DNA from: Clostridia bacterium
GTDB taxonomy: Bacteria; Bacillota; Clostridia; Christensenellales; Aristaeellaceae
Reading direction: 5' to 3'
DNA: 51,918 nucleotides
Assembly: GCA_017545905.1 (NCBI GenBank)
Contig: JAFWXL010000112.1
Span: 1-51,918 of the forward strand
Below, one piece after another: positions 1 through 51,918 of the stretch. Under the pieces are notes generated by a model, which was given only the letters and a program-made list of their open reading frames with translations, had not been told where the DNA came from and did no database searches. The position numbers and the translations under genes are program-made. Within the stretch, counting starts at the first letter, position 1, and every line of letters starts with the position of its first letter.

Positions 1-1
1 C

Positions 2-859
2 AATGGTTCCACCTCTCAGGCTTCCGTTTGCGGTTCTACTCTGGCGCTGATGGACGCCGGCGTGCCGATCAAGGCGCCGGTTGCCGGCGTGGCCATGGGC
101 CTGATCAAGGACACCGAGAGCAACAAGGTTGCTGTTCTGACCGATATTCAGGGTCTGGAAGACTTCCTGGGTGATATGGACTTCAAGGTCGCGGGTACCA
201 TGAACGGCATCACCGCGATCCAGATGGACATCAAGATCAAGGGTATCGACGAGGCGATCCTGCGTCAGGCGCTCAGCCAGGCGCTCGACGGCCGCCTGTT
301 CATCCTGGGCAAGATGCTCGAGACCCTGCCGCAGCCGCGTGCTGAGCTGTCTGAGTATGCGCCGAAGATCATCAGTTTCATGATCAATCCGGAGAAGATC
401 GCCGAGGTTATTGGCCCGCGCGGCAAGATGATCAACAAGATCATCGAGGAGACCGGCGTGAAGATCGATATCGAGGACGACGGCAGCGTGTTCATCGCCA
501 CCAGCGATGCTGCCGCCGCTGCGAAGGCGCGCCGCCTGATCGAAGGCATCGCCAAGGACGTCGAGGTCGGCGAGGTTTACATGGGCAAGGTTGTGCGCAT
601 GATGAACTTCGGCGTGTTCGTAGAGCTGCTGCCGGGCAAGGACGGCATGATCCACATCTCCAAGCTCGCCAAGGGCCGCGTGGAGAAGTGCGAGGACGTC
701 GTCAAGATCGGCGACGAGATCGAGGTTAAGGTCGCTGAGATCGACTCTCAGGGCCGCGTGAACCTGATCCGCAACGACATCGAGTATGACAATACCGAGA
801 TGCCGCGCCGCAGCGCCCCGGGCCAGCGCCCGCCGCGCCGCACCGAGAATCGCCGCTAA
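2..859 (+). CDS. pnp: Polyribonucleotide nucleotidyltransferase (PNPase), 3' part
   Basis: This is the C-terminal 285 residues of PNPase, the phosphorolytic 3'-5' exoribonuclease of the RNA degradosome. The reading frame is open from base 2, so the gene begins left of the window. The visible part starts in the second RNase PH core ([13 protein letters not shown], then [19 protein letters not shown]). A KH domain follows ([20 protein letters not shown], with the GxxG loop as GPRG), then an S1 domain ([20 protein letters not shown]). The tail is basic and proline/arginine-rich ([18 protein letters not shown]). Codon use is strongly biased, as expected for a highly expressed gene. An M16 peptidase gene follows, the usual Firmicutes order. 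Confidence 0.97.
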
Positions 860-941
860 GCCGGCAGTGCCGGCAGCCTCTTCCGACAAAGAAAGTCGTG
901 AATTGAGTGCCTGCGGGCGAGGCTGAAAGTACACATAAACT

Positions 942-987
942 CCGGGCTGGCTGAGAGCCTTATGGCTCGCAGGCAGCCCGGTTTTTC
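942..987 (+). terminator. Rho-independent terminator after pnp
   Basis: The 8-base arms CCGGGCTG (942-949) and CAGCCCGG (974-981) are followed by TTTTTCTCT. The loop contains a smaller GAGAGCC/GGCTCGC-like pairing. It lies about 80 bases after the pnp stop and probably ends the pnp transcript. Confidence 0.8.
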
Positions 988-1020
988 TCTGTATGTTTAT
1001 ATTCGCTAAGCTGCTTTTGT

Positions 1021-1290
1021 ATGCGCAAAGCGAAGAAGGGAGTCTGGGGGTTCGGCTTTGCCGAACTAGGGCAGGAGTGAATGACAGCCCAGTGGGCTGT
1101 CAGAGCTGCCCTGACCGACGAGCGTCGAGCGAGGAGAAAGAAATCCCTCAGGCAGGCTTGGGACCAAAGCCTGCCGCCGCCAGTGGCGGAAGCAGGCAGG
1201 CGGAGCGTCGGGAATCGCAAGGAGCGGCAGGATGCTGCGACTATGCGAGTTCCCTGGACCGGCAGCCCGGCGTCCCCGACGTATAATCTC
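1021..1290. repeat. Dispersed intergenic repeat, copy 1 (host family)
   Basis: The 458-base gap between pnp and the M16 peptidase gene holds no convincing gene. It contains modules shared with two other nearby gaps: GAAGAAGGGAGTCTGGGGG near 1031-1050, ATCCCTCAGGC near 1143, and a block near 1196-1253 built from CAGGC..CGGAGCGTCGG, AATCGCAAGGAGCG and GCGACTATGCGAGTTCC. The related block recurs at 5097-5155, and the first two modules recur at 3455-3495. Several hairpins are also present, such as GACAGCCCA/TGGGCTGTC near 1083-1101. Short ORFs through it differ in frame from copy to copy, which argues against coding. Confidence 0.7.
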
Positions 1291-1318
1291 AAAAACTTCG
1301 TAAAAGATAGGAGAAACC

Positions 1319-2587
1319 ATGAACGGAGGATATCAGCGCATGTGCGAGGAGTTCGTGCTTTCCAATGGATTGCGCGTGGCGGCGGAGTACATTCCGCATT
1401 TCCCGTCGGTGAGCGTGGGCCTGTGGATTGGCGCAGGCTCAATGTATGAGACCAGAGAGGAGTGCGGTCTGTCACATTTTGTGGAGCATATGCTCTTCAA
1501 AAGCACTGAAAACCGCACAACCCGAGAGATTGCCGTGGAGATGGATGCGCTCGGCGGACAGGTGAACGCATTCACCTCGAAGGAGTGCACCTGCTATTAT
1601 GCAAAGGTGATCGCCGAGCATCTTGATCGCACGATGAATCTTCTGTCCGATCTGCTGCTGCATGCAAAGATGGACGAGGAGGAATTTGAAAAGGAGCGCG
1701 GCGTTATCCTCGAGGAGATTGCCATGGGTGAGGATACGCCGGAGGATCTGGTGTATGATCTGCTGGCGGAAGCGTACTTTGGCGATCATCCGCTGGCACG
1801 CCCGATTCTGGGTACGGCGGAGCAGATTGCGTCCGTTTCCCGCCAGGCGCTGATCGATTTCAGAAAGAAGCATTACCGCCCGGATAACACCGTGCTGGCG
1901 ATTGCCGGTCAGTTTGATCTGGAGCAGTTCAAGACGATGGCAGAAAAATACCTCGGCGCATGGCAGGGAGAGGGAACGACACATATGCCGGAGGCTGTGG
2001 ACAGCTGCAGCGGCGACGTCAAGCGCAAGAAGAAGGATATTGAGCAGGTGCATATCTGCCTGGCTTATCCGGGCGTTGCGCAGGACAGCGACGATCTGTA
2101 TCCGCTGACGGTGATGAATAACCTCTTTGGCGGCGGCATGTCTTCGCGCCTGTTCCAGCATATCCGCGAGGATATGGGCGCGGCGTACAGCGTGTACAGC
2201 TATCCGTCTGCATATACAAACTGCGGCACGATGACCATCTACGCAGGTACCTCCCCGGAACTGGCGCAGGAGGTGATCGACGCCCTTCACGCCGAGATCA
2301 GAAAGCTCGTTCAGGATGGAATTGACGATGAAGAATTCGCCATGGCCAAGGATCAGCTCAAGGTGAGCTATATGCTGGGGCTGGAGAGCAGCTCTTCGCG
2401 CATGTCTTCCATCGGGCGAAGCAAGCTGCTGCGCGGCCGTGCGGTCGATCCACAGGACATTGTGCGCAAGATCGAAGCGGTTACCAAGGCGGACGTCGAG
2501 CGTGTGATTGCGCATGTGCTGACGAAAAAATGCGCAGCTTCCATTGTGGGCAGAAACGTCGATCAGCTCAGGGTGCTGGCTGAATAA
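1319..2587 (+). CDS. M16 family zinc peptidase (processing-peptidase-like)
   Basis: A 422-residue pitrilysin/insulinase-family metallopeptidase of the YmxG/MlpA type usually found next to pnp in Firmicutes. The inverted zinc motif HFVEH is at residues 53-57, and the distal zinc ligand falls in VILEEIAMGED about 75 residues later, so the N-terminal half looks catalytically intact. The C-terminal half has the typical non-catalytic partner domain (GGGMSSRLFQHIREDMGAAYSV). A GATAGGAG ribosome-binding site precedes the ATG at 1319; a second in-frame ATG (CEEF) lies 21 bases downstream. Its substrate is unknown, and a role in peptide or precursor processing is inferred from the family only. Confidence 0.93.
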   Translation: MNGGYQRMCEEFVLSNGLRVAAEYIPHFPSVSVGLWIGAGSMYETREECGLSHFVEHMLFKSTENRTTREIAVEMDALGGQVNAFTSKECTCYYAKVIAEHLDRTMNLLSDLLLHAKMDEEEFEKERGVILEEIAMGEDTPEDLVYDLLAEAYFGDHPLARPILGTAEQIASVSRQALIDFRKKHYRPDNTVLAIAGQFDLEQFKTMAEKYLGAWQGEGTTHMPEAVDSCSGDVKRKKKDIEQVHICLAYPGVAQDSDDLYPLTVMNNLFGGGMSSRLFQHIREDMGAAYSVYSYPSAYTNCGTMTIYAGTSPELAQEVIDALHAEIRKLVQDGIDDEEFAMAKDQLKVSYMLGLESSSSRMSSIGRSKLLRGRAVDPQDIVRKIEAVTKADVERVIAHVLTKKCAASIVGRNVDQLRVLAE

Positions 2588-2621
2588 GAAGAAAGACCTC
2601 CTTCCGGTCAAATTGTTTGTA

Positions 2622-2651
2622 TTGACGCAGCGCATATGCGTTTTGTACAAT
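2622..2651 (+). promoter_or_regulatory. Sigma-A-type promoter for the alarmone synthetase gene
   Basis: The -35 hexamer TTGACG (2622-2627) and -10 hexamer TACAAT (2646-2651) are 18 bases apart, placing transcription start about 25 bases before the GGAAGGAGG ribosome-binding site of the 2683 gene. The gene therefore appears to be transcribed independently of the M16 peptidase. Confidence 0.65.
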
Positions 2652-2682
2652 ATAGACAGAGAGCGCGGAAGGAGGTATTTTT

Positions 2683-3363
2683 ATGCTGGAAAGCCGCGAA
2701 ATCACATTTGCGCCGGGCATGAGCGACGGCGCACTGTTTGAACAGATCCGCCATCAGGGCAAGGAATATGTGCGCCTGATGAGCTATTATTCGGCTGCCA
2801 TGCTGGAGGTCGAAACCAAATTCAAGGTGCTGTCCATCGAGTTCAACGGCAAGTTTGACCGCAATCCGATTGAGACGATCAAGACGAGACTCAAGACGCC
2901 CAAAAGCGTCGTTGAAAAGATGAACCGTATCGGCAAGCCGGTGTCTGTCGATTCGATTGAGAAGGAACTTTCGGACGTCGCAGGCGTGCGCGTGATCTGC
3001 TCGTTTGTCGATGATATCTACAAGCTGGCCGATATGCTTGCGCTGCAGGATGATATCTATGTGCTGCGCGTCAAGGACTATATCCGCCATCCCAAGCCCA
3101 GCGGATACCGCAGCCTGCATATGATCATCGAAGTGCCGATCTTTCTGTCTAAAGAAAAGCGGTACATGCGCGTGGAGGTGCAGCTGCGCACGATCGCTAT
3201 GGATTTCTGGGCGAGCCTAGAGCACAAGCTGCATTATAAGAATGACATTCCGCAGGAACACGCGCTGGAAATCGCGCAGCAGCTGCAGCGCTGCGCACAG
3301 GTGGTCAGCGAAACGGATCAGCAGATGCTGGCTATCCGAAGGCAGATCGAGGGCGAATACTGA
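2683..3363 (+). CDS. Small alarmone synthetase, (p)ppGpp synthetase (RelQ/YjbM-like)
   Basis: A 226-residue GTP pyrophosphokinase with only the RelA/SpoT synthetase domain. It has no HD hydrolase, TGS or ACT domain, so it belongs to the small alarmone synthetases that transfer pyrophosphate from ATP to GDP or GTP. Family motifs are visible: TRLKTPKSVVEKMNRIGKP, DVAGVRVICSFVDDIY, DYIRHPKPSGYRSLHMI and VEVQLRTIAMDFWASLEHKL. The C-terminal helix (residues ~195-226) matches the RelQ-type tetramerisation segment. The ATG is set by a near-perfect GGAAGGAGG eight bases upstream. It stands alone with its own promoter. RelQ versus RelP assignment would need a tree. Confidence 0.93.
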   Translation: MLESREITFAPGMSDGALFEQIRHQGKEYVRLMSYYSAAMLEVETKFKVLSIEFNGKFDRNPIETIKTRLKTPKSVVEKMNRIGKPVSVDSIEKELSDVAGVRVICSFVDDIYKLADMLALQDDIYVLRVKDYIRHPKPSGYRSLHMIIEVPIFLSKEKRYMRVEVQLRTIAMDFWASLEHKLHYKNDIPQEHALEIAQQLQRCAQVVSETDQQMLAIRRQIEGEY

Positions 3364-3369
3364 GAGACG

Positions 3370-3495
3370 TTAGGGGACGCCGTCCCCTAAAACCCCTGCT
3401 GGAGATTTCATCTCCAGACCTCTTCTTCGCTTCGCGATAGCTTAAAGCTGGCGCGAAGCGAAGAAGGGAGTCTGAGGGATGGAATCCCTCAGGCG
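3370..3495. repeat. Dispersed intergenic repeat with four hairpins, copy 2
   Basis: The gap between the alarmone synthetase and miaA is almost entirely inverted repeats. They are TAGGGGACG/CGTCCCCTA near 3371-3390, CTGGAGA/TCTCCAG at 3399-3417, the 14-base arms TTCTTCGCTTCGCG (3423-3436) and CGCGAAGCGAAGAA (3452-3465), and CTGAGGGAT/ATCCCTCAG at 3472-3492. The modules CGAAGCGAAGAAGGGAGTCTG and ATCCCTCAGGC are shared with copy 1. None has a proper T-tract on the + strand, so these are not ordinary terminators, although they may stop or stabilise the upstream transcript. Confidence 0.7.
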
Positions 3496-3525
3496 GGTTT
3501 GGGCGGCAGCCCAACGTATCCTCCC

Positions 3526-3554
3526 TTGCCCAATCGGGATGAATGTGATATAAT
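3526..3554 (+). promoter_or_regulatory. Promoter for miaA
   Basis: TTGCCC (3526-3531), a 17-base spacer and a perfect TATAAT (3549-3554) preceded by TGA form an extended -10 promoter 34 bases before the miaA start. Confidence 0.75.
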
Positions 3555-3587
3555 CTACGCCAGCAATTTGAAAACGGGAGAACACAC

Positions 3588-4487
3588 ATGAGCAGATTAC
3601 CGAAGGTCGTTGCCGTCGTCGGCACGAATGCATCCGGCAAGAGTGCGCTGGGCATTGAGCTGGCCAAGAAATACGATGCGGAGATTATCTCTGCCGATTC
3701 CAGACAGGTGTTTGCCGGACTCGATCTGGGCAGCGGTAAGGTCACGCCGGAGGAGACACAGGGCGTTAAGCATCATATGATTGACGTGCGAAAGCCCAAC
3801 GAGTTTTTCTCCATGGCGGATTTCCAGAAGCTGAGCTATCAGTATATTGAAGAGATCCGCGGAAGGGGAAAGCTGCCGATGATCGTGGGCGGCACGGGCC
3901 TGTATGTGGATTCCGTGCTCGATGGCTATCTGCTTTCCGATAAGGAGCCAGATCTGGCATACCGTGCGGAGCTGGAAAAGCTGACCACGCCAGAGCTTTA
4001 CGAGATGCTTCTTGCGCTTAAGCCGGATGTCGAGGTCGAGAAGAATAACCGAAACCGCGTCATGCGCATCATCGAGCGCATCCACGACGGTGATGACGCT
4101 GTACCGGGCAAGGAGAAGCGCTATGACAGCCTGCGCCTTGGCGTGAGCTGGCCGCGCGAGGTGGTCAATCAGCGTATCGACGAGCGTCTTGAACGCCGCC
4201 TTGAGCAGGGCATGATTGAAGAGGTGCAGCGCCTGATGGACGAGGGTGCGACGACGGAGTTCCTGCTGGGTCTGGGGCTGGAGTACCGCTTCATCACGCA
4301 GTATCTCATCGGCGAAATCCCGGACAAGAGCGTGATGCTTGAAAAGCTGGCGATTGCCATCAAGCAGTTTGCCAAGCGGCAGATGACGTGGTTCAGAAGG
4401 AATCCGGATATCGTGTGGCTGGATATGTCCGGCGATTATTACGATCAGGCATGCAGTGCGATGGATGCTTTTCTTAAAAGCGAATAA
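3588..4487 (+). CDS. miaA: tRNA dimethylallyltransferase
   Basis: This 299-residue enzyme transfers a dimethylallyl group to N6 of A37 in tRNAs that read codons starting with U. The P-loop is GTNASGKS (residues 12-19). The family signatures AEIISADSRQVFAGLDLGSGK, GVKHHMIDV and IVGGTGLYVDSVLDGY follow, and the late segment AIKQFAKRQMTWFRR is the tRNA-binding RQ.TWFR motif. Length is typical. The start is supported by GGGAG nine bases upstream. It has its own extended -10 promoter and a strong downstream terminator, so it is a single-gene unit; no hfq follows here. Confidence 0.97.
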   Translation: MSRLPKVVAVVGTNASGKSALGIELAKKYDAEIISADSRQVFAGLDLGSGKVTPEETQGVKHHMIDVRKPNEFFSMADFQKLSYQYIEEIRGRGKLPMIVGGTGLYVDSVLDGYLLSDKEPDLAYRAELEKLTTPELYEMLLALKPDVEVEKNNRNRVMRIIERIHDGDDAVPGKEKRYDSLRLGVSWPREVVNQRIDERLERRLEQGMIEEVQRLMDEGATTEFLLGLGLEYRFITQYLIGEIPDKSVMLEKLAIAIKQFAKRQMTWFRRNPDIVWLDMSGDYYDQACSAMDAFLKSE

Positions 4488-4491
4488 TGCA

Positions 4492-4526
4492 TAAAAGCCA
4501 TACTGTCATATGCAGTATGGCTTTTT
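4492..4526. terminator. Bidirectional terminator between miaA and the acetyltransferase
   Basis: The arms AAAAGCCATACTG (4493-4505) and CAGTATGGCTTTT (4513-4525) form a 13-bp stem with A and T tracts on the two sides. It separates convergent genes and can stop transcripts from both directions. Confidence 0.9.
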
Positions 4527-4534
4527 GTATGCGG

Positions 4535-5002
4535 TTATTTCTGATAATACACCAGCGTCAGTCGGTCGTTGATCTTCTGGGTTTGGCCCGTTGCACGGTA
4601 TCCCAGCTTTTCATACAGGCGGCAAAGCTGCGGCTCTTCCAATATGGTTTCAAGCGCCCAGTTCTCGCTGCCGTGAATCAGCTCTGCCTGCGCAATGGCC
4701 TTTTGCGCAGCGCCTCGATTCCGGCAAGATGGCAGGATGAAAACAGGGGAGATGCGCTTGCGTTCTTTGGACGTCTTTTTGTCGATAATGCGGATTGCGC
4801 CCACGGGCTTACCGTCGTATTCAATCAGATAGTAGTATGTATGGGGCTGCCGAAGGCGGTTTAATACCCTTTCCATTGGCTCGGCGGCAGGATTGGTATC
4901 AGCATCCTGGTATTTTTCGTATGATTCTGAAAACGATTCAACCTGCATCTTCCAGATGAGCCCGGCTTGCTTGCAGCCGGCACGGATCAGACTTACATCC
5001 AC
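4535..5002 (-). CDS. GNAT-family N-acetyltransferase
   Basis: A 155-residue acetyl-CoA-dependent acetyltransferase of the GNAT fold. The N-terminal strand-helix unit (VSLIRAGCKQAGLIWKMQ) is followed by the central strands (YYYLIEYDGKPVGAIRIID, RISPVFILPSCRNRG). The acetyl-CoA loop appears as CRNRGAAQKAI, a match to the R/Q-x-x-G-x-G/A motif. The late segment LCRLYEKLGYRATGQTQKI is typical of the last helix and strand. The start is GTG, chosen because no ATG occurs near the N-terminus and GAGGGA lies seven bases upstream. The acceptor substrate cannot be inferred. Confidence 0.85.
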   Translation of the reverse strand: MDVSLIRAGCKQAGLIWKMQVESFSESYEKYQDADTNPAAEPMERVLNRLRQPHTYYYLIEYDGKPVGAIRIIDKKTSKERKRISPVFILPSCRNRGAAQKAIAQAELIHGSENWALETILEEPQLCRLYEKLGYRATGQTQKINDRLTLVYYQK

Positions 5003-5034
5003 GTGAAATCCCTCAATTTATCCTGAATGAATTT

Positions 5035-5200
5035 ATCACGCCGCGAAGCGAACATGGGGTCTGGGGGACCGGAGTCTGCCGCGCCTGGTGGGCGAGACAG
5101 GCAGACGGAGTGTCGGAAATCGCAAGGAGCGCTTGCGCGACTATGCGAGTTTCCAAAACTGCATCCCCAGATGGGATTTTGGGCGATAGCCCCAGCATTC
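5035..5200. repeat. Dispersed intergenic repeat, copy 3
   Basis: This 202-base gap between two leftward genes has no coding signal. It repeats the GAAGCGAA...GGGTCTGGGGG module (5045-5066) and the block CAGGCAGACGGAGTGTCGG, AATCGCAAGGAGCG, GCGACTATGCGAGTTTCC (5097-5155). That block matches copy 1 with few substitutions and a shorter middle (CTT in place of ~9 bases). An imperfect hairpin forms between TCGCAAGGAGCGC and GCGCGACTATGCGA. Confidence 0.7.
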
Positions 5201-5204
5201 CCCG

Positions 5205-5966
5205 TCAGTCGTTGTGCGCGGGCATCTCCGCTTCCTCGCCGACGCAGGCGCCCATCAGCTTGTTGATGGCGCGGTCGGGCGCATCCTTGCTGTTGCCCCA
5301 GGGCTTGTCCGCATTGCGGTAGTCAAACTTGAGCGTGAACCATTCCAGCTCGCTTTCCACACGCTTGAGGTTTTCCAGCTCCATGGCAGCGACGGCCTTT
5401 TTGAATTCATCCATCTGCGAGCCGGAGAGCGTTTTTTCTGCCATTTCCAACACAAGCGCCAGATGCGGCAGACAGAAGCCCTTTGACTTGACAAAGAGAT
5501 CCTTGAACTCGCTGTTGGTGAAGTAGAGCTGCGCGATGGTGTAGCCGTAACGCTCCAGCGCTTTGTCCACCTGCTCACAGATCACGCAGCCTCCGATGCG
5601 CGCGCGGATTCTCGCGGGCGCGCCGTTTTCGTCGGGCTTTGCGCCGCGCAGGGAGGAGAAGAGGCCCTTCTTGCCCGTATCGGCGCCGGCGAGAATCGCC
5701 TCCATGGACTTGATGACCTCCTGCATGTGCGTATGTGTCATCAGGGCCAGGCCGAGCCTGTTGCGGCGGTTGAACATCAGGTCGTAATGGCGCGTGCAGA
5801 AGCCGGTTTCGTTGCTCTTGATGCGCCATTCGGGCTCCATGTAGGCAGAAGCCAGCATGGTATCGACGTACTGATCCTCACAAAGGATCCGCAGCTTGCA
5901 CAGCGGGCATTCACAGCCGGTCTTGTAGGCGTCCAGAACAGGGATGGTATCAAGCGTATATTTCAT
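5205..5966 (-). CDS. Cysteine-rich DUF6062-like protein
   Basis: A 253-residue soluble protein I recognise as resembling the DUF6062 family of Clostridia; the name is from memory and its function is unknown. It has two Cys-pair motifs, CECPLCKL near residue 18 and GGCVICEQ near residue 124. Each is followed by a similar segment, GFCTRHYDLM and GFCLPHLALV, so the protein looks like an internal duplication of a C-x2-C ... C-x-x-H metal-binding unit. The ATG at 5966 is preferred over an in-frame GTG at 5975 because TGAGGTG lies six bases before it. That ribosome-binding site overlaps the stop codon of the phage recombinase, so in the lysogen this gene sits directly behind the phage lysogeny genes. 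Confidence 0.8.
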   Translation of the reverse strand: MKYTLDTIPVLDAYKTGCECPLCKLRILCEDQYVDTMLASAYMEPEWRIKSNETGFCTRHYDLMFNRRNRLGLALMTHTHMQEVIKSMEAILAGADTGKKGLFSSLRGAKPDENGAPARIRARIGGCVICEQVDKALERYGYTIAQLYFTNSEFKDLFVKSKGFCLPHLALVLEMAEKTLSGSQMDEFKKAVAAMELENLKRVESELEWFTLKFDYRNADKPWGNSKDAPDRAINKLMGACVGEEAEMPAHND

Positions 5967-5971
5967 GTGCG

Positions 5972-7504
5972 TCACCTCACTGAATTACTCAATTCTGAAA
6001 CACTGGGAGAGGGCGACGAGGGCGACGAAGCGAAAAAAGCACTTGGGTTTGTCGGCCCTGTGGGGGAAGAGACGCCGCGCGCCGGATCGGCGAGGAGCGC
6101 CTGAAAATAACTGTTGAAGGTGGATTCAAACTCAAAGTGATCTGAAAAAACGGCAACCTTTGAGATGAACCTGCGCAGCATGGCCGACGTCATTTGCGGA
6201 TCGTCATCCAGGGAGACGGCAGCTGCGTCTGCGAAATAGGCCTCGATCTGGGTGCGTGAGACGGAGGGCGGTGGTGCAGAGATATGCTCAAGGACTTTGA
6301 TCTGCTCTTCGAGCGACGAAATTTCTTTGGAGAGGCGCTCGAGGACAACGGGCGCCAGTACGCCGCTGGACATGTTGGTGATCAGCGTGTCGATCTTTGC
6401 GCGGAGCGTCCGGATCTGGCGGGCGTTCTCTGCGGCGCGCTGCTTTGAACTACTCATTTGGCCGGAAACGTAATCCTCGACAGCAGAGGAGAGCTGTGCG
6501 CGGAGCTCGGGGGAGAGCAGCTGCGCGAGGTAATCGCAGGCGGCTTGTTCGACTTCCTGGCATGGAACGGCTCGCAGCTTGCAAGAGGGGCAGTCGTAAT
6601 ACCTGTGCGTCTTATCCTGCTTAACAACGTTGTGCCCGGTCAGATTGCTGCCACATTCGCCGCATGTGATCAGGCCCTTGAGCAGGTATTTTTGCTTAGG
6701 GCGCCTGCCTACATTTCGCCGTGTGTCCATGATGTGCATCGCCTCCTGATATGTTTTTTCATCTATGATTGCTGGATGATTGTTTGGAATTTCAACGATT
6801 TCGTCGCCTGCACGAGCGCGATACAGACCCGTATAAAGGGGGTTGCGCAAGGTTTTTACAACGTTATTGGAAAGCATATTTCCTTTTCTGCGTCCGCGGA
6901 CGCCAGCAGCTCGCATTTCTGCGACAACAGGTGCGCAAGGTTCGCCATCAATGACGCACTGATAGAGTTTTCGAATATAGTAAGCTTCCAAGTCGTTGAT
7001 CTTGTAATGTCCATCGTCATCGACATCATATCCGAGAGGATGGACGCCGCCTGCGTGTTTCCCGGCGCGGATCTTGACGCGGCGGCCCTTGATGACCTCA
7101 GAGGAGAGATTCTTGGAATAATACTCGGCGAGGCCCTGCATGAGCGCCTCGAGGAGCACGGCCTCGTTTCCTTCGCCAAAGTCCTGTGCGACGGCAACCA
7201 GGCGCGCGCCGCGCTTCTTGATTTCCTGCTGGTAGACGGCGGCATCGTAACGATTGCGCGCGAAGCGATCCTGCTTGTGGACGAGAATGAGATCCACAGG
7301 ATCTGACTTGAGATCGGCGATCATGCGCAGGAAGTCCGGGCGATTGTCGCTGGTGCCGGAGATGGCGCGATCGTAATACATGCGCACGATCACGACGCCA
7401 TTGCGGGAGGCCCACTCGCGCAGGGCCAGCTCCTGGGCTTCGATCGAGGATTCGTGCTGGCGATCGGAGGAGTAGCGGCAATATCCGGCGGCGGTTCTGG
7501 GCAT
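5972..7504 (-). CDS. Large serine recombinase (phage integrase)
   Basis: A 510-residue site-specific recombinase. The N-terminal resolvase domain has the catalytic serine in GYCRYSSDRQ (S12), then YYDRAISGTSDNRPDFLRMI and LILVHKQDRFARNRYD. A Recombinase domain follows (GGVHPLGYDVDD, MLSNNVVKTLRNPLYTG), then a zinc ribbon (CGECG ... CPSC, residues ~300-325) and a coiled coil (residues ~375-420). ATG 7504 is preferred because AGGTGA lies five bases upstream; an open extension to 7609 runs through a phage repeat and is unlikely to be translated. The C-terminal tail (from ~residue 480) is Ser/Pro-rich and ends in NSVR. Its TGA lies within the ribosome-binding site of the next host gene, so the last codons may be specified by the attachment site. 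Confidence 0.95.
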   Translation of the reverse strand: MPRTAAGYCRYSSDRQHESSIEAQELALREWASRNGVVIVRMYYDRAISGTSDNRPDFLRMIADLKSDPVDLILVHKQDRFARNRYDAAVYQQEIKKRGARLVAVAQDFGEGNEAVLLEALMQGLAEYYSKNLSSEVIKGRRVKIRAGKHAGGVHPLGYDVDDDGHYKINDLEAYYIRKLYQCVIDGEPCAPVVAEMRAAGVRGRRKGNMLSNNVVKTLRNPLYTGLYRARAGDEIVEIPNNHPAIIDEKTYQEAMHIMDTRRNVGRRPKQKYLLKGLITCGECGSNLTGHNVVKQDKTHRYYDCPSCKLRAVPCQEVEQAACDYLAQLLSPELRAQLSSAVEDYVSGQMSSSKQRAAENARQIRTLRAKIDTLITNMSSGVLAPVVLERLSKEISSLEEQIKVLEHISAPPPSVSRTQIEAYFADAAAVSLDDDPQMTSAMLRRFISKVAVFSDHFEFESTFNSYFQALLADPARGVSSPTGPTNPSAFFASSPSSPSPSVSELSNSVR

Positions 7505-7526
7505 GTAATCACCTCGCTTTGGCGTC

Positions 7527-7550
7527 AAAACCGACAGCGCTGGCGGTTTT
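7527..7550. repeat. 24-bp phage palindrome, copy 1
   Basis: AAAACCGACAG + CGCTGGCGGTTTT, an inverted repeat with a single A:G mismatch at positions 8/17. It lies 22 bases upstream of the recombinase start, on the leftward transcript. Confidence 0.9.
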
Positions 7551-7890
7551 GCGGTTATGGGTTGGTTATGGCGGTTATGGAAAATTCTGAAATCCATAAC
7601 CGGATTCATAACCGGATTTCGGCGCGCATTTTCAGGCGCTATCTATATTATTATTTATTATTTTATTTTAAGTTATAAAGTTATGATATATAGTATCTGA
7701 GAAAACTGATTTCATCGATGTGTGAGGATATATATTTGGCGACGGTGTGAGCGTGCAGCGGGCACACACCTTTCCGGAAAACGGCGAAAATCCATAACCG
7801 ATGCCTTCCAGCCCTTGCGGCGTCTAGGTTTTTGCGGTTAGAAATGATCCATAACCGCACCGAACCGCAGAACGGGAATTCGTAACCGGA
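7551..7890. promoter_or_regulatory. Cluster of CCATAACCG / GGTTATGG motifs in AT-rich gap
   Basis: The 395-base gap between the recombinase and exonuclease genes has no gene. It carries repeated CCATAACC cores in both orientations: GGTTATGG at 7553-7560, 7564-7571 and 7573-7580, and CCATAACC at 7594-7601, 7792-7799 and 7849-7856. Near copies are TCATAACCGG at 7606-7615, GCGGTTA at 7834-7840 and CGTAACCGG at 7881-7889. Between the two groups lies a very AT-rich tract (about 7637-7700). The layout resembles iterons beside an unwinding element, or multiple binding sites for one protein. Confidence 0.7.
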
Positions 7891-7899
7891 CAGGGGAGA

Positions 7900-8847
7900 T
7901 CAGAGCATCTTGACGAATTCGTCCTCATTGAGGATCTGGATGTCCTGCCCTTTGGCTGCGAGCTTCTCGGCGCTGAGCAGCTTCTTGCTCTTGGCCTTGC
8001 CTTTGAGGACGCGCGGATCTTGGTAACCGCAGATCAGGAAATTGGTATCCGCATTGATGCGTTCACCGATCTGGCCGCCACGCTTGATGACCAGTTTTTC
8101 TGCTTCGGCGCGAACCATGCTCTGCAGCTTGCCGGTGAAAACGCAGGTCATGCCCAAGAAGGGGTTATCCTCGCAATCGGAGAGGTCGATGCTTTCAGCA
8201 AACGCGTCAAGGTCTTCGCGGTGGGAGCGGTAGCTGGCATTCTTTTTCCTGCGGCAGCTGACGTATTCGCCGCTCTTTACGGTGCCAAGGCGCACAAAGC
8301 ACTGCTTGAGCATGTCTTCCAGATCGGCAGCGCCACTGGTGCGCAGGAAGTGGAGCAGGATCCTCGCGCAGATTTCGGCGTCGGCATCGGCAGCGTGGTG
8401 CTCAAATTCACCGAGGCCGCAGGCGTCGGCAACGTCGGTGAGGGAATAGCTTGCTAGACCCGGGAGTAGGACGCGGGATAGCACGCGGGTGCAAACAAGA
8501 TTCATATTGGGCAGCTGGAGGCTAAACCACTCGCAGGCGCTGCGAAGGACACCCATATCAAAGGCGGAATTATGCGCCACGACGATGGTTTCATCGTCGA
8601 TCAGCGCAGCGATTTCCGGGAGAATGCCGGAAAAATCAGGCGCATCCTTGACCATGTCGGGTGTGATGCCGTGAATCATGACGTTGAACTCGTCAAAGTT
8701 TTCCGGAACAGGCTTGATGAAAAGGTGCTTCTTTTGCAGTACATTGCCAGAAAGACAGTCGATGACGCAAAGGCCGACCGAACAGGCGCTGGATCGGCAT
8801 TCGTTCGCAGTTTCAAAATCAATGCCGAGGATTTTCGTAACGGTCAT
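7900..8847 (-). CDS. DnaQ-like 3'-5' exonuclease with C-terminal BRCT domain
   Basis: A 315-residue DEDDh-family exonuclease. Exo I is GIDFET (D10, E12), Exo II is VVAHNSAFDMGVL, and Exo III is HHAADADAEICARIL with the catalytic H-x4-D, so all acidic residues and the histidine are present. The C-terminal ~75 residues (FLGMTCVFTGKLQSMVRAEA, then VIKRGGQIGERINADTNFLICG) form a BRCT domain, as in NAD-dependent ligases. The ATG at 8847 is supported by AAAGGAGAG; an open upstream extension overlaps the repressor gene and is discarded. It lies between repressor and integrase on the lysogenic strand, so it is probably expressed in the lysogen. A role in protection, repair or superinfection control is inferred, not shown. 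Confidence 0.9.
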   Translation of the reverse strand: MTVTKILGIDFETANECRSSACSVGLCVIDCLSGNVLQKKHLFIKPVPENFDEFNVMIHGITPDMVKDAPDFSGILPEIAALIDDETIVVAHNSAFDMGVLRSACEWFSLQLPNMNLVCTRVLSRVLLPGLASYSLTDVADACGLGEFEHHAADADAEICARILLHFLRTSGAADLEDMLKQCFVRLGTVKSGEYVSCRRKKNASYRSHREDLDAFAESIDLSDCEDNPFLGMTCVFTGKLQSMVRAEAEKLVIKRGGQIGERINADTNFLICGYQDPRVLKGKAKSKKLLSAEKLAAKGQDIQILNEDEFVKML

Positions 8848-8874
8848 AACGCTTCTCTCCTTTGTTTGTCTCAG

Positions 8875-8901
8875 GCGTCGCCAGATGGCGGCGCTTTTTT
8901 T
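8875..8901 (+). terminator. Rightward terminator-like hairpin antisense to the lysogeny operon
   Basis: GCGTCGCCA and TGGCGGCGC form a 9-bp stem with one T:G wobble, followed by TTTTTTTG on the + strand. Both flanking genes run leftward, and the other strand has no T-tract, so the hairpin is oriented to stop antisense transcription toward the repressor. Confidence 0.5.
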
Positions 8902-8920
8902 GTTTTTGGAAATTGCAAGA

Positions 8921-9289
8921 TTACGCCTCTTGTGTGGAAGTTGCAAGGGCTTTTTCGTTTTGTTTGCGCATCGTGGCGATATTAGTTTCGATCAGCTCGC
9001 GTTGGTCGGGAGTCAGGCCAAAGAAGGGGTCGCGCTGCACCGAACTGGTTGGGATAGAAACAGGAATCGGTTGAGAGACGGTCATGCTGTCGGTGAGCCC
9101 GAGCAGGTAGTCAGCAGAGACCTTGAGTCTGCGGCAGAGCAGAATAAGAATGTCATATGACGGTTCGGAATGACCGTTGACATAATTGCTCAGGCGTGCT
9201 GGTGACAGTTTGATGGAAGAAGCAAGTTCTTTTTGCTGCATGCCGCTGCGCTCGATGACGCTACGCAGACGGCGCGCGAATTCGTCCAT
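8921..9289 (-). CDS. CI-like phage repressor, XRE/HTH_3 family
   Basis: A 122-residue regulator with an N-terminal helix-turn-helix (residues ~2-58). Helices are visible in FARRLRSVIERSGMQQKELA and LSPARLSNYVNGHSEPSYDI, and the domain ends in the typical LKVSADYLLGLTD. The short C-terminal part (LTPDQRELIETNIATMRK) lacks a LexA-type S24 peptidase, so induction would not use RecA-stimulated self-cleavage. The start is fixed by GGAGG six bases before ATG 9289; the open upstream extension lies in the operator region. It is transcribed leftward, divergent from the Cro-like gene, and heads the exonuclease and recombinase genes. Confidence 0.9.
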   Translation of the reverse strand: MDEFARRLRSVIERSGMQQKELASSIKLSPARLSNYVNGHSEPSYDILILLCRRLKVSADYLLGLTDSMTVSQPIPVSIPTSSVQRDPFFGLTPDQRELIETNIATMRKQNEKALATSTQEA

Positions 9290-9325
9290 AGGGTGCCTCC
9301 AATAGATAAAGATTTTATGTATATC

Positions 9326-9354
9326 ATCATAAATCAAAATTTTGTGTAACGCAA
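9326..9354 (-). promoter_or_regulatory. Leftward repressor promoter
   Basis: On the - strand, TTGCGT (9354-9349), a 17-base spacer and TATGAT (9331-9326) give a good sigma-A promoter 37 bases before the repressor start. The spacer contains the palindrome CAAAATTTTG (9335-9344), a candidate operator. Confidence 0.6.
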
Positions 9355-9359
9355 TAGAA

Positions 9360-9374
9360 TACAAAATTCTTGTA
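9360..9374. promoter_or_regulatory. Candidate operator palindrome TACAA-N5-TTGTA
   Basis: TACAAAATTCTTGTA is a 15-bp inverted repeat between the two divergent phage promoters, where a CI/Cro operator is expected. CAAAATTTTG at 9335-9344 shares the ACAAAATT-like half. Confidence 0.5.
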
Positions 9375-9381
9375 AAACTGC

Positions 9382-9410
9382 TTGACAATCAAAGAAAATG
9401 ATATTAAGAT
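9382..9410 (+). promoter_or_regulatory. Rightward early promoter
   Basis: A perfect TTGACA (9382-9387), a 17-base spacer and TAAGAT (9405-9410) lie about 40 bases before the GAGGTGG ribosome-binding site of the Cro-like gene. It probably drives the whole early region. Confidence 0.7.
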
Positions 9411-9451
9411 GATTGTGTGAATCAATAAATCTTGTATTGCGAGGTGGGTGA

Positions 9452-9715
9452 ATGGAAACGATTGGAAAACGGATTTGTCGTTTAAGAAAAGAGAATCGAC
9501 TGAGTTTGAGTATGCTTGCGGAAAAGGTAGGTATGAGTTCTCAGGCGCTATGGAATCTGGAAAATGATGTGGTGGGAAAGACGTTTGAGAAGCTGCCGCT
9601 GCTGGCAAAAGCGCTTGAATGTCGGATTGATGATCTGTTCCCGGAGATGGACGACGTCAAAACCGACAGCGCTGGCGGTTTTGAGAATGAGAGCTTGGAT
9701 GATTTTGAAATGTGA
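9452..9715 (+). CDS. Cro-like regulator, XRE family
   Basis: An 87-residue helix-turn-helix protein (IGKRICRLRKENRLSLSMLA, then VGMSSQALWNLENDVV and LPLLAKALECRIDDLFPE). It is the first rightward early gene, in the position of Cro. The HTH core ends near residue 67. The last 19 residues begin KTDSAGGF and are encoded by copy 2 of the 24-bp phage palindrome and its downstream block, an apparent C-terminal add-on. Confidence 0.88.
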   Translation: METIGKRICRLRKENRLSLSMLAEKVGMSSQALWNLENDVVGKTFEKLPLLAKALECRIDDLFPEMDDVKTDSAGGFENESLDDFEM

Positions 9716-9718
9716 GGA
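9659..9718. repeat. 24-bp palindrome copy 2 plus ~36-bp conserved downstream block
   Basis: The palindrome occupies 9659-9682, identical to copy 1. The following bases (GAGAATGAGAGCTTGGATGA, then TTTTGAAATGTGAG) recur with few changes after copy 3 at 10332-10366. The two 60-base stretches are therefore a duplication. Here the first part encodes the end of the Cro-like protein. Confidence 0.9.
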
Positions 9719-9726
9719 GAGCGTTT

Positions 9727-10308
9727 ATGGGAATAAGCAGAAAGAAAAAGCGATTGCCCGGCGCGGAATACAAAGCGCTGTGGAAGGTGTTGGGCGGCGC
9801 AAAATCCTGTGAAAACGAAACGTCGTTCAGCTGTGCATGTGTGATCTGCGGGAAAAGGTATGCAGTCTTTGTGTGCGAGCGCGAAGGCGGCCATGTAGAC
9901 TGCTTCTGCCGGAAATGCGGCGCAACCAAGGAACAGATTTTAGCGGAGATTGGGCTGGATACATCAAAATACGAAGTTGAAGCGATTGAAGAAAGGGAGC
10001 TGAAGAAGAGTATGGCAGCAATGGACGTGCTGGGCGCGAACCGATGCACAGCCTGCGAACATTATGTGCGCGAGGAAGTGGGCTACAACAGGAAGATATA
10101 CGGATGCAAGGTGCGCAACCTCTATCGGATGGATGAACTATGGGAAGCGCCTGAGAGCGACGAGCCCTGCAAGATGTATCAAGCGGATCGCAATAAGTTG
10201 CTTAAAGGCGCTGCGAATCTGGATGCGACTATCGAGGCATATGCCCGGGTGCTTGAGGAATTTAAGCAGCGCAGGGCGCTGCTTGCTCAGCTTCTGAATG
10301 AAACTTGA
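9727..10308 (+). CDS. Early phage protein with two cysteine-rich zinc motifs
   Basis: A 193-residue protein of unrecognised family. The N-terminal half has CACVICGKRY (C36, C38, C41) and HVDCFCRKCGATKEQILAEIGL (C59, C61, C64). The second motif resembles the CF-x-C-GA segment of primase-type CHC2 fingers, seen also in the 10382 and 12500 proteins. A second cluster, CTACEHYV ... YGCKV, lies near residues 110-133. The C-terminus is helical and charged. ATG 9727 is chosen because GAGGAGAG lies upstream; an ATG 15 bases earlier overlaps the preceding stop. It may bind DNA or act with the primase; this is inference from motif similarity and position. Confidence 0.75.
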   Translation: MGISRKKKRLPGAEYKALWKVLGGAKSCENETSFSCACVICGKRYAVFVCEREGGHVDCFCRKCGATKEQILAEIGLDTSKYEVEAIEERELKKSMAAMDVLGANRCTACEHYVREEVGYNRKIYGCKVRNLYRMDELWEAPESDEPCKMYQADRNKLLKGAANLDATIEAYARVLEEFKQRRALLAQLLNET

Positions 10309-10367
10309 AAACCGACAGCGCTGGCGGTTTTGAGAACGAGAGTCTGGACGATTTTGAAATGTGAGAG
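10308..10367. repeat. 24-bp palindrome copy 3 plus downstream block
   Basis: The palindrome occupies 10308-10331 and starts at the last base of the preceding stop codon, so it is not translated here. The downstream GAGAACGAGAGTCTGGACGA, TTTTGAAATGTGAG matches the block after copy 2. Confidence 0.9.
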
Positions 10368-10381
10368 GGGCGAAAGAAACG

Positions 10382-10942
10382 ATGAGCAAGATGAAGTGGC
10401 TGGTCACGCTGCTGGGCATGGATGTGTCCAGGGGCTTTAATGACGATAATTTCTGGACGGACTGCCCGTGCCACAAGGATGAAGAGACCTGCCTGCATGT
10501 GTATAAATGCGTCGACGGACGGATCGAGATGCACTGTTTCGCGTGCGGTGCGAGGAGCAAGGACGTAAGCGAGAAAGTCGGGATCCCGCTTGAGGAGCTG
10601 GAGACTGAAAAGGATTCGCTCAAGGCGATGAGCAGGACGGAGCACTATGGCAATCGTCGCTGGCGTGCAGTCAGGGCAGCGGCGAAGCGGAGGAGCACGC
10701 CGGAGACCTGGAATGATGCGCTTGAGACTGCGAGCTCGGCTGTGGTCTCTGTGCTCGATGCGATTGCCGGCGACAGGCAGGTGGCCAGCGATCAGCTGAT
10801 CGACGCGCTGGTTGGCGCGTTCGCCGACAGGCTCGGCAGCGTGGTCAGCATCCGGATCATGCGTGATCTTGAGGCATCGACGCCGCCGATGGACAAAACC
10901 GACAGCGACGTCGGTTTTGAAGGGAACGAGAAAAATGGCTGA
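10382..10942 (+). CDS. Phage protein with primase-type CHC2-like zinc finger
   Basis: A 186-residue protein. The N-terminal ~60 residues contain C28-P-C30-H31 and C52-F-A-C55-G, the same ligand spacing as the N-terminus of the large primase at 12500 (C27-P-C29-H30, C52-H-A-C55-G). The rest is helical, has no polymerase or Toprim motifs, and ends in KTDSDVGFEGNEKNG from palindrome copy 4. The start is set by GAGAGGGGCG before ATG 10382. It looks like a free-standing zinc-binding module derived from a primase, perhaps modulating template recognition. Confidence 0.75.
   Translation: MSKMKWLVTLLGMDVSRGFNDDNFWTDCPCHKDEETCLHVYKCVDGRIEMHCFACGARSKDVSEKVGIPLEELETEKDSLKAMSRTEHYGNRRWRAVRAAAKRRSTPETWNDALETASSAVVSVLDAIAGDRQVASDQLIDALVGAFADRLGSVVSIRIMRDLEASTPPMDKTDSDVGFEGNEKNG
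10895..10918. repeat. 24-bp palindrome, copy 4 (variant)
   Basis: AAAACCGACAGCG + ACGTCGGTTTT. Position 17 is T instead of G, which restores pairing with A8; a mismatch moves to 10/15. It is translated in-frame as KTDSDVGF. Confidence 0.9.
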
Positions 10943-11147
10943 CTGCAGGCTGTGCAGGTGGTACCAACCGCGATACAGAGAGGTTGTCGCGCCGATCTGG
11001 GCGCGGGCGTGGTGTGGGTGTCGCGGGGCGTGGATGTCGGTTGTCGGTCTGGCAGCTGCGACGGAATACGGATGCGCGAGCTTTCAGGCACGCAAAACCG
11101 ACAGTGCTGTCGGTTTTGAGGAGGGAAACCATGAAGACGGCACCTGA
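10935..11147 (+). CDS. Small cysteine-containing phage protein
   Basis: A 70-residue protein of unknown family (DCRLCRWYQPRY, WCGCRGAW, YGCASFQARK). The cysteines could bind one zinc ion. It starts 8 bases inside the preceding gene. Its last ~17 residues (KTDSAVGFEEGNHEDGT) come from palindrome copy 5 and run past the start of the next gene (overlap 17 bases). It could be compared with short phage proteins carrying a CxxCxxY motif, but I do not recognise it. Confidence 0.6.
   Translation: MADCRLCRWYQPRYREVVAPIWARAWCGCRGAWMSVVGLAAATEYGCASFQARKTDSAVGFEEGNHEDGT
11094..11117. repeat. 24-bp palindrome, copy 5 (perfectly paired variant)
   Basis: AAAACCGACAGTG + CTGTCGGTTTT. Here A8 pairs with T17 and all outer positions pair; only the central dinucleotide is unpaired. 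It lies 13 bases before the HNH gene and overlaps the approach to its GAGGAGGG ribosome-binding site. It is read as KTDSAVGF by the upstream gene. Confidence 0.9.
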
Positions 11148-11694
11148 ATTCTGGCGGGATATTCCCGGAACGGATGGCAAGTATCAGGCGAGCCGCGCGG
11201 GAGATATCCGCCATGTGTGGCCCGGCGGGATGACGTCATTACTTCGGCCGTATCTGCTGCACAGCGAATGCCATAAACGGAAGCGCTACCGGCTGCACGT
11301 ACACCTGCGCATTGGAGGCAAGGACAAAGTGCGCGGCGTGCTGGGGCTGGTGGCCGCTGCCTGGAAGGGCAGGCCGCCGGAGGGTATGATCTGGCACCAT
11401 GCAAACGGCAACGTGTTTGACAATTCGGTGGGTAACATCCAGCCGATCACGCAGCAGGAGCTGGGCCGGAAGAGCGGCGGGAAGTCCACGCGCAGGAGCG
11501 TGGAGATGATCGACCGGGAGGGCAACGTGGTATCCCTGTATGTGAGCGCGAGAGCAGCTGCGCGGGAGAACCATATGAGTTATCAGGCGGTGATCGACCG
11601 CTGCCATGGAAGAATCAAGAAACCGTTTGAGTTGATGGGGCACACGTTCCGATATGAGGACGGGGCACGAGGACGGAGGAAAAAGGAATGCTGA
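11131..11694 (+). CDS. HNH homing-type endonuclease with NUMOD4 domain
   Basis: A 187-residue protein with an N-terminal NUMOD4 motif (EFWRDIPGTDGKYQASRAGD), an HNH_3-type nuclease motif (IWHHANGNVFDNSVGNIQPI, residues ~90-110) and a C-terminal NUMOD1-like DNA-binding segment (VEMIDREGNVVSLYVSARAA, then NHMSYQAVIDRC). This is the standard arrangement of free-standing phage homing endonucleases. ATG 11131 follows GAGGAGGGAAACC. The open region upstream of this ATG runs through palindrome copy 5 and another gene and is not part of it. The target is probably a site in a related phage lacking this gene. Confidence 0.9.
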   Translation: MKTAPEFWRDIPGTDGKYQASRAGDIRHVWPGGMTSLLRPYLLHSECHKRKRYRLHVHLRIGGKDKVRGVLGLVAAAWKGRPPEGMIWHHANGNVFDNSVGNIQPITQQELGRKSGGKSTRRSVEMIDREGNVVSLYVSARAAARENHMSYQAVIDRCHGRIKKPFELMGHTFRYEDGARGRRKKEC

Positions 11695-11954
11695 GAATCG
11701 AGAACCGGGAAAACACATTCAAATATGAGATGTCGGGCGGAGACAAGGAGCTCGTCAGCGAGCTGGTCGAGATAGGCGGTCTGGTGCTGGCTGCGGTTAT
11801 GCGCGGCAATGAGAAGGCGCTTGTCTCAAAGGCTTCGCTGGAGCTGGCGCTTGTGCGCGCAGCTGATGCGGTGGCTTCGGACATGGTCAAGATGGCCATG
11901 TATGCGCTGGAAAATGGCGTGCTGCCAGAGGAAAAGAACCATGGAGAAGAATGA
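11688..11954 (+). CDS. Small helical phage protein, unknown
   Basis: An 88-residue acidic, mostly helical protein (GDKELVSELVEIGGLVLAAV, LVSKASLELALVRAADAVAS). I recognise no family. It starts 7 bases inside the HNH gene and overlaps the next gene by 14 bases, an operon-like packing. AAAAGGA lies upstream. Confidence 0.6.
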   Translation: MLRIENRENTFKYEMSGGDKELVSELVEIGGLVLAAVMRGNEKALVSKASLELALVRAADAVASDMVKMAMYALENGVLPEEKNHGEE

Positions 11955-12324
11955 CCGGCCCGGCCGCATGGTGAGCGGCTTCGCCTACAAAAACGACGAA
12001 TGGCGGGAGCACGGCATCCGGGCTAAGCGGTTTCTGCCTTGCCCGCACTGCGGCAGCGCCGTCAGCGGGCGGGAACGCAGCTGGTGGCCGGCTGGCGCGA
12101 CGGAGGCCGCTATGGTGTTCCGCACGGCGACCTGCGTGAACAGGAGCTGCGGATGGAGCTACCGCAACACCGGCGGCGGGCGCGAGGAATTCATTGACGA
12201 GGTAAACAGGCGATGCAAAACCGACAGCGCTGGCGGTTTTAATGAGGAGGAGACGACATGCAGGTCATGCTCAAAGCAAGCTACAAGCGGCAGGCCCGAT
12301 ACACCGGCCAGGCGCCGGAGATGA
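11941..12324 (+). CDS. Zinc-ribbon phage protein with repeat-encoded tail
   Basis: A 127-residue protein. Residues ~30-75 form a likely zinc ribbon: PCPHCGSAV followed ~35 residues later by CVNRSCGWSY. An Ogr/Com-like or Lar-type fold is possible. The core ends near residue 90. The frame then runs through palindrome copy 6 as CKTDSAGGFNEEE and on into a Cys/Arg-rich tail overlapping the next gene by 67 bases, far more than its neighbours overlap. The tail therefore looks like an extension created by the repeat. Confidence 0.65.
   Translation: MEKNDRPGRMVSGFAYKNDEWREHGIRAKRFLPCPHCGSAVSGRERSWWPAGATEAAMVFRTATCVNRSCGWSYRNTGGGREEFIDEVNRRCKTDSAGGFNEEETTCRSCSKQATSGRPDTPARRRR
12217..12240. repeat. 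24-bp palindrome, copy 6
   Basis: Identical to copies 1-3. It lies 17 bases before the ATG of the 12258 gene and is read in frame as KTDSAGGF by the 11941 gene. Confidence 0.9.
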
Positions 12325-12503
12325 TCAGCGCGGAGTACGGCGAAATTGAAGACCGGCTTGTGCTCGGCGAGCTGGCGTCTGCGGTGCAGAGCGTGGCATT
12401 TACACGGGGCGATATGCACATGGCCGGGATCATCAATGATGCGATCAACAGGGCGGCAGCAGACGGCAAGCTGGCGCTGCTGCCCGAGAGGTGGGCGCGA
12501 TGA
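12258..12503 (+). CDS. Small phage protein, unknown
   Basis: An 81-residue helical protein (MISAEYGEIEDRLVLGELAS, GDMHMAGIINDAINRAAADG). No family recognised. The start is clear from GAGGAGGAGACGAC. Its stop overlaps the primase start (ATGA), suggesting translational coupling to the replication protein. Confidence 0.6.
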   Translation: MQVMLKASYKRQARYTGQAPEMISAEYGEIEDRLVLGELASAVQSVAFTRGDMHMAGIINDAINRAAADGKLALLPERWAR

Positions 12504-15388
12504 CGATATACGATTGGGCGGGGCTGCTGACGGTGGATGACCGGCAGAGCAAGAGCCGCGAGGACTTTGTTGCGACCTGCCCGTGCCACAGTGACAGGCA
12601 TGCAAGCCTGCATGTGTATGTCGGCGGGGAAACAGGACAGGTGGTGCTCAAGTGCCATGCGTGCGGGGCGACCGGCAAGCAGGTATGCGAGGCGCTGGGT
12701 GTGGATCCGAAAGAGCTGTACTGCGACGCATACAGCGGCGAGCGCAGCAAGGTGATCGACATGAAGCGCAAGAGCGCACCGATGAAAGAGAAAAAGCGTG
12801 TGCCTTGTCAAGGCCTGTACAAGGAAAAGGACGTCTGGAAGGACGGCTTTGAGATCAAGGCCGTTTATGAGTACCAGGATCGCGAGGGCAGGATTGTGCT
12901 GCGCAAGGCGCGGCGCGAGAAATTCGACGAGGAAAAGCAGAAGAAGAAAAAGAGCTTCGCGATGCAGAGCCTTGAGGTGGACGGAAAGTGGTATCCGGAT
13001 GCGGGTATTTACATCAACCTGCTGTACCACCTGCCGGAGGTGCTGGAGAATATCGAGCGCAAGGGCACGATCATCATTGCCGAGGGCGAGAAGGACGTGG
13101 ACAACCTGCGCAAGCTCGGCTTCACGGCGACGTGCGGCTTGTGCGGCGGCGGTACCGGCAATCTCGAGGGCAAATGGAATGACGATCATGTGAAGCAGCT
13201 CGAGGGCGCGGAGCAGGTGATCGTGATCCCGGACTATGACGCTGCCGGCGAGGAGCTGGCGCAGCGGATCTGTAAGAGCCTGCAGGGGCATGTAGGAGAG
13301 GTCAGGCTGCTGCGTATCAGCGATCACTGCATGACGCTGCCGGAGAAGGGCGATTTCACCGACTGGGTGGACATCCTCAAGGCAAGCGGCCCGATCACCA
13401 AGAGCGACCTGCTGGCCAAGATGAACAGCATGATCGACGAGGCGCCGGTGTGGACGAAGGACAACGTGCGCAGGTTTGAAAAGAAGGGCGAGAGCAGCGG
13501 CGGCAGCGGCTCGGGCGGTGACGGCGGCGGCGATGACGAGAGCTATTTCGGACTGACCGGATACTGCATCAAAAACGGCTGCCTGGCGCGCGTGATCAAG
13601 GATGGCGCGATGCAGCTGTGCAGCTTCCTGCCGATCCCCAAGGAAACGATTGTGTATGACGATGGCGGCGACGTGCTGGTGGAGTATGTGATCGGCGGCA
13701 AGGCGGCGAGCGGTATGCCGCTCCCTGACGCCGTGGTCAAGGGAGAGGCGGAGCTGACGGCCATGCGCTGGCCGATGAAGTATTGGCAGCACTGGGGCAA
13801 CATCAAGCCCGGCCGGAACATGAAAGAGATGGTGCTTGACGCGATCAACTGCGCGGGCCAGCAGGAGAGCAGGCACAGGATGGTCTACGGCCATACGGGC
13901 ATGCGCAAGGTTGGAGACAAATGGTGCTACCTTCATGCGGGCGGCGCGATCGGCGCTGAGAACGTGAGCGTGCGCCTGGACGGCCCGCTTGCGTATTACG
14001 ACCTGAGCGAGATGATGTGTGACCCGGAGGAAGCTGCAGCGGCAGAGATGATCCTGATCGACATGATTCCTGCGCGCGTGATCTATCCGCTGCTGGCGCA
14101 GGCGTACCTGGCGCCGCTGTACAGCGTGCTTGAGGAGATGCAGGAGCCGCCGAGCTATGTGGTGTTTCTGATTGGTGCGCCGGGTGCAGGCAAATCGACA
14201 GTCGCAGGCTATGTGCAGGCGCATTTCGGCGACTTCTATGTGCGCCGGTTCCCCTCGAACTTCGCAGACACGGCGAACGTGGCGCGTGAAAAGGCCTTCT
14301 GGGCGAAGGATGCGCTGTACACGGTTGACGACTATGTGCCCAACCGCGACGGCGGGCGCATGAATGGCGCGGACATGGTGGCCAATGCGGTCATCAGCGC
14401 CGTGGCTGACCGCGCAGAGCGCGGCGGCCTGAGCGCGGACAAGACGCTGCGCGCAACCAGACCGGCGCGATGCACCTGCATCATGACGGGCGAGGATCTG
14501 CCCAAGCTGACGACGAGCCGACAGATGCGACTTTACCGGATCGACATCCAGGCCGGTGAGATCGCCAAGGACATGAGCGAGCTGAGCGTGCTGCGCGATT
14601 ATGCGCGCATGGGATATTTCCGGGCCTGCATGCGCGGCTACATCGAGAGCCTGCTTTCGCGCTGGGACGGGATCAAGAATGAGCTGCGCGACCGCCTGGA
14701 TCGGGCGTCGGACGAGGCGAGAAAACGCCTGACGCGCAGCGAGGGCCGTTTTGTTGAGGCGAGCATGCACCTGATGATGGGCGTGGAGCTGATGCTGGAT
14801 CATCTGCAGGCGTGCGGCATGCTGGACGAAGTTGGCCGTGCACAGCGCTATGAGGCGGCCTGCGCGGCGATCGCGGCGAACATGGACGAGCAGGGACGCG
14901 GCATTGACGCGACCAAGCCGGACACGATGTGGCTGGCGACGCTGGCTTCGCTGGTCAATACCGGCAGCGTATCCTTCCGAGATCGCAGCGAGCTGAGCGT
15001 CGGAGAGGTTTTCCGCACCGGCATGATCGGCTACAAGGATGAGAAATACTATTATGTCGTCGCGCCGGCAGCGGATGAGGCCATCCGTGAGCGCCTGCGC
15101 AAGGGCGGCGTCGAGCTGGGCGTGAGCAGTCAGAGTATCTACCGGCTGCTGGCTGCCGGCGGACATGTATTCCCGACGTATGACAAGAAGACGGGCAACA
15201 TCAAAGACCCGCAGAAGAACCTGAAAATAGGCGGGCGCACGGTGCGCCTGCTTTGGATCCACAGATGGGTGATCGACGGCGGAAAGCCGCCGGAGGCTGA
15301 CAAGGGCAAGGCGGGCTTTGTGCCGGCGGACGGCGAGCAGCTGCCCATGGAATTCACAGACGGACAAGAGAGGAGCGATCGGCAATGA
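12500..15388 (+). CDS. Phage replicative primase/ATPase (CHC2 finger, Toprim, P-loop ATPase)
   Basis: A 962-residue multidomain replication protein. A CHC2-type zinc finger occupies residues 27-58 (CPCHSDRHASLHVY, CHACGATG). A Toprim domain follows at ~185-265 (GTIIIAEGEKDVDNLRKLGF, then VIVIPDYDAAGEELAQRI, with E and DxD-like acidic residues). Residues ~333-348 are a Ser/Gly linker. The C-terminal half is a DUF927-like ATPase with Walker A GAPGAGKST near residue 559 and a Walker B-like ALYTVDDYVP near 607. It probably primes and unwinds phage DNA. The ATG overlapping the previous stop is preferred over a GTG 9 bases upstream. Confidence 0.9.
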   Translation: MTIYDWAGLLTVDDRQSKSREDFVATCPCHSDRHASLHVYVGGETGQVVLKCHACGATGKQVCEALGVDPKELYCDAYSGERSKVIDMKRKSAPMKEKKRVPCQGLYKEKDVWKDGFEIKAVYEYQDREGRIVLRKARREKFDEEKQKKKKSFAMQSLEVDGKWYPDAGIYINLLYHLPEVLENIERKGTIIIAEGEKDVDNLRKLGFTATCGLCGGGTGNLEGKWNDDHVKQLEGAEQVIVIPDYDAAGEELAQRICKSLQGHVGEVRLLRISDHCMTLPEKGDFTDWVDILKASGPITKSDLLAKMNSMIDEAPVWTKDNVRRFEKKGESSGGSGSGGDGGGDDESYFGLTGYCIKNGCLARVIKDGAMQLCSFLPIPKETIVYDDGGDVLVEYVIGGKAASGMPLPDAVVKGEAELTAMRWPMKYWQHWGNIKPGRNMKEMVLDAINCAGQQESRHRMVYGHTGMRKVGDKWCYLHAGGAIGAENVSVRLDGPLAYYDLSEMMCDPEEAAAAEMILIDMIPARVIYPLLAQAYLAPLYSVLEEMQEPPSYVVFLIGAPGAGKSTVAGYVQAHFGDFYVRRFPSNFADTANVAREKAFWAKDALYTVDDYVPNRDGGRMNGADMVANAVISAVADRAERGGLSADKTLRATRPARCTCIMTGEDLPKLTTSRQMRLYRIDIQAGEIAKDMSELSVLRDYARMGYFRACMRGYIESLLSRWDGIKNELRDRLDRASDEARKRLTRSEGRFVEASMHLMMGVELMLDHLQACGMLDEVGRAQRYEAACAAIAANMDEQGRGIDATKPDTMWLATLASLVNTGSVSFRDRSELSVGEVFRTGMIGYKDEKYYYVVAPAADEAIRERLRKGGVELGVSSQSIYRLLAAGGHVFPTYDKKTGNIKDPQKNLKIGGRTVRLLWIHRWVIDGGKPPEADKGKAGFVPADGEQLPMEFTDGQERSDRQ

Positions 15389-16398
15389 GTACGCAGATCA
15401 CAGTCAATGCCCAGATCCGACGCGCGGAGATTGAGGCGCACATGAGGCATTGCAGGATTGAGGCGCTGCGCAACCTGGTGGAAATCGGCCGCTGGCTGAA
15501 CATCGCCAAACAGGAGGGCGTGGTTCCGCATGGTCAATGGATGCAATGGGCGCAGGAACACTCGGGCCTGAGCGAGCGCGACATGCAGCGGTCGATGCAG
15601 CTTGCGAGAGAAGTGCCGGAGGGCAGCCCGCTGGAGCGCCTGGGCGTGACGAAGATCAGCGCGCTGATCACGCTGCCGGCAGCTGAGCGCGAGGAATTTG
15701 CCGAGAGGATCGGCGCAGATAAACTGAGCAGCCGCGAGGTTGACGCTGCCGTGAAGGCCGCCAGGGCTGAGCGTGACGAAGCGCTGCGCGTCGTTGGCGA
15801 GCAGAAGAAGCGGCTGCGCGAGATGGCGCAGGACAAGGACAAGCTGCTCACCGATGCGATCGCCAGGACGAGGGTAGATGTGACAAAGGAAAAGGAAAAC
15901 GAGATCCGCCGACTTGAAAGCCTGGCGAAGAGCGCGGATCTTGGCAGGAAACAGACTGAGCTTCTGCTGGATGATACCCGGGAGGTGCTGGCGTCTGCGA
16001 AGGCGCATATCAAAGAGCTTGAGCAGAGACTTGAACAGGAGAGGATGCAGAAGTCCATGCCGGATCCGGCGCAGGTGCTTGAGATAAGCAAGCTGCGGGA
16101 GACGATCGCGAAGAAGGAACGCGAGATCGACCGGCTGAGCGATGAGCTGGACGCCGCGCAGACGGCTGCCATGCGCGGCGGTATGAGCGGCAGCGCGGAC
16201 AGGCCCAGCCCGAGCACGGTGATCCTCAGCTCGATCGGCGCGCTGATGGCTCAGGCGGGCCGTGCGCCCGGTGAGCTGGCGAGGCTGCAGGGCATGGATG
16301 CGGAGACACGCGAGATCCTGTGCGGGCAGGCGCGTCTGGTCGGCCAGTGGGCCATGCAGATCCTGGTTGCGTGCGGAGAGGGTGAGATACATGTTTGA
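15385..16398 (+). CDS. DUF3102-like coiled-coil phage protein
   Basis: A 337-residue protein. The N-terminal ~100 residues (ALRNLVEIGRWLNIAKQEGV, VPHGQWMQWAQEHSGLSERD, MQRSMQLAREV) match the DUF3102 pattern found in ParB-like or phage DNA-binding proteins, with an apparent helix-turn-helix. Residues ~125-260 are a long heptad-rich coiled coil. It overlaps the primase stop by 4 bases. A replication- or partition-accessory role is possible, by position only. Confidence 0.7.
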   Translation: MSTQITVNAQIRRAEIEAHMRHCRIEALRNLVEIGRWLNIAKQEGVVPHGQWMQWAQEHSGLSERDMQRSMQLAREVPEGSPLERLGVTKISALITLPAAEREEFAERIGADKLSSREVDAAVKAARAERDEALRVVGEQKKRLREMAQDKDKLLTDAIARTRVDVTKEKENEIRRLESLAKSADLGRKQTELLLDDTREVLASAKAHIKELEQRLEQERMQKSMPDPAQVLEISKLRETIAKKEREIDRLSDELDAAQTAAMRGGMSGSADRPSPSTVILSSIGALMAQAGRAPGELARLQGMDAETREILCGQARLVGQWAMQILVACGEGEIHV

Positions 16399-16819
16399 GC
16401 TTATTTCCGTGGACGGGATGCCAGCGGGCGAACTGATGACGCCGGAGAAGCTGGGCGCGCAGATGCAGCAGCTGCTGGATATGCAGGGAAGAATCATGAG
16501 CGCGCTGCTCAGTCAGCAGCAGGAGATCAGCCGCTTGAGCGCCGCGCTGGCCACCGTGCGCATCAGCCGCACGCAGGAGATCGCGATGAAAGAGGCGATC
16601 AGCGCGAGAGCGGCTCAGCTGGCCAGAGAGGAAGAACTGCCCGGGTGCGAGCGAAGGATCGCCGGTGCGATCCGCAGGACGCTGCGCGAGACGACAGGTG
16701 CCAGGGCGATCGGCGATCTGCAGAGCAGCCAATTTGACCGGGCGATGGACATGGTGAGCGCATGGCGTATGGGCGGCGCGCTGCGCAGGATCAGACGGGA
16801 GGCGGAGCAGAATGGCTGA
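16391..16819 (+). CDS. Phage protein with ORF6C-like C-terminal segment
   Basis: A 142-residue protein. The N-terminus is helical (MTPEKLGAQMQQLLDMQGRI). The C-terminus (CERRIAGAIRRTLRETTGAR, then DLQSSQFDRAMDMVSAWRM) resembles the ORF6C domain at the C-terminus of phage antirepressors. There is no Bro-N domain, so an antirepressor function is not established. It overlaps both neighbours by 8 bases. Confidence 0.6.
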   Translation: MFELISVDGMPAGELMTPEKLGAQMQQLLDMQGRIMSALLSQQQEISRLSAALATVRISRTQEIAMKEAISARAAQLAREEELPGCERRIAGAIRRTLRETTGARAIGDLQSSQFDRAMDMVSAWRMGGALRRIRREAEQNG

Positions 16820-17501
16820 CAGGAAGCACTATCCGATCATCCAGGTCTATCACGATCTTGTGAAAGAGAGAGGCGGCGAGCTGCCCACGACGCGGGAGAT
16901 TGCGGATCTGAGCGGCGCGGTGGTCGGCTATGTGCGCAAGGCGCTTGAGCGAGAGGGCTTGCCGTATCACAAGCAGAGCAGCAATACGGCGGCGCTTGCA
17001 GCGAACATGTGCAAGCGGGCAGAGAAAGACGCGATTTTCCGGGAGAAGCACGCAAGCATGACACGCAGCGCGGGCCGATACCCGACGCGCGTGGAAATGA
17101 ACATAGCCATGGGCTATCAAAAGGGCAGCTCGATGGGCGGAGAGATCGCCAGGCGGCTGGGCCTTGCGCTGACAGCTGAGCGGCAGAGGAAGGAAAAGCC
17201 GCCGGAAAAGAAGGTGGAGCTGCCGCCGGTTGTTCCTGAGCGTGACTTCGGGCACAGGGCGACACCCAGTATGCTGCGGATCATGGAGATCCGTGAGGGC
17301 ATCGGCCTGGGCGAGGGCAAGGGATGGGGACACAGCCCGTCTGAAGGATACGGGGTGACGGATCGCAAGATGATCGTCTGCCCGGTGTGCGGCTCGCGCA
17401 GGCTAATTGCGCCGCGCATGCACCCGTTCTGGCTGCGCGATAAGCAGGGGAAAGTGGTTTTTGTATGCTCGAGAGGATGCACCGGGCAGGCGGCAACATG
17501 A
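16812..17501 (+). CDS. Helix-turn-helix and zinc-ribbon phage protein
   Basis: A 229-residue basic protein. Residues ~1-55 look like a winged helix (PIIQVYHDLVKERGGELPTT, REIADLSGAVVGYVRKALER), and a similar unit follows at ~85-115 (GRYPTRVEMNIAMGYQKGSS). The C-terminus has CPVCGSRRL and CSRGC, probably one zinc site. A DNA-binding regulatory role is likely. I do not recognise a named family. Confidence 0.65.
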   Translation: MADRKHYPIIQVYHDLVKERGGELPTTREIADLSGAVVGYVRKALEREGLPYHKQSSNTAALAANMCKRAEKDAIFREKHASMTRSAGRYPTRVEMNIAMGYQKGSSMGGEIARRLGLALTAERQRKEKPPEKKVELPPVVPERDFGHRATPSMLRIMEIREGIGLGEGKGWGHSPSEGYGVTDRKMIVCPVCGSRRLIAPRMHPFWLRDKQGKVVFVCSRGCTGQAAT

Positions 17502-17511
17502 GGAGGAAAAG

Positions 17512-18048
17512 ATGCACGTGATGGATGGGAGAGAGGGCCGAGAAACGGCCTTCCAGAAGATGACCGGCGAGGAGATCCGCATGACGGTACTGCTTCGCAT
17601 CATGTGGGCCACGATGGACGGTAAAGGGGCGAAGACGCTGGAAAAGCGTTTGCGCTCGATCCCGCGCGGATGGATGCGCTTTCGCCAGGCGATGGGACTG
17701 CTTGACCGGATGTTTGATACGCTGGTGCCGACGATCAACGATCGCCAGCTGGCGCAGATCAACAACACGATCAAAAACGGCGAGGTGACCGTGAAGCTGA
17801 AACGCGCCGGTGCGTATGACGATGACATGAACGTTGTGCGCGCGGATGCGCTGGCGGTTGCCGTCGGTACGGCGATGCGCGCGGAGTGCATGCTGTGTGT
17901 GAAGGAAAGGGCGGACATCAAAAGGTGCCCGCTGCGCAAGGCGATCGATGAGCTGTGCCCGCCGGAGAGTTACAAGACGTCAACCTGCGTATACCGTGAT
18001 CTGGCGCTGGATCATGTGTACCCGGATACGGATCCGAATAAGCTGTGA
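17512..18048 (+). CDS. DUF5651-like phage protein
   Basis: A 178-residue protein resembling DUF5651, common in Firmicutes phages just before the late regulator (the assignment is from memory). The core is MTVLLRIMWATMDGKGAKTL, EKRLRSIPRGWMRFRQ, and a C-terminal cysteine set (CMLCVKERADIKRCPLRKAI, then ELCPPESYKTSTCVYRDL) that could bind zinc. Function unknown. AGGAGGAAAAG precedes ATG 17512. Confidence 0.75.
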   Translation: MHVMDGREGRETAFQKMTGEEIRMTVLLRIMWATMDGKGAKTLEKRLRSIPRGWMRFRQAMGLLDRMFDTLVPTINDRQLAQINNTIKNGEVTVKLKRAGAYDDDMNVVRADALAVAVGTAMRAECMLCVKERADIKRCPLRKAIDELCPPESYKTSTCVYRDLALDHVYPDTDPNKL

Positions 18049-18068
18049 GGAGAGAAGGGAAAGAGGCG

Positions 18069-18560
18069 ATGACAGGCGATAAAGTTGTGCGCGCTGCGAT
18101 GGCGTATGAAAAAGATGTGCAGGCGATCGAGCTGCAGCTGGCGCTGGCGGACGACGTCGCACTGCGTATTACGCAGCAGATCAGCGGGCAGGGGGCGCGC
18201 GGCAGCGGGCACAGCGACAAGCCGCTGGCTGTGATCAGCCGGCGGGACGAACTGACACAGGCCAGGCGTGCAAGAGAATTCTGCTATAAGCTGGAACTGG
18301 CTGAGGCTGCGAGGCTGATCGGGGAGATCCCGTGGATCTCCTGCGCGGACGTGATGCGCCGCACCTGTTTCTCGGGCGACAGTCTGCGGCAGGTGGCCGC
18401 GAGCATGAAGCAGAGCGAAGACGGCGTGAGGAGCCTGCGCAGGCGCGGATGGCGGGCGCTTGCAACGATGAGCAGCGAGCTGGGGAAGAACGCGGAATAT
18501 CTGGAGAAGCGGGGGATTTATGAAGAGGGCATGAGGATCCGGCGCCGTGACCGCCTGTGA
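18069..18560 (+). CDS. Late-gene transcription regulator, sigma-region-4-like (RinA/ArpU type)
   Basis: A 163-residue protein just upstream of the packaging genes, where Firmicutes phages carry RinA/ArpU/Xpf-like late activators. The C-terminal segment RRTCFSGDSLRQVAASMKQS, EDGVRSLRRRGWRAL is a typical sigma-70 region 4 helix-turn-helix. The N-terminal half is helical (YEKDVQAIELQLALADDVAL). Its last codons enter the 10-bp array. It probably activates the promoter at 18676-18702. Confidence 0.75.
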   Translation: MTGDKVVRAAMAYEKDVQAIELQLALADDVALRITQQISGQGARGSGHSDKPLAVISRRDELTQARRAREFCYKLELAEAARLIGEIPWISCADVMRRTCFSGDSLRQVAASMKQSEDGVRSLRRRGWRALATMSSELGKNAEYLEKRGIYEEGMRIRRRDRL

Positions 18561-18679
18561 CCCCTTATGGCCACCCATGGCCACCTATGGCCACCTAGGC
18601 CACCTATGGCCGCCTATGGCCACCTATGGCCGCTTATGGCCACCTATGACCCTTGATGGCACACGATGACCCCTGTTGA
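18541..18679. repeat. Phased 10-bp tandem array, candidate packaging (cos/pac) or origin region
   Basis: Fourteen units of about 10 bases with consensus CC-R-CCTATGG. Examples are CCACCTATGG at 18581, 18600 and 18620, CCGCCTATGG at 18610 and CCGCTTATGG at 18630; one unit (18591-18599) is 9 bases. Outer units are degenerate (CCGCCTGTGA, CCCCTGTTGA). The period equals about one helical turn, so identical faces repeat along the helix. The array overlaps the end of the late regulator and precedes the HNH and terminase genes, the usual place of a cos or pac site. Confidence 0.85.
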
Positions 18680-18702
18680 CCGGGTGAGTGATGTGCTATG
18701 AT
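18676..18702 (+). promoter_or_regulatory. Candidate late promoter
   Basis: TTGACC (18676-18681) is followed 15 bases on by TATGAT (18697-18702) with an extended TGC. The spacing is short but the extended -10 compensates. The -35 box overlaps the last unit of the 10-bp array. Confidence 0.5.
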
Positions 18703-18714
18703 ACAATCACGCAA

Positions 18715-18765
18715 AAGAAGCGGGGAGCGCCAAACGGCGCGGCCTCGCTTTCTTCTGTTTTTGGG
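18715..18765 (+). terminator. Leader hairpin before the packaging genes
   Basis: AGAAGCGGGGAGCGCC and GGCGCGGCCTCGCTTTCT form a long imperfect stem with an AAAC loop, followed by TCTGTTTTT. It lies between the candidate late promoter and the HNH gene, so it could be a terminator or antitermination target controlling late expression. Confidence 0.5.
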
Positions 18766-18772
18766 TGGTTGC

Positions 18773-19117
18773 ATGGGAAAAGAAACGGATCCGTTTTACG
18801 GCACGGACGCATGGAAGCGCGCCAGAGGGCGAGCGCTTGAGCGTGATCATTATTTCTGCGTGAAATGCCGGAAAGCCGGGCGCAAGATTACGCTGGAAAA
18901 CGGGCTGCGGGTGCCGGTACCGGCAGAGATGGTGCACCATATCAAGCCTATCCATGAGCGGCCGGATCTGCGATTGACGCTTTCCAACCTGATCAGCCTG
19001 TGCAACAGCTGCCATGCGGAGGAACACCCGGAGAAGCGGGCGGCAGCCGGCGCGGCGGTGCGCAAAAAGGAGCGTGCGCCTGAGTTTGCGGGTGTGCGAA
19101 TCATCAAGATGAGATAA
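18773..19117 (+). CDS. HNH endonuclease of the packaging module
   Basis: A 114-residue HNH nuclease of the type that precedes terminase in cos-packaging phages and assists large-terminase cleavage. Motifs are DAWKRARGRALERDHYFCVKC, EMVHHIKPIHERPDLRLTLS and NLISLCNSCHAEEH, with two CxxC pairs for the structural zinc and the HH-N-H catalytic residues. ATG 18773 has only a weak GGGTGG upstream, so the exact start is less sure; the more upstream ORF start lies in the promoter/hairpin leader. Confidence 0.93.
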   Translation: MGKETDPFYGTDAWKRARGRALERDHYFCVKCRKAGRKITLENGLRVPVPAEMVHHIKPIHERPDLRLTLSNLISLCNSCHAEEHPEKRAAAGAAVRKKERAPEFAGVRIIKMR

Positions 19118-19131
19118 GGGGAAGTGATGAG

Positions 19132-19569
19132 ATGCCGGGAAGACCGAAAAAGAGGGAGCCGCCGAGCACCGGGCGCGAATGGGATGCGATCCATGAAGGC
19201 CAATTCAAGACGCAGGAGGCCGCGTCGTTTTATTCGGCGCTGATCGATGATCTGGACAAGGCCGGGCATCTGAACGCAGCCACGCGCAGCCTGGCACGCG
19301 ACGCGGCGGCCCAGGAAGACATCATCATCGCGGCGATGAAGGATATCAAGAGCAACGGCGCGGTGGAGAAGATCGAGCAGGGCAGTCAGAAGCTGCGCGT
19401 GGAAAACCGGTACCTCAAAGCGAAGCACAAGGCGGAGGTGCGCAAGCAGGATATCCTGGAAGCGCTGGGCATGCTGCCGGGCAAGAAGAGCCCGGGCAGG
19501 CCGGCGAAGGAAAAGGACGAGGACGAGACGCCCGAGGATGATCCGGACAAAGAGTGGGAGGCGTTCTGA
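19132..19569 (+). CDS. Terminase small subunit, P27 family
   Basis: A 145-residue protein starting with the family-typical MPGRPKK. The central helices (FYSALIDDLDKAGHLNAATR, SLARDAAAQEDIIIAAMKDI) and QKLRVENRYLKAKHKAEVRK match phage terminase small subunits. The C-terminal ~30 residues are acidic. It probably recognises the packaging site, perhaps the array ~500 bases upstream. Its stop overlaps the large-subunit start. Confidence 0.88.
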   Translation: MPGRPKKREPPSTGREWDAIHEGQFKTQEAASFYSALIDDLDKAGHLNAATRSLARDAAAQEDIIIAAMKDIKSNGAVEKIEQGSQKLRVENRYLKAKHKAEVRKQDILEALGMLPGKKSPGRPAKEKDEDETPEDDPDKEWEAF

Positions 19570-21296
19570 TGCCGCAGAGCAAGGCTGCGGACGTCATTGC
19601 GAGCGTCCCGCACAAATATGCGACTGACGCTGTCGAGGGCAAGATCGTCGTGTGCAACGCGATCCGGGATCAGTGCGCACGGTTCCTTGAGATGATCGAG
19701 GAGAGCTACAAGCGCGAAACCCCGTATGTGTTCGATCTGGATCGCGGGCTCAAGCCGGTCAGATTCTGCGAAACATTCATGACGCCGACGGCCGGCGCAC
19801 ACGACAAGATGAAATTCATGCCGTGGCAGACCTGGGTGGATGCGCAGGCTTTTGGCTGGATCGACAGGACGACGGAAGCGCGCATGGTGCGCGAGGTGCT
19901 GGAGCTGGTCGGACGCGGTAACGGCAAGACGGCGCACGGCGCCGGCCTGGGCGCTTATATGCTGACCAAGGACGGCGAACGCGGCCCTGACGTCTACTAT
20001 GCGGCCAACAGCAAAGAGCAGGCGCGCATCGGCTACGATGACAGCTGCGAGCTGATCCAGGCATCGCCGACGCTGAGCCGGCACATCAAGGTCGGCGTGC
20101 GCGTGACGAGGCCGCGCGAGGGCGGCGGCCGCATGATGCCGCTGCACAATGATGCGCGGCGACTGGACGGCCTGCGCCCACACTTCGCGCTCAAGGATGA
20201 GCTCGAGGCGGAGCAGAGCTTTGATCAGATCAGTCAGCTGCGCAGGCCGCTGAAAAAGAGACATCAGCCGATGCTATGGTACACGGCGACAGCCGGTTAT
20301 GTGCTCAGCGGCCCGCTGATGTACTACTACAATTTCGGCAAGCAGATCCTTGGCAAGGATCCGAGCGTGAGCGCACGCGCTGCGCTCAGATTTATGCCGA
20401 TCATCTACGAGCTGGACGCAGACGACGACTATGAAGATCCGGCGAACTGGATCAAGGCCAACCCGTCGATCGGCTATCTGCTGGACATCGATGAGCTGAT
20501 CGACGACTGGGAGACGAGCAAGCGCAGCCCGCAAGAGCGCGCGGACTTCATCACCAAGCAGCTGAACATCTTTGTGGACAGCAGCGAGGCGGGCTATGTG
20601 GACTTTGACACAATCAAGGCCAACCGGACGACGTTTGACGCGCGCGAGCTCGTCGGGCGGCCCTGCTGGGGCGGTTTCGACTTGTCGAGCACGGAGGACT
20701 TCACGGCGGCTGCGCTGCTGTTTGAGCTGGACGATGGACGCCTGGCGATCATCGTGCACAGCTGGGTACCGCAGGAAAAGGTGAACAAGGGGAACGAGAA
20801 GGAGCTGGACTGGGGCCATCTGCAGATGCTGGGCCTGGTGGACATCGTTCCGGGCCGGTATGTGGATTACACGCTGGTGCTGGACTGGTTCAAACGGATG
20901 GCAGGCCGGTACCGCATCAAGAGCATCGGATACGATCCGTTTAATGCGAGCGATCTGGTGCGAATGATGACTGTCGAGGGACTTCATACCACGGGCATCC
21001 GGCAGGGCCCGCAGAGCCTGAACGACCCCATGAAGCGCCTGCATGAGACGCTGCTGGACGGAAAGATTACGCACAACGGCGATGAGATGTTTGAGTGGTA
21101 CCTGTCCAATGTGCGGCTGCGCAGAGACTTTTTCGACCTGGAAAAGGAAAACTGGATGCCGAGCAAGCGCTCGCGATTCAAGAAAATCGACGGCTTTATG
21201 GCCGTCCTTTTTGCTTTCAGCGAGTACAGGCGCATGCGTCCGGTGACGAGCAGCCGCTGGCAGAAGAGCCGGATTATTCAGAAGAGTTTGTATTAG
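19569..21296 (+). CDS. Terminase large subunit
   Basis: A 575-residue packaging motor. The ATPase domain has a Walker A-like GRGNGKT (residues 115-121) and a Walker B-like FALKDELE (206-213), then the coupling segment MLWYTATAGYVLSGPLMYYY. The RNase H-fold nuclease starts at CWGGFDLSSTEDFTAAALLF, with further acidic positions in IGYDPFNASDLV. Domain order and length are those of HK97-type TerL. The start (TGATG overlap with the small subunit) supports translational coupling. Confidence 0.95.
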   Translation: MPQSKAADVIASVPHKYATDAVEGKIVVCNAIRDQCARFLEMIEESYKRETPYVFDLDRGLKPVRFCETFMTPTAGAHDKMKFMPWQTWVDAQAFGWIDRTTEARMVREVLELVGRGNGKTAHGAGLGAYMLTKDGERGPDVYYAANSKEQARIGYDDSCELIQASPTLSRHIKVGVRVTRPREGGGRMMPLHNDARRLDGLRPHFALKDELEAEQSFDQISQLRRPLKKRHQPMLWYTATAGYVLSGPLMYYYNFGKQILGKDPSVSARAALRFMPIIYELDADDDYEDPANWIKANPSIGYLLDIDELIDDWETSKRSPQERADFITKQLNIFVDSSEAGYVDFDTIKANRTTFDARELVGRPCWGGFDLSSTEDFTAAALLFELDDGRLAIIVHSWVPQEKVNKGNEKELDWGHLQMLGLVDIVPGRYVDYTLVLDWFKRMAGRYRIKSIGYDPFNASDLVRMMTVEGLHTTGIRQGPQSLNDPMKRLHETLLDGKITHNGDEMFEWYLSNVRLRRDFFDLEKENWMPSKRSRFKKIDGFMAVLFAFSEYRRMRPVTSSRWQKSRIIQKSLY

Positions 21297-21312
21297 AAAC
21301 GAGGAGGAGAGT

Positions 21313-22578
21313 ATGGGTATTTTTGACGCATTCCGCAAAAAGCCGCAGGCGAGAGATCGACCGGCGCCGCGCGCGCAGGCTGAGCAGCCCAAGCGGCGCA
21401 GACGGCCCAGGAACGGCATGCGGATCCTGAACAGCTGGGGAGCAGCCAAGGAGACCGTGCGCGGCAATGAGATCTACTATGCAGGCGTGAGCCGGATCGC
21501 GAACACGGTCGGCATGCTGCCCTGTCACCTGTACAAGGACAAGGAGATCCAGCGGGAGGATCCGCTCGAGCTGCTGGTATCGCTGAGGCCGAACAGGCGG
21601 CAGAGCTGGTTTGATTTCATCAAGGCGAGCGAGATCTGGCGCAACACGGAGGGCCGCGTGTACTGGCTCAAGCTGTGCGATCCGCAGACGATGGAAGTTG
21701 ACGAGCTGGTGATCCTGGATCCGACAAAGGTGCGCACGCGCGAGGATCCGGTGACGCATGAGCTTTGGTATGACATCGTGCGGCCGTATGGGCAGATCGT
21801 CGACCGGGTGCACAGCTGGTATGTGCTGCCGTTTACGCATATGAGCACGGACGGCGTGGAGGGCGTTCGCGTGAGCGACGTGCTTTCCGGTTCGATCGAC
21901 TATGACAAGCGCATCAAGGAATACAGCGAGAAGCAGCTCAGCGGCGTCACGCGCGGCGTGGTGCTTTCCAGCCCGACGGACATGAACGAAGACAAACGCA
22001 TTGCGGCTGTTGACGAATTTGTGGAGATCTACAAACGGAGCAACGGCACGGTGATGGCGCTGGACGCCGGCATGACGGCGACGCAGTTTAACCTGAGTCC
22101 CGTCGACCCGCAGGTGCTGGGCGTGGAGAAGATCACGCGCAACCGGATCGCAACCGTGCTGAACATGCCGCCGCATCTGCTGGGCGACTATTCGGATGCG
22201 GGCCCGACGACCGTGGAGCAGACGAACCTGGAATTCCTGACGATGACTATCACGGCGATCGTGACGATGTACAAGCAGGGCATGAACTGGCAGCTGCTGA
22301 CGCCGGAAAGACGAAAAGCCGGTGAGTATTTTGACTTCGAGGTCGAGGCGATGCTGCGTGCAGACCTGACGGCGAAGGCGAATTACTACTTCCAGGCGGT
22401 GCGCACGGGCTACCTGATGCTGGATGAGGTGCGCGCCAGGGAAAACCTGCCGGCATTTGCCGAGGGCCTGGGCAGCGTGCCTCTGGTGAGCAAGGATCTG
22501 GCGCCGATCAAGCTGGTGCTCAGCGGCGGCACAATCAATGCCCCGATGAGCAGTGGAGGAAATAATGGAGCGAAATAA
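21313..22578 (+). CDS. Portal protein, HK97 family
   Basis: A 421-residue portal forming the dodecameric DNA channel at one capsid vertex. Recognisable segments are GNEIYYAGVSRIANTVGMLP, HLYKDKEI, HSWYVLPFTHMSTDGVEGVR and NRIATVLNMPPHLLGDYSDA, then EQTNLEFLTMTI. The N-terminal ~35 residues are basic and disordered. GAGGAGGAGAGT precedes the ATG. It overlaps the protease gene by 14 bases. Confidence 0.95.
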   Translation: MGIFDAFRKKPQARDRPAPRAQAEQPKRRRRPRNGMRILNSWGAAKETVRGNEIYYAGVSRIANTVGMLPCHLYKDKEIQREDPLELLVSLRPNRRQSWFDFIKASEIWRNTEGRVYWLKLCDPQTMEVDELVILDPTKVRTREDPVTHELWYDIVRPYGQIVDRVHSWYVLPFTHMSTDGVEGVRVSDVLSGSIDYDKRIKEYSEKQLSGVTRGVVLSSPTDMNEDKRIAAVDEFVEIYKRSNGTVMALDAGMTATQFNLSPVDPQVLGVEKITRNRIATVLNMPPHLLGDYSDAGPTTVEQTNLEFLTMTITAIVTMYKQGMNWQLLTPERRKAGEYFDFEVEAMLRADLTAKANYYFQAVRTGYLMLDEVRARENLPAFAEGLGSVPLVSKDLAPIKLVLSGGTINAPMSSGGNNGAK

Positions 22579-23365
22579 GACAAGGTATTATGCCACGGAG
22601 GGCGGCGCGCCCGCGCCTGGAGACGGCGGCCGCTTTTGGGCATGGCGCGCACAGAGCGGAGATGAGCCCGCGCACCTGCGCCTGGATGGCGTGATCGACA
22701 GCGGACAGAGCTGGTTTGATGACACCGTGACGCCCAGGGCTTTCCGCGCGGAGCTGGACGCTCACGAGGGCGAGACGATTGTGGTGGACATCAACTCGCC
22801 GGGCGGCGATATCTTTGCCGGCTTTGACATCCTGGATATGCTGCAAAGCCGCAAGGGTGTGACGCGCGTGAGGATCCCGGCGCTGTGCGCCAGCGCGGCA
22901 AGCATCATTGCCATGGGCGCGGATCCGGGCGAGCTGGTCATGACCCGCACGGGCATGCTGATGATCCACAATCCGCTTGTCTCGGCCTGCGGCAATGCCG
23001 GCGACCTGCGCGAGCAGGCGGCTGTGCTGGACGAGATCACGGACATCATGGTCGGCGTGTACATGGACAGGTTCAAGGGGGAGGAAAGCGCGCTGCGTGC
23101 GCTGCTGGACGCCGAGAGCTACATGACCGCCGACGAGGCGCTCGGGCATGGTCTGATCGACCGGATCGAGGAGCGCGAAAGCGGAAGCAGCGCCAGTGCG
23201 CAGCGCTATGCTGCCTGCATGCAGGACGTGCTGGGGCACATCCCTGGCGGCGTGCGCAGCAAGGGCGTGCCCGCTGCACCCAAGAAACCGGCTGCCGGTA
23301 TCGACAGGCGCCAGGCGCTTTACGAGGCCGAGCAGCAGTATCACAAAATCATGAAGGACGAATGA
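22565..23365 (+). CDS. ClpP-type prohead maturation protease
   Basis: A 266-residue S14-family protease. The catalytic residues appear as S110 (ALCASAASIIAMG) and H135 (MLMIHNP), with the acidic residue in DEITDI near 160. The oxyanion loop is INSPGGDIFAGFDI. The C-terminal ~50 residues are a low-complexity tail that may target the enzyme to the prohead. The ATG at 22565 is set by GGAGG just upstream inside the portal gene. Confidence 0.93.
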   Translation: MERNKTRYYATEGGAPAPGDGGRFWAWRAQSGDEPAHLRLDGVIDSGQSWFDDTVTPRAFRAELDAHEGETIVVDINSPGGDIFAGFDILDMLQSRKGVTRVRIPALCASAASIIAMGADPGELVMTRTGMLMIHNPLVSACGNAGDLREQAAVLDEITDIMVGVYMDRFKGEESALRALLDAESYMTADEALGHGLIDRIEERESGSSASAQRYAACMQDVLGHIPGGVRSKGVPAAPKKPAAGIDRRQALYEAEQQYHKIMKDE

Positions 23366-23378
23366 GGAGGAAAAGACC

Positions 23379-24593
23379 ATGAAGAAGCGCAACGAAAGAA
23401 TCAAGTATGCCGCCCATGCGATGGGCTGCGCCCGCGTGTATGCGACCATCCGCCAGAGCCTGACCGAGATGCGCGCCCAGCTGGGCGCTCTGAGCCGCGT
23501 GGTGGACGATGCGCACGCGGCCTACACTGCTCACCTGACTGCGCAGGCGTATGACGATGCGAAGTGCCAGGAGGCGAAGACCGCCTATGACAATGCCTGC
23601 GCCCGTTACAAGGCGATGAAGGGCCTGATCGCCGAAGAGGAGAAGCGCCAGAGCGAGCGCAGCCAGGTGCTGGGCGGCGGCGCGCCGCAGGCGACGCTCC
23701 AGCATGCTCGCGGCACGCTGTTCCGTGCGATGCTGCTGGGCGGCGATGTGCGCAAGGTGATGAATGACTATCAGGCGCTGCTGGGCAGCTTCCCGGAGGG
23801 CACGGAGAGCCTGAACGGCGGCGAGAACTTCCTGCCGGAAACCGTCAGCTCCACGCTGATCCACGAGGCGTTTGAGCGCGTGACCCTGCTCAGCCACATT
23901 ACCACGACCGCGATTCCGGGTCTGAAGATGCCGCGCATCAGCTACACGCTGGATGATGACGACGACGTGCAGGACGGCGAGACCGCGAAGCTGCTGGCGC
24001 TCAAGGGCGATCAGGTGGTGTTTGAGCGTCACGTCAGCCGCGTGTACACCGAGGTTTCCAACAGCGTGATGAACGGCGCTGTGGTTGACCTGGACGGCTA
24101 CATCATGAACGCCCTGGAGGACGGCCTGAACGTGAAGACCCTGCGCCGCCTGCTGACTGAGAGCCCGAAGGCCGGCGAGGAGCACATGAGCGTGTACTCC
24201 ACCGAGACCGGCATCAAGGTGATCACCGGCGCGACCCTGTATGCGGCGCTGCTGGACGCGATCGCTGATCTGCCGGATGCCGCGCAGGATGTGGCCGAGA
24301 TCGTCATGCGCCGCGCCGACTATAACAAGATGCTGCGCGAGCTTTCCGGTGACGAGAGCCTGTTCGGCCGCAAGCCGGAGGAGATCCTGGGCTGCCCGGT
24401 GATCTTCACCAACCGCGCCGTGCATCCGTTTGTTGGCGATCTGTCTCAGATCCACCACAACTATGAGGGCCTGCCGACCCAGGACAGCGACAAGGTCATC
24501 ACCCGCGGCGTGCGCCAGTTTGCCATTGAGGCGGACGACGACATCCAGATCAAGCTGCCGACCTATCTGCGCATTGCGAAGGTTGGTGCCTGA
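23379..24593 (+). CDS. Major capsid protein, HK97 fold
   Basis: A 404-residue capsid protein. Residues ~15-100 form a coiled-coil delta/scaffold domain (SLTEMRAQLGALSRVVDDAH, YKAMKGLIAEEEKRQS) likely removed by the upstream protease. The mature part starts around LFRAMLLGGDVRKVMNDYQA and contains FLPETVSSTLIHEAFERVTL, a P-domain strand set and the C-terminal RQFAIEADDDIQIKLPTYLR. Codon choice is distinctly more biased than in its neighbours (for example ACC rather than ACG for Thr), as expected for the most abundant virion protein. Confidence 0.95.
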   Translation: MKKRNERIKYAAHAMGCARVYATIRQSLTEMRAQLGALSRVVDDAHAAYTAHLTAQAYDDAKCQEAKTAYDNACARYKAMKGLIAEEEKRQSERSQVLGGGAPQATLQHARGTLFRAMLLGGDVRKVMNDYQALLGSFPEGTESLNGGENFLPETVSSTLIHEAFERVTLLSHITTTAIPGLKMPRISYTLDDDDDVQDGETAKLLALKGDQVVFERHVSRVYTEVSNSVMNGAVVDLDGYIMNALEDGLNVKTLRRLLTESPKAGEEHMSVYSTETGIKVITGATLYAALLDAIADLPDAAQDVAEIVMRRADYNKMLRELSGDESLFGRKPEEILGCPVIFTNRAVHPFVGDLSQIHHNYEGLPTQDSDKVITRGVRQFAIEADDDIQIKLPTYLRIAKVGA

Positions 24594-24925
24594 TGATGAA
24601 ACTTGACGAGGTCATTGAGATCATCGGGGGCACGGCGGCTGCGCACGACTATCTGCAGGGCATCGTCGAGGGCAGCGAAGCAGCGCGCAACGCAAGGCGC
24701 GCGCTGCGCGCTGCGATTCAGTACATGAAGGGCGCCGGCGTCAAATATGCGACGGCGAAGGCCCTGCCGGAACTGTTTTCACAGTGTGCGTTTGAGCTCA
24801 TGGCGGATTGGTCGGAAGAGACCGGCAACCAGATTGAGGGCGCGCGCACCCATGTGAGCATCGGCACGCGGCAGATCCTGCTGCAGCTGAGATACAGCAA
24901 GGAGAATCGGGAGGCAACCGAATGA
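24593..24925 (+). CDS. Head-tail connector, gp6-like
   Basis: A 110-residue helical protein directly after the capsid gene, the position of gp6-type adaptors that bind the portal. It is all-helical (IQYMKGAGVKYATAKALPEL, FSQCAFELMADW), as the fold requires. Two in-frame ATGs (24593, 24596) overlap the capsid stop. The assignment leans on position and fold. Confidence 0.65.
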   Translation: MMKLDEVIEIIGGTAAAHDYLQGIVEGSEAARNARRALRAAIQYMKGAGVKYATAKALPELFSQCAFELMADWSEETGNQIEGARTHVSIGTRQILLQLRYSKENREATE

Positions 24926-25152
24926 AGATCAGCAAGCAAAAGGCGATCACTTGGAACATCATGGACGACCAGGGCAACCAGGCTGCGAGCCTGCACGCGG
25001 ATGTGCGCATGGGCAGCGGCGTGACGACGTCCAGCGCGGTCTTTATGCCGCAGGCGATCGCTGAGATGGGCGTCGATTTTGAAAACGCGAAAGAGGCGTT
25101 CCGCATGGAGGTCGAGGAGCTGGCTGCCGGTGAAGGCGCGGTGATGATCTGA
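24922..25152 (+). CDS. Small virion-module protein, unknown
   Basis: A 76-residue protein (ITWNIMDDQGNQAASLHADV, VTTSSAVFMPQAIAEMGVDF). It overlaps both neighbours by 1-4 bases. No family recognised; small genes here often encode capsid decoration or connector parts. Confidence 0.55.
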   Translation: MKISKQKAITWNIMDDQGNQAASLHADVRMGSGVTTSSAVFMPQAIAEMGVDFENAKEAFRMEVEELAAGEGAVMI

Positions 25153-25520
25153 TGGAATTCAGCGGACGGCTGAGTCAGCCGGTGACCATCTACAAGCGCG
25201 CAGGCGTGAGCGCCGGCGGCACGAAAGCGGAGAGGTATCTGCCGATCCGTGAGACGGGCGCCTATGTGCGCGACGAAAGCACCCGGGAGCACGATGAGCA
25301 TGAGGCGGCGCTGACGGAGCATGTGCTCTATTTCACGCTGCGCGTGCAGGACGTGCCCAGCGACGGCCTGATCGGCTGGAACGGGGGGTATTACCGGGTG
25401 AAGCGTGTGGACAGGGGCGACTATCGCGGCCGGCGCATGCGCGTGAGCGCATACCGGGTGGAGCCCAGGGCGACGATTGCCCAGAGCGAGGTGCTGGAAA
25501 ATGGCGAGGTACGAATTTGA
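25152..25520 (+). CDS. Head-tail joining (head closure) protein
   Basis: A 122-residue beta-rich protein beginning MEFSGRLSQPVTIYKRAG, typical of the phage head-tail joining family (SPP1 gp16/HK97 gp7-like), with DGLIGWNGGYYRVKRVDRGD near the C-terminus. It is in the expected gene position between the gp6-like adaptor and the gp10-like protein. Confidence 0.8.
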   Translation: MEFSGRLSQPVTIYKRAGVSAGGTKAERYLPIRETGAYVRDESTREHDEHEAALTEHVLYFTLRVQDVPSDGLIGWNGGYYRVKRVDRGDYRGRRMRVSAYRVEPRATIAQSEVLENGEVRI

Positions 25521-25914
25521 CGGCATCGATCATCTGATGGCGCAGCTTGACGCGGACGCCAATTCTGTGATGGAACGTGCTGAGCGCGGGCTTTACAGGG
25601 GCGGCGAGATCCTGGCAGATGCGCTGCGCGAAGAGGCGGCGGCTACATTCAAAGAGCCGACCGGAGAGCTGGCCGGCAAGGTGAAGGCCGACAGGACGAT
25701 CAAGCGCACGGTGAGCTCGCGCAGCATCGAGGTATACGCCAGAGGCACATACAAGGGCAAGCGCGGCAGCGCCAGGCGCGCTGCGACGGTCGCCTTTGTT
25801 GTGGAATACGGCAGGCGCAATGACATGAGCGCCAACCCGTGGAACCGGCGAGCGAACGAGAAAACGGGCGACGCGATCGGCGAAGCCATTCACGAGGAGA
25901 TGTTTGGAAAATGA
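25501..25914 (+). CDS. HK97 gp10-like tail completion protein
   Basis: A 137-residue protein. Segments YEFDGIDHLMAQLDADANSV, GGEILADALREEAAATFKEP and VAFVVEYGRRNDMSANPWNR are those of the HK97 gp10/tail-component family, which join head and tail. ATG 25501 lies inside the preceding gene (20-base overlap) with GAGGTGCTGG upstream. Confidence 0.85.
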   Translation: MARYEFDGIDHLMAQLDADANSVMERAERGLYRGGEILADALREEAAATFKEPTGELAGKVKADRTIKRTVSSRSIEVYARGTYKGKRGSARRAATVAFVVEYGRRNDMSANPWNRRANEKTGDAIGEAIHEEMFGK

Positions 25915-26294
25915 GCTATACGCTGCCGGGGGCACGGCTTGAGGCCGCCATCGCAGCGGCTGCACCGGCGTACGGGGAGATTCCCTTCAACTGCAATGAC
26001 GAGACGTTTGTCGAGTGGCAGGCGGCGGGAGAGGCGGTTGATGCTTCGGCGAGCGACGGAGTGCTGCGCATGCGCGCCAGCTACCGCGTGGTGATCTGCA
26101 GCCGGGGCGGATACGAGAAGCTGAAGGTGCGCCTGTATGCGGCGCTGCTGGCAAGCGGCTTTGCGCTTGCCGGCATGCCCGGTGAAATCTACAACGATAC
26201 GACGCAGCGGCGGCAATGGCCGATTGACGTCGAGATCAGCTATGACCTGATCGCGGCGCTTGACGCGATCGCACAGGAGGAGAAAGAAGCATGA
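25911..26294 (+). CDS. Probable tail terminator protein
   Basis: A 127-residue alpha/beta protein (YGEIPFNCNDETFVEWQAAG, RASYRVVICSRGGYEKLKVR, QWPIDVEISYDLIAALDAIA). It sits between the gp10-like and tail-tube genes, the place of the tail terminator. The alternating strand pattern agrees, but the family match is by position. Confidence 0.65.
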   Translation: MSYTLPGARLEAAIAAAAPAYGEIPFNCNDETFVEWQAAGEAVDASASDGVLRMRASYRVVICSRGGYEKLKVRLYAALLASGFALAGMPGEIYNDTTQRRQWPIDVEISYDLIAALDAIAQEEKEA

Positions 26295-26998
26295 GAAACA
26301 AGATCAAGGCGCTTGCCGCCAAGGCGGCGGGCATGCGCGTGAGGGCGGAATTTGTGCCGATCAGCTCGGAGGAGCTGCTCAAGGCGCTGGGCGTGTATAC
26401 GGGCCTGACGAAGCTGTATGTGGCTTTCGTGACCAAGCCGGAGACGAGCGCGGCGCTGCCGGAGTACGAAGCGGCGCAGGTGGCGTCTGAGCTGGTGGAG
26501 ATCGGCATCACGCCGGAGTACGCGACCGGCCAGCTGAATGCCAGCGACAACAGTGTGCGCGACAGCGCCGTTGTGGCCAGGTACACGGTGCGCATTAACT
26601 CGCCGCGCCTGGTGCCCGCGATGCGCAAGAAGATGCTGGGCCGCCTGACGACCGCAAACGGCCTGGAAGTGATCGGCGACAACACCGAAGGCCCGGATCT
26701 GGCGATTGGCTACGCGGCCAATCGCGACGACGGCACCCAGCAGATGCGCTGGCTGCTCAAGGGCCACTTCAAGGAGATCACCATCACCGACAAGACCAAG
26801 GAGCGCGGCACGATCGCCTATCAGGTGCCGGTGCTCGAGGGCACGTTTACCCCGATCGACACCGATTGCGTGATCGGCGGCCAGAAGACCAAGCCGATCA
26901 TGGTCGAGGGCGACACCAGCACCGGCGGCACGACGATGAAGGCGGCGGACTTCTTCAAGAATGTGCAGCTGCCTGAGCTGGCCACGGAGGCGCAGTAA
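26291..26998 (+). CDS. Major tail (tube) protein
   Basis: A 235-residue beta-rich tail tube subunit like the phi13-family major tail protein. Typical segments are KLYVAFVTKPETSAALPEYE, LAIGYAANRDDGTQQMRWLL and KERGTIAYQVPVLEGTFTPI, then a Gly/Thr-rich loop and C-terminal FFKNVQLPEL. It precedes the frameshifted chaperone gene, as in most siphophages. Confidence 0.88.
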   Translation: MRNKIKALAAKAAGMRVRAEFVPISSEELLKALGVYTGLTKLYVAFVTKPETSAALPEYEAAQVASELVEIGITPEYATGQLNASDNSVRDSAVVARYTVRINSPRLVPAMRKKMLGRLTTANGLEVIGDNTEGPDLAIGYAANRDDGTQQMRWLLKGHFKEITITDKTKERGTIAYQVPVLEGTFTPIDTDCVIGGQKTKPIMVEGDTSTGGTTMKAADFFKNVQLPELATEAQ

Positions 26999-27001
26999 GA
27001 C

Positions 27002-27406
27002 ATGGACATGGAGCTTGCGCAGGATATCAGATATCCGGAGATCACGGTGCAGCTGGCGGGCCGCAGGATGCGGCTGAGGTTTAACCACACGGCCATGTAT
27101 CTGGCCGAACTGTATAACATGGACATGACGGGCAGACGGGTGAATTACCTGGCGCTGCTGAACATGGCGAGCTCCATGTGCTATGCCGGCATGGCAGCCG
27201 TGATCTACGGCGCGGCCGCTGCCGCGCTGGGCGGCGGCAACGCCATCACATCCGAGGAGTTTGATCGGGCTGTGACGATGGAGGACTGTCTGCAGGTACG
27301 CCAGGCTGTGACGGATGCGGCGTTTGACGCGCTGCCCGAAATCGCCGGCGTGCCGGTAAAAAAAAAGAGCCTGACGGCGGATACCAGTACCCCTGGAGAA
27401 AGCTGA
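27002..27406 (+). CDS. Tail assembly chaperone G (zero-frame product)
   Basis: A 134-residue helical protein (DIRYPEITVQLAGRRMRLRF, AVTMEDCLQVRQAVTDAAFD) between tail tube and tape measure. It is the shorter, abundant product of a G/G-T frameshift pair. Near the end the frame reads GTA AAA AAA AAG AGC over a run of nine A's at 27358-27366. Confidence 0.85.
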   Translation: MDMELAQDIRYPEITVQLAGRRMRLRFNHTAMYLAELYNMDMTGRRVNYLALLNMASSMCYAGMAAVIYGAAAAALGGGNAITSEEFDRAVTMEDCLQVRQAVTDAAFDALPEIAGVPVKKKSLTADTSTPGES

Positions 27407-27537
27407 TCCGGCTGGCCAGAAGGGCACAGGTTGACTTCTGGAATATCAGTCCCCGGGCGCTGCTGCTGCTCACCGGAACGGATAAAGCCGAACCGGAGGC
27501 AGATGTGCGGCGCCCGGGGCTTTGTGATTGCCCGTAA
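27002..27537 (+). CDS. Tail assembly chaperone G-T (-1 frameshift product)
   Basis: A -1 slip on the A9 run at 27358-27366 joins G to an open frame that continues to TAA 27535-27537, giving about 178 residues. The T extension reads EPDGGYQYPWRKLIRLARRA, then QVDFWNISPRALLLLTGTD, typical of T domains that bind the tape measure protein. The frame lacks a plausible independent start and fills exactly the gap before the tape measure gene. Frameshifting here is a well-established feature of siphophages; efficiency cannot be read from sequence. Confidence 0.85.
27358..27366 (+). promoter_or_regulatory. Programmed -1 frameshift slippery site (A9)
   Basis: Nine consecutive A's provide an A-AAA-AAA heptamer in the G frame. 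Both the zero frame (stop 27406) and the -1 frame (stop 27537) are open across it. Confidence 0.85.
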
Positions 27538-27555
27538 AAAAAGAGGTGAAAGCGG

Positions 27556-30339
27556 ATGGCGGAGAAGACGAACACGATCAAAAACAAGATCGTGGTCGAA
27601 GGCGAAAAGGAATACAAGGCGTCGCTGGGCCAGGCGCGGCAGGCCAATGCGGAGCTGCGCAGCGAGATGCGGGCGACCAAAGCGGAATTTGCCGGACAGG
27701 AGGAGAGCGTCGAAAGCCTGCAGGCGCAGATCGACATCCTCAACAGGCAGTATGATGTGAATAAGCGCCAGTGCGAGACACTTGAGGAGTATCTGCAGAA
27801 AACGGCACAGACCTTTGGCGAGAACAGCAAAGAGGCCAGCAACCTGCGCATCAGTCTGAATAATGCACGCGCGGCGATGAATACGACCGGCAACGAACTG
27901 AGCACGCTGCGCACCCGGCTGGAAGCGATGGGCGACGCCGGCGGCGGCATGGACGAAGTGGCCGAATCTGCCAGACGTGCTCAGGGGGACGTTCAGGATC
28001 TGATTGATGAGATCGGCAACACTGCTGTCAGCAAGGTAATCGGGTTTGTCGTGGGATCTGACGCCTTTAATGCGATCGCAGAAGGGCTGAAAGAGGCGGT
28101 AACCTGGGCGATCGGCGAGGGCGTCGACGGTGCGAAGGAACACGGATATCTGCAGGCCGGCAGCGGAGACGCTGCGCTGACGCAGGCGCGCCTTGACGTC
28201 AAGGATGCGATCGACAGGCGCTGGAGCGGCCGCCTGGACGGCATGCAGACGGCGGCTGCCATTGAGACGGTCGACACGACCATGGACAATGCGAGCCTGA
28301 CGACGCCCGGACTGGTGGAGCAGGTGGCCAATGCCGCAATTTTTCAGCAGGAGCGATTCGGCCAGGATATCGGCGGTCAGATGGGGCGCGCAGACGCCAT
28401 GGTGAAGACGTTTGGCGTGGACTGGATGACGGCCTTTGACCTGATGACGCTGGGCTTTCAGAACAGCCACGACGGCGGCGAGATGATGCTGAAGATGTTC
28501 GACGAGAATTCGCAGGTCTTCAAGCAGATGGGCTACGACGCCGACGATATGTTTACCGTGATCCTGGATGCGGTCAATAACAGCGAGCTTGGCAAGGACA
28601 GTAACCTGAACAAGGGCATGCTGGCGCTGATCAACACGGTGACGGGCGGCGGCAAGGAGGCCAAGGAAACGCTTGAGGCGCTGGGCATGGAAGCGAGCGA
28701 TATCGGCTTTAAGGCGCAGCAGGGCGGCGAGACGGCTGCGGCTGCGTATCATCTGATTCTGGAAAAGCTGATGATGATCGAGGACGTGGATCTGCGCAAT
28801 CAGCTGGGCAAGTCGCTCTTTGGCGACAACGTCTGGACGAGCACCGGCGGCGATATCGCCGAAGCGCTGCTCTTCGGATTCGGCCAGACGATCGAGGCGG
28901 ACGGCACGACGCAGGCTGCCATGGACGCGCTGCTGGATAACATCAGCGATAACTGGGCCGGTACCATGGAGCGCGCTGGGCAGCAGATAGGGTCAGCGAC
29001 TGAGCCGCTGGTTAATGAGGTCAATGACTTTCTCAAAGAAGTCAACCAGAAGACGGACGCAATGGGCGGCGACGTCCTCAAAGGATTCTCACAGGTGTCT
29101 GCTGATCACATTGCGGAGCTCGTAACCGAGGAGTTCGGCGCTGCCAAGGAAATTGCGAAGTCAAGTGCTGACGAACTGCATGAGGCTATCGATGACGCGC
29201 TGAAGGTGCTCAACGATAATATTGCAGAGGCTGACGGCAGTCTGTTGGCCGGGCTGGGCGATACATTCGCGCAGGCCAGCCGGCAGATGGGCAGAATGGC
29301 GGCAGAGGCGTTTGACTCGCTGAACCGAGCTGCTGCCGGTGGAGAGAACGACGCCGGGCCAATGGATGCGTTTCTGCAGGCGAATGAACGGGTGGCCAGG
29401 GAAGCGGCTGAAGCTTTTGACTCACTGACGCTGTCCGTCAGGGAAAAATGGGATGAAGTATTCACCGGGCAGAGTGAAGGGGCTGCGCAAGCAGCTGCTG
29501 CGGCTACGGAAGATCTGTATGCGCAGCTCGATGCGCTGGAAGATCAGATCAATGCCGCCTGGGCAGATGGCGATACGTTCAAGGCGCTGACGCTGGAAGC
29601 ACAGAAGCAGCAGCTGATTGACGAGATTGCTAAAACCAAGCAGGAAGTGATTTCTGGTTTTGACGCCATGGGTGAGGAGGCTGCAACGGCCTTTGAGGGC
29701 CGCGCAGGCGACTTCGATGCGGCGGCGAATGTGACCTCTCAGGCGGCGATTGACGCGATGAACGGCAAGCAGCCTGATATGCAGAGCGCTGGAGAGGATT
29801 TGGGCGGCGCGGCCAGTGACGGACTTGAGGCTGCCCTGAGCGACGGCGAGGACGCCGGCAGCAACTATGGCGACGCGGTGGCGTCGGGCATCCGCAGCAA
29901 GACGACGGCGGTGCGGCTGGCGGCCATGGCACTGGGTGCGGCTGCACCGAGCGGCACGAAGGTCTCCATGCGGATTGCCAGCCCGAGCAAGGCGGGCCTT
30001 GAGATGGGCGAAAACTACGGCGGCGCCGTGGCGACGGGCATCGGAAACCGTGAACGCGACGTCGCTGCGGCGGGCGAGGTGCTGGGCAGAGCAGCTGACG
30101 CAGGCATGCGCCAGTCGGGCGGATATGCCGCCGAGCCCTTACCGGCGAGCATCGGCAGGCAGTTGGCCGGGATGGACGAGGAGGCGGCTGTGCGGGCTTT
30201 CAGGCGCGCCATGAACGGCATGGCTGTGCAGTTTGACGGCATGACGGCCGGCAGGCTGCTGGAAGAGGGCGTGAGCGTCGCCGAATATGACCGCGCGGCA
30301 GCGACGGTCAGCGGACGCAGCGCAAGCCGGAGGATCTGA
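27556..30339 (+). CDS. Tail tape measure protein
   Basis: A 927-residue protein that fixes tail length and helps eject DNA. The N-terminal third is coiled coil (QARQANAELRSEMRATKAEF, ESLQAQIDILNRQYDVNKRQ), typical of TMPs. A middle segment (DWMTAFDLMTLGFQNSHDGG) matches the phage tape-measure core seen in Firmicutes phages. Ala/Gly-rich repeats near 740-880 include SGTKVSMRIASPSKAGLEMG. AGAGGTGAAAG precedes the ATG. The length predicts a tail of roughly 130-140 nm by the usual ~1.5 Angstrom per residue rule. Confidence 0.93.
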   Translation: MAEKTNTIKNKIVVEGEKEYKASLGQARQANAELRSEMRATKAEFAGQEESVESLQAQIDILNRQYDVNKRQCETLEEYLQKTAQTFGENSKEASNLRISLNNARAAMNTTGNELSTLRTRLEAMGDAGGGMDEVAESARRAQGDVQDLIDEIGNTAVSKVIGFVVGSDAFNAIAEGLKEAVTWAIGEGVDGAKEHGYLQAGSGDAALTQARLDVKDAIDRRWSGRLDGMQTAAAIETVDTTMDNASLTTPGLVEQVANAAIFQQERFGQDIGGQMGRADAMVKTFGVDWMTAFDLMTLGFQNSHDGGEMMLKMFDENSQVFKQMGYDADDMFTVILDAVNNSELGKDSNLNKGMLALINTVTGGGKEAKETLEALGMEASDIGFKAQQGGETAAAAYHLILEKLMMIEDVDLRNQLGKSLFGDNVWTSTGGDIAEALLFGFGQTIEADGTTQAAMDALLDNISDNWAGTMERAGQQIGSATEPLVNEVNDFLKEVNQKTDAMGGDVLKGFSQVSADHIAELVTEEFGAAKEIAKSSADELHEAIDDALKVLNDNIAEADGSLLAGLGDTFAQASRQMGRMAAEAFDSLNRAAAGGENDAGPMDAFLQANERVAREAAEAFDSLTLSVREKWDEVFTGQSEGAAQAAAAATEDLYAQLDALEDQINAAWADGDTFKALTLEAQKQQLIDEIAKTKQEVISGFDAMGEEAATAFEGRAGDFDAAANVTSQAAIDAMNGKQPDMQSAGEDLGGAASDGLEAALSDGEDAGSNYGDAVASGIRSKTTAVRLAAMALGAAAPSGTKVSMRIASPSKAGLEMGENYGGAVATGIGNRERDVAAAGEVLGRAADAGMRQSGGYAAEPLPASIGRQLAGMDEEAAVRAFRRAMNGMAVQFDGMTAGRLLEEGVSVAEYDRAAATVSGRSASRRI

Positions 30340-30341
30340 AT

Positions 30342-31097
30342 ATGGATGATTTTATCTTTTGCGGGCGTGCGCTTACGGAATTCCGGGCGCACGCCTTTTT
30401 TGGCAAATCCACAACCATCGCCGGCGCGGTGACGAGATCGCAGTACGACGTGGGCGGCGAGGAGCTTATGGACTTTGACGACGCGCGGGAGGAGACATTC
30501 CCGGTATCGATGACGATCGTCCCGATGCAGGGCGAGCGCGCGACGGATGAGTGGCGAAGGCGGCTGATCAGGTGGCTGCGCGGGGCGAGGGGATACCTGA
30601 GCCTGGAGCGCACGCCTGACGTCTGCCGGCTCGCTCAGTTTGACGGCGAGATCCGCTTTACGCGCGCAAGCTGGCCGCACGGTGCGCTCGAACTGTCGGC
30701 GACCATGAGCGGCGGCCTGTACGCCAGCAGGGAGGCTGAGGTCACGTTTGCCGTGACGCAAAGCGGCAGCGGCGCGCTGTATTTCTCGACCGGCTGCGCA
30801 CGCCCGGCGCGGATCACGATCGTACCTGCCAGCAGCAGCGTGATCAGCGGTGTGACGGTGACGATCGGCGGCCATACGGTGGAGATCGACGGCGTCGAGG
30901 TCAGCGAGGCGCTGGTGATTGACCAGAGCGCCCAGCGCGTGAGCGTGACAGCGGACGGGCAGAGCGCCTTTGCGCAGGTGACGGCCTGGGATCAGCTGAT
31001 GATTGAAAGCGGCGCGCAGATCGATGTGCAGATCCGCTATGGCAGCGGTGGTTCGGCCCACGTTACGGCGGCAGCGCGCGGGAGGTGGACGGCGTGA
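30342..31097 (+). CDS. Distal tail protein (Dit-like)
   Basis: A 251-residue protein following the tape measure gene. N-terminal DFIFCGRALTEFRAHAFFGK and FPVSMTIVPMQGERATDEWR, RRLIRWLRGARGYLSLE are typical of Dit hub proteins. The C-terminal half (ARPARITIVPASSSVISGVT, VTIGGHTVEIDG) forms the galectin-like beta domain. It overlaps the following gene by 4 bases. Confidence 0.85.
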   Translation: MDDFIFCGRALTEFRAHAFFGKSTTIAGAVTRSQYDVGGEELMDFDDAREETFPVSMTIVPMQGERATDEWRRRLIRWLRGARGYLSLERTPDVCRLAQFDGEIRFTRASWPHGALELSATMSGGLYASREAEVTFAVTQSGSGALYFSTGCARPARITIVPASSSVISGVTVTIGGHTVEIDGVEVSEALVIDQSAQRVSVTADGQSAFAQVTAWDQLMIESGAQIDVQIRYGSGGSAHVTAAARGRWTA

Positions 31098-33181
31098 GGA
31101 AACGGCGGCCACTGCTCTACGACAATGACCTGCGCCTGATCGGCGAGCTGGACGGCGCGCAGGCGGTTGGCTTCAAGGACAACTGCGCGGACATGAACAC
31201 GGCCACGTTTACCCTGGCAGCGAAAGATCCGCGCAATGATGACATCCTGGTGCAGGGCAGCTATATCCGGCTGTACGACGGCGAGGAGGACAAGGGCTAT
31301 TACCGCATTGTGGAGATGCCGGACGAGCAGGACGGCGTCAAGGGCAAGGTGCGTTACACCTGCGACGGCGCGCAGTGCACGCTGCTGGATAACCAGATGC
31401 CCGGCATGCACACGATCGGCGACATTGAGATGCGCACGCGGGCTTGCCTGGAGTACATTTTGGGCTTTCAGGATCCTGTGCGCTGGGTGCTGGCGCGGTG
31501 TGACTTTGATGATGCGTTCACCTACAACTTTTCCAGCGCGAATCTGCTGGACGCGGTTTATGCGATCGGCAAGGCGATTGCGGAGCCGTATGAATTTGTG
31601 TTTGATTCGACGACGTCGCCGTGGAGCCTGAGCCTGATCCGCCAGGAGACCACGCCCAGCTGCCAGCTGATCAAGGGGCGCAATGCGCTGAGCATCCGCA
31701 GGCGGATCAGCGGCAGCGTGATCACGCGCCTGTATGCCTACGGCTACGGCGAGGGAGACAATCAGCTGACGATTGAGAGTGTGAACGGCGGCAAAAGGTA
31801 CATCGACGCCGACACGATCGGCGAGTGGGGTATCCGCGAAGGAACGCACACCGATACGCGGCAGACGGATCCGGCGACGCTGATGGCGCACACCAAGCAG
31901 CTGCTTGAGCAGGCAAAAAAACCGCAGATCAGCTATACGGCGCCGGCAGCGGATATCTATCGCTATTCGGGCGAGAAATGGGATGACGTGCGGGCTGGTG
32001 CGCTGGCCATGGTCTTTGATTACCGATTCAAAAAGCCCTTTCCGGCGCGCGTGCTGACCAGGGAAAAGCGTGATGTGCTTGGCGACAACCCGAGCGTGAC
32101 GTTTGAGCTGGAAACGGCGAAGCGCAGCACGGCGGACGAGCTGAACGATCTGCGCGATACCGTCGGCATCCACGAGCTCTATGCGCAGGGCGCGACGACG
32201 ATGTATGCTCAGCAGTTTGCTGACAATGCGACGCCGACCAAGCCGGCCGTGATGAAATTCCGGATTCCGACGAACGTGGTGCGCTTTAACAGCATCCTGC
32301 TGTCGTGGAATCTGGAGCGGTACCGCAGCCCGGTGGCCGGTGCGGCAGCCGGCGGGGAAACGGTGATCACAAGCGCAGCCGGCGGCGGCGCGACGGTGAC
32401 GATCCCGGCGCAGACGGTCTCCACGGGCGTCAAGTACACGGGCGGCCCGATGGATTCGGAGGGCTCAAGCGCAAGCCTCACCGGCGGGCCCAAGGATTAC
32501 CTGGGCGAGAGCAGCACATCGACGGACAGTGCCGGCAGCCACAATCACAACATGACACATGTGCATGCGCTGGCGGGCCACGCGCATGCCTATAGCGGCA
32601 CGACAACGTTCTCATGGAATCATACGCATTATGTCAGTGCGACGGGCGAGTATTCCAGCGGCGTCTACAACTACGCAAACAAGTCGATTACGATCGACGG
32701 TGAAACGGAGACGAGTGGAACGCTGTGGACGACGTCGGGCTATGCGGCTGTCGAGGGCGCGAGCATGCAGGCGACGGGCGAGAATGGCAGCCACTGGCAT
32801 AGTTTCGTGCATATGCACGATATGCCGCACGTCCACAACATGGCGCACGAGCACACGATCCCGCCGCTGGTGTTCCAGCTTGAAACGCACCGGCACGCGA
32901 TCACGGTACCCGAGCATGAGCATGAGAGCATCTACGACATCTACGAGGGGCCGCGCGCAGAGAGTGTGACGCTGATCGTGGATGGCACTGAGGTGCCGGC
33001 GGATGCGTTCGGGGATAAGGATGAGCTGGACGTCATTGCCTACATGCGCAAAAACGACGACGGCAAGATCGTGCGCGGAACATGGCACACGATTGAGGTG
33101 GTGCCGGATCAGAATACTCGCGTGGTGCTGAATCTGTTTGTACAGGTCTTCCTGCAGAGCAGAGGCGCGGGCGACTATTAA
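31094..33181 (+). CDS. Tail tip (Tal-like) protein with histidine-rich HxH region
   Basis: A 695-residue minor structural protein. The N-terminal ~330 residues resemble prophage tail/Tal hub proteins (LLYDNDLRLIGELDGAQAVG, VQGSYIRLYDGEEDKGYYRI). Residues ~483-615 are Gly/Ser/Thr-rich with many HxH motifs (SHNHNMTHVHALAGHAHAYS, HWHSFVHMHDMPHVHNMAHE, ETHRHAITVPEHEHE). Such motifs bind a chain of metal ions in fibre tips such as T4 gp37. No endopeptidase motif is evident. GTG 31094 is chosen because GGAGGT lies eight bases upstream; a GTG at 31085 is inside that site. Confidence 0.88.
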   Translation: MRKRRPLLYDNDLRLIGELDGAQAVGFKDNCADMNTATFTLAAKDPRNDDILVQGSYIRLYDGEEDKGYYRIVEMPDEQDGVKGKVRYTCDGAQCTLLDNQMPGMHTIGDIEMRTRACLEYILGFQDPVRWVLARCDFDDAFTYNFSSANLLDAVYAIGKAIAEPYEFVFDSTTSPWSLSLIRQETTPSCQLIKGRNALSIRRRISGSVITRLYAYGYGEGDNQLTIESVNGGKRYIDADTIGEWGIREGTHTDTRQTDPATLMAHTKQLLEQAKKPQISYTAPAADIYRYSGEKWDDVRAGALAMVFDYRFKKPFPARVLTREKRDVLGDNPSVTFELETAKRSTADELNDLRDTVGIHELYAQGATTMYAQQFADNATPTKPAVMKFRIPTNVVRFNSILLSWNLERYRSPVAGAAAGGETVITSAAGGGATVTIPAQTVSTGVKYTGGPMDSEGSSASLTGGPKDYLGESSTSTDSAGSHNHNMTHVHALAGHAHAYSGTTTFSWNHTHYVSATGEYSSGVYNYANKSITIDGETETSGTLWTTSGYAAVEGASMQATGENGSHWHSFVHMHDMPHVHNMAHEHTIPPLVFQLETHRHAITVPEHEHESIYDIYEGPRAESVTLIVDGTEVPADAFGDKDELDVIAYMRKNDDGKIVRGTWHTIEVVPDQNTRVVLNLFVQVFLQSRGAGDY

Positions 33182-33193
33182 CGGAGGAAACCA

Positions 33194-34291
33194 ATGAACG
33201 AGAATATTCAATTTGTCATCCTGCAGCGCGTGGATCTGATGACGGTGAATCCGCCGATGGTGTACTCGCAGACGCTTGAGCGCTACAACAAGGGCGCGCA
33301 TCAGTGGCAGGTGCAGGTGGTGGCGAGCAGCCAGAGCGTTGACCTGACGGGATGCACGGTGGCCTGCTATGCGGCGCGCAGCGACAAGAAGACGGTTTAC
33401 ATCAAGGGCGCAGCCAAGGGCAATGTGGCCAGCGTGGTATTTGATTCGGCCTTCTACGAGATCAACGGCGAGATCGCTGCGCGCATGGAGCTTTCCGGCG
33501 GCGACGGCCGGATCCTGGCGATCGCCAAGCTGTACTGCACGGTTTCCCAGACAGGCACGGATACGGTCATCGATCCGGACGGCGAGGTGCCGAGCCTTGA
33601 TAACCTGATGGCGATGATCGACGAAATGAAGGCGGCCACGCAGGCTGCGACGGACGCCGCAGCGCTGGCCAACACGGCGGCGAAGAGCGCCAACTTCCAG
33701 GTGCTGGGCCAGTACGACACGCTGGATCTGCTCAAGGCGGCGCATCCGACGGGCAACGCCGGAGACGCCTGGGCGATCGGCACGGCGGAGCCGTATGTGG
33801 TGTACATCTGGGATGTTGACGCGCAGGACTACAAGGCCATCGGCCAGCTGCAGGGCGCTGCCGGCGCGCAGGGCCCGACGGGCGCAGCGGGCCGGGGCGT
33901 GAGCAGTGTGGTGCTCACCAGCGGCGATCACAGCCCGGGCACGATGGACACATACACGATGTACTACACGGACGGCACGAGCATGCAGTACATGGTGTAC
34001 AACGGCGCGGACGGCAAGGACGGCAGCCCGGGTGAAAACGGCAGCGACGTGCAGGCGATCGTCTACACGATCAACGGAAAGAGCGCGGACAGCTCGAACA
34101 ACTTCGAGGTGACGCCTGCGGGGATCGGCGCGGCGACGTCCGGCCATACGCACAGCGAATACGCTGCCAAAGAGCATACGCACGAGTATGTGTCCACGAG
34201 CCGGGTCAACCAGGATCTGAACACGAACAGCGATGTGACGTTTAAGAGCGTGACGGCGGACGTCGTGTACGGTGCGGTGTTTATGGAGTGA
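33194..34291 (+). CDS. Baseplate/fibre protein with BppU-like N-terminus
   Basis: A 365-residue protein. Residues ~1-125 (NIQFVILQRVDLMTVNPPMV, RYNKGAHQWQVQVVASSQSV, DLTGCTVACYAARSDKKTVY) match the BppU-type N-terminal domain that anchors receptor-binding proteins. Short collagen-like stretches follow (GAAGAQGPTGAAGRG, GADGKDGSPGENGSD), then SGHTHSEYAAKEHTHEYVST, a motif common in fibre shafts. It ends in a short attachment domain. Confidence 0.85.
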   Translation: MNENIQFVILQRVDLMTVNPPMVYSQTLERYNKGAHQWQVQVVASSQSVDLTGCTVACYAARSDKKTVYIKGAAKGNVASVVFDSAFYEINGEIAARMELSGGDGRILAIAKLYCTVSQTGTDTVIDPDGEVPSLDNLMAMIDEMKAATQAATDAAALANTAAKSANFQVLGQYDTLDLLKAAHPTGNAGDAWAIGTAEPYVVYIWDVDAQDYKAIGQLQGAAGAQGPTGAAGRGVSSVVLTSGDHSPGTMDTYTMYYTDGTSMQYMVYNGADGKDGSPGENGSDVQAIVYTINGKSADSSNNFEVTPAGIGAATSGHTHSEYAAKEHTHEYVSTSRVNQDLNTNSDVTFKSVTADVVYGAVFME

Positions 34292-34297
34292 TGAAAG

Positions 34298-35431
34298 ATG
34301 GCGGTAAGCAATCTTATTGTAACCAATAATTACACTACGCAGTCAAACCTGACATTTGAACCGAGTGATTATTACGATCAGGGAATTTCAACAGAGGGCA
34401 CGGTTACATTCCAAGCAAGCAGCAACTATAGCTATCCGCTAACCCTTATTCTAAGAGATGAGGCAGGCGGTTATCTTGCAAGCGGACTTGTTCAAATTGG
34501 AGAAACAGCTGCGCTAAAGGACATATTTTCGGGGATAGACATTGAGGGGAAATTTTTATCCTCAGACTTTACAACGTTCCAAAGTGTGAAAATCGTAAAG
34601 CCGACAACGAATGCTGGTGCGCCGACATCGCCCAAAGTGGCCGCGACGATCAGCCGGGCAGCTGTGGATCTGAGCTGGGGCGCAGGCGGCGCCGGCACGA
34701 ATAACAGCGTGACCGGCTACGATGTGGAGTATCAGGACAGTGCAGACGGCGTCAGCTGGCCGGAAAGCTGGCAGACGGCTGCCGGATCGCCGGTGACAGG
34801 GACGCAGCTGAGCGTATTTCCACCGGACACAGCAGGGTATTTCAGACGTTTCCGCGTACGCACGCGCGGATCGGCGGGAAGTGAATACTATTCCGGCTGG
34901 GTGGTGAGCACGAACACGCTGCGCAGGAAGTGGGACGCGTTTGCATGGGAAGATCCCATCCTGACGGCAGGTGTGAGCGGCATCCGCGCAGTACATCTGA
35001 CGCAGCTGCAGGAGAGCATCGACGCGATCAGGCCTTTCTTTGACCTGGGTGCATACGATTTTACGCCGGTGACCGCCGGCGTGACCAAGGTCGCCAAATG
35101 GGCGGATCTGATCGAAGAGCTTCGCGCAGCGATCGACGAGACCGGAGAAAAGCATGACGCATGGAATCTGCTGCAGGCAGGCGTGCCGCGCATCGCGAAC
35201 ATCATGCAGCTTCGGCAGATCATTGACGGCGAGCAAGGCGGAGAAGAACTGCCGTATGTTTTTGTCATTGACGGCAATGGTTATCTTTTTTGCTCAAGCA
35301 GCACAGGCGATGCTCCGCCTTTTGAGATCAACGACGACGGAGAGCTGGTTTATACCTACGCAAGCGGCACAGAGCCGCTTTGGCTCTATATCGACGAAAA
35401 TGGATATCTGATTCTGAAAACGGAGGGATAA
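34298..35431 (+). CDS. Fibre protein with fibronectin type III domain; mosaic N-terminus
   Basis: A 377-residue tail protein. Residues ~108-210 form a fibronectin type III-like domain (APTSPKVAATISRAAVDLSW, GYDVEYQDSADGVSWPESWQ, then FRRFRVRTRGSAGSEYYSGW). Helical segments follow (IRAVHLTQLQESIDAIRPFF). The C-terminal ~60 residues are repeats of the form VFVIDGNGYLFCSS / FEINDDGELVYTY / LYIDENGYLIL. The first ~320 bases are AT-rich, unlike the GC-rich phage average, so the N-terminal domain looks imported. Confidence 0.8.
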   Translation: MAVSNLIVTNNYTTQSNLTFEPSDYYDQGISTEGTVTFQASSNYSYPLTLILRDEAGGYLASGLVQIGETAALKDIFSGIDIEGKFLSSDFTTFQSVKIVKPTTNAGAPTSPKVAATISRAAVDLSWGAGGAGTNNSVTGYDVEYQDSADGVSWPESWQTAAGSPVTGTQLSVFPPDTAGYFRRFRVRTRGSAGSEYYSGWVVSTNTLRRKWDAFAWEDPILTAGVSGIRAVHLTQLQESIDAIRPFFDLGAYDFTPVTAGVTKVAKWADLIEELRAAIDETGEKHDAWNLLQAGVPRIANIMQLRQIIDGEQGGEELPYVFVIDGNGYLFCSSSTGDAPPFEINDDGELVYTYASGTEPLWLYIDENGYLILKTEG

Positions 35432-35435
35432 AGAT

Positions 35436-36236
35436 ATGGCTACGCTGAATCTGGGCAAGGTTGTCGGTGATGACGGTCAGACGCCCTATATCGGCGAAAA
35501 TGGCAACTGGTGGACTGGAGACACTGATACCGGAGTCAAGGCGCAAGGCCCAGCCGGCGCGAACGGCACTGGCAGCGGCACGGTGACCGGCGTGAAGGTG
35601 GGCGATGAGACCTACGAGCCGGACGAAGCAGGCGTGGTCGAGCTGCCGGAGATGGGCGGCGGCGCAGGTGTGCCGGACGGCGGAACGACCGGACAGATTC
35701 TCATCAAGCAGAGCGATGCAAACGGCGACGCCATCTGGAAAACACCGACGGCGCAGGATGTGGGTGCGCTGACCAGCAATGGCACGGCAGCGGATGCGAG
35801 TAAACTGGGCGGACGGTCGGCGAGCGAATACATGCAGGCAAGCAATGTGCTGGACTCACTTGAGAGCGTCACAGCTAACACGGCGGGCGGTATGGTGGCG
35901 GGTGCGCTTGCGGTAAAGGAACTGAAGAATAGTCTGGAAAAGACGGATATCGGGATTGCATCCACGAGCGTGGGAAACGTGGACAGCAATTATTCTTGCA
36001 TTATCAACGGCGTGAAACTTATTTCGTTGAAAATCACGGGTATAAACGCATCTGCAAACACGGGGACAACACTGTGTAAGCTGGACACTACATTTTCGGG
36101 CGAAGTCCCTGTGGCCATATCAACTAATTTTGACGGGAAGGTTTCAGCGTGGATCAGAAGTAACGGAGAATTAGCGATCAATGCTAACCCGGCAATGAGC
36201 AACAATGAACTCAGAATTATCGGAATTGGATGGTGA
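35436..36236 (+). CDS. Tail fibre protein with collagen-like segment
   Basis: A 266-residue fibre. N-terminal LGKVVGDDGQTPYIGENGNW, WTGDTDTGVKAQGPAGANG matches fibre modules found widely in Clostridia phages. A spacer (GQILIKQSDANGDAIWKTPT) and KLGGRSASEYM follow. The last ~85 residues (GNVDSNYSCIINGVKLISLK, ...) are encoded by AT-richer DNA, consistent with an exchanged receptor-binding tip. Confidence 0.8.
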   Translation: MATLNLGKVVGDDGQTPYIGENGNWWTGDTDTGVKAQGPAGANGTGSGTVTGVKVGDETYEPDEAGVVELPEMGGGAGVPDGGTTGQILIKQSDANGDAIWKTPTAQDVGALTSNGTAADASKLGGRSASEYMQASNVLDSLESVTANTAGGMVAGALAVKELKNSLEKTDIGIASTSVGNVDSNYSCIINGVKLISLKITGINASANTGTTLCKLDTTFSGEVPVAISTNFDGKVSAWIRSNGELAINANPAMSNNELRIIGIGW

Positions 36237-36595
36237 TGGGCATGCTTGAATTGAAATACATCAGCCATGATACTGCATATAAGGTTGAATTTGAGCTAGT
36301 CAAACGAAACATTGTCCGTTTGGTTGGCGACATTCCTGCTGACACATCTGGATTTACGCTTTCCCGCATCGGCTATGACGACAGATGGGATCATTCCGGC
36401 TTCAAGACAGTATACCGAAAAGGCGACGGATTCATCGAATACAGCAATGATGGGAGCACGCATGTCGAGCCAGAACCGCAGCCGGAGACTGATCCGATAC
36501 CTTCTGAACCATCTCACGAAGACCGCATCGCCGCGCTGGAAGCGCAGCTTGCGGCGTATGAAGCGGCTTATCAGGAAGGAGTGAATGAAGCATGA
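36236..36595 (+). CDS. Small tail-module protein, unknown
   Basis: A protein of about 119 residues. The N-terminal 70 residues are beta-like (LKYISHDTAYKVEFELVKRN, IVRLVGDIPADTSGFTLSRI, GYDDRWDHSGFKTVYRKGDG). A Pro/Glu-rich hinge (EPEPQPETDPIPSEP) and a C-terminal coiled coil follow. It resembles small fibre-associated proteins that sit before lysis genes. In-frame ATGs at 36230, 36236 and 36242 are all possible; 36236 fits the TGATG overlap with the previous stop. Confidence 0.7.
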   Translation: MGMLELKYISHDTAYKVEFELVKRNIVRLVGDIPADTSGFTLSRIGYDDRWDHSGFKTVYRKGDGFIEYSNDGSTHVEPEPQPETDPIPSEPSHEDRIAALEAQLAAYEAAYQEGVNEA

Positions 36596-37026
36596 GCATG
36601 ACGGACATCTTCCGCAGCCTCGGACGCGCGGACGCTCTGAAGCTGCGCGAGGAGGCGTACAGCCTGAGCGGCACGCAGATCATCGACCGGGAGCACAGCG
36701 TTCCGGCCTTTGATCCTCAGAAGGATTACAGCGCATGGCCTGCCGGCGCGCCCGTCACGGACGAAGGACAGGTCTGGTTGCTGATCCAGCCACACAACGC
36801 TTCGAACTATGCAGACAGGCCGTCCTCGCTGCGCGCGCTGTGGGGGCTGGCGCACACGACCGATCCCAAGAAAGCGAAGCCGTGGGTGAACGCGCACGGC
36901 ACCAGCGGCGTGTACATGACCGGCGAGTGCTACAAGGATGCAGACGGAACGGTGTGGCGCTGTCTGCAGGACAATACGGTCTATGACGCGGCCACATGGC
37001 CGGAAGGATGGGAGATGGCGGAATGA
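36592..37026 (+). CDS. Phage protein with C-terminal carbohydrate-binding-like module
   Basis: A 144-residue protein. The C-terminal ~45 residues (GVYMTGECYKDADGTVWRCL, QDNTVYDAATWPEGWE) match the chitin-binding type 3 (CBM5/12) pattern with its conserved aromatic residues. The N-terminus begins with a helix (MTDIFRSLGRADALKLREEA). It may help the virion or endolysin bind wall glycans. ATGA overlap with the previous gene. Confidence 0.75.
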   Translation: MSMTDIFRSLGRADALKLREEAYSLSGTQIIDREHSVPAFDPQKDYSAWPAGAPVTDEGQVWLLIQPHNASNYADRPSSLRALWGLAHTTDPKKAKPWVNAHGTSGVYMTGECYKDADGTVWRCLQDNTVYDAATWPEGWEMAE

Positions 37027-37829
37027 CGATCGGCGTTTCCAGTTTTGTTGCGAGAATTGAAAGGATTGCGCAGCGAAAGCTGACGTATAGAATCGGCGGC
37101 GTAGGCGCGGATAGCACCTGCGACTGCATCGGTCTGATCATGGGCGCGATGTACGAGCTTGGCCGCAAACCGTATGATCTGCACAGCACCAATTATTTTG
37201 CGAGGTTCCAGACGATGGAACTGAAAAAGGCAGGAGAAAAGGAGTTGTTTCTTGGACAACTCCTTTTTCGCGCCCGCACAAATCAGGACCGCCTGAGTGC
37301 AAGATATCTGCCCGGCGGAAGCCACTACACCGGTGATCTGCTGGACTATTACCACGTCGGCGTGGTGACGGGCGTGAATCCGCTGAGAATCATCGAGTGC
37401 ACGGAGAACGGCGACGTGACGGGCATCGTGATCAATGACAAATTCAGAAACTGGCAGTACGGCGGCAAGCTGCGCGGCGTACTGTACGAAAACACGGACA
37501 CGGGCGGCGTCTATGTGCCGCAGGAGGCAGAAAACATCATGGCACTGTATGAAGCGAAGGTCATCACGCAGAAAGATCCTCTGACGCTGCGCGCGACGCC
37601 GGCGGGCAGGAAGATCGGCGAGATTCCCAAGGGCGCGACGGTCGAGGTACTTGCGGACGGCACATGGCCGCGCGTGCGCTACGGCGAGGCGCTTGGCTAT
37701 GTGAGTGGAGAGTATCTGGAGAGGATCGAGGAGGAGCCGGATCGGCAAAAGGTGACGATCATTGACAGCGAGGGCAACCGATTCGAGCCGGTCGGTGACT
37801 TCAGGGTGTTGTTTGGGAGCGTTGACTGA
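37023..37829 (+). CDS. Endolysin, NlpC/P60-type peptidase with SH3b domain
   Basis: A 268-residue lysin. The N-terminal peptidase domain has the nucleophile in STCDCIGLIMGAMYE (C35) and the histidine in DYYHVGVVTG (H111), the NlpC/P60 layout that cleaves peptide bonds in peptidoglycan stems. A bacterial SH3 domain at ~180-240 (DPLTLRATPAGRKIGEIPKG, ATVEVLADGTWPRVRYGEAL, GYVSGEYLERI) would bind the cell wall. The C-terminal 30 residues are an extra strand set. No signal peptide, so release depends on the holin. Confidence 0.88.
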   Translation: MTIGVSSFVARIERIAQRKLTYRIGGVGADSTCDCIGLIMGAMYELGRKPYDLHSTNYFARFQTMELKKAGEKELFLGQLLFRARTNQDRLSARYLPGGSHYTGDLLDYYHVGVVTGVNPLRIIECTENGDVTGIVINDKFRNWQYGGKLRGVLYENTDTGGVYVPQEAENIMALYEAKVITQKDPLTLRATPAGRKIGEIPKGATVEVLADGTWPRVRYGEALGYVSGEYLERIEEEPDRQKVTIIDSEGNRFEPVGDFRVLFGSVD

Positions 37830-38140
37830 TGACGGGTGAGCAGATTATGTGCCTTAGGGATGATGTGAATCGGGTTGGGCATCTGCTTATTGATCAGGAT
37901 GGCGAGATGATCATCGAGGCGGTTGAATTGGGAACGAAAAGCCGGGAGGAAGCGCTGAAGGTAATTGTACGCAGCTGGAATGATCTGCGTGCGCTGTTTG
38001 ATGAAGTAAGCAGCTTGGCTGAAGATCATGCCAGAATGACGCACGCGCTCCAGAAGATCAACGAGAAGGTCGTCGATGCGATGCAGGGTACAGCGCGATC
38101 TGAGATCGCGGTGGACTGGTGGCAGGCGGTTAACGAATGA
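37829..38140 (+). CDS. Small phage protein, unknown
   Basis: A 103-residue helical protein (DDVNRVGHLLIDQDGEMIIE, EALKVIVRSWNDLRALFDEV). No family recognised. The start overlaps the endolysin stop. It may belong to the lysis module. Confidence 0.6.
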   Translation: MTGEQIMCLRDDVNRVGHLLIDQDGEMIIEAVELGTKSREEALKVIVRSWNDLRALFDEVSSLAEDHARMTHALQKINEKVVDAMQGTARSEIAVDWWQAVNE

Positions 38141-38156
38141 TGAAGAGGTGATGCAG

Positions 38157-38549
38157 ATGGGGGTTGTTAGAAAAGCCCTTTCCAGGGCAATCAAATGGAT
38201 CTGGGCTCAGATCGAGGAAGAGTTTGCAGCACCGATCAGGGAGCTGAGCGCGAAAGTGGACGCACAAAAGGAAGAACTCAAGGAGATCCGCGAGGAGATG
38301 AAGCGCGTGCACCAATACGATCCGGCGGCTCGGGAGTGTGATCTGGCGTCGCTGGATGACCAGATCTGCCAACAGATCGAAAGATGCCGTCAACGCGGAT
38401 ATACGACCGCCGAAGATCGCCGGCGCGTGGGCCGCATGCACCGTGCGTACCATGCGCGCGGGGGCAACGACGGGGAGACAGGGGAATATGCGATCTTCAG
38501 CCGGCTGCCCACGGAGGAGGAGTGGCGCCAGATGCGCAGCGCGGAGTGA
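38157..38549 (+). CDS. Coiled-coil phage protein of the lysis module
   Basis: A 130-residue protein starting with an amphipathic helix (RKALSRAIKWIWAQIEEEFA) and a coiled coil (ELSAKVDAQKEELKEIREEM). The C-terminal part ERCRQRGYTTAEDRRRVGRM and EYAIFSRLPTEEEW is conserved-looking, but I know no function. The ATG at 38157 is preferred to that at 38151 because AGAGGTG would abut the earlier one. Confidence 0.65.
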   Translation: MGVVRKALSRAIKWIWAQIEEEFAAPIRELSAKVDAQKEELKEIREEMKRVHQYDPAARECDLASLDDQICQQIERCRQRGYTTAEDRRRVGRMHRAYHARGGNDGETGEYAIFSRLPTEEEWRQMRSAE

Positions 38550-38552
38550 TGC

Positions 38553-38696
38553 ATGAGGATCACGGTGTATCGGGAGGACGGGGGCGTGCTGCGCCTTGAC
38601 GGCGTCCGGCATGTCAAAATGGAATTTGTGACACGCTGGCCGTTCCTGCTCAAGATCTGCAAGGTCTGGCACTTGCACGGGTACAAGAAGGCTTAA
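38553..38696 (+). CDS. Small basic phage protein (47 aa)
   Basis: A 47-residue frame, MRITVYREDGG ... VRHVKMEFVTRWPFLLKICK ... HLHGYKKA. GCGCGGAGTG gives a ribosome-binding site, and it starts 3 bases after the previous stop. The spacing and strand fit the operon. Function unknown. Confidence 0.5.
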   Translation: MRITVYREDGGVLRLDGVRHVKMEFVTRWPFLLKICKVWHLHGYKKA

Positions 38697-38928
38697 CAGG
38701 CGTTGACGAGCAGAAACCTCTCATTTTTGCGTGTTAGATGTGAAAAAAACGTGTTTAACCTGCGTATATCGTCAAAAAGTGCGGTTTTTGATCGTTAAGT
38801 CGAGTAAAACAGGGGTATAAATACTCAATTTGGTTTTTCTGAGCAAATGGCCGTCAAGTTAGGTTTTTAAAGTATACTTGGAAAGTTTGCACGCAAAGAT
38901 GCAACGCAGCAACTTAGAATCAAGTAAA

Positions 38929-38946
38929 ACTCGCACGCGTGCGAGT
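38929..38946. promoter_or_regulatory. Perfect 18-bp palindrome upstream of the holin gene
   Basis: ACTCGCACGCGTGCGAGT is fully symmetrical and flanked by AGTAAA on both sides. It sits 24 bases before the holin start in a 274-base AT-rich gap with no gene. It could be an operator or, in RNA, a tight hairpin close to the ribosome-binding site. Confidence 0.7.
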
Positions 38947-38970
38947 AAAGTAACGAGAGGAGAGATACTG

Positions 38971-39372
38971 ATGATTGATCTGTCTGTTGTGTTTGGCGCG
39001 CTGATCGCGCTGCTGCTGGCCGTGATGATGTTCAAGGTCTGGCCGATGGTCAAGGCATTTCTGCCGCCGGCGGTGCTGGCGGTGATCCAGTGGGCGGCGC
39101 GCGCTGTGGTCGACGGCGTAGAGAGCAACTGTAGAGGCAAGGACGGTGCGGAGAAGCGCCGGGCAGCGTTTGAGCGCATCGAGCGGGCGCTCGAGCCGCT
39201 GCTGAAGTATATGAAGGCGCACGGCTATACGGTGACGCCTGAGCGGATTTACGAGGCCATTGAGGCGGCCTGGCGGCAGCTCAACACGGAGCAGCTGCTC
39301 ACCGGCGAGAAGAAACTGGCACCGGATCCTGGCACGGATGAGGAACAGGACGGCGAGCCGGAGGAGGAATAA
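38971..39372 (+). CDS. Holin, LLH family
   Basis: A 133-residue protein with one N-terminal membrane segment (residues ~5-27, VVFGALIALLLAVMMFKVWP), then a soluble helical region (QWAARAVVDGVESNCRGKDG, LKYMKAHGYTVTPERIYEAI, EAAWRQLN) that fits the LL-H type phage holin family. The tail is acidic. It would permeabilise the membrane to release the endolysin. GAGAGGAGAG gives the start; the upstream open frame lies in the palindrome region. Confidence 0.8.
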   Translation: MIDLSVVFGALIALLLAVMMFKVWPMVKAFLPPAVLAVIQWAARAVVDGVESNCRGKDGAEKRRAAFERIERALEPLLKYMKAHGYTVTPERIYEAIEAAWRQLNTEQLLTGEKKLAPDPGTDEEQDGEPEEE

Positions 39373-39374
39373 GG

Positions 39375-39665
39375 ATGGAGAACGACGCAAAGAGATATGT
39401 GGCTGCACATTTGACACAGCGTGCAGCGCTTGAGGGGCTTGCAGAGGAGTGCTGCGAGCTGGCGCAGGCGGCGCTGAAACTCATCAGGGCGATTGATGGT
39501 GAGAATCCCACGCCTGTGAGTGAGGAGAAGTGCGTCGAGAAGCTCCATGAGGAAGCCGGAGACGTTCTCATGCTTCTGGAGTTTCTTGGCATTGTGAGCG
39601 ATGGAATGACTGCTGACAATGCCAAGTGGGCGCGCTGGGCGGGGCGTATTCGGGCGAGCAAATGA
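39375..39665 (+). CDS. MazG-like nucleotide pyrophosphohydrolase
   Basis: A 96-residue all-alpha protein with EECCELAQAALKLIRAID and EKLHEEAGDVLMLLEFLG, matching the ExxE ... ExxD metal-binding pattern of the MazG/all-alpha NTP pyrophosphatase superfamily. Such phage enzymes hydrolyse NTPs or dNTPs. It follows the holin by 2 bases and is the last phage gene before a strong terminator. Confidence 0.75.
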   Translation: MENDAKRYVAAHLTQRAALEGLAEECCELAQAALKLIRAIDGENPTPVSEEKCVEKLHEEAGDVLMLLEFLGIVSDGMTADNAKWARWAGRIRASK

Positions 39666-39681
39666 GAATAAGAATAAGTGA

Positions 39682-39719
39682 ATCGGGCTGATAGGAAAAG
39701 ACCTATCAGCCCGATTTTT
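39682..39719 (+). terminator. Strong terminator ending the late phage transcript
   Basis: A perfect 14-bp stem, ATCGGGCTGATAGG (39682-39695) and CCTATCAGCCCGAT (39702-39715), is followed by TTTT. Confidence 0.93.
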
Positions 39720-40402
39720 GTATTTGCATGGAATCCTGCAGGATGGATCTGCGGGAGATCTCCATGGGCGGCGATCCGCGCCGCAGGAGCGCATCTGCAG
39801 GGGAATTTGCCTGCAAAATGGGCGATTCTGAGCCATTTTCAGCGGTGCAAGGGTGGGATTGGTGGGGCATGGCGTGAGATAAGGGCGCACAGAGGGCGCG
39901 TTTCCAGGGCCTGGCAGGCGGCTTGGGATGCAAGGGATTGTAGGTCGGTGAGGAGAGACGGAGAGGAGGGGGCACGTTGGCCATGACCAGGAGCTAGCTG
40001 AGCCGCGCGCCTTATGCGCGCCTAGCGGCAGCGTGAACAATCCGAGCAAAATTTTCAGGCGCGCACCCAGCCTCGCAGGGTACCCCGCCCTACCCTCGCG
40101 AAATCGGGTATGGGGTTCCCCACCAAAGGGGCCCCATCATAAATAATAAAAAAGAAAAATGTGGAAATAATAGGGGGTGCCTGATTTGTTGTGAGTAATG
40201 CACAAGGTTTTATACATCCCTGTGGATAACTTTGCGCGGTTTGCGGATAGGCTGGCGCGGCAGTATGAATGGGAAAAAATACAAAGATATCGCCGCTTCG
40301 TTTCGTTTTTCCGTAATACTCCTCACAATAGAATCGGAAGAGGGATAATTGCCTGCCCGGATGCATAGCTTCAAAAGCGCCGCGAAGGCAGGAGAAAGGG
40401 GG
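39720..40402. other. Non-coding junction region containing the right prophage border
   Basis: This 683-base stretch has no supported gene. It begins GC-rich with hairpins such as GCGCGC-CTTAT-GCGCGC near 40005-40021. A C/G-rich block (GGTACCCCGCCCTACCC ... GGGGTTCCCCACC, ~40078-40126) and an AT-rich part with one perfect DnaA-box-like TGTGGATAA (40221-40229) follow. The change from phage to host DNA falls here, but no core repeat shared with the left end could be recognised. Confidence 0.5.
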
Positions 40403-41194
40403 ATGCGCATGGGAATCGTGATGCAGCGCAGAAAAAGAAGGCGGGCGGCACGGATGCGCAGCGCTATATTAATATCTGCCATGGCGTCTGCTGTGGCAGC
40501 GCTGACGGTGATGACGATGCATATCCTTCCGGGCGGTATTGCGGATGGCTTGCAGGCGTTTTCGCAGCAAGGACAGATCGTGATGACCCTGCCGGGCTAT
40601 GACGTCTATGCGCTGCAGCTTGCGGTTTTTGATCATGGCGAACGCGCAGCAGCAGAGGCTGCACGCCTGCAAAAGGAAGGCGTGCGCTGCGTCATCTGGC
40701 AGCGTGAAAAAATGCGCATTATCGTCAGTGCAGCCTGCGAAAAGGATCAGCTGGATAGGGCGGCAGCCGGCGGATATGAGGCGTATGTCATCCGGGATTC
40801 TCTTGAGGAGATCCCGCTTCGTCTGAGCGCACGTGCGGATGATGCGGCGATGGCACGGCGCCTGCTTGAAACGCCGGACGCCGTATTTGCAGCGCTGACA
40901 GATGACGGGCAGACAACCGCTGGGATTGCGGCTCAAACGCGGATGCTTGCTGAAGAAGCGCTAGGCATGCAGGTGCAAAATGCCCTGTATACCCAGCTTG
41001 CGCAGAGCTTGATCAGCTGGTGCGATATCGTACAGGATACGCTGGAGGTATCAGGAGAGGCCGCGGCGCGCAGCTACGGCGCGTTGACCATGTGCACGAT
41101 CTGCCGTCAGCTTCGTCAGACGCTGAGCGAGCCGAGCACAGCCTCCGCGCAGCGGACGCCGTCCACGGCGGCAGATGTGATGCCGCCGGCATAA
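40403..41194 (+). CDS. SPOR-like single-pass membrane protein
   Basis: A 263-residue protein. A very basic start (QRRKRRRAARMRS) leads into one membrane helix (residues ~20-40), so the rest is outside the membrane. Residues ~60-125 (YDVYALQLAVFDHGERAAAE, AARLQKEGVRCVIWQREKMR) resemble a SPOR peptidoglycan-binding domain. The remainder is helical. ATG 40403 is chosen for AGGAG eight bases upstream. Its 3' end overlaps the convergent oxidoreductase gene by 79 bases. Confidence 0.65.
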   Translation: MRMGIVMQRRKRRRAARMRSAILISAMASAVAALTVMTMHILPGGIADGLQAFSQQGQIVMTLPGYDVYALQLAVFDHGERAAAEAARLQKEGVRCVIWQREKMRIIVSAACEKDQLDRAAAGGYEAYVIRDSLEEIPLRLSARADDAAMARRLLETPDAVFAALTDDGQTTAGIAAQTRMLAEEALGMQVQNALYTQLAQSLISWCDIVQDTLEVSGEAAARSYGALTMCTICRQLRQTLSEPSTASAQRTPSTAADVMPPA

Positions 41195-42732
41195 CCTGCG
41201 CCCTCGCCGCAGGGATACAGGCCGATGCAATCGACGCTCATCAGATCCTCGCCGCGCGGAATGCGAACGGGGGAAGAGGAACGGGTTTCAGGGCCTGTGA
41301 GCACGGCGTCAGGATGATCAAAGCCGCGCAGCTTTCTGCCCAGCAGGGGCAGCGCCTCGCGCATGGCAGTCACGATATAATCCGGCAGCAGCTTGCCAAG
41401 ATCGCCCATCACCACGCCGGGCTTGTAGCTGGGCGTTACAGAGCGGAATGATGTGCTTGCACGGCCGGCAAGCAGGTCGCCGGCCAGCTGGGCAGGCGCT
41501 TTGCCTGTGCATCCGCCGAGGGAAAAGGCTTTGCGCTCGATTTCGCGCTGGAGATACATGCCGGCAAGCGGATGCGCACTGCCAAAGTCTTCTGGTCCCA
41601 CGCCGACGAGCAGCGCGCTGTTTGCGTTTTCGAGATCGCGGGCAAAGCAGCTCATGCCATTGGTCACAACGCTCTCTTCTTCGCTGGCGGAGGCGACCAC
41701 ACTGCCGCCGGGGCACATGCAGAAGGTATATACGCTGCGGCCTGAGGGAAGATGAAGCGCGAGCTTGTAATCCGCTGCGCCCAGCGCAGGATGCGCGGCA
41801 AAGTCGCCATACTGCGCGCGATTGACGATCAGCTGAGGATGCTCGATGCGCGCGCCGATGGAAAATGGTTTCTGCGTCAGGGAAAAGCGGCTTTCATGCA
41901 GCATGGTAAAGGTATCGCGCGCACTGTGGCCGATGGCCAGAATGACACGCGAAGTGGGCAGCTCGTGCTCGCCCAGCGCGTTCTCGTAGCGCAGCGCGGA
42001 GATTGCGCCGTTGCTTTGGATGATCTGTGTCATTCGTGCGCCGAAATGCACCTCGCCGCCCAGCCGGATAATCTCCTCGCGCATGGCCTTGACCACATGA
42101 CGCAGATTGTCCGTACCGATATGCGGCTTGGCATAGACAAGAATCTCTTTGGGCGCGCCAAAGCGCACGAATGTGCGCAGGATATGCTCGCCGCGCGGGT
42201 CCTTGGTGCCGGTATTGAGCTTGCCGTCAGAGAATGTGCCCGCGCCGCCCTCGCCGAACTGGACGTTGGATGTGGTTTTGAATGCGCTTTGTCCGTTTTC
42301 CCAGTAGGCACGCACATCGCGTGTACGCGTATCGACGTCCTGACCACGCTCAAGCACGATGGGGCAGGCGCCGCTTTCGGCCAGCGTCAGCGCAGCAAAC
42401 AGGCCTGCCGGGCCAAAGCCGACAACGACGGGCCGCACAGCGGGCGCGGCTTTCAGCCGGGGGACGACAGGCGGCGCATACGGCTCGACAATGGCGCCGG
42501 CATTGGGAGCAAGGCGCGCGGCAAGCCTGCGTTCATCCTGCGGATTTCTGAGGGTTACATCGATGGAAACGACGAAGCACACGTCGTTTTTTTTGCGTGC
42601 GTCAACGCTCTTTTTGCTGATTTCACAGTGCGCAATCTGGCTCTGCGTGCAGCCGAGCTTTTTTGCTGCAGCACCGGCAAGCAATTTGGCCGAATAATCG
42701 AGCGGAATCTTGATATTGTGAAGACGGATCAT
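41116..42732 (-). CDS. FAD-dependent dehydrogenase, COG2509-like
   Basis: A 538-residue flavoprotein. The N-terminal ~85 residues form the small RNA-binding-like domain typical of this family (LDYSAKLLAGAAAKKLGCTQ ... ISKKSVDARKKNDVCFVVSI). The FAD Rossmann motif is VVVGFGPAGLFAALTLAESG (~101-120). Conserved segments SNVQFGEGGAGTFSDGKLNT and LYPCGEGAGYAGGITSAAVD follow. The substrate is unknown; the family is often adjacent to other flavoenzymes, as here. It is the second gene of a leftward operon. Confidence 0.9.
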   Translation of the reverse strand: MIRLHNIKIPLDYSAKLLAGAAAKKLGCTQSQIAHCEISKKSVDARKKNDVCFVVSIDVTLRNPQDERRLAARLAPNAGAIVEPYAPPVVPRLKAAPAVRPVVVGFGPAGLFAALTLAESGACPIVLERGQDVDTRTRDVRAYWENGQSAFKTTSNVQFGEGGAGTFSDGKLNTGTKDPRGEHILRTFVRFGAPKEILVYAKPHIGTDNLRHVVKAMREEIIRLGGEVHFGARMTQIIQSNGAISALRYENALGEHELPTSRVILAIGHSARDTFTMLHESRFSLTQKPFSIGARIEHPQLIVNRAQYGDFAAHPALGAADYKLALHLPSGRSVYTFCMCPGGSVVASASEEESVVTNGMSCFARDLENANSALLVGVGPEDFGSAHPLAGMYLQREIERKAFSLGGCTGKAPAQLAGDLLAGRASTSFRSVTPSYKPGVVMGDLGKLLPDYIVTAMREALPLLGRKLRGFDHPDAVLTGPETRSSSPVRIPRGEDLMSVDCIGLYPCGEGAGYAGGITSAAVDGVRCAEAVLGSLSV

Positions 42733-42761
42733 GAAAGGTCCTTTCTATCAGACAGGGAAAG

Positions 42762-43985
42762 TTACTGACGGGAGAGGATATCCTTCGCCGCGGCGAGCGC
42801 ACCGGCAAAGGCAAAGTGGAGATTGTATCCGCCGCACGGGCCGTCTGCATCGAGCGTCTCGCCCAGAATATACAGGCCATCAAACAGGCGGGAGGCCATC
42901 GTCCGGGGATCAACCTCGGCAAGGGCAATGCCGCCGCGCGTGACCTGTGCGTTTTTGAATCCCTGCGTGCCGATAACCGGTAGCGCGAAGGCAGAAATGT
43001 AATCGCAGATTGCACGAATCTGATCTTCATGCAGGCAGGAAACCTGCATTTCGGGCGAAATGCCGCTTTGTTTGAGCAGGGCCATCGACAGAAGGCGCGG
43101 AAACACGCCGGTGAAAATGCTCAGCGCACTGTGATCGGGACGCGCTGTGATGCGCTCACGGAACCATGTGGAAACATTGAGGATCTCCGGCAGCAGATTG
43201 ACCAGTAGGCGAACGCGCTTCCTGGCGTCGAGGGCCTGTGCGGCAAGGCCGGACAACTGGAAAACGCACACGCCGGATACGCCGTAATCGGTAAAAAGCA
43301 GCTCGCCGGTTTCGCGGGCAGCGGGTTTTCCGCCGATTTCCAGCGTCAGCGCTGCCTGAATACGTACGCCCTTGAGGCTGCGCAGCGCGCCATGATCGCA
43401 CCTGAGCTGTACCAGCGCCGGGAACTGCCTGCATGCGCTGTGACCGAGCGTTTCCAGCAGACGGATGCCGGCACCGTCTGTGCCCAGATGAGGACTGGCG
43501 CTGCCGCCCATGGCGCACAGCACGGTCGGCGCAAATAATCCTTCACCGCTGCTGAGCTGCACGCTCCATCCGCCGCGGCGCGACGGCGTAAGCGATACAG
43601 CCTCCTGTCCGGTGAGGATGGTCACGTTTTCCGATTCACAGGCTGCGCGCAGCACGTCGAGCACGGAAGAGGCCATCAGCGTGCGCGGATAGATTCTTCC
43701 ATCCTCGCTGCAGGTCATCAGGCCCAGTCCGGAAAAGAAACCGAGCACATCGCCCGGCGGAACCTGCCGGTAAAGCGTATCGACAAACGACGCCGCTCCG
43801 CCGTAAAATGCGGGGTTCATGTTTTCGTTGGACAGATTGCAGCGGCCGTTGCCGGAGGCCATGATCTTTTTGCCTACGCGGTCAAGACGCTCAACGAGCG
43901 CAATGCGCAGGCCCGATCCGGCAAGCGCAGCGCATGCGGTCAGACCGGCTGCGCCGCCGCCGAGGATGATGCAGTCAAAGTGCAT
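42762..43985 (-). CDS. NAD(P)/FAD-dependent oxidoreductase, HI0933/YhiN (BaiN-like) family
   Basis: A 407-residue flavoprotein. The FAD motif DCIILGGGAAGLTACAALAG is at the start, with KKIMASGNGRCNLSNENM and a C-terminal NLHFAFAGALAAAKDI typical of the family. BaiN, a member in Clostridium scindens, is reported to act in bile acid dehydroxylation, but most relatives are uncharacterised, so I do not assign that role. The start follows AAAGGAGACTGATC. It lies 29 bases upstream of the second flavoprotein gene. Confidence 0.9.
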   Translation of the reverse strand: MHFDCIILGGGAAGLTACAALAGSGLRIALVERLDRVGKKIMASGNGRCNLSNENMNPAFYGGAASFVDTLYRQVPPGDVLGFFSGLGLMTCSEDGRIYPRTLMASSVLDVLRAACESENVTILTGQEAVSLTPSRRGGWSVQLSSGEGLFAPTVLCAMGGSASPHLGTDGAGIRLLETLGHSACRQFPALVQLRCDHGALRSLKGVRIQAALTLEIGGKPAARETGELLFTDYGVSGVCVFQLSGLAAQALDARKRVRLLVNLLPEILNVSTWFRERITARPDHSALSIFTGVFPRLLSMALLKQSGISPEMQVSCLHEDQIRAICDYISAFALPVIGTQGFKNAQVTRGGIALAEVDPRTMASRLFDGLYILGETLDADGPCGGYNLHFAFAGALAAAKDILSRQ

Positions 43986-44133
43986 GATCAGTCTCCTTTG
44001 TGCCGGCGATTTCCTTTTCACGCCGCGCGAGAATACGGGGAAGATGACAGAGCATCGGACAGGTCGCCGTGGTGGCGGAGGTGATATCCGCAATCGGTGC
44101 GGCCGCGTACATGTCGCCGCCGCAGATCATCAT
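43975..44133 (-). CDS. Possible small protein (52 aa) upstream of the flavoprotein operon
   Basis: A 52-residue frame starting ATGATGATC (MMICGGDMYAAAPIADITSA) and containing ATCPMLCHLPRILARREKEI. It overlaps the flavoprotein start by 11 bases, which would give translational coupling. The ribosome-binding site is weak (AAGGCCGCGG). A Cys pair (C-P-M-L-C) is present. The support is frame, overlap and the otherwise empty gap. Confidence 0.35.
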   Translation of the reverse strand: MMICGGDMYAAAPIADITSATTATCPMLCHLPRILARREKEIAGTKETDHAL

Positions 44134-44332
44134 ACCGCGGCCTTGTGGGCATACGCATTAGGGATACCTCAAAAGCATGCGGGATATTCAGTTCATTATA
44201 GCACACGCCAAGGAAAAAATACAACGGCGCGTGCATATAGTTTGTAAGGAACGGCGGCGAAGCCGCGCCTGCAGAAGACAGCAGAATTTCGGATTGAAAA
44301 AGCACGCCGCGTGCGGCGGGAACGGAGGATGT

Positions 44333-45091
44333 ATGATTGAACGGTTCCGGATGCACTTTGCTCCTGGCATGGACGAGCGCATGGTGAGCGTCTTTTTGCC
44401 CGGAGGATATGAAGAAAGCGATGCAGCTTATCCGGTGATGTACATGTTTGACGGGCAGAATGCGTTTGAGGAGGACAAGGCTGACTATGGCAACTCGTGG
44501 AGCCTGCATGAGTTTGCCGGCGGCTGGGAGAAGGATGTCATCATCGTGGGTATAGAAAGCAGCCGAGAAAGCGACCGGCATCTGGCGGAATATTGTCCGT
44601 ATCATCTGGCGCCAAGAATGTGGGAAGGGCTTCGCGGACGTGGACGCTCTACAATGGAATGGATCGTCGATTCGCTCAAGGCGCATATTGACAGCCGATA
44701 CCGTACCATGAAGGACAGGCTGTGCACAGGCGTGATGGGCGCAGGACTTGGCGGCCTGATGAGCCTGTACGCCGTGACGGCATTCAACGGCGTGTTTTCC
44801 AAGGCGGCATGCCTCTCCGTGCCGGTGGGCATCTGCTATCCGCAGCTGCTGCGGCAGGTGCGTGATGAGAGGATCGACCCGGATACGCGCGTGTATCTCT
44901 CTCTTGGCGAGAGCGAAGCGCGGGACAGGAAGATGCTTGCCCATCTGATCGCCTGCAATCTGACCATCGGTAATATTCTTCAGAGCAAAAATGCGCACGT
45001 GTATCCGGCACTGCTGGAGGGCGGCAGACACTGTGAGGCGGATTGGAAAGCGCAGACGCCGGAATTCATGCGTTTTCTCTGGCTGGAATGA
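44333..45091 (+). CDS. Esterase-fold protein lacking the nucleophilic serine
   Basis: A 252-residue alpha/beta-hydrolase of the putative esterase (Fes/YbbA-like) family. PVMYMFDGQNAF, GWEKDVIIVGIES and the late GGRHCEADWKAQTPEFMRFL (H233) fit the family. At the nucleophile elbow the sequence is VMGAGLGGLMSLY, where active members have G-x-S-x-G; residue 138 is Gly (codon GGA). The protein may therefore be a non-catalytic binder. ACGGAGGATGT fixes ATG 44333; an open upstream extension is not used. Confidence 0.8.
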   Translation: MIERFRMHFAPGMDERMVSVFLPGGYEESDAAYPVMYMFDGQNAFEEDKADYGNSWSLHEFAGGWEKDVIIVGIESSRESDRHLAEYCPYHLAPRMWEGLRGRGRSTMEWIVDSLKAHIDSRYRTMKDRLCTGVMGAGLGGLMSLYAVTAFNGVFSKAACLSVPVGICYPQLLRQVRDERIDPDTRVYLSLGESEARDRKMLAHLIACNLTIGNILQSKNAHVYPALLEGGRHCEADWKAQTPEFMRFLWLE

Positions 45092-45119
45092 GTGCTTTTT
45101 GACGCGGAAGCAAAAAAGA

Positions 45120-45142
45120 AAAGCGGGTAAGCAACCCGCTTT
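45120..45142. terminator. Bidirectional terminator
   Basis: AAAGCGGGT (45120-45128) and ACCCGCTTT (45134-45142) form a 9-bp stem with A-rich and T-rich flanks between convergent genes. Confidence 0.8.
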
Positions 45143-45144
45143 AA

Positions 45145-45867
45145 TTATCGTCTGAGTTTCTGGCAGTACTGTGTACAGAGCTTGTCGGTACAGTTGGCGC
45201 ATTGCAGCGCGGCATTGGTCTTGTCCCAGAATCGCTCGGGATGCACGAGAATGCAGAGTTCCCAGATCAAAAAGACGACCAGAGACATCCCGAACAGGCT
45301 CCACGCGTAGAAGCTGGGGATAAAGAGCATGGGGGAGAACATCATCAGATGATCCCAGTTGAAGATGCGGCAGGTGGTGCAGCATCGATTCTTCATCATC
45401 AGCCGGAACGGACACCAGATCAGCACACAGATGAGATCGCAGACATAAAACGCCACAGTGATGAGGAACAGATGCACATGACTGAGCACATGGGCGGCAT
45501 GCAGCGCGCCGATGGCGGCGATGAGCAGCGTCCATACGACAAGCACCCAGTATGCGGATCTGGCGGCGGATTTTGCATGCTCCTTGATTGCCTGCGGATT
45601 GATCTTTTCGCAGATGGGACGGAAGTGCTGCCTGAAAACCTTGAGCGAGCCGATAGAGATATGCTTCTGAATGGGGATGAGCTGCGCAAGCATGTCGATC
45701 ATCCAGATGATCCACAGCAGATGCATGAGACCAAAGCTCCTGAAAAAGCCCATTCCCTCAAGCGGCGCAAAAACACCAGGCCGAAAAAAGAACAGACAGA
45801 CGCTGAGCAGGAAGATAAAAATGCGGCCGATCAGGCGCGCAAAGTAGATTTTTCGGATTGTGGACAT
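45145..45867 (-). CDS. Polytopic membrane protein with cysteine clusters
   Basis: A 240-residue protein with about six hydrophobic segments (residues ~13-30, 45-62, 105-122, 130-150, 170-185, 190-208). A conserved-looking cytoplasmic or external loop NRCCTTCRIFNWDHLMMFSP lies between segments, and the C-terminal tail has CANCTDKLCTQYC, so a metal site or redox cysteines are likely. I recognise the pattern from Clostridia genomes but know no function. GGAGAG lies upstream of the ATG. Confidence 0.75.
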   Translation of the reverse strand: MSTIRKIYFARLIGRIFIFLLSVCLFFFRPGVFAPLEGMGFFRSFGLMHLLWIIWMIDMLAQLIPIQKHISIGSLKVFRQHFRPICEKINPQAIKEHAKSAARSAYWVLVVWTLLIAAIGALHAAHVLSHVHLFLITVAFYVCDLICVLIWCPFRLMMKNRCCTTCRIFNWDHLMMFSPMLFIPSFYAWSLFGMSLVVFLIWELCILVHPERFWDKTNAALQCANCTDKLCTQYCQKLRR

Positions 45868-45998
45868 ATGAGCCGGTGCTCTCCTTCATGATGCGCTTTC
45901 CGCCTTGACAGAAAAACGGAAAAATATTATCATCCATTATATCGGATTTACGGCTTTTTTGCAAGAAGATCGCTTACAGACCGGGAGGACTAGAGAAC

Positions 45999-46469
45999 AT
46001 GCTGCAGACGACGCTGTGCTATCTGGATGTGGATGGAAAGACGCTGATGCTTCACCGGATCAAGAAAAAGAACGACGTCAACCATGATAAGTGGATCGGC
46101 ATCGGCGGCAAGTTTGAGCATGGCGAGAGCCCAGAGGAATGCATGCTCCGCGAGTTCAGGGAGGAGACGGGCCTTGTGCTGACTGCGTGGGCCTATCGGG
46201 GGATTGTTACGTTCGTTTCGCAGGACTGGTGTGAATACATGCATCTGTTCACTGCAGACCGGTATGAGGGAACCATCCGCGAATGCGATGAGGGAACGCT
46301 GGAATGGGTTGACTGGGACAGGATTCCTGCTCTGCCCATCTGGGAGGGCGATAAAGTCTTTTTGCGTCTGCTCAGAGATGGCGCGCCGTTCTTCTCGCTC
46401 AAGCTCGTCTACGAAGGGGAGCGGCTTGTGCGTGCTGCGCTCAATGGCAAAGAACTCGGCATTGCATAA
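45999..46469 (+). CDS. NUDIX hydrolase (8-oxo-dGTP diphosphatase-like)
   Basis: A 156-residue Nudix protein. The Nudix box runs from G37: GKFEHGE, SPEECML, REFREETGL, a full match to G-x5-E-x7-REUXEE-x-GU. The N-terminal TTLCYLDVDGKTLMLHRIKK and DKWIGIGGKFE are typical of MutT/YtkD-like enzymes that cleanse oxidised nucleotides. It has its own downstream terminator. Substrate is inferred from family only. Confidence 0.93.
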   Translation: MLQTTLCYLDVDGKTLMLHRIKKKNDVNHDKWIGIGGKFEHGESPEECMLREFREETGLVLTAWAYRGIVTFVSQDWCEYMHLFTADRYEGTIRECDEGTLEWVDWDRIPALPIWEGDKVFLRLLRDGAPFFSLKLVYEGERLVRAALNGKELGIA

Positions 46470-46477
46470 TACGATAA

Positions 46478-46510
46478 GCCTGACGCAGGAATGCTCTGCG
46501 TCAGGCGTTT
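46478..46510 (+). terminator. Terminator after the NUDIX gene
   Basis: GCCTGACGCAG (46478-46488) and CTGCGTCAGGC (46496-46506) form an 11-bp stem followed by GTTTTG. The convergent radical SAM gene ends 15 bases on. Confidence 0.85.
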
Positions 46511-46524
46511 TGTGATGTGAATGG

Positions 46525-48501
46525 TTATCTGCGCGGCTTTTTACCTGAAGGCTCGGATGGTTTTGCAGCAGCGCCGCGGCCGGCGGCTTTGCGTGCATTG
46601 CCCCTGTTTTTTGCGGGCCTTGCGCCCGGGTGCTCGCGCATTTCGCGGCGTTCTTCTCGCGCTTTTTTCTCCCGGCGGATCTGCGCATACTCGGCTGCGG
46701 TCTTCACGCCTTCCGGCGGAACCAGACAGTTTCTGCCTGTGCCGATTAGATCCTCGCGGCCGGCGTCGCGCAGTGCCTGACGCACCAGCGGGAAATTTTG
46801 CGGACGCTTGAATTGCAGCAGCGCGCGCTGCATGGCTTTTTCCTGCGGCGTGCGCGGAACGAAGACGCTCTTGCCTGTGCGCGGGTCAAAGCCGGTATAG
46901 AACATGCAGGTGGACAGCGTGCCCGGCGTAGGATAGAAATCCTGCACCTGCTCGGGCTGGTGATTGATGTCGCGCAGGTATTCGGCCAGCTCGATGGCGG
47001 CCTGCAGATCGCTGCCCGGATGACTGGAGATCAGATAGGGAACCAGATACTGCTCCTTGCCCAGCTGCTGGTTAATCTTCTGGTATTTGGCACAGAATGC
47101 ATCGTAGACGTCGCGTCCGGGCTTGCCCATCACGGCAAGCACCTTTGGGCTTACGTGCTCCGGCGCGACCTTGAGCTGTCCGCTGATGTGATGCTGGCAC
47201 AGCTCTTTGAGGAATGCATCGGATTTATCAGCCATGATGTAGTCGTAGCGAAGGCCGGAGCGCACGAAGACCTTTTTCACTTTCGGCAGCGCGCGGATCT
47301 CGCGCAGCAGCTGAATATAGTCGGTATGATCGACGGTCAGATTCGGGCAGGGCTTGGGGAACAGGCATTGCCTGTTTGCACAGGTGCCGAATTTGAGCTG
47401 CTTCTGGCAGGAGGGATGCCGGAAATTGGCCGTTGGGCCGCCGACGTCGTGGATGTATCCCTTGAAATTCGGCATGGCGGTGATCGCTTTGGCTTCCTCA
47501 AGCACAGATTCATGGCTGCGGGTAGAGACAATGCGCCCCTGCAGGAACGTGATGGCGCAGAAGGAGCATGAGCCGAAACAGCCGCGCGTCTGCGCGATGG
47601 AGAATTGCACTTCCTCAATGGCCGGCACGCCGCCGTCCTGATCGTAGTCCGGATGCCAGGTGCGCTGGAAGGGCAGCGTATAAACGCGGTCGAGTTCCTC
47701 GCGTGTGAGCGGCATGTCCGGAACGGTTTGAATGACGTATTGATCGCCATGCTTCTGGCTGATGGCATGGCCGCGGACAGGATCCTGTTCGTTGTACTGA
47801 ACGAGGAATGCTTCGCCATATTTCTTTTTACTTTGCACGCAGTCCTCATAGGACGGCACTTCGATGCTGCCGCGCATTGGCGCGCTTGCCATGTAGCATA
47901 CGCCGCGCATCTTTGCGCATTCCCATGCGGGCGCGCCGCGGCTCATCCAGTCGGCTGTGACGAGAATGGAGCGTTCGCCCATGCCGAACATCAGCAGATC
48001 GGCTGCGCTGTCCACAAGGATGCTCTTGCGGATGCTGTCGTCCCAGTAGTCATAGTGTGCAAACTTGCGCAGCGAGGCTTCAACGCCGCCGATGGCAATC
48101 GGAATATCGCCGTATGCCTGACGGATCAGGTTGCAATAGACGATCACCGCGCGGTCCGGCCGCTTGGCCGGCTTGCCGCCGGGGGTATATACGTCGCTGG
48201 AACGGCGCTTTTTTGCGGCGGTATAGTGATTGACCATGCTGTCAATCACGCCGGAAGAGACGAGAAAGCCGTAATTCGGTCTGCCGAAGCGCTTGAAATC
48301 CGCAGGGCTGCGCCAGTTCGGCTGAGCGAGCACGGCAACGCGGTAGCCGGCGGCTTCCAGCGTGCGGGTGATGATGGCGGCGCCGAAGGAAGGGTGATCC
48401 ACATACGCGTCGCCGTTTACATAAACAAAATCCGGAGCGTCCCAGCCGCGGGCTTTCATGTCCTCGGCGGTCGTCGGCGGAAAGAGAAGGCGGTCTGCCA
48501 T
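46525..48501 (-). CDS. YgiQ-family radical SAM protein
   Basis: A 658-residue protein with the YgiQ layout: an N-terminal cobalamin-like domain (YVDHPSFGAAIITRTLEAAG, then GYRVAVLAQPNWRSPADFKR), the segment GGVEASLRKFAHYDYWDDSI, and the radical SAM cysteines in RGCFGSCSFCAITFLQGR (near residue 310). A further conserved segment CANRQCLFPKPCPNL and a basic, low-complexity C-terminus follow. Function of the family is unknown. ATG 48501 is set by AACAGGAGTGTATT. Confidence 0.93.
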   Translation of the reverse strand: MADRLLFPPTTAEDMKARGWDAPDFVYVNGDAYVDHPSFGAAIITRTLEAAGYRVAVLAQPNWRSPADFKRFGRPNYGFLVSSGVIDSMVNHYTAAKKRRSSDVYTPGGKPAKRPDRAVIVYCNLIRQAYGDIPIAIGGVEASLRKFAHYDYWDDSIRKSILVDSAADLLMFGMGERSILVTADWMSRGAPAWECAKMRGVCYMASAPMRGSIEVPSYEDCVQSKKKYGEAFLVQYNEQDPVRGHAISQKHGDQYVIQTVPDMPLTREELDRVYTLPFQRTWHPDYDQDGGVPAIEEVQFSIAQTRGCFGSCSFCAITFLQGRIVSTRSHESVLEEAKAITAMPNFKGYIHDVGGPTANFRHPSCQKQLKFGTCANRQCLFPKPCPNLTVDHTDYIQLLREIRALPKVKKVFVRSGLRYDYIMADKSDAFLKELCQHHISGQLKVAPEHVSPKVLAVMGKPGRDVYDAFCAKYQKINQQLGKEQYLVPYLISSHPGSDLQAAIELAEYLRDINHQPEQVQDFYPTPGTLSTCMFYTGFDPRTGKSVFVPRTPQEKAMQRALLQFKRPQNFPLVRQALRDAGREDLIGTGRNCLVPPEGVKTAAEYAQIRREKKAREERREMREHPGARPAKNRGNARKAAGRGAAAKPSEPSGKKPRR

Positions 48502-48570
48502 AATACACTCCTGTTGTGTCGGTTGGGTTCCATACATATTCACTATACCATACTTGCATCCAAAAAGAAA

Positions 48571-48599
48571 GTGACATCGAAGTCATGCTGCGCTATAAT
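48571..48599 (+). promoter_or_regulatory. Promoter for the sugar isomerase-like gene
   Basis: GTGACA (48571-48576), a 17-base spacer and a perfect TATAAT (48594-48599). Confidence 0.75.
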
Positions 48600-48644
48600 A
48601 TAATGGAAGAAGATGAGCGGCGCCTTGCCGCAGGAGGGATCGGG

Positions 48645-49427
48645 ATGCAGCTGGGCCTGTCTACGGCAGCCTTTTACAGCAGATGGGAGACGGAAGAGGC
48701 GGCGGCTGAAATCGCGAAGCTTCCGCTTGACTGCGCAGAGGTATTCCTTCAGTCCGACAGCGAGGTTACGGTGGAATTCGCCGAAACGGTTAAAAATAAC
48801 CTTGGGCATATCGCCTGCACGAGCGTTCATCCGCTTGGCGGCTATGAAAACTACATGGCCGGCCGGCCGGCAAGGCAGATCAGGGATGCGTTTGATCATT
48901 ACAGAAGAATCCTTGACGCTGCAGGCGTGCTCGGCGCAAAGACGTTTGTCTATCACGGGCGCAATACGCCGCAGTTGTCGCCGCTGCCGTGGAACCTCAA
49001 ATGGAACATTGAAGCGATTACGCCAATGTGTGAAGAGGCGCGGTCGCGGGGAATGGCTGTGGGCTGGGAAAACGTATGCTGGTGCCAGCTGACGGTGCCT
49101 GAGCGGGTGCTGGAGGCAAAGACTGCCCTGCCGCAGGTGCGCTTTACGCTGGATATCAAGCAGGCGATGCGCGCAGGCCGCAATCCGATCGATTACGTCC
49201 ATGCGATGGGAGATCGGCTGTGCAATGTGCACGTGTGCGACTGGCAGGAGGACGGACGCCTTTGTCTGCCGGGCGAGGGCATATTTGACTTTGGCGCGCT
49301 GATGCGGGCGCTCCGCACAGTCGGCTATGACGGACCTGTGATCATGGAACCATATCTGGCACTGATCAAAAGCGACGAAGCGCTGATGCGTTCCATCGCT
49401 TTCATGAGAGATATAATGAAGGAGTGA
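48645..49427 (+). CDS. Sugar phosphate isomerase/epimerase-like TIM-barrel protein
   Basis: A 260-residue AP-endonuclease-2/xylose-isomerase-like TIM barrel. Metal-ligand segments are visible: KTFVYHGRN, VGWENVCWC, VRFTLDIKQAMRAGRNPIDY, CNVHVCDWQEDGRLCLPGEG and GPVIMEPYLALI. The specific sugar is unknown. GAGGGATCGGG precedes ATG 48645; the open upstream frame overlaps the promoter and is discarded. It is followed 6 bases later by the GatB/YqeY gene, so the two likely form an operon. Confidence 0.88.
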   Translation: MQLGLSTAAFYSRWETEEAAAEIAKLPLDCAEVFLQSDSEVTVEFAETVKNNLGHIACTSVHPLGGYENYMAGRPARQIRDAFDHYRRILDAAGVLGAKTFVYHGRNTPQLSPLPWNLKWNIEAITPMCEEARSRGMAVGWENVCWCQLTVPERVLEAKTALPQVRFTLDIKQAMRAGRNPIDYVHAMGDRLCNVHVCDWQEDGRLCLPGEGIFDFGALMRALRTVGYDGPVIMEPYLALIKSDEALMRSIAFMRDIMKE

Positions 49428-49433
49428 AAAGAG

Positions 49434-49880
49434 ATGAGCAAGATTGATACCGTTCGCAGCGCAATGATGCAGGCTATGAAGGACAAGGATAAAGCCCGAA
49501 AGGATGCGCTGTCCCTGCTGCTTGCCGCCCTGAAAAACAAGGCGATTGACAAGCGCGCGGATCTGACGGAGGAAGAGGAGAACGCTGTGATCTTCCGTGA
49601 GATTAAGCAGGCACAGGAGACTGTCGATACCACGCCGGCAGACCGCACGCAGATCATCGAGGAGGCGAAGCTGCGTATCAGTGTGTACAGCGAGTTTGCG
49701 CCCAAGCTCATGGATGAAGCGGAGATCCGCGAGGTGATTACGGCGGTGCTCTCTGAGCTTTCGATTGACAAGCCGACCGCCAAGGATAAAGGCAGGATTA
49801 TGAAGACGCTGATGCCGCGCGTCAAGGGAAAGGCGGACGGAAGCCTGGTCAACCAGGTGCTCGGCAGCTATTTTGCCTGA
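49434..49880 (+). CDS. GatB/YqeY domain protein
   Basis: A 148-residue YqeY-like protein, which resembles the tRNA-binding tail domain of GatB amidotransferase. Features are MMQAMKDKDKARKDALSLLL, ELTIYSEF-like RISVYSEFAPKLMDEAEIRE and the C-terminal KGKADGSLVNQVLGSYFA. Function uncertain; many Firmicutes carry it near rpsU, which is not seen here. Confidence 0.95.
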   Translation: MSKIDTVRSAMMQAMKDKDKARKDALSLLLAALKNKAIDKRADLTEEEENAVIFREIKQAQETVDTTPADRTQIIEEAKLRISVYSEFAPKLMDEAEIREVITAVLSELSIDKPTAKDKGRIMKTLMPRVKGKADGSLVNQVLGSYFA

Positions 49881-49900
49881 CGACCGGCTGCAGTGACAGA

Positions 49901-49930
49901 AAACGCCGCGCAGATGCGCGGCGTTTCTTG
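49901..49930 (+). terminator. Terminator after the GatB/YqeY gene
   Basis: AAACGCCGCGCA (49901-49912) and TGCGCGGCGTTT (49915-49926) form a 12-bp stem followed by CTTG. Confidence 0.85.
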
Positions 49931-49936
49931 TATGAA

Positions 49937-50310
49937 GAAAACCACTCGCTAGGCGAGTGGTTCGAAAAAAGCCTTCTGGCGATGATGTAGATGAAAAAAC
50001 TCCTTTTGTTGTAGAATCAAAATGCGGTCTGGCAACTGCAAAGGAAACAACAAAAGGAGGACATTCGAATGAATGCAAAGAGAATTATAGCAAAATAGAT
50101 CGGGAAAGGCAAATGGAGAAAGGTGTTATGCCAAGAATCGAAAGGATATGTGTGCAGAGATGCATTGGAGTGGAAAAGGGAAAGAATGTCTGAATTGTAG
50201 AGTCTTATGCAAATGCCAGATCGTACCAACGTGACGTGACACGTGGCCAGTAACATAGGGCTATGCCCGTCGAAGAAAAACCCCCGGCTCCGCCGGGGGA
50301 TCATTATTCT
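49937..50310 (+). mobile_element. IS200/IS605-like remnant without a transposase
   Basis: The stretch starts with a hairpin, AACCACTCG/CGAGTGGTT (49940-49962), like a subterminal IS200 left-end hairpin. It is followed by CTCCTTTTGTTG (50000-50011) and its exact complement CAACAAAAGGAG (50048-50059), an arrangement that hides the AGGAGG ribosome-binding site in IS200-type tnpA leaders. The ATG behind it (50069) opens only a 9-codon frame, so tnpA is missing. A right-end-like part with CCCCCGGC/GCCGGGGG follows at 50281-50299. The identification is from memory of such leaders and should be compared with a database. Confidence 0.5.
50276..50299 (-). terminator. Terminator of the leftward XRE regulator gene
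   Basis: On the - strand CCCCCGGC-GGA-GCCGGGGG is followed by TTTTT. It lies 37 bases after the regulator's stop. Confidence 0.85.
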
Positions 50311-50335
50311 GTAATGTAATGGCGCCAATGAAGTT

Positions 50336-50725
50336 TCACTTGGGATCGAACTCGGTATCGGGCAAAATGGCGTCAAATGACGGCAGATCATCCAAAGAGA
50401 TATAGTATACGAATTCCTGCTGAGGGAACAGCTTTTCATCAAGCGTGATGGTGAAAACGCTGTGATCATCCCTGAGCGTGCAGGGAGCGTCAGGATCGTA
50501 TCTGGAGGAATAGAGGAGCAGATCGTTGGGCGTGAGCTCGAGTGCATTGCAAAGCGACATGAGCGTCTGAACGCTGGGGATTCCTTTTCCGCGCTCAAGA
50601 GAGCTGAGAAACTGCTTGCTGATCCCGGTACGCTCGGCAAGAATCTCCTGCGTCATGTGACGCTCGCGGCGGTATGCGCGCACATGCTTGCCGATAATGC
50701 TGAAATCCACAAGAACACAGGACAT
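50336..50725 (-). CDS. XRE-family transcriptional regulator
   Basis: A 129-residue regulator. The N-terminal HTH_3 domain (IGKHVRAYRRERHMTQEILA, ERTGISKQFLSSLERGKGIP, SVQTLMSLCNALELTPNDLL) occupies residues ~10-68. The short C-terminal part is acidic with no known sensor fold. AGAGGTG fixes ATG 50725; an in-frame ATG 72 bases upstream lacks a site. Target unknown. Confidence 0.9.
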   Translation of the reverse strand: MSCVLVDFSIIGKHVRAYRRERHMTQEILAERTGISKQFLSSLERGKGIPSVQTLMSLCNALELTPNDLLLYSSRYDPDAPCTLRDDHSVFTITLDEKLFPQQEFVYYISLDDLPSFDAILPDTEFDPK

Positions 50726-50841
50726 GGTAAAACACCTCTGAACATATGATATACTTGCAGATTCGCCCGATGAAGCGGAAATCCTGCAAAACTTCATGGA
50801 TCAAAAAAAGAAAAATAGTAGCACATTTGAGAAAACTGTGA

Positions 50842-50847
50842 TATAAT
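50842..50847 (+). promoter_or_regulatory. Extended -10 promoter for the zinc-ribbon gene
   Basis: TGATATAAT (50839-50847) is a perfect extended -10. The -35 region is poor. The leader to the start at 50982 is about 125 bases, and I see nothing in it that identifies a known riboswitch. Confidence 0.5.
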
Positions 50848-50981
50848 ACCTCGAACCTAATCCATCGTTTCTCAATCTCAATTGCTGCCTCCGTGGATTG
50901 CCTTCGCGCCCCAGCAGGAAGTCATGGCTTTGAGAGCCAATCGGTGAAGGTCAATCTATTTATATTTAGGAGGATACAGAT

Positions 50982-51272
50982 ATGTATCAGGACGAAACCC
51001 TCGTTTGCCGCGATTGCAACAAGGAGTTCATCTTCAGCGCGTCTGAGCAGGCGTTCTATGCGGAGAAGGGCTTCCAGAACAAGCCGCGCCGCTGCCCGGA
51101 GTGCCGTGCTGCGTTCCGCGCCCAGAATGGCAATGCTCGTCCGCAGCGCGAGATGTTCACCGCGATCTGCGCTGACTGCGGCAAGGAGACCCAGGTTCCC
51201 TTCCAGCCGCGCGGCGATAAGCCCGTGTACTGCCGCGACTGCTTCTCTGCGCATCGCGCTCCGCGCTATTGA
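50982..51272 (+). CDS. Small zinc-ribbon protein
   Basis: A 96-residue protein with three CxxC pairs: LVCRDCNKEF, RRCPECRAAF and ICADCGKETQVP, followed by PVYCRDCFSAHR. The first and second pairs and the third and fourth would form two zinc ribbons. The family is widespread in Firmicutes and Chloroflexi; function unknown. Codon use is as biased as that of pnp, suggesting high expression. TAGGAGGATACAGAT precedes the ATG. Confidence 0.9.
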   Translation: MYQDETLVCRDCNKEFIFSASEQAFYAEKGFQNKPRRCPECRAAFRAQNGNARPQREMFTAICADCGKETQVPFQPRGDKPVYCRDCFSAHRAPRY

Positions 51273-51280
51273 TTGACGCT

Positions 51281-51313
51281 GCCCCTGTCCGGAAAACCGG
51301 ACAGGGGCGTTTT
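51281..51313 (+). terminator. Terminator after the zinc-ribbon gene
   Basis: GCCCCTGTCCGG (51281-51292) and CCGGACAGGGGC (51297-51308) form a 12-bp stem with an AAAA loop, followed by GTTTTT. Confidence 0.93.
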
Positions 51314-51314
51314 T

Positions 51315-51600
51315 GTACAATGAGAAATGCACAGCACACTTATGGAGGGGAAACGAGAAGAGATTCGTGCCAAACCAGATGAAAGAACATGCAGACAACG
51401 TACAATTCCTGCATTCCAGAAAGCTTTTTCCAGAAAATTTTTTTCTTTTAAATATCACTTAATGTTCGCCATTACGATATTATCTGCCAGCGAAATTGGT
51501 CTGATGTTCGGAAAAATAGACGAAGTATACACAATACACAGCGCTGGAACGTTCGGATATTCAGAATGAAAAAGCAAGGAATACCTGAAAAAGTGTAAAA
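51315..51600. other. Gap before the rRNA promoter, nothing recognised
   Basis: A 286-base AT-rich stretch. An 80-codon frame (51327-51569) has no ribosome-binding site and no family resemblance. The last part (51566-51607) is A-rich and may serve as an UP element for the rRNA promoter. Confidence 0.4.
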
Positions 51601-51607
51601 AAAGGTG

Positions 51608-51636
51608 TTGACAAAAGAATCAACGTGAGGTATACT
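51608..51636 (+). promoter_or_regulatory. rRNA operon promoter
   Basis: A perfect TTGACA (51608-51613), a 17-base spacer and TATACT (51631-51636). The A-tracts just upstream resemble an UP element. It lies about 155 bases before the 16S gene, with a typical leader between. Confidence 0.85.
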
Positions 51637-51674
51637 CTCATCATTCCGTGTGACACGGAGCTGATCCTTGAAAA

Positions 51675-51791
51675 CGATACAGAATCAAGAAGAACGCGAA
51701 CTGCGATTTTCACGAGTCGCAGTTGTACAAAGACAGTCAATTCGCAATGAGTTTTGAACCTGAAGGTAACTTCAGGATTCGATACAGAATC

Positions 51792-51793
<2 letters not shown>
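51675..51793 (+). repeat. Direct repeat in the rRNA leader
   Basis: CGATACAGAATCAA occurs at 51675-51688 and again at 51780-51793, spanning the start of mature 16S. The copies bracket an inverted-repeat-rich leader (CTGCGATT/AGTCGCAG near 51702-51722). It may take part in antitermination or 16S processing. Confidence 0.6.

Positions 51794-51918
<125 letters not shown>

Follow-up and report, generated by a model that had tools for sequence, protein, structure and literature searches.

A 24-bp palindrome found in the early region of a Clostridia prophage is a member of a broader family seen across related phages, in which length is constant at 24 and spelling varies from phage to phage. Tentatively, these palindromes may be start-associated, phage-specific cis-acting sites that are copied within phages and probably bound by a protein. 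That spelling differs among related viruses suggests a control site that is copied from one position to another, not a protein tail that is of use in itself, and the existence of orthologous genes with and without a copy, together with phage-specific spelling, makes the question of function testable.

The six copies and their surroundings

The six 24-bp palindromes (positions 7527, 9659, 10308, 10895, 11094 and 12217) and their neighbours, called with a home-made gene caller, are placed as follows in the window, i.e., the whole stretch of 51,918 nt that was analysed:

5972..7504, minus strand: large serine integrase (PF00239, PF07508), with copy 1 upstream
7527..7550, no strand: palindrome copy 1, AAAACCGACAGCGCTGGCGGTTTT, 22 nt upstream of the leftward integrase start
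8921..9289, minus strand: CI-type repressor (PF01381, E 4.5e-13)
9290..9451, no strand: repressor-cro gap, with AT-rich repeats of the GAATACAAAATTCTTGTA type and no palindrome copy
9452..9715, plus strand: Cro-like regulator (PF01381 HTH_3, E 2.9e-08)
9659..9682, no strand: palindrome copy 2, in frame in the final codons of the Cro-like gene; the orthologous copy in L153 is spelled differently
9683..9715, plus strand: C-terminal tail of the Cro-like protein, ENESLDDFEM, after the palindrome
9727..10308, plus strand: gene X, between two palindrome-tail copies, without Pfam or PHROGs match
10308..10331, no strand: palindrome copy 3, its first base also closing the stop codon of gene 9727-10308
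10332..10364, plus strand: orphan copy of the tail (ENESLDDFEM), detached from any cro gene, with 4 differences, all synonymous
10382..10942, plus strand: small zinc-ribbon protein resembling a primase N terminus and ending in copy 4 (weak PF01807, below cut-off)
10895..10918, no strand: palindrome copy 4, variant GCGACGTC, in frame at the 3' end of gene 10382; the orthologous copy in L153 is at 10582
10935..11147, plus strand: small Cys-rich ORF ending in copy 5, without PHROGs family
11094..11117, no strand: palindrome copy 5, variant GTGCTGTC, 13 nt upstream of the HNH gene start
11131..11694, plus strand: HNH homing-type endonuclease (phrog_1492, E 5e-18), with copy 5 upstream
11941..12324, plus strand: ORF reading copy 6 in frame
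12217..12240, no strand: palindrome copy 6, 17 nt upstream of gene 12258
12258..12503, plus strand: gene starting after copy 6

Two of these assignments have additional support: tblastn matches of protein 10382 fall in primase N termini, and the HNH gene at 11131 has weak NUMOD4 and HNH_3 matches under the Pfam cut-off. All six copies, which a first-pass annotation made from the letters alone had already located and placed near gene boundaries, are present (100 dinucleotide shuffles gave no chance match), and a rescan of the window found no seventh, again as reported there. This spelling class was also absent from the rest of the 2.53-Mb assembly (78% complete), i.e., the scatter over random host-chromosome positions that the annotation had named as speaking against its reading was not found. 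Four of the six copies are spelled AAAACCGACAGCGCTGGCGGTTTT and have in common one internal mismatch, A8/G17. The pair is restored by T17 in both 10895 and 11094, the former having further mismatches closer to the centre, so that the restoration described earlier for copy 5 is real but not particular to it. Pairing extends to 10 or 11 of the 12 positions in each copy and to 12/12 in none, and five of the six have a mismatch within the ten outer pairs.

A gene start follows each copy, at distances of 22, 44, 50, 16, 13 and 17 nt taken in order from 7527 to 12217 (measured by eye, the start at 10935 also being picked by eye). The flanks of the six are unrelated, with the sole exception of the 9659/10308 pair, which have 57 nt in common and encode the same 18-aa tail with synonymous differences only. 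Neither the placement before starts nor the identical tail had been remarked upon in the first-pass annotation.

The single-frame peptide KTDS(A/D)(G/V)GF, previously proposed for ORFs 9452, 10382, 10935 and 11941, is confirmed by translation. The peptide exists, yet it appears to be a by-product, since most related copies are intergenic: 38/49 lie outside called genes (gene caller; 53 of 80 loci used), although window 12217 and L155 4540, both counted among the 38, sit in ORFs that the caller overlooked. The idea that the peptide is the point of the element is unsupported for the same reason. Frame 0 is used by 9/11 copies within called genes, the 9 holding two orthologous pairs, while of the other two, one reflects an integrase whose start was probably called wrongly and one is imperfect. 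K-x-x-x-A-x-G-F would be a chance frame-0 reading where a copy precedes a stop codon.

The family in related phages

Length was assessed in 14 loci (273 kb): 10 retrieved through primase homology, 3 through a palindrome search, and the window itself. At length 24 there are 19 AAA..TTT inverted repeats, as against 0-4 at each length of 25 or more; length 22 has 14 in the same loci, of which 13 are length-24 sites displaced by one. Only 2 repeats of length 24 occur in 70 distant phage loci (941 kb). The half-site in primase-related phages reads AAA-N-S-CG-N-C-N-R-C, and a letter-only motif, built from these same phages, finds 28 sites (17 distinct) in 349 kb versus 0.25 in mononucleotide shuffles. 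Identical copies within a phage are seen in 6/9 multi-copy phages.

The free positions of the primase-related set are symmetric above chance, at position 8 in 15/17 (P 1e-5) and at position 10 in 14/17 (P 0.003). Elsewhere the signal is weaker: contigs of the HNH set that were new to the analysis (11 sites in 9 of 62 loci, after removal of the query and of earlier contigs) give 6/10 at each of positions 8 and 10 (P 0.14 and 0.06), and position 8 is symmetric in 7/11 of the pattern-fetched set. The earlier suggestion of selection on the inverted repeat itself is upheld by the first set and more faintly by the new contigs.

In a family scan, a loose form of the pattern was matched in 27/300 genomes, with multiple matches, beyond the genomes analysed here, in G199 (four) and G161 (two), whose arms are dissimilar to each other. 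An exact-spelling search of viral contigs found no match, nor did a DNA-similarity search of phage records, 34-nt queries giving only E 0.1 or worse. Palindromes in a gene read in frame 2 as 'SPQLQAKAPALALLGKTKLFELM', which we take to be KilA-like, are apparently chance codon runs netted by the pattern and were removed before counts; another apparent chance codon run, in a DUF3102-like gene ('NPTALSDLG'), was rejected as well. AAAT-type 24-bp palindromes occur in Oscillospiraceae and a spirochaete, as look-alikes of equal length only; a spirochaete prophage remnant and a circle belonging to an Oscillibacter MAG carry such look-alikes.

Placement at gene starts and competing explanations

Association with starts was tested on a collection of 148 sites, of which the 58 in set D were left aside and 60 of the other 90 were kept by the filter. 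Among intergenic copies, 25/48 end 10-30 nt upstream of a start, versus 15.6% under the null (40 loci; P 5e-9 assuming independent sites; 2 intergenic sites less than 10 nt from a start are excluded from the 48, and the gap of copy 1 was taken to a spurious small ORF, at 17 nt, instead of the integrase, at 22 nt, which leaves the bin unchanged). Counted per downstream gene family, 12/27 fall within 10-30 nt (P 4e-4). In a subset of genes, the copies sit directly 5' of the ribosome-binding site or in the last codons of the preceding gene.

The association recurs at genes of the same kind. A copy lies directly upstream of the integrase, in different spellings, in 5/6 related loci (the window, L444, L295, L449 and, split, L153) and is missing from the sixth; the integrases with an upstream copy in different phages are about 40-50% identical. 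The HNH genes of the window and of L429, 34% identical, have differently spelled copies 13 and 14 nt upstream. Two observations speak against the association: in L298, another HNH relative of the window gene has its copy one gene further upstream, and for the terminase-side HNH gene an upstream copy is found in 7/52 distinct loci, but in only 2/47 once the contigs supplying query proteins, which account for five of the seven, are left out; this set is not independent because 4/5 query proteins come from palindrome-pattern contigs and the fifth from the primase set.

The main rival is a self-spreading miniature palindrome of 24 bp, behaving like RPE or REP elements, that would enter phage DNA and persist only at sites of little harm, i.e., at gene junctions and in flexible protein linkers, in the frame giving a mild peptide. 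Four identical copies with one common defect in unrelated flanks (9659/10308 excepted) and the predominance of frame 0 within called genes are in keeping with it, as are two further cases: copy 12217, which has the window's own mismatch, is missing from 3/3 orthologues (L153, L155, L294) and was apparently gained in the window lineage, and L294 holds an in-frame copy in a linker of its primase, distant from any start (L155 9453 is another intragenic copy distant from starts). Against it, the enrichment before starts exceeds uniform intergenic insertion, an integrase-side copy occurs in phages with such divergent integrases, and the spelling class is missing from the rest of the host assembly. 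Neither was a Y1 transposase found there: PF01797 (Y1/RAYT) gave 0 matches in that 78% complete assembly, the control being positive in 5/14 genomes. Such spreading is possible but unlikely, and the first reading of all copies as one mobile insertion is weakened by the start association. The resemblance to gene-inserting palindromes proposed in the first-pass annotation is kept for the L294 and 12217 cases and is lost for length, host spread and transposase. Doubtful, too, is a broader version, according to which the phages of Clostridia, and their other mobile DNA, would harbour a class of self-propagating 24-bp palindromes that insert between genes or in frame within proteins, with arm-to-arm correction keeping them near-palindromic and within-phage homogenisation; if true, RPEs would have a mobile, coding counterpart of a fraction of their length.

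An intercistronic RNA hairpin, acting as a weak terminator or attenuator or as a stabiliser of mRNA ends within an operon, appears improbable. Copies without the A8/G17 mismatch fold well with their flanks (10895, -14.5; 11094, -17.7; L153, -15.4; L155 4540, -20.1 kcal/mol; z -2.6 to -4.3 over all four), and extra pairs and a T run extend the core in some related phages (e.g., L460 and L375, by eye), but the stem is mismatched in the most frequent window copy (z -2.3, -0.4 and +1.1; minus strand -0.4), the copies beside the integrases of L449 and L444 do not stand out (z -0.9 and -0.2) and the T run at window copies is four bases. None of the six is among the 7 terminator-like predictions of a scan that yields 5.7 in shuffles; a reading of the window copies as intrinsic terminators was dropped, the scan finding no stem with a T-rich tail at them. 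Rfam covariance models gave no match up to E 1 at positions 6800-13200. Conserved letters at positions 6, 7, 9 and 12 are unnecessary for a stem, and sense-strand mismatches (G-U 3, A-C 7, other 15; distinct sequences 2, 5 and 10) are without excess of G-U and give no sign of selection at the RNA level.

Gene X brings in another explanation, namely a recombination linker whose short homology at gene junctions would enable single-gene exchange between phages. This gene, for which tblastn matches are absent in 18 related loci, is flanked by two copies of the palindrome plus Cro tail, the second orphaned and yet changed only synonymously, and L153, without gene X, has a single copy, its cro-palindrome-tail running directly into the 10382 orthologue. 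Sequence comparison thereby shows recombination at the junction of one copy, and a repeated dyad can both append a peptide to the C terminus of a regulator and act as a joint for gene exchange. As the general explanation, a linker is very improbable: this is the one clear case, any repeat would recombine as a side effect, and symmetry and placement before starts are left unexplained.

The dyads are multi-copy, in the early region and close to gene boundaries, as might be sites for the CI-type repressor (8921) or the Cro-like protein (9452), whether operators or stoperators, but the repressor-cro gap is without a copy in the window, L153, L444 and L155. Other repeats, from which the repressor operators of the compared phages are deduced, occupy the first three of these gaps (AT-rich ones in the window, those of the GACAAATTGTC type in L153, and six of the AACAAATAGTTAA type in L444). 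Because of these repeats and the missing copy, the stoperator set proposed earlier for the 8921 repressor is unsupported, and the CI/Cro operator reading, now extremely improbable, was dropped. Stoperators of the L5 type are asymmetric, oriented with transcription and match the repressor operator; the palindromes resemble them in being multi-copy and near gene boundaries, and differ in being symmetric and missing from the repressor-cro gap of 4 phages.

Under the preferred reading of a start-associated cis-acting site, a phage-encoded dimeric protein would bind the dyad as DNA and, once bound, would adjust expression of the following gene. Its sequence preference would drift together with the phage, and new sites would arise through copying of the 24-bp unit; copy 12217, present here and missing from its three orthologues, counts for this reading as well. 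Against it stand the lack of an identified binding protein, for which the 8921 repressor and Cro are unlikely, the outer mismatches of five window copies, the weaker symmetry beyond the primase-related set, the intragenic copies distant from starts (L294 primase, L155 9453) and the terminator-like stems with T runs at several copies of other phages.

Comparison with known systems

Titles and abstracts, with subscription journals mostly outside the search, contain descriptions of mycobacteriophage cases and none for Clostridia phages. Multi-copy start-associated dyads are already known from mycobacteriophages, and a resembling arrangement is now seen in other phages, including prophages of uncultured Clostridia.

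Rickettsia palindromic elements are about 150 bp long and dispersed through the host chromosome, according to a review (PMC10969869). The likeness lies in palindromes in frame within protein genes (L294 primase, Cro-like tails); the unit here is 24 bp instead of about 150 bp, and its spelling class is confined to the prophage contig (assembly 78% complete). Unlike REP elements, the palindromes have no Y1 (RAYT) transposase detected in their own assembly, at the same completeness.

The ESAS of cluster K mycobacteriophages, as described in two reports, are pairs of imperfect 17-bp repeats, separated in most cases by 4-13 bp, and are tied to a 13-bp SAS (PMC3203893, PMC12699233). Like them, the palindromes are multi-copy inverted repeats directly upstream of translation starts in a subset of genes, with group-dependent spelling (the ESAS consensus varies by subcluster, the palindrome by phage). 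They differ in being a single compact 24-bp unit in different hosts, without a common downstream 13-mer (SAS), the flanks being unrelated apart from 9659/10308. Cluster O mycobacteriophages carry a 17-bp dyad repeat whose arms are invariant in 34 Corndog sites and which is loosely linked to starts, as given in PMC4351075, where L5-type stoperators are mentioned too. Those repeats are likewise multi-copy phage dyads, many intergenic and some coding, whereas arms vary here (17 distinct 24-mers in the related set) and copies are located at starts. Under the tentatively preferred reading, the palindrome would be a dyad of the kind of the mycobacteriophage ESAS or cluster O repeats.

Copies in the window and in related phages

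The six 24-bp palindromes described in the first-pass annotation were recovered (12 strand matches in the window versus 0 in 100 shuffles of it), and a gene start, as read from the sequence, lies downstream of all six.

Palindrome copies in the window and the gene start that follows each
7527: 22 nt upstream of the integrase gene, which runs leftward (5972..7504)
9659 (copy 2): 44 nt before ORF 9727 (gene X, plus strand)
10308: 50 nt before ORF 10382 (zinc-ribbon)
10895: 16 nt before ORF 10935 (Cys-rich)
11094: 13 nt before ORF 11131 (HNH)
12217: 17 nt before ORF 12258

Four of the six are identical and have a common internal A8/G17 mismatch; the restored A8/T17 outer pair noted for copy 11094 is indeed present, as it is in 10895, both with a different core. 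This spelling class occurs on no other contig of the source assembly (2.53 Mb, 78% complete; AAAAGCG-type spellings left out). When 300 genomes from the same family were scanned, two, both of the same genus, showed repeated palindromes of the same form beside related phage genes: G265 (locus L153, AAAACCGTCTGCGCGGACGGTTTT twice) and G244 (loci L154 and L155, with three copies of AAAACCGTCCGCGCGGACGGTTTT and two of AAACCCG..CGGGTTT).

The 24-bp length recurs, with AAAAGCG..CGCTTTT spellings, in contigs retrieved by primase homology (10 of 80 viral contig loci, those matched over most of the query at 30-51% identity); three such loci, L299, L301 and L302, are without these palindromes. In a 14-locus set, AAA..TTT inverted repeats number 19 at length 24 and 0-4 at lengths of at least 25, while 13 of the 14 at length 22 are 24-bp sites offset by a single base. 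Seventy more remote loci, 941 kb in total, hold two at length 24. With letters fixed and symmetry left free, a motif search of 349 kb returned 28 sites, 17 of them distinct, where mononucleotide shuffles gave 0.25; the 80 loci retrieved through HNH proteins contain 25 such sites, of which 21 are distinct. Identical copies within a phage occur in six of the nine multi-copy phages of the first, 349-kb set.

In that first set, the arms match at variable position 8 in 15 of 17 distinct sequences and at position 10 in 14 of 17 (P = 1e-5 and 0.003, tested against letter frequencies). The corresponding counts are 13/21 and 16/21 in the HNH set, which repeats earlier contigs, and 6/10 and 6/10 (P = 0.14 and 0.06) in the 62 HNH-fetched loci new to the analysis; in a pattern-fetched set, position 8, unconstrained by the pattern, is symmetric in 7/11. 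Arm symmetry is thus clear among the phages closer to the window and only suggestive further out.

Other 24-bp AAA..TTT palindromes were seen in L289 (G662 contig 58), which has matching ends and is therefore likely circular, at about 9.34 kb, and which carries ParA-like and initiator-like genes (by eye) and several different palindromes, two in tandem. A phage remnant in a spirochaete MAG (L290 7173-8240, Mu-like by eye) has about nine, with differing arms, in 1 kb.

Placement before gene starts

Loci for the position test were fetched via spelling or homology, never via position, and genes were called with a home-made caller, checked on the window, where it fails on the cro start and ORFs 10935 and 11941. 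Fifty of 60 filtered sites, in 40 loci, are intergenic. Leaving aside two that are closer than 10 nt to a start, 25 of 48 have their end 10-30 nt upstream of a start, a bin expected to receive 15.6% under uniform insertion (P = 5e-9, kinship of sites ignored). When each downstream gene family is counted once, 12/27 fall in this bin (P = 4e-4, sites of related phages being non-independent).

The integrase gene is the clearest case: a copy lies directly upstream of its ribosome-binding site in the window and in three related loci (L444, L295, L449), the related integrases being 40-50% identical to that of the window. In L153, the integrase-side copy is split by 51 nt (arms at 7997-8007 and 8059-8071); the insert (8008-8058) has its own hairpin, and the flanking arms total exactly 24 nt. 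At a sixth integrase locus (G244 contig 212), no copy was found within 96 bases upstream of the match. Of note, the integrase-side gap also holds short iteron-like repeats, perhaps an origin or sites of a second regulator, whose motif differs by phage.

Repeats in the integrase-side gap (by eye)
Window 7550-7890: CCATAACCG
L153 8080-8450: TGTGACA
L295 and L449 alike, upstream of int: GCGGTTGAAA
L444 6570-6900: AAAATTACA

Copies also lie 13 nt upstream of HNH gene 11131 and 14 nt upstream of its L429 relative (34% identity), and in the L298 relative the copy sits one gene further up. The terminase-side HNH gene runs mostly against start association: among 52 distinct loci (26 duplicates and two truncated loci dropped), a copy lies within 130 nt upstream in seven, five of which supplied the query, and in just 2/47 once query-supplying loci are removed. 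Many of the other loci have ordinary hairpins of other lengths at that place (by eye). In the window, an array of GGCCACCTAT-like decamers (18545-18660) precedes HNH gene 18773.

Kept, apparently gained and translated copies

The two copies of L153 sit in orthologues of the window Cro-like gene (9452..9715) and of gene 10382, in identical position and frame, and translate as KTVCADGF versus KTDSAGGF in the window. By eye, the Cro-like orthologue has a decayed copy in L155 and none in L444. Copy 12217 has no counterpart in the three ORF 11941 orthologues examined (L153, L155, L294). One site is thus common to the window and a relative, and 12217 would most simply be a gain in the window lineage; as it also bears the window's own mismatch, this pattern suggests copying of the 24-bp unit within that phage lineage. 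A palindrome that spreads by itself is a serious rival explanation, if a rather unlikely one; the source assembly yielded no Y1 transposase.

Downstream of gene X, at 10308-10364, the window repeats the 57-nt segment that begins with copy 2 and closes the cro gene; the four differences are all synonymous, so that both stretches encode the same 18 residues; the second tail is part of no present gene. The cro tail of L153 is directly followed by the 10382 orthologue, and gene X has no match among 18 related loci. The simplest account would be a crossover at the palindrome that united X with the cro tail of another phage.

Four of the six window copies are translated in frame 0 near the 3' end of the ORF that precedes, giving the shared C-terminal peptide. 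Across 49 sites (15 primase-related or same-genus loci and 53 of the 80 HNH loci), only 11 lie inside called genes, nine of them in frame 0, including two orthologous pairs; the remaining two are an integrase extension, probably a mis-start, and an imperfect copy (L444 16744). Since 38 sites fall outside called genes (two in ORFs that the caller missed), what is conserved is not the peptide. Frame 0 yields a mild peptide and the other frames basic or hydrophobic ones, and tolerance would suffice to account for the frame.

Candidate functions and known systems

The suggestion of a stoperator set for the phage repressor (8921..9289) found no support: in the window, L153, L444 and L155 the gap between repressor and cro is devoid of copies, and in the first three it has its own, different repeats, which makes binding by CI or Cro unlikely. 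The interval between the repressor and exonuclease genes contains a terminator-like hairpin (8873-8896) that has a long T run, and L153 has a similar one at ~8962-8990 (by eye).

An RNA hairpin is quite improbable. Where the A8/G17 mismatch is absent, copies of the window, L153 and L155 fold well, and some copies in other phages are extended, with T runs, but none of the six window copies gave a terminator score and sense-strand mismatches have no G-U excess (3/25, or 2/17 in distinct sequences). Rfam had no match for the region. Taken together, the start association, the conserved letters and a spelling that differs by phage fit somewhat better with a dimeric DNA-binding protein, which would recognise the palindrome; no protein of this kind turned up. 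We tentatively favour a start-associated cis-acting dyad, a reading marked down slightly after the HNH and symmetry recounts, when the odds of self-spreading, of a hairpin, and of a class of 24-bp self-propagating coding palindromes in Clostridia mobile DNA were raised slightly, the last being unlikely.

The likeness to Rickettsia elements proposed earlier stands in part: the palindrome acts to some extent as a coding palindrome but differs from those elements in size and host spread. Its nearest known kinds come from mycobacteriophages, namely the inverted repeats associated with starts in cluster K and the cluster O dyads, both of as yet putative function (PMC3203893, PMC4351075, PMC12699233); it is a variant in other hosts and a member of neither kind.
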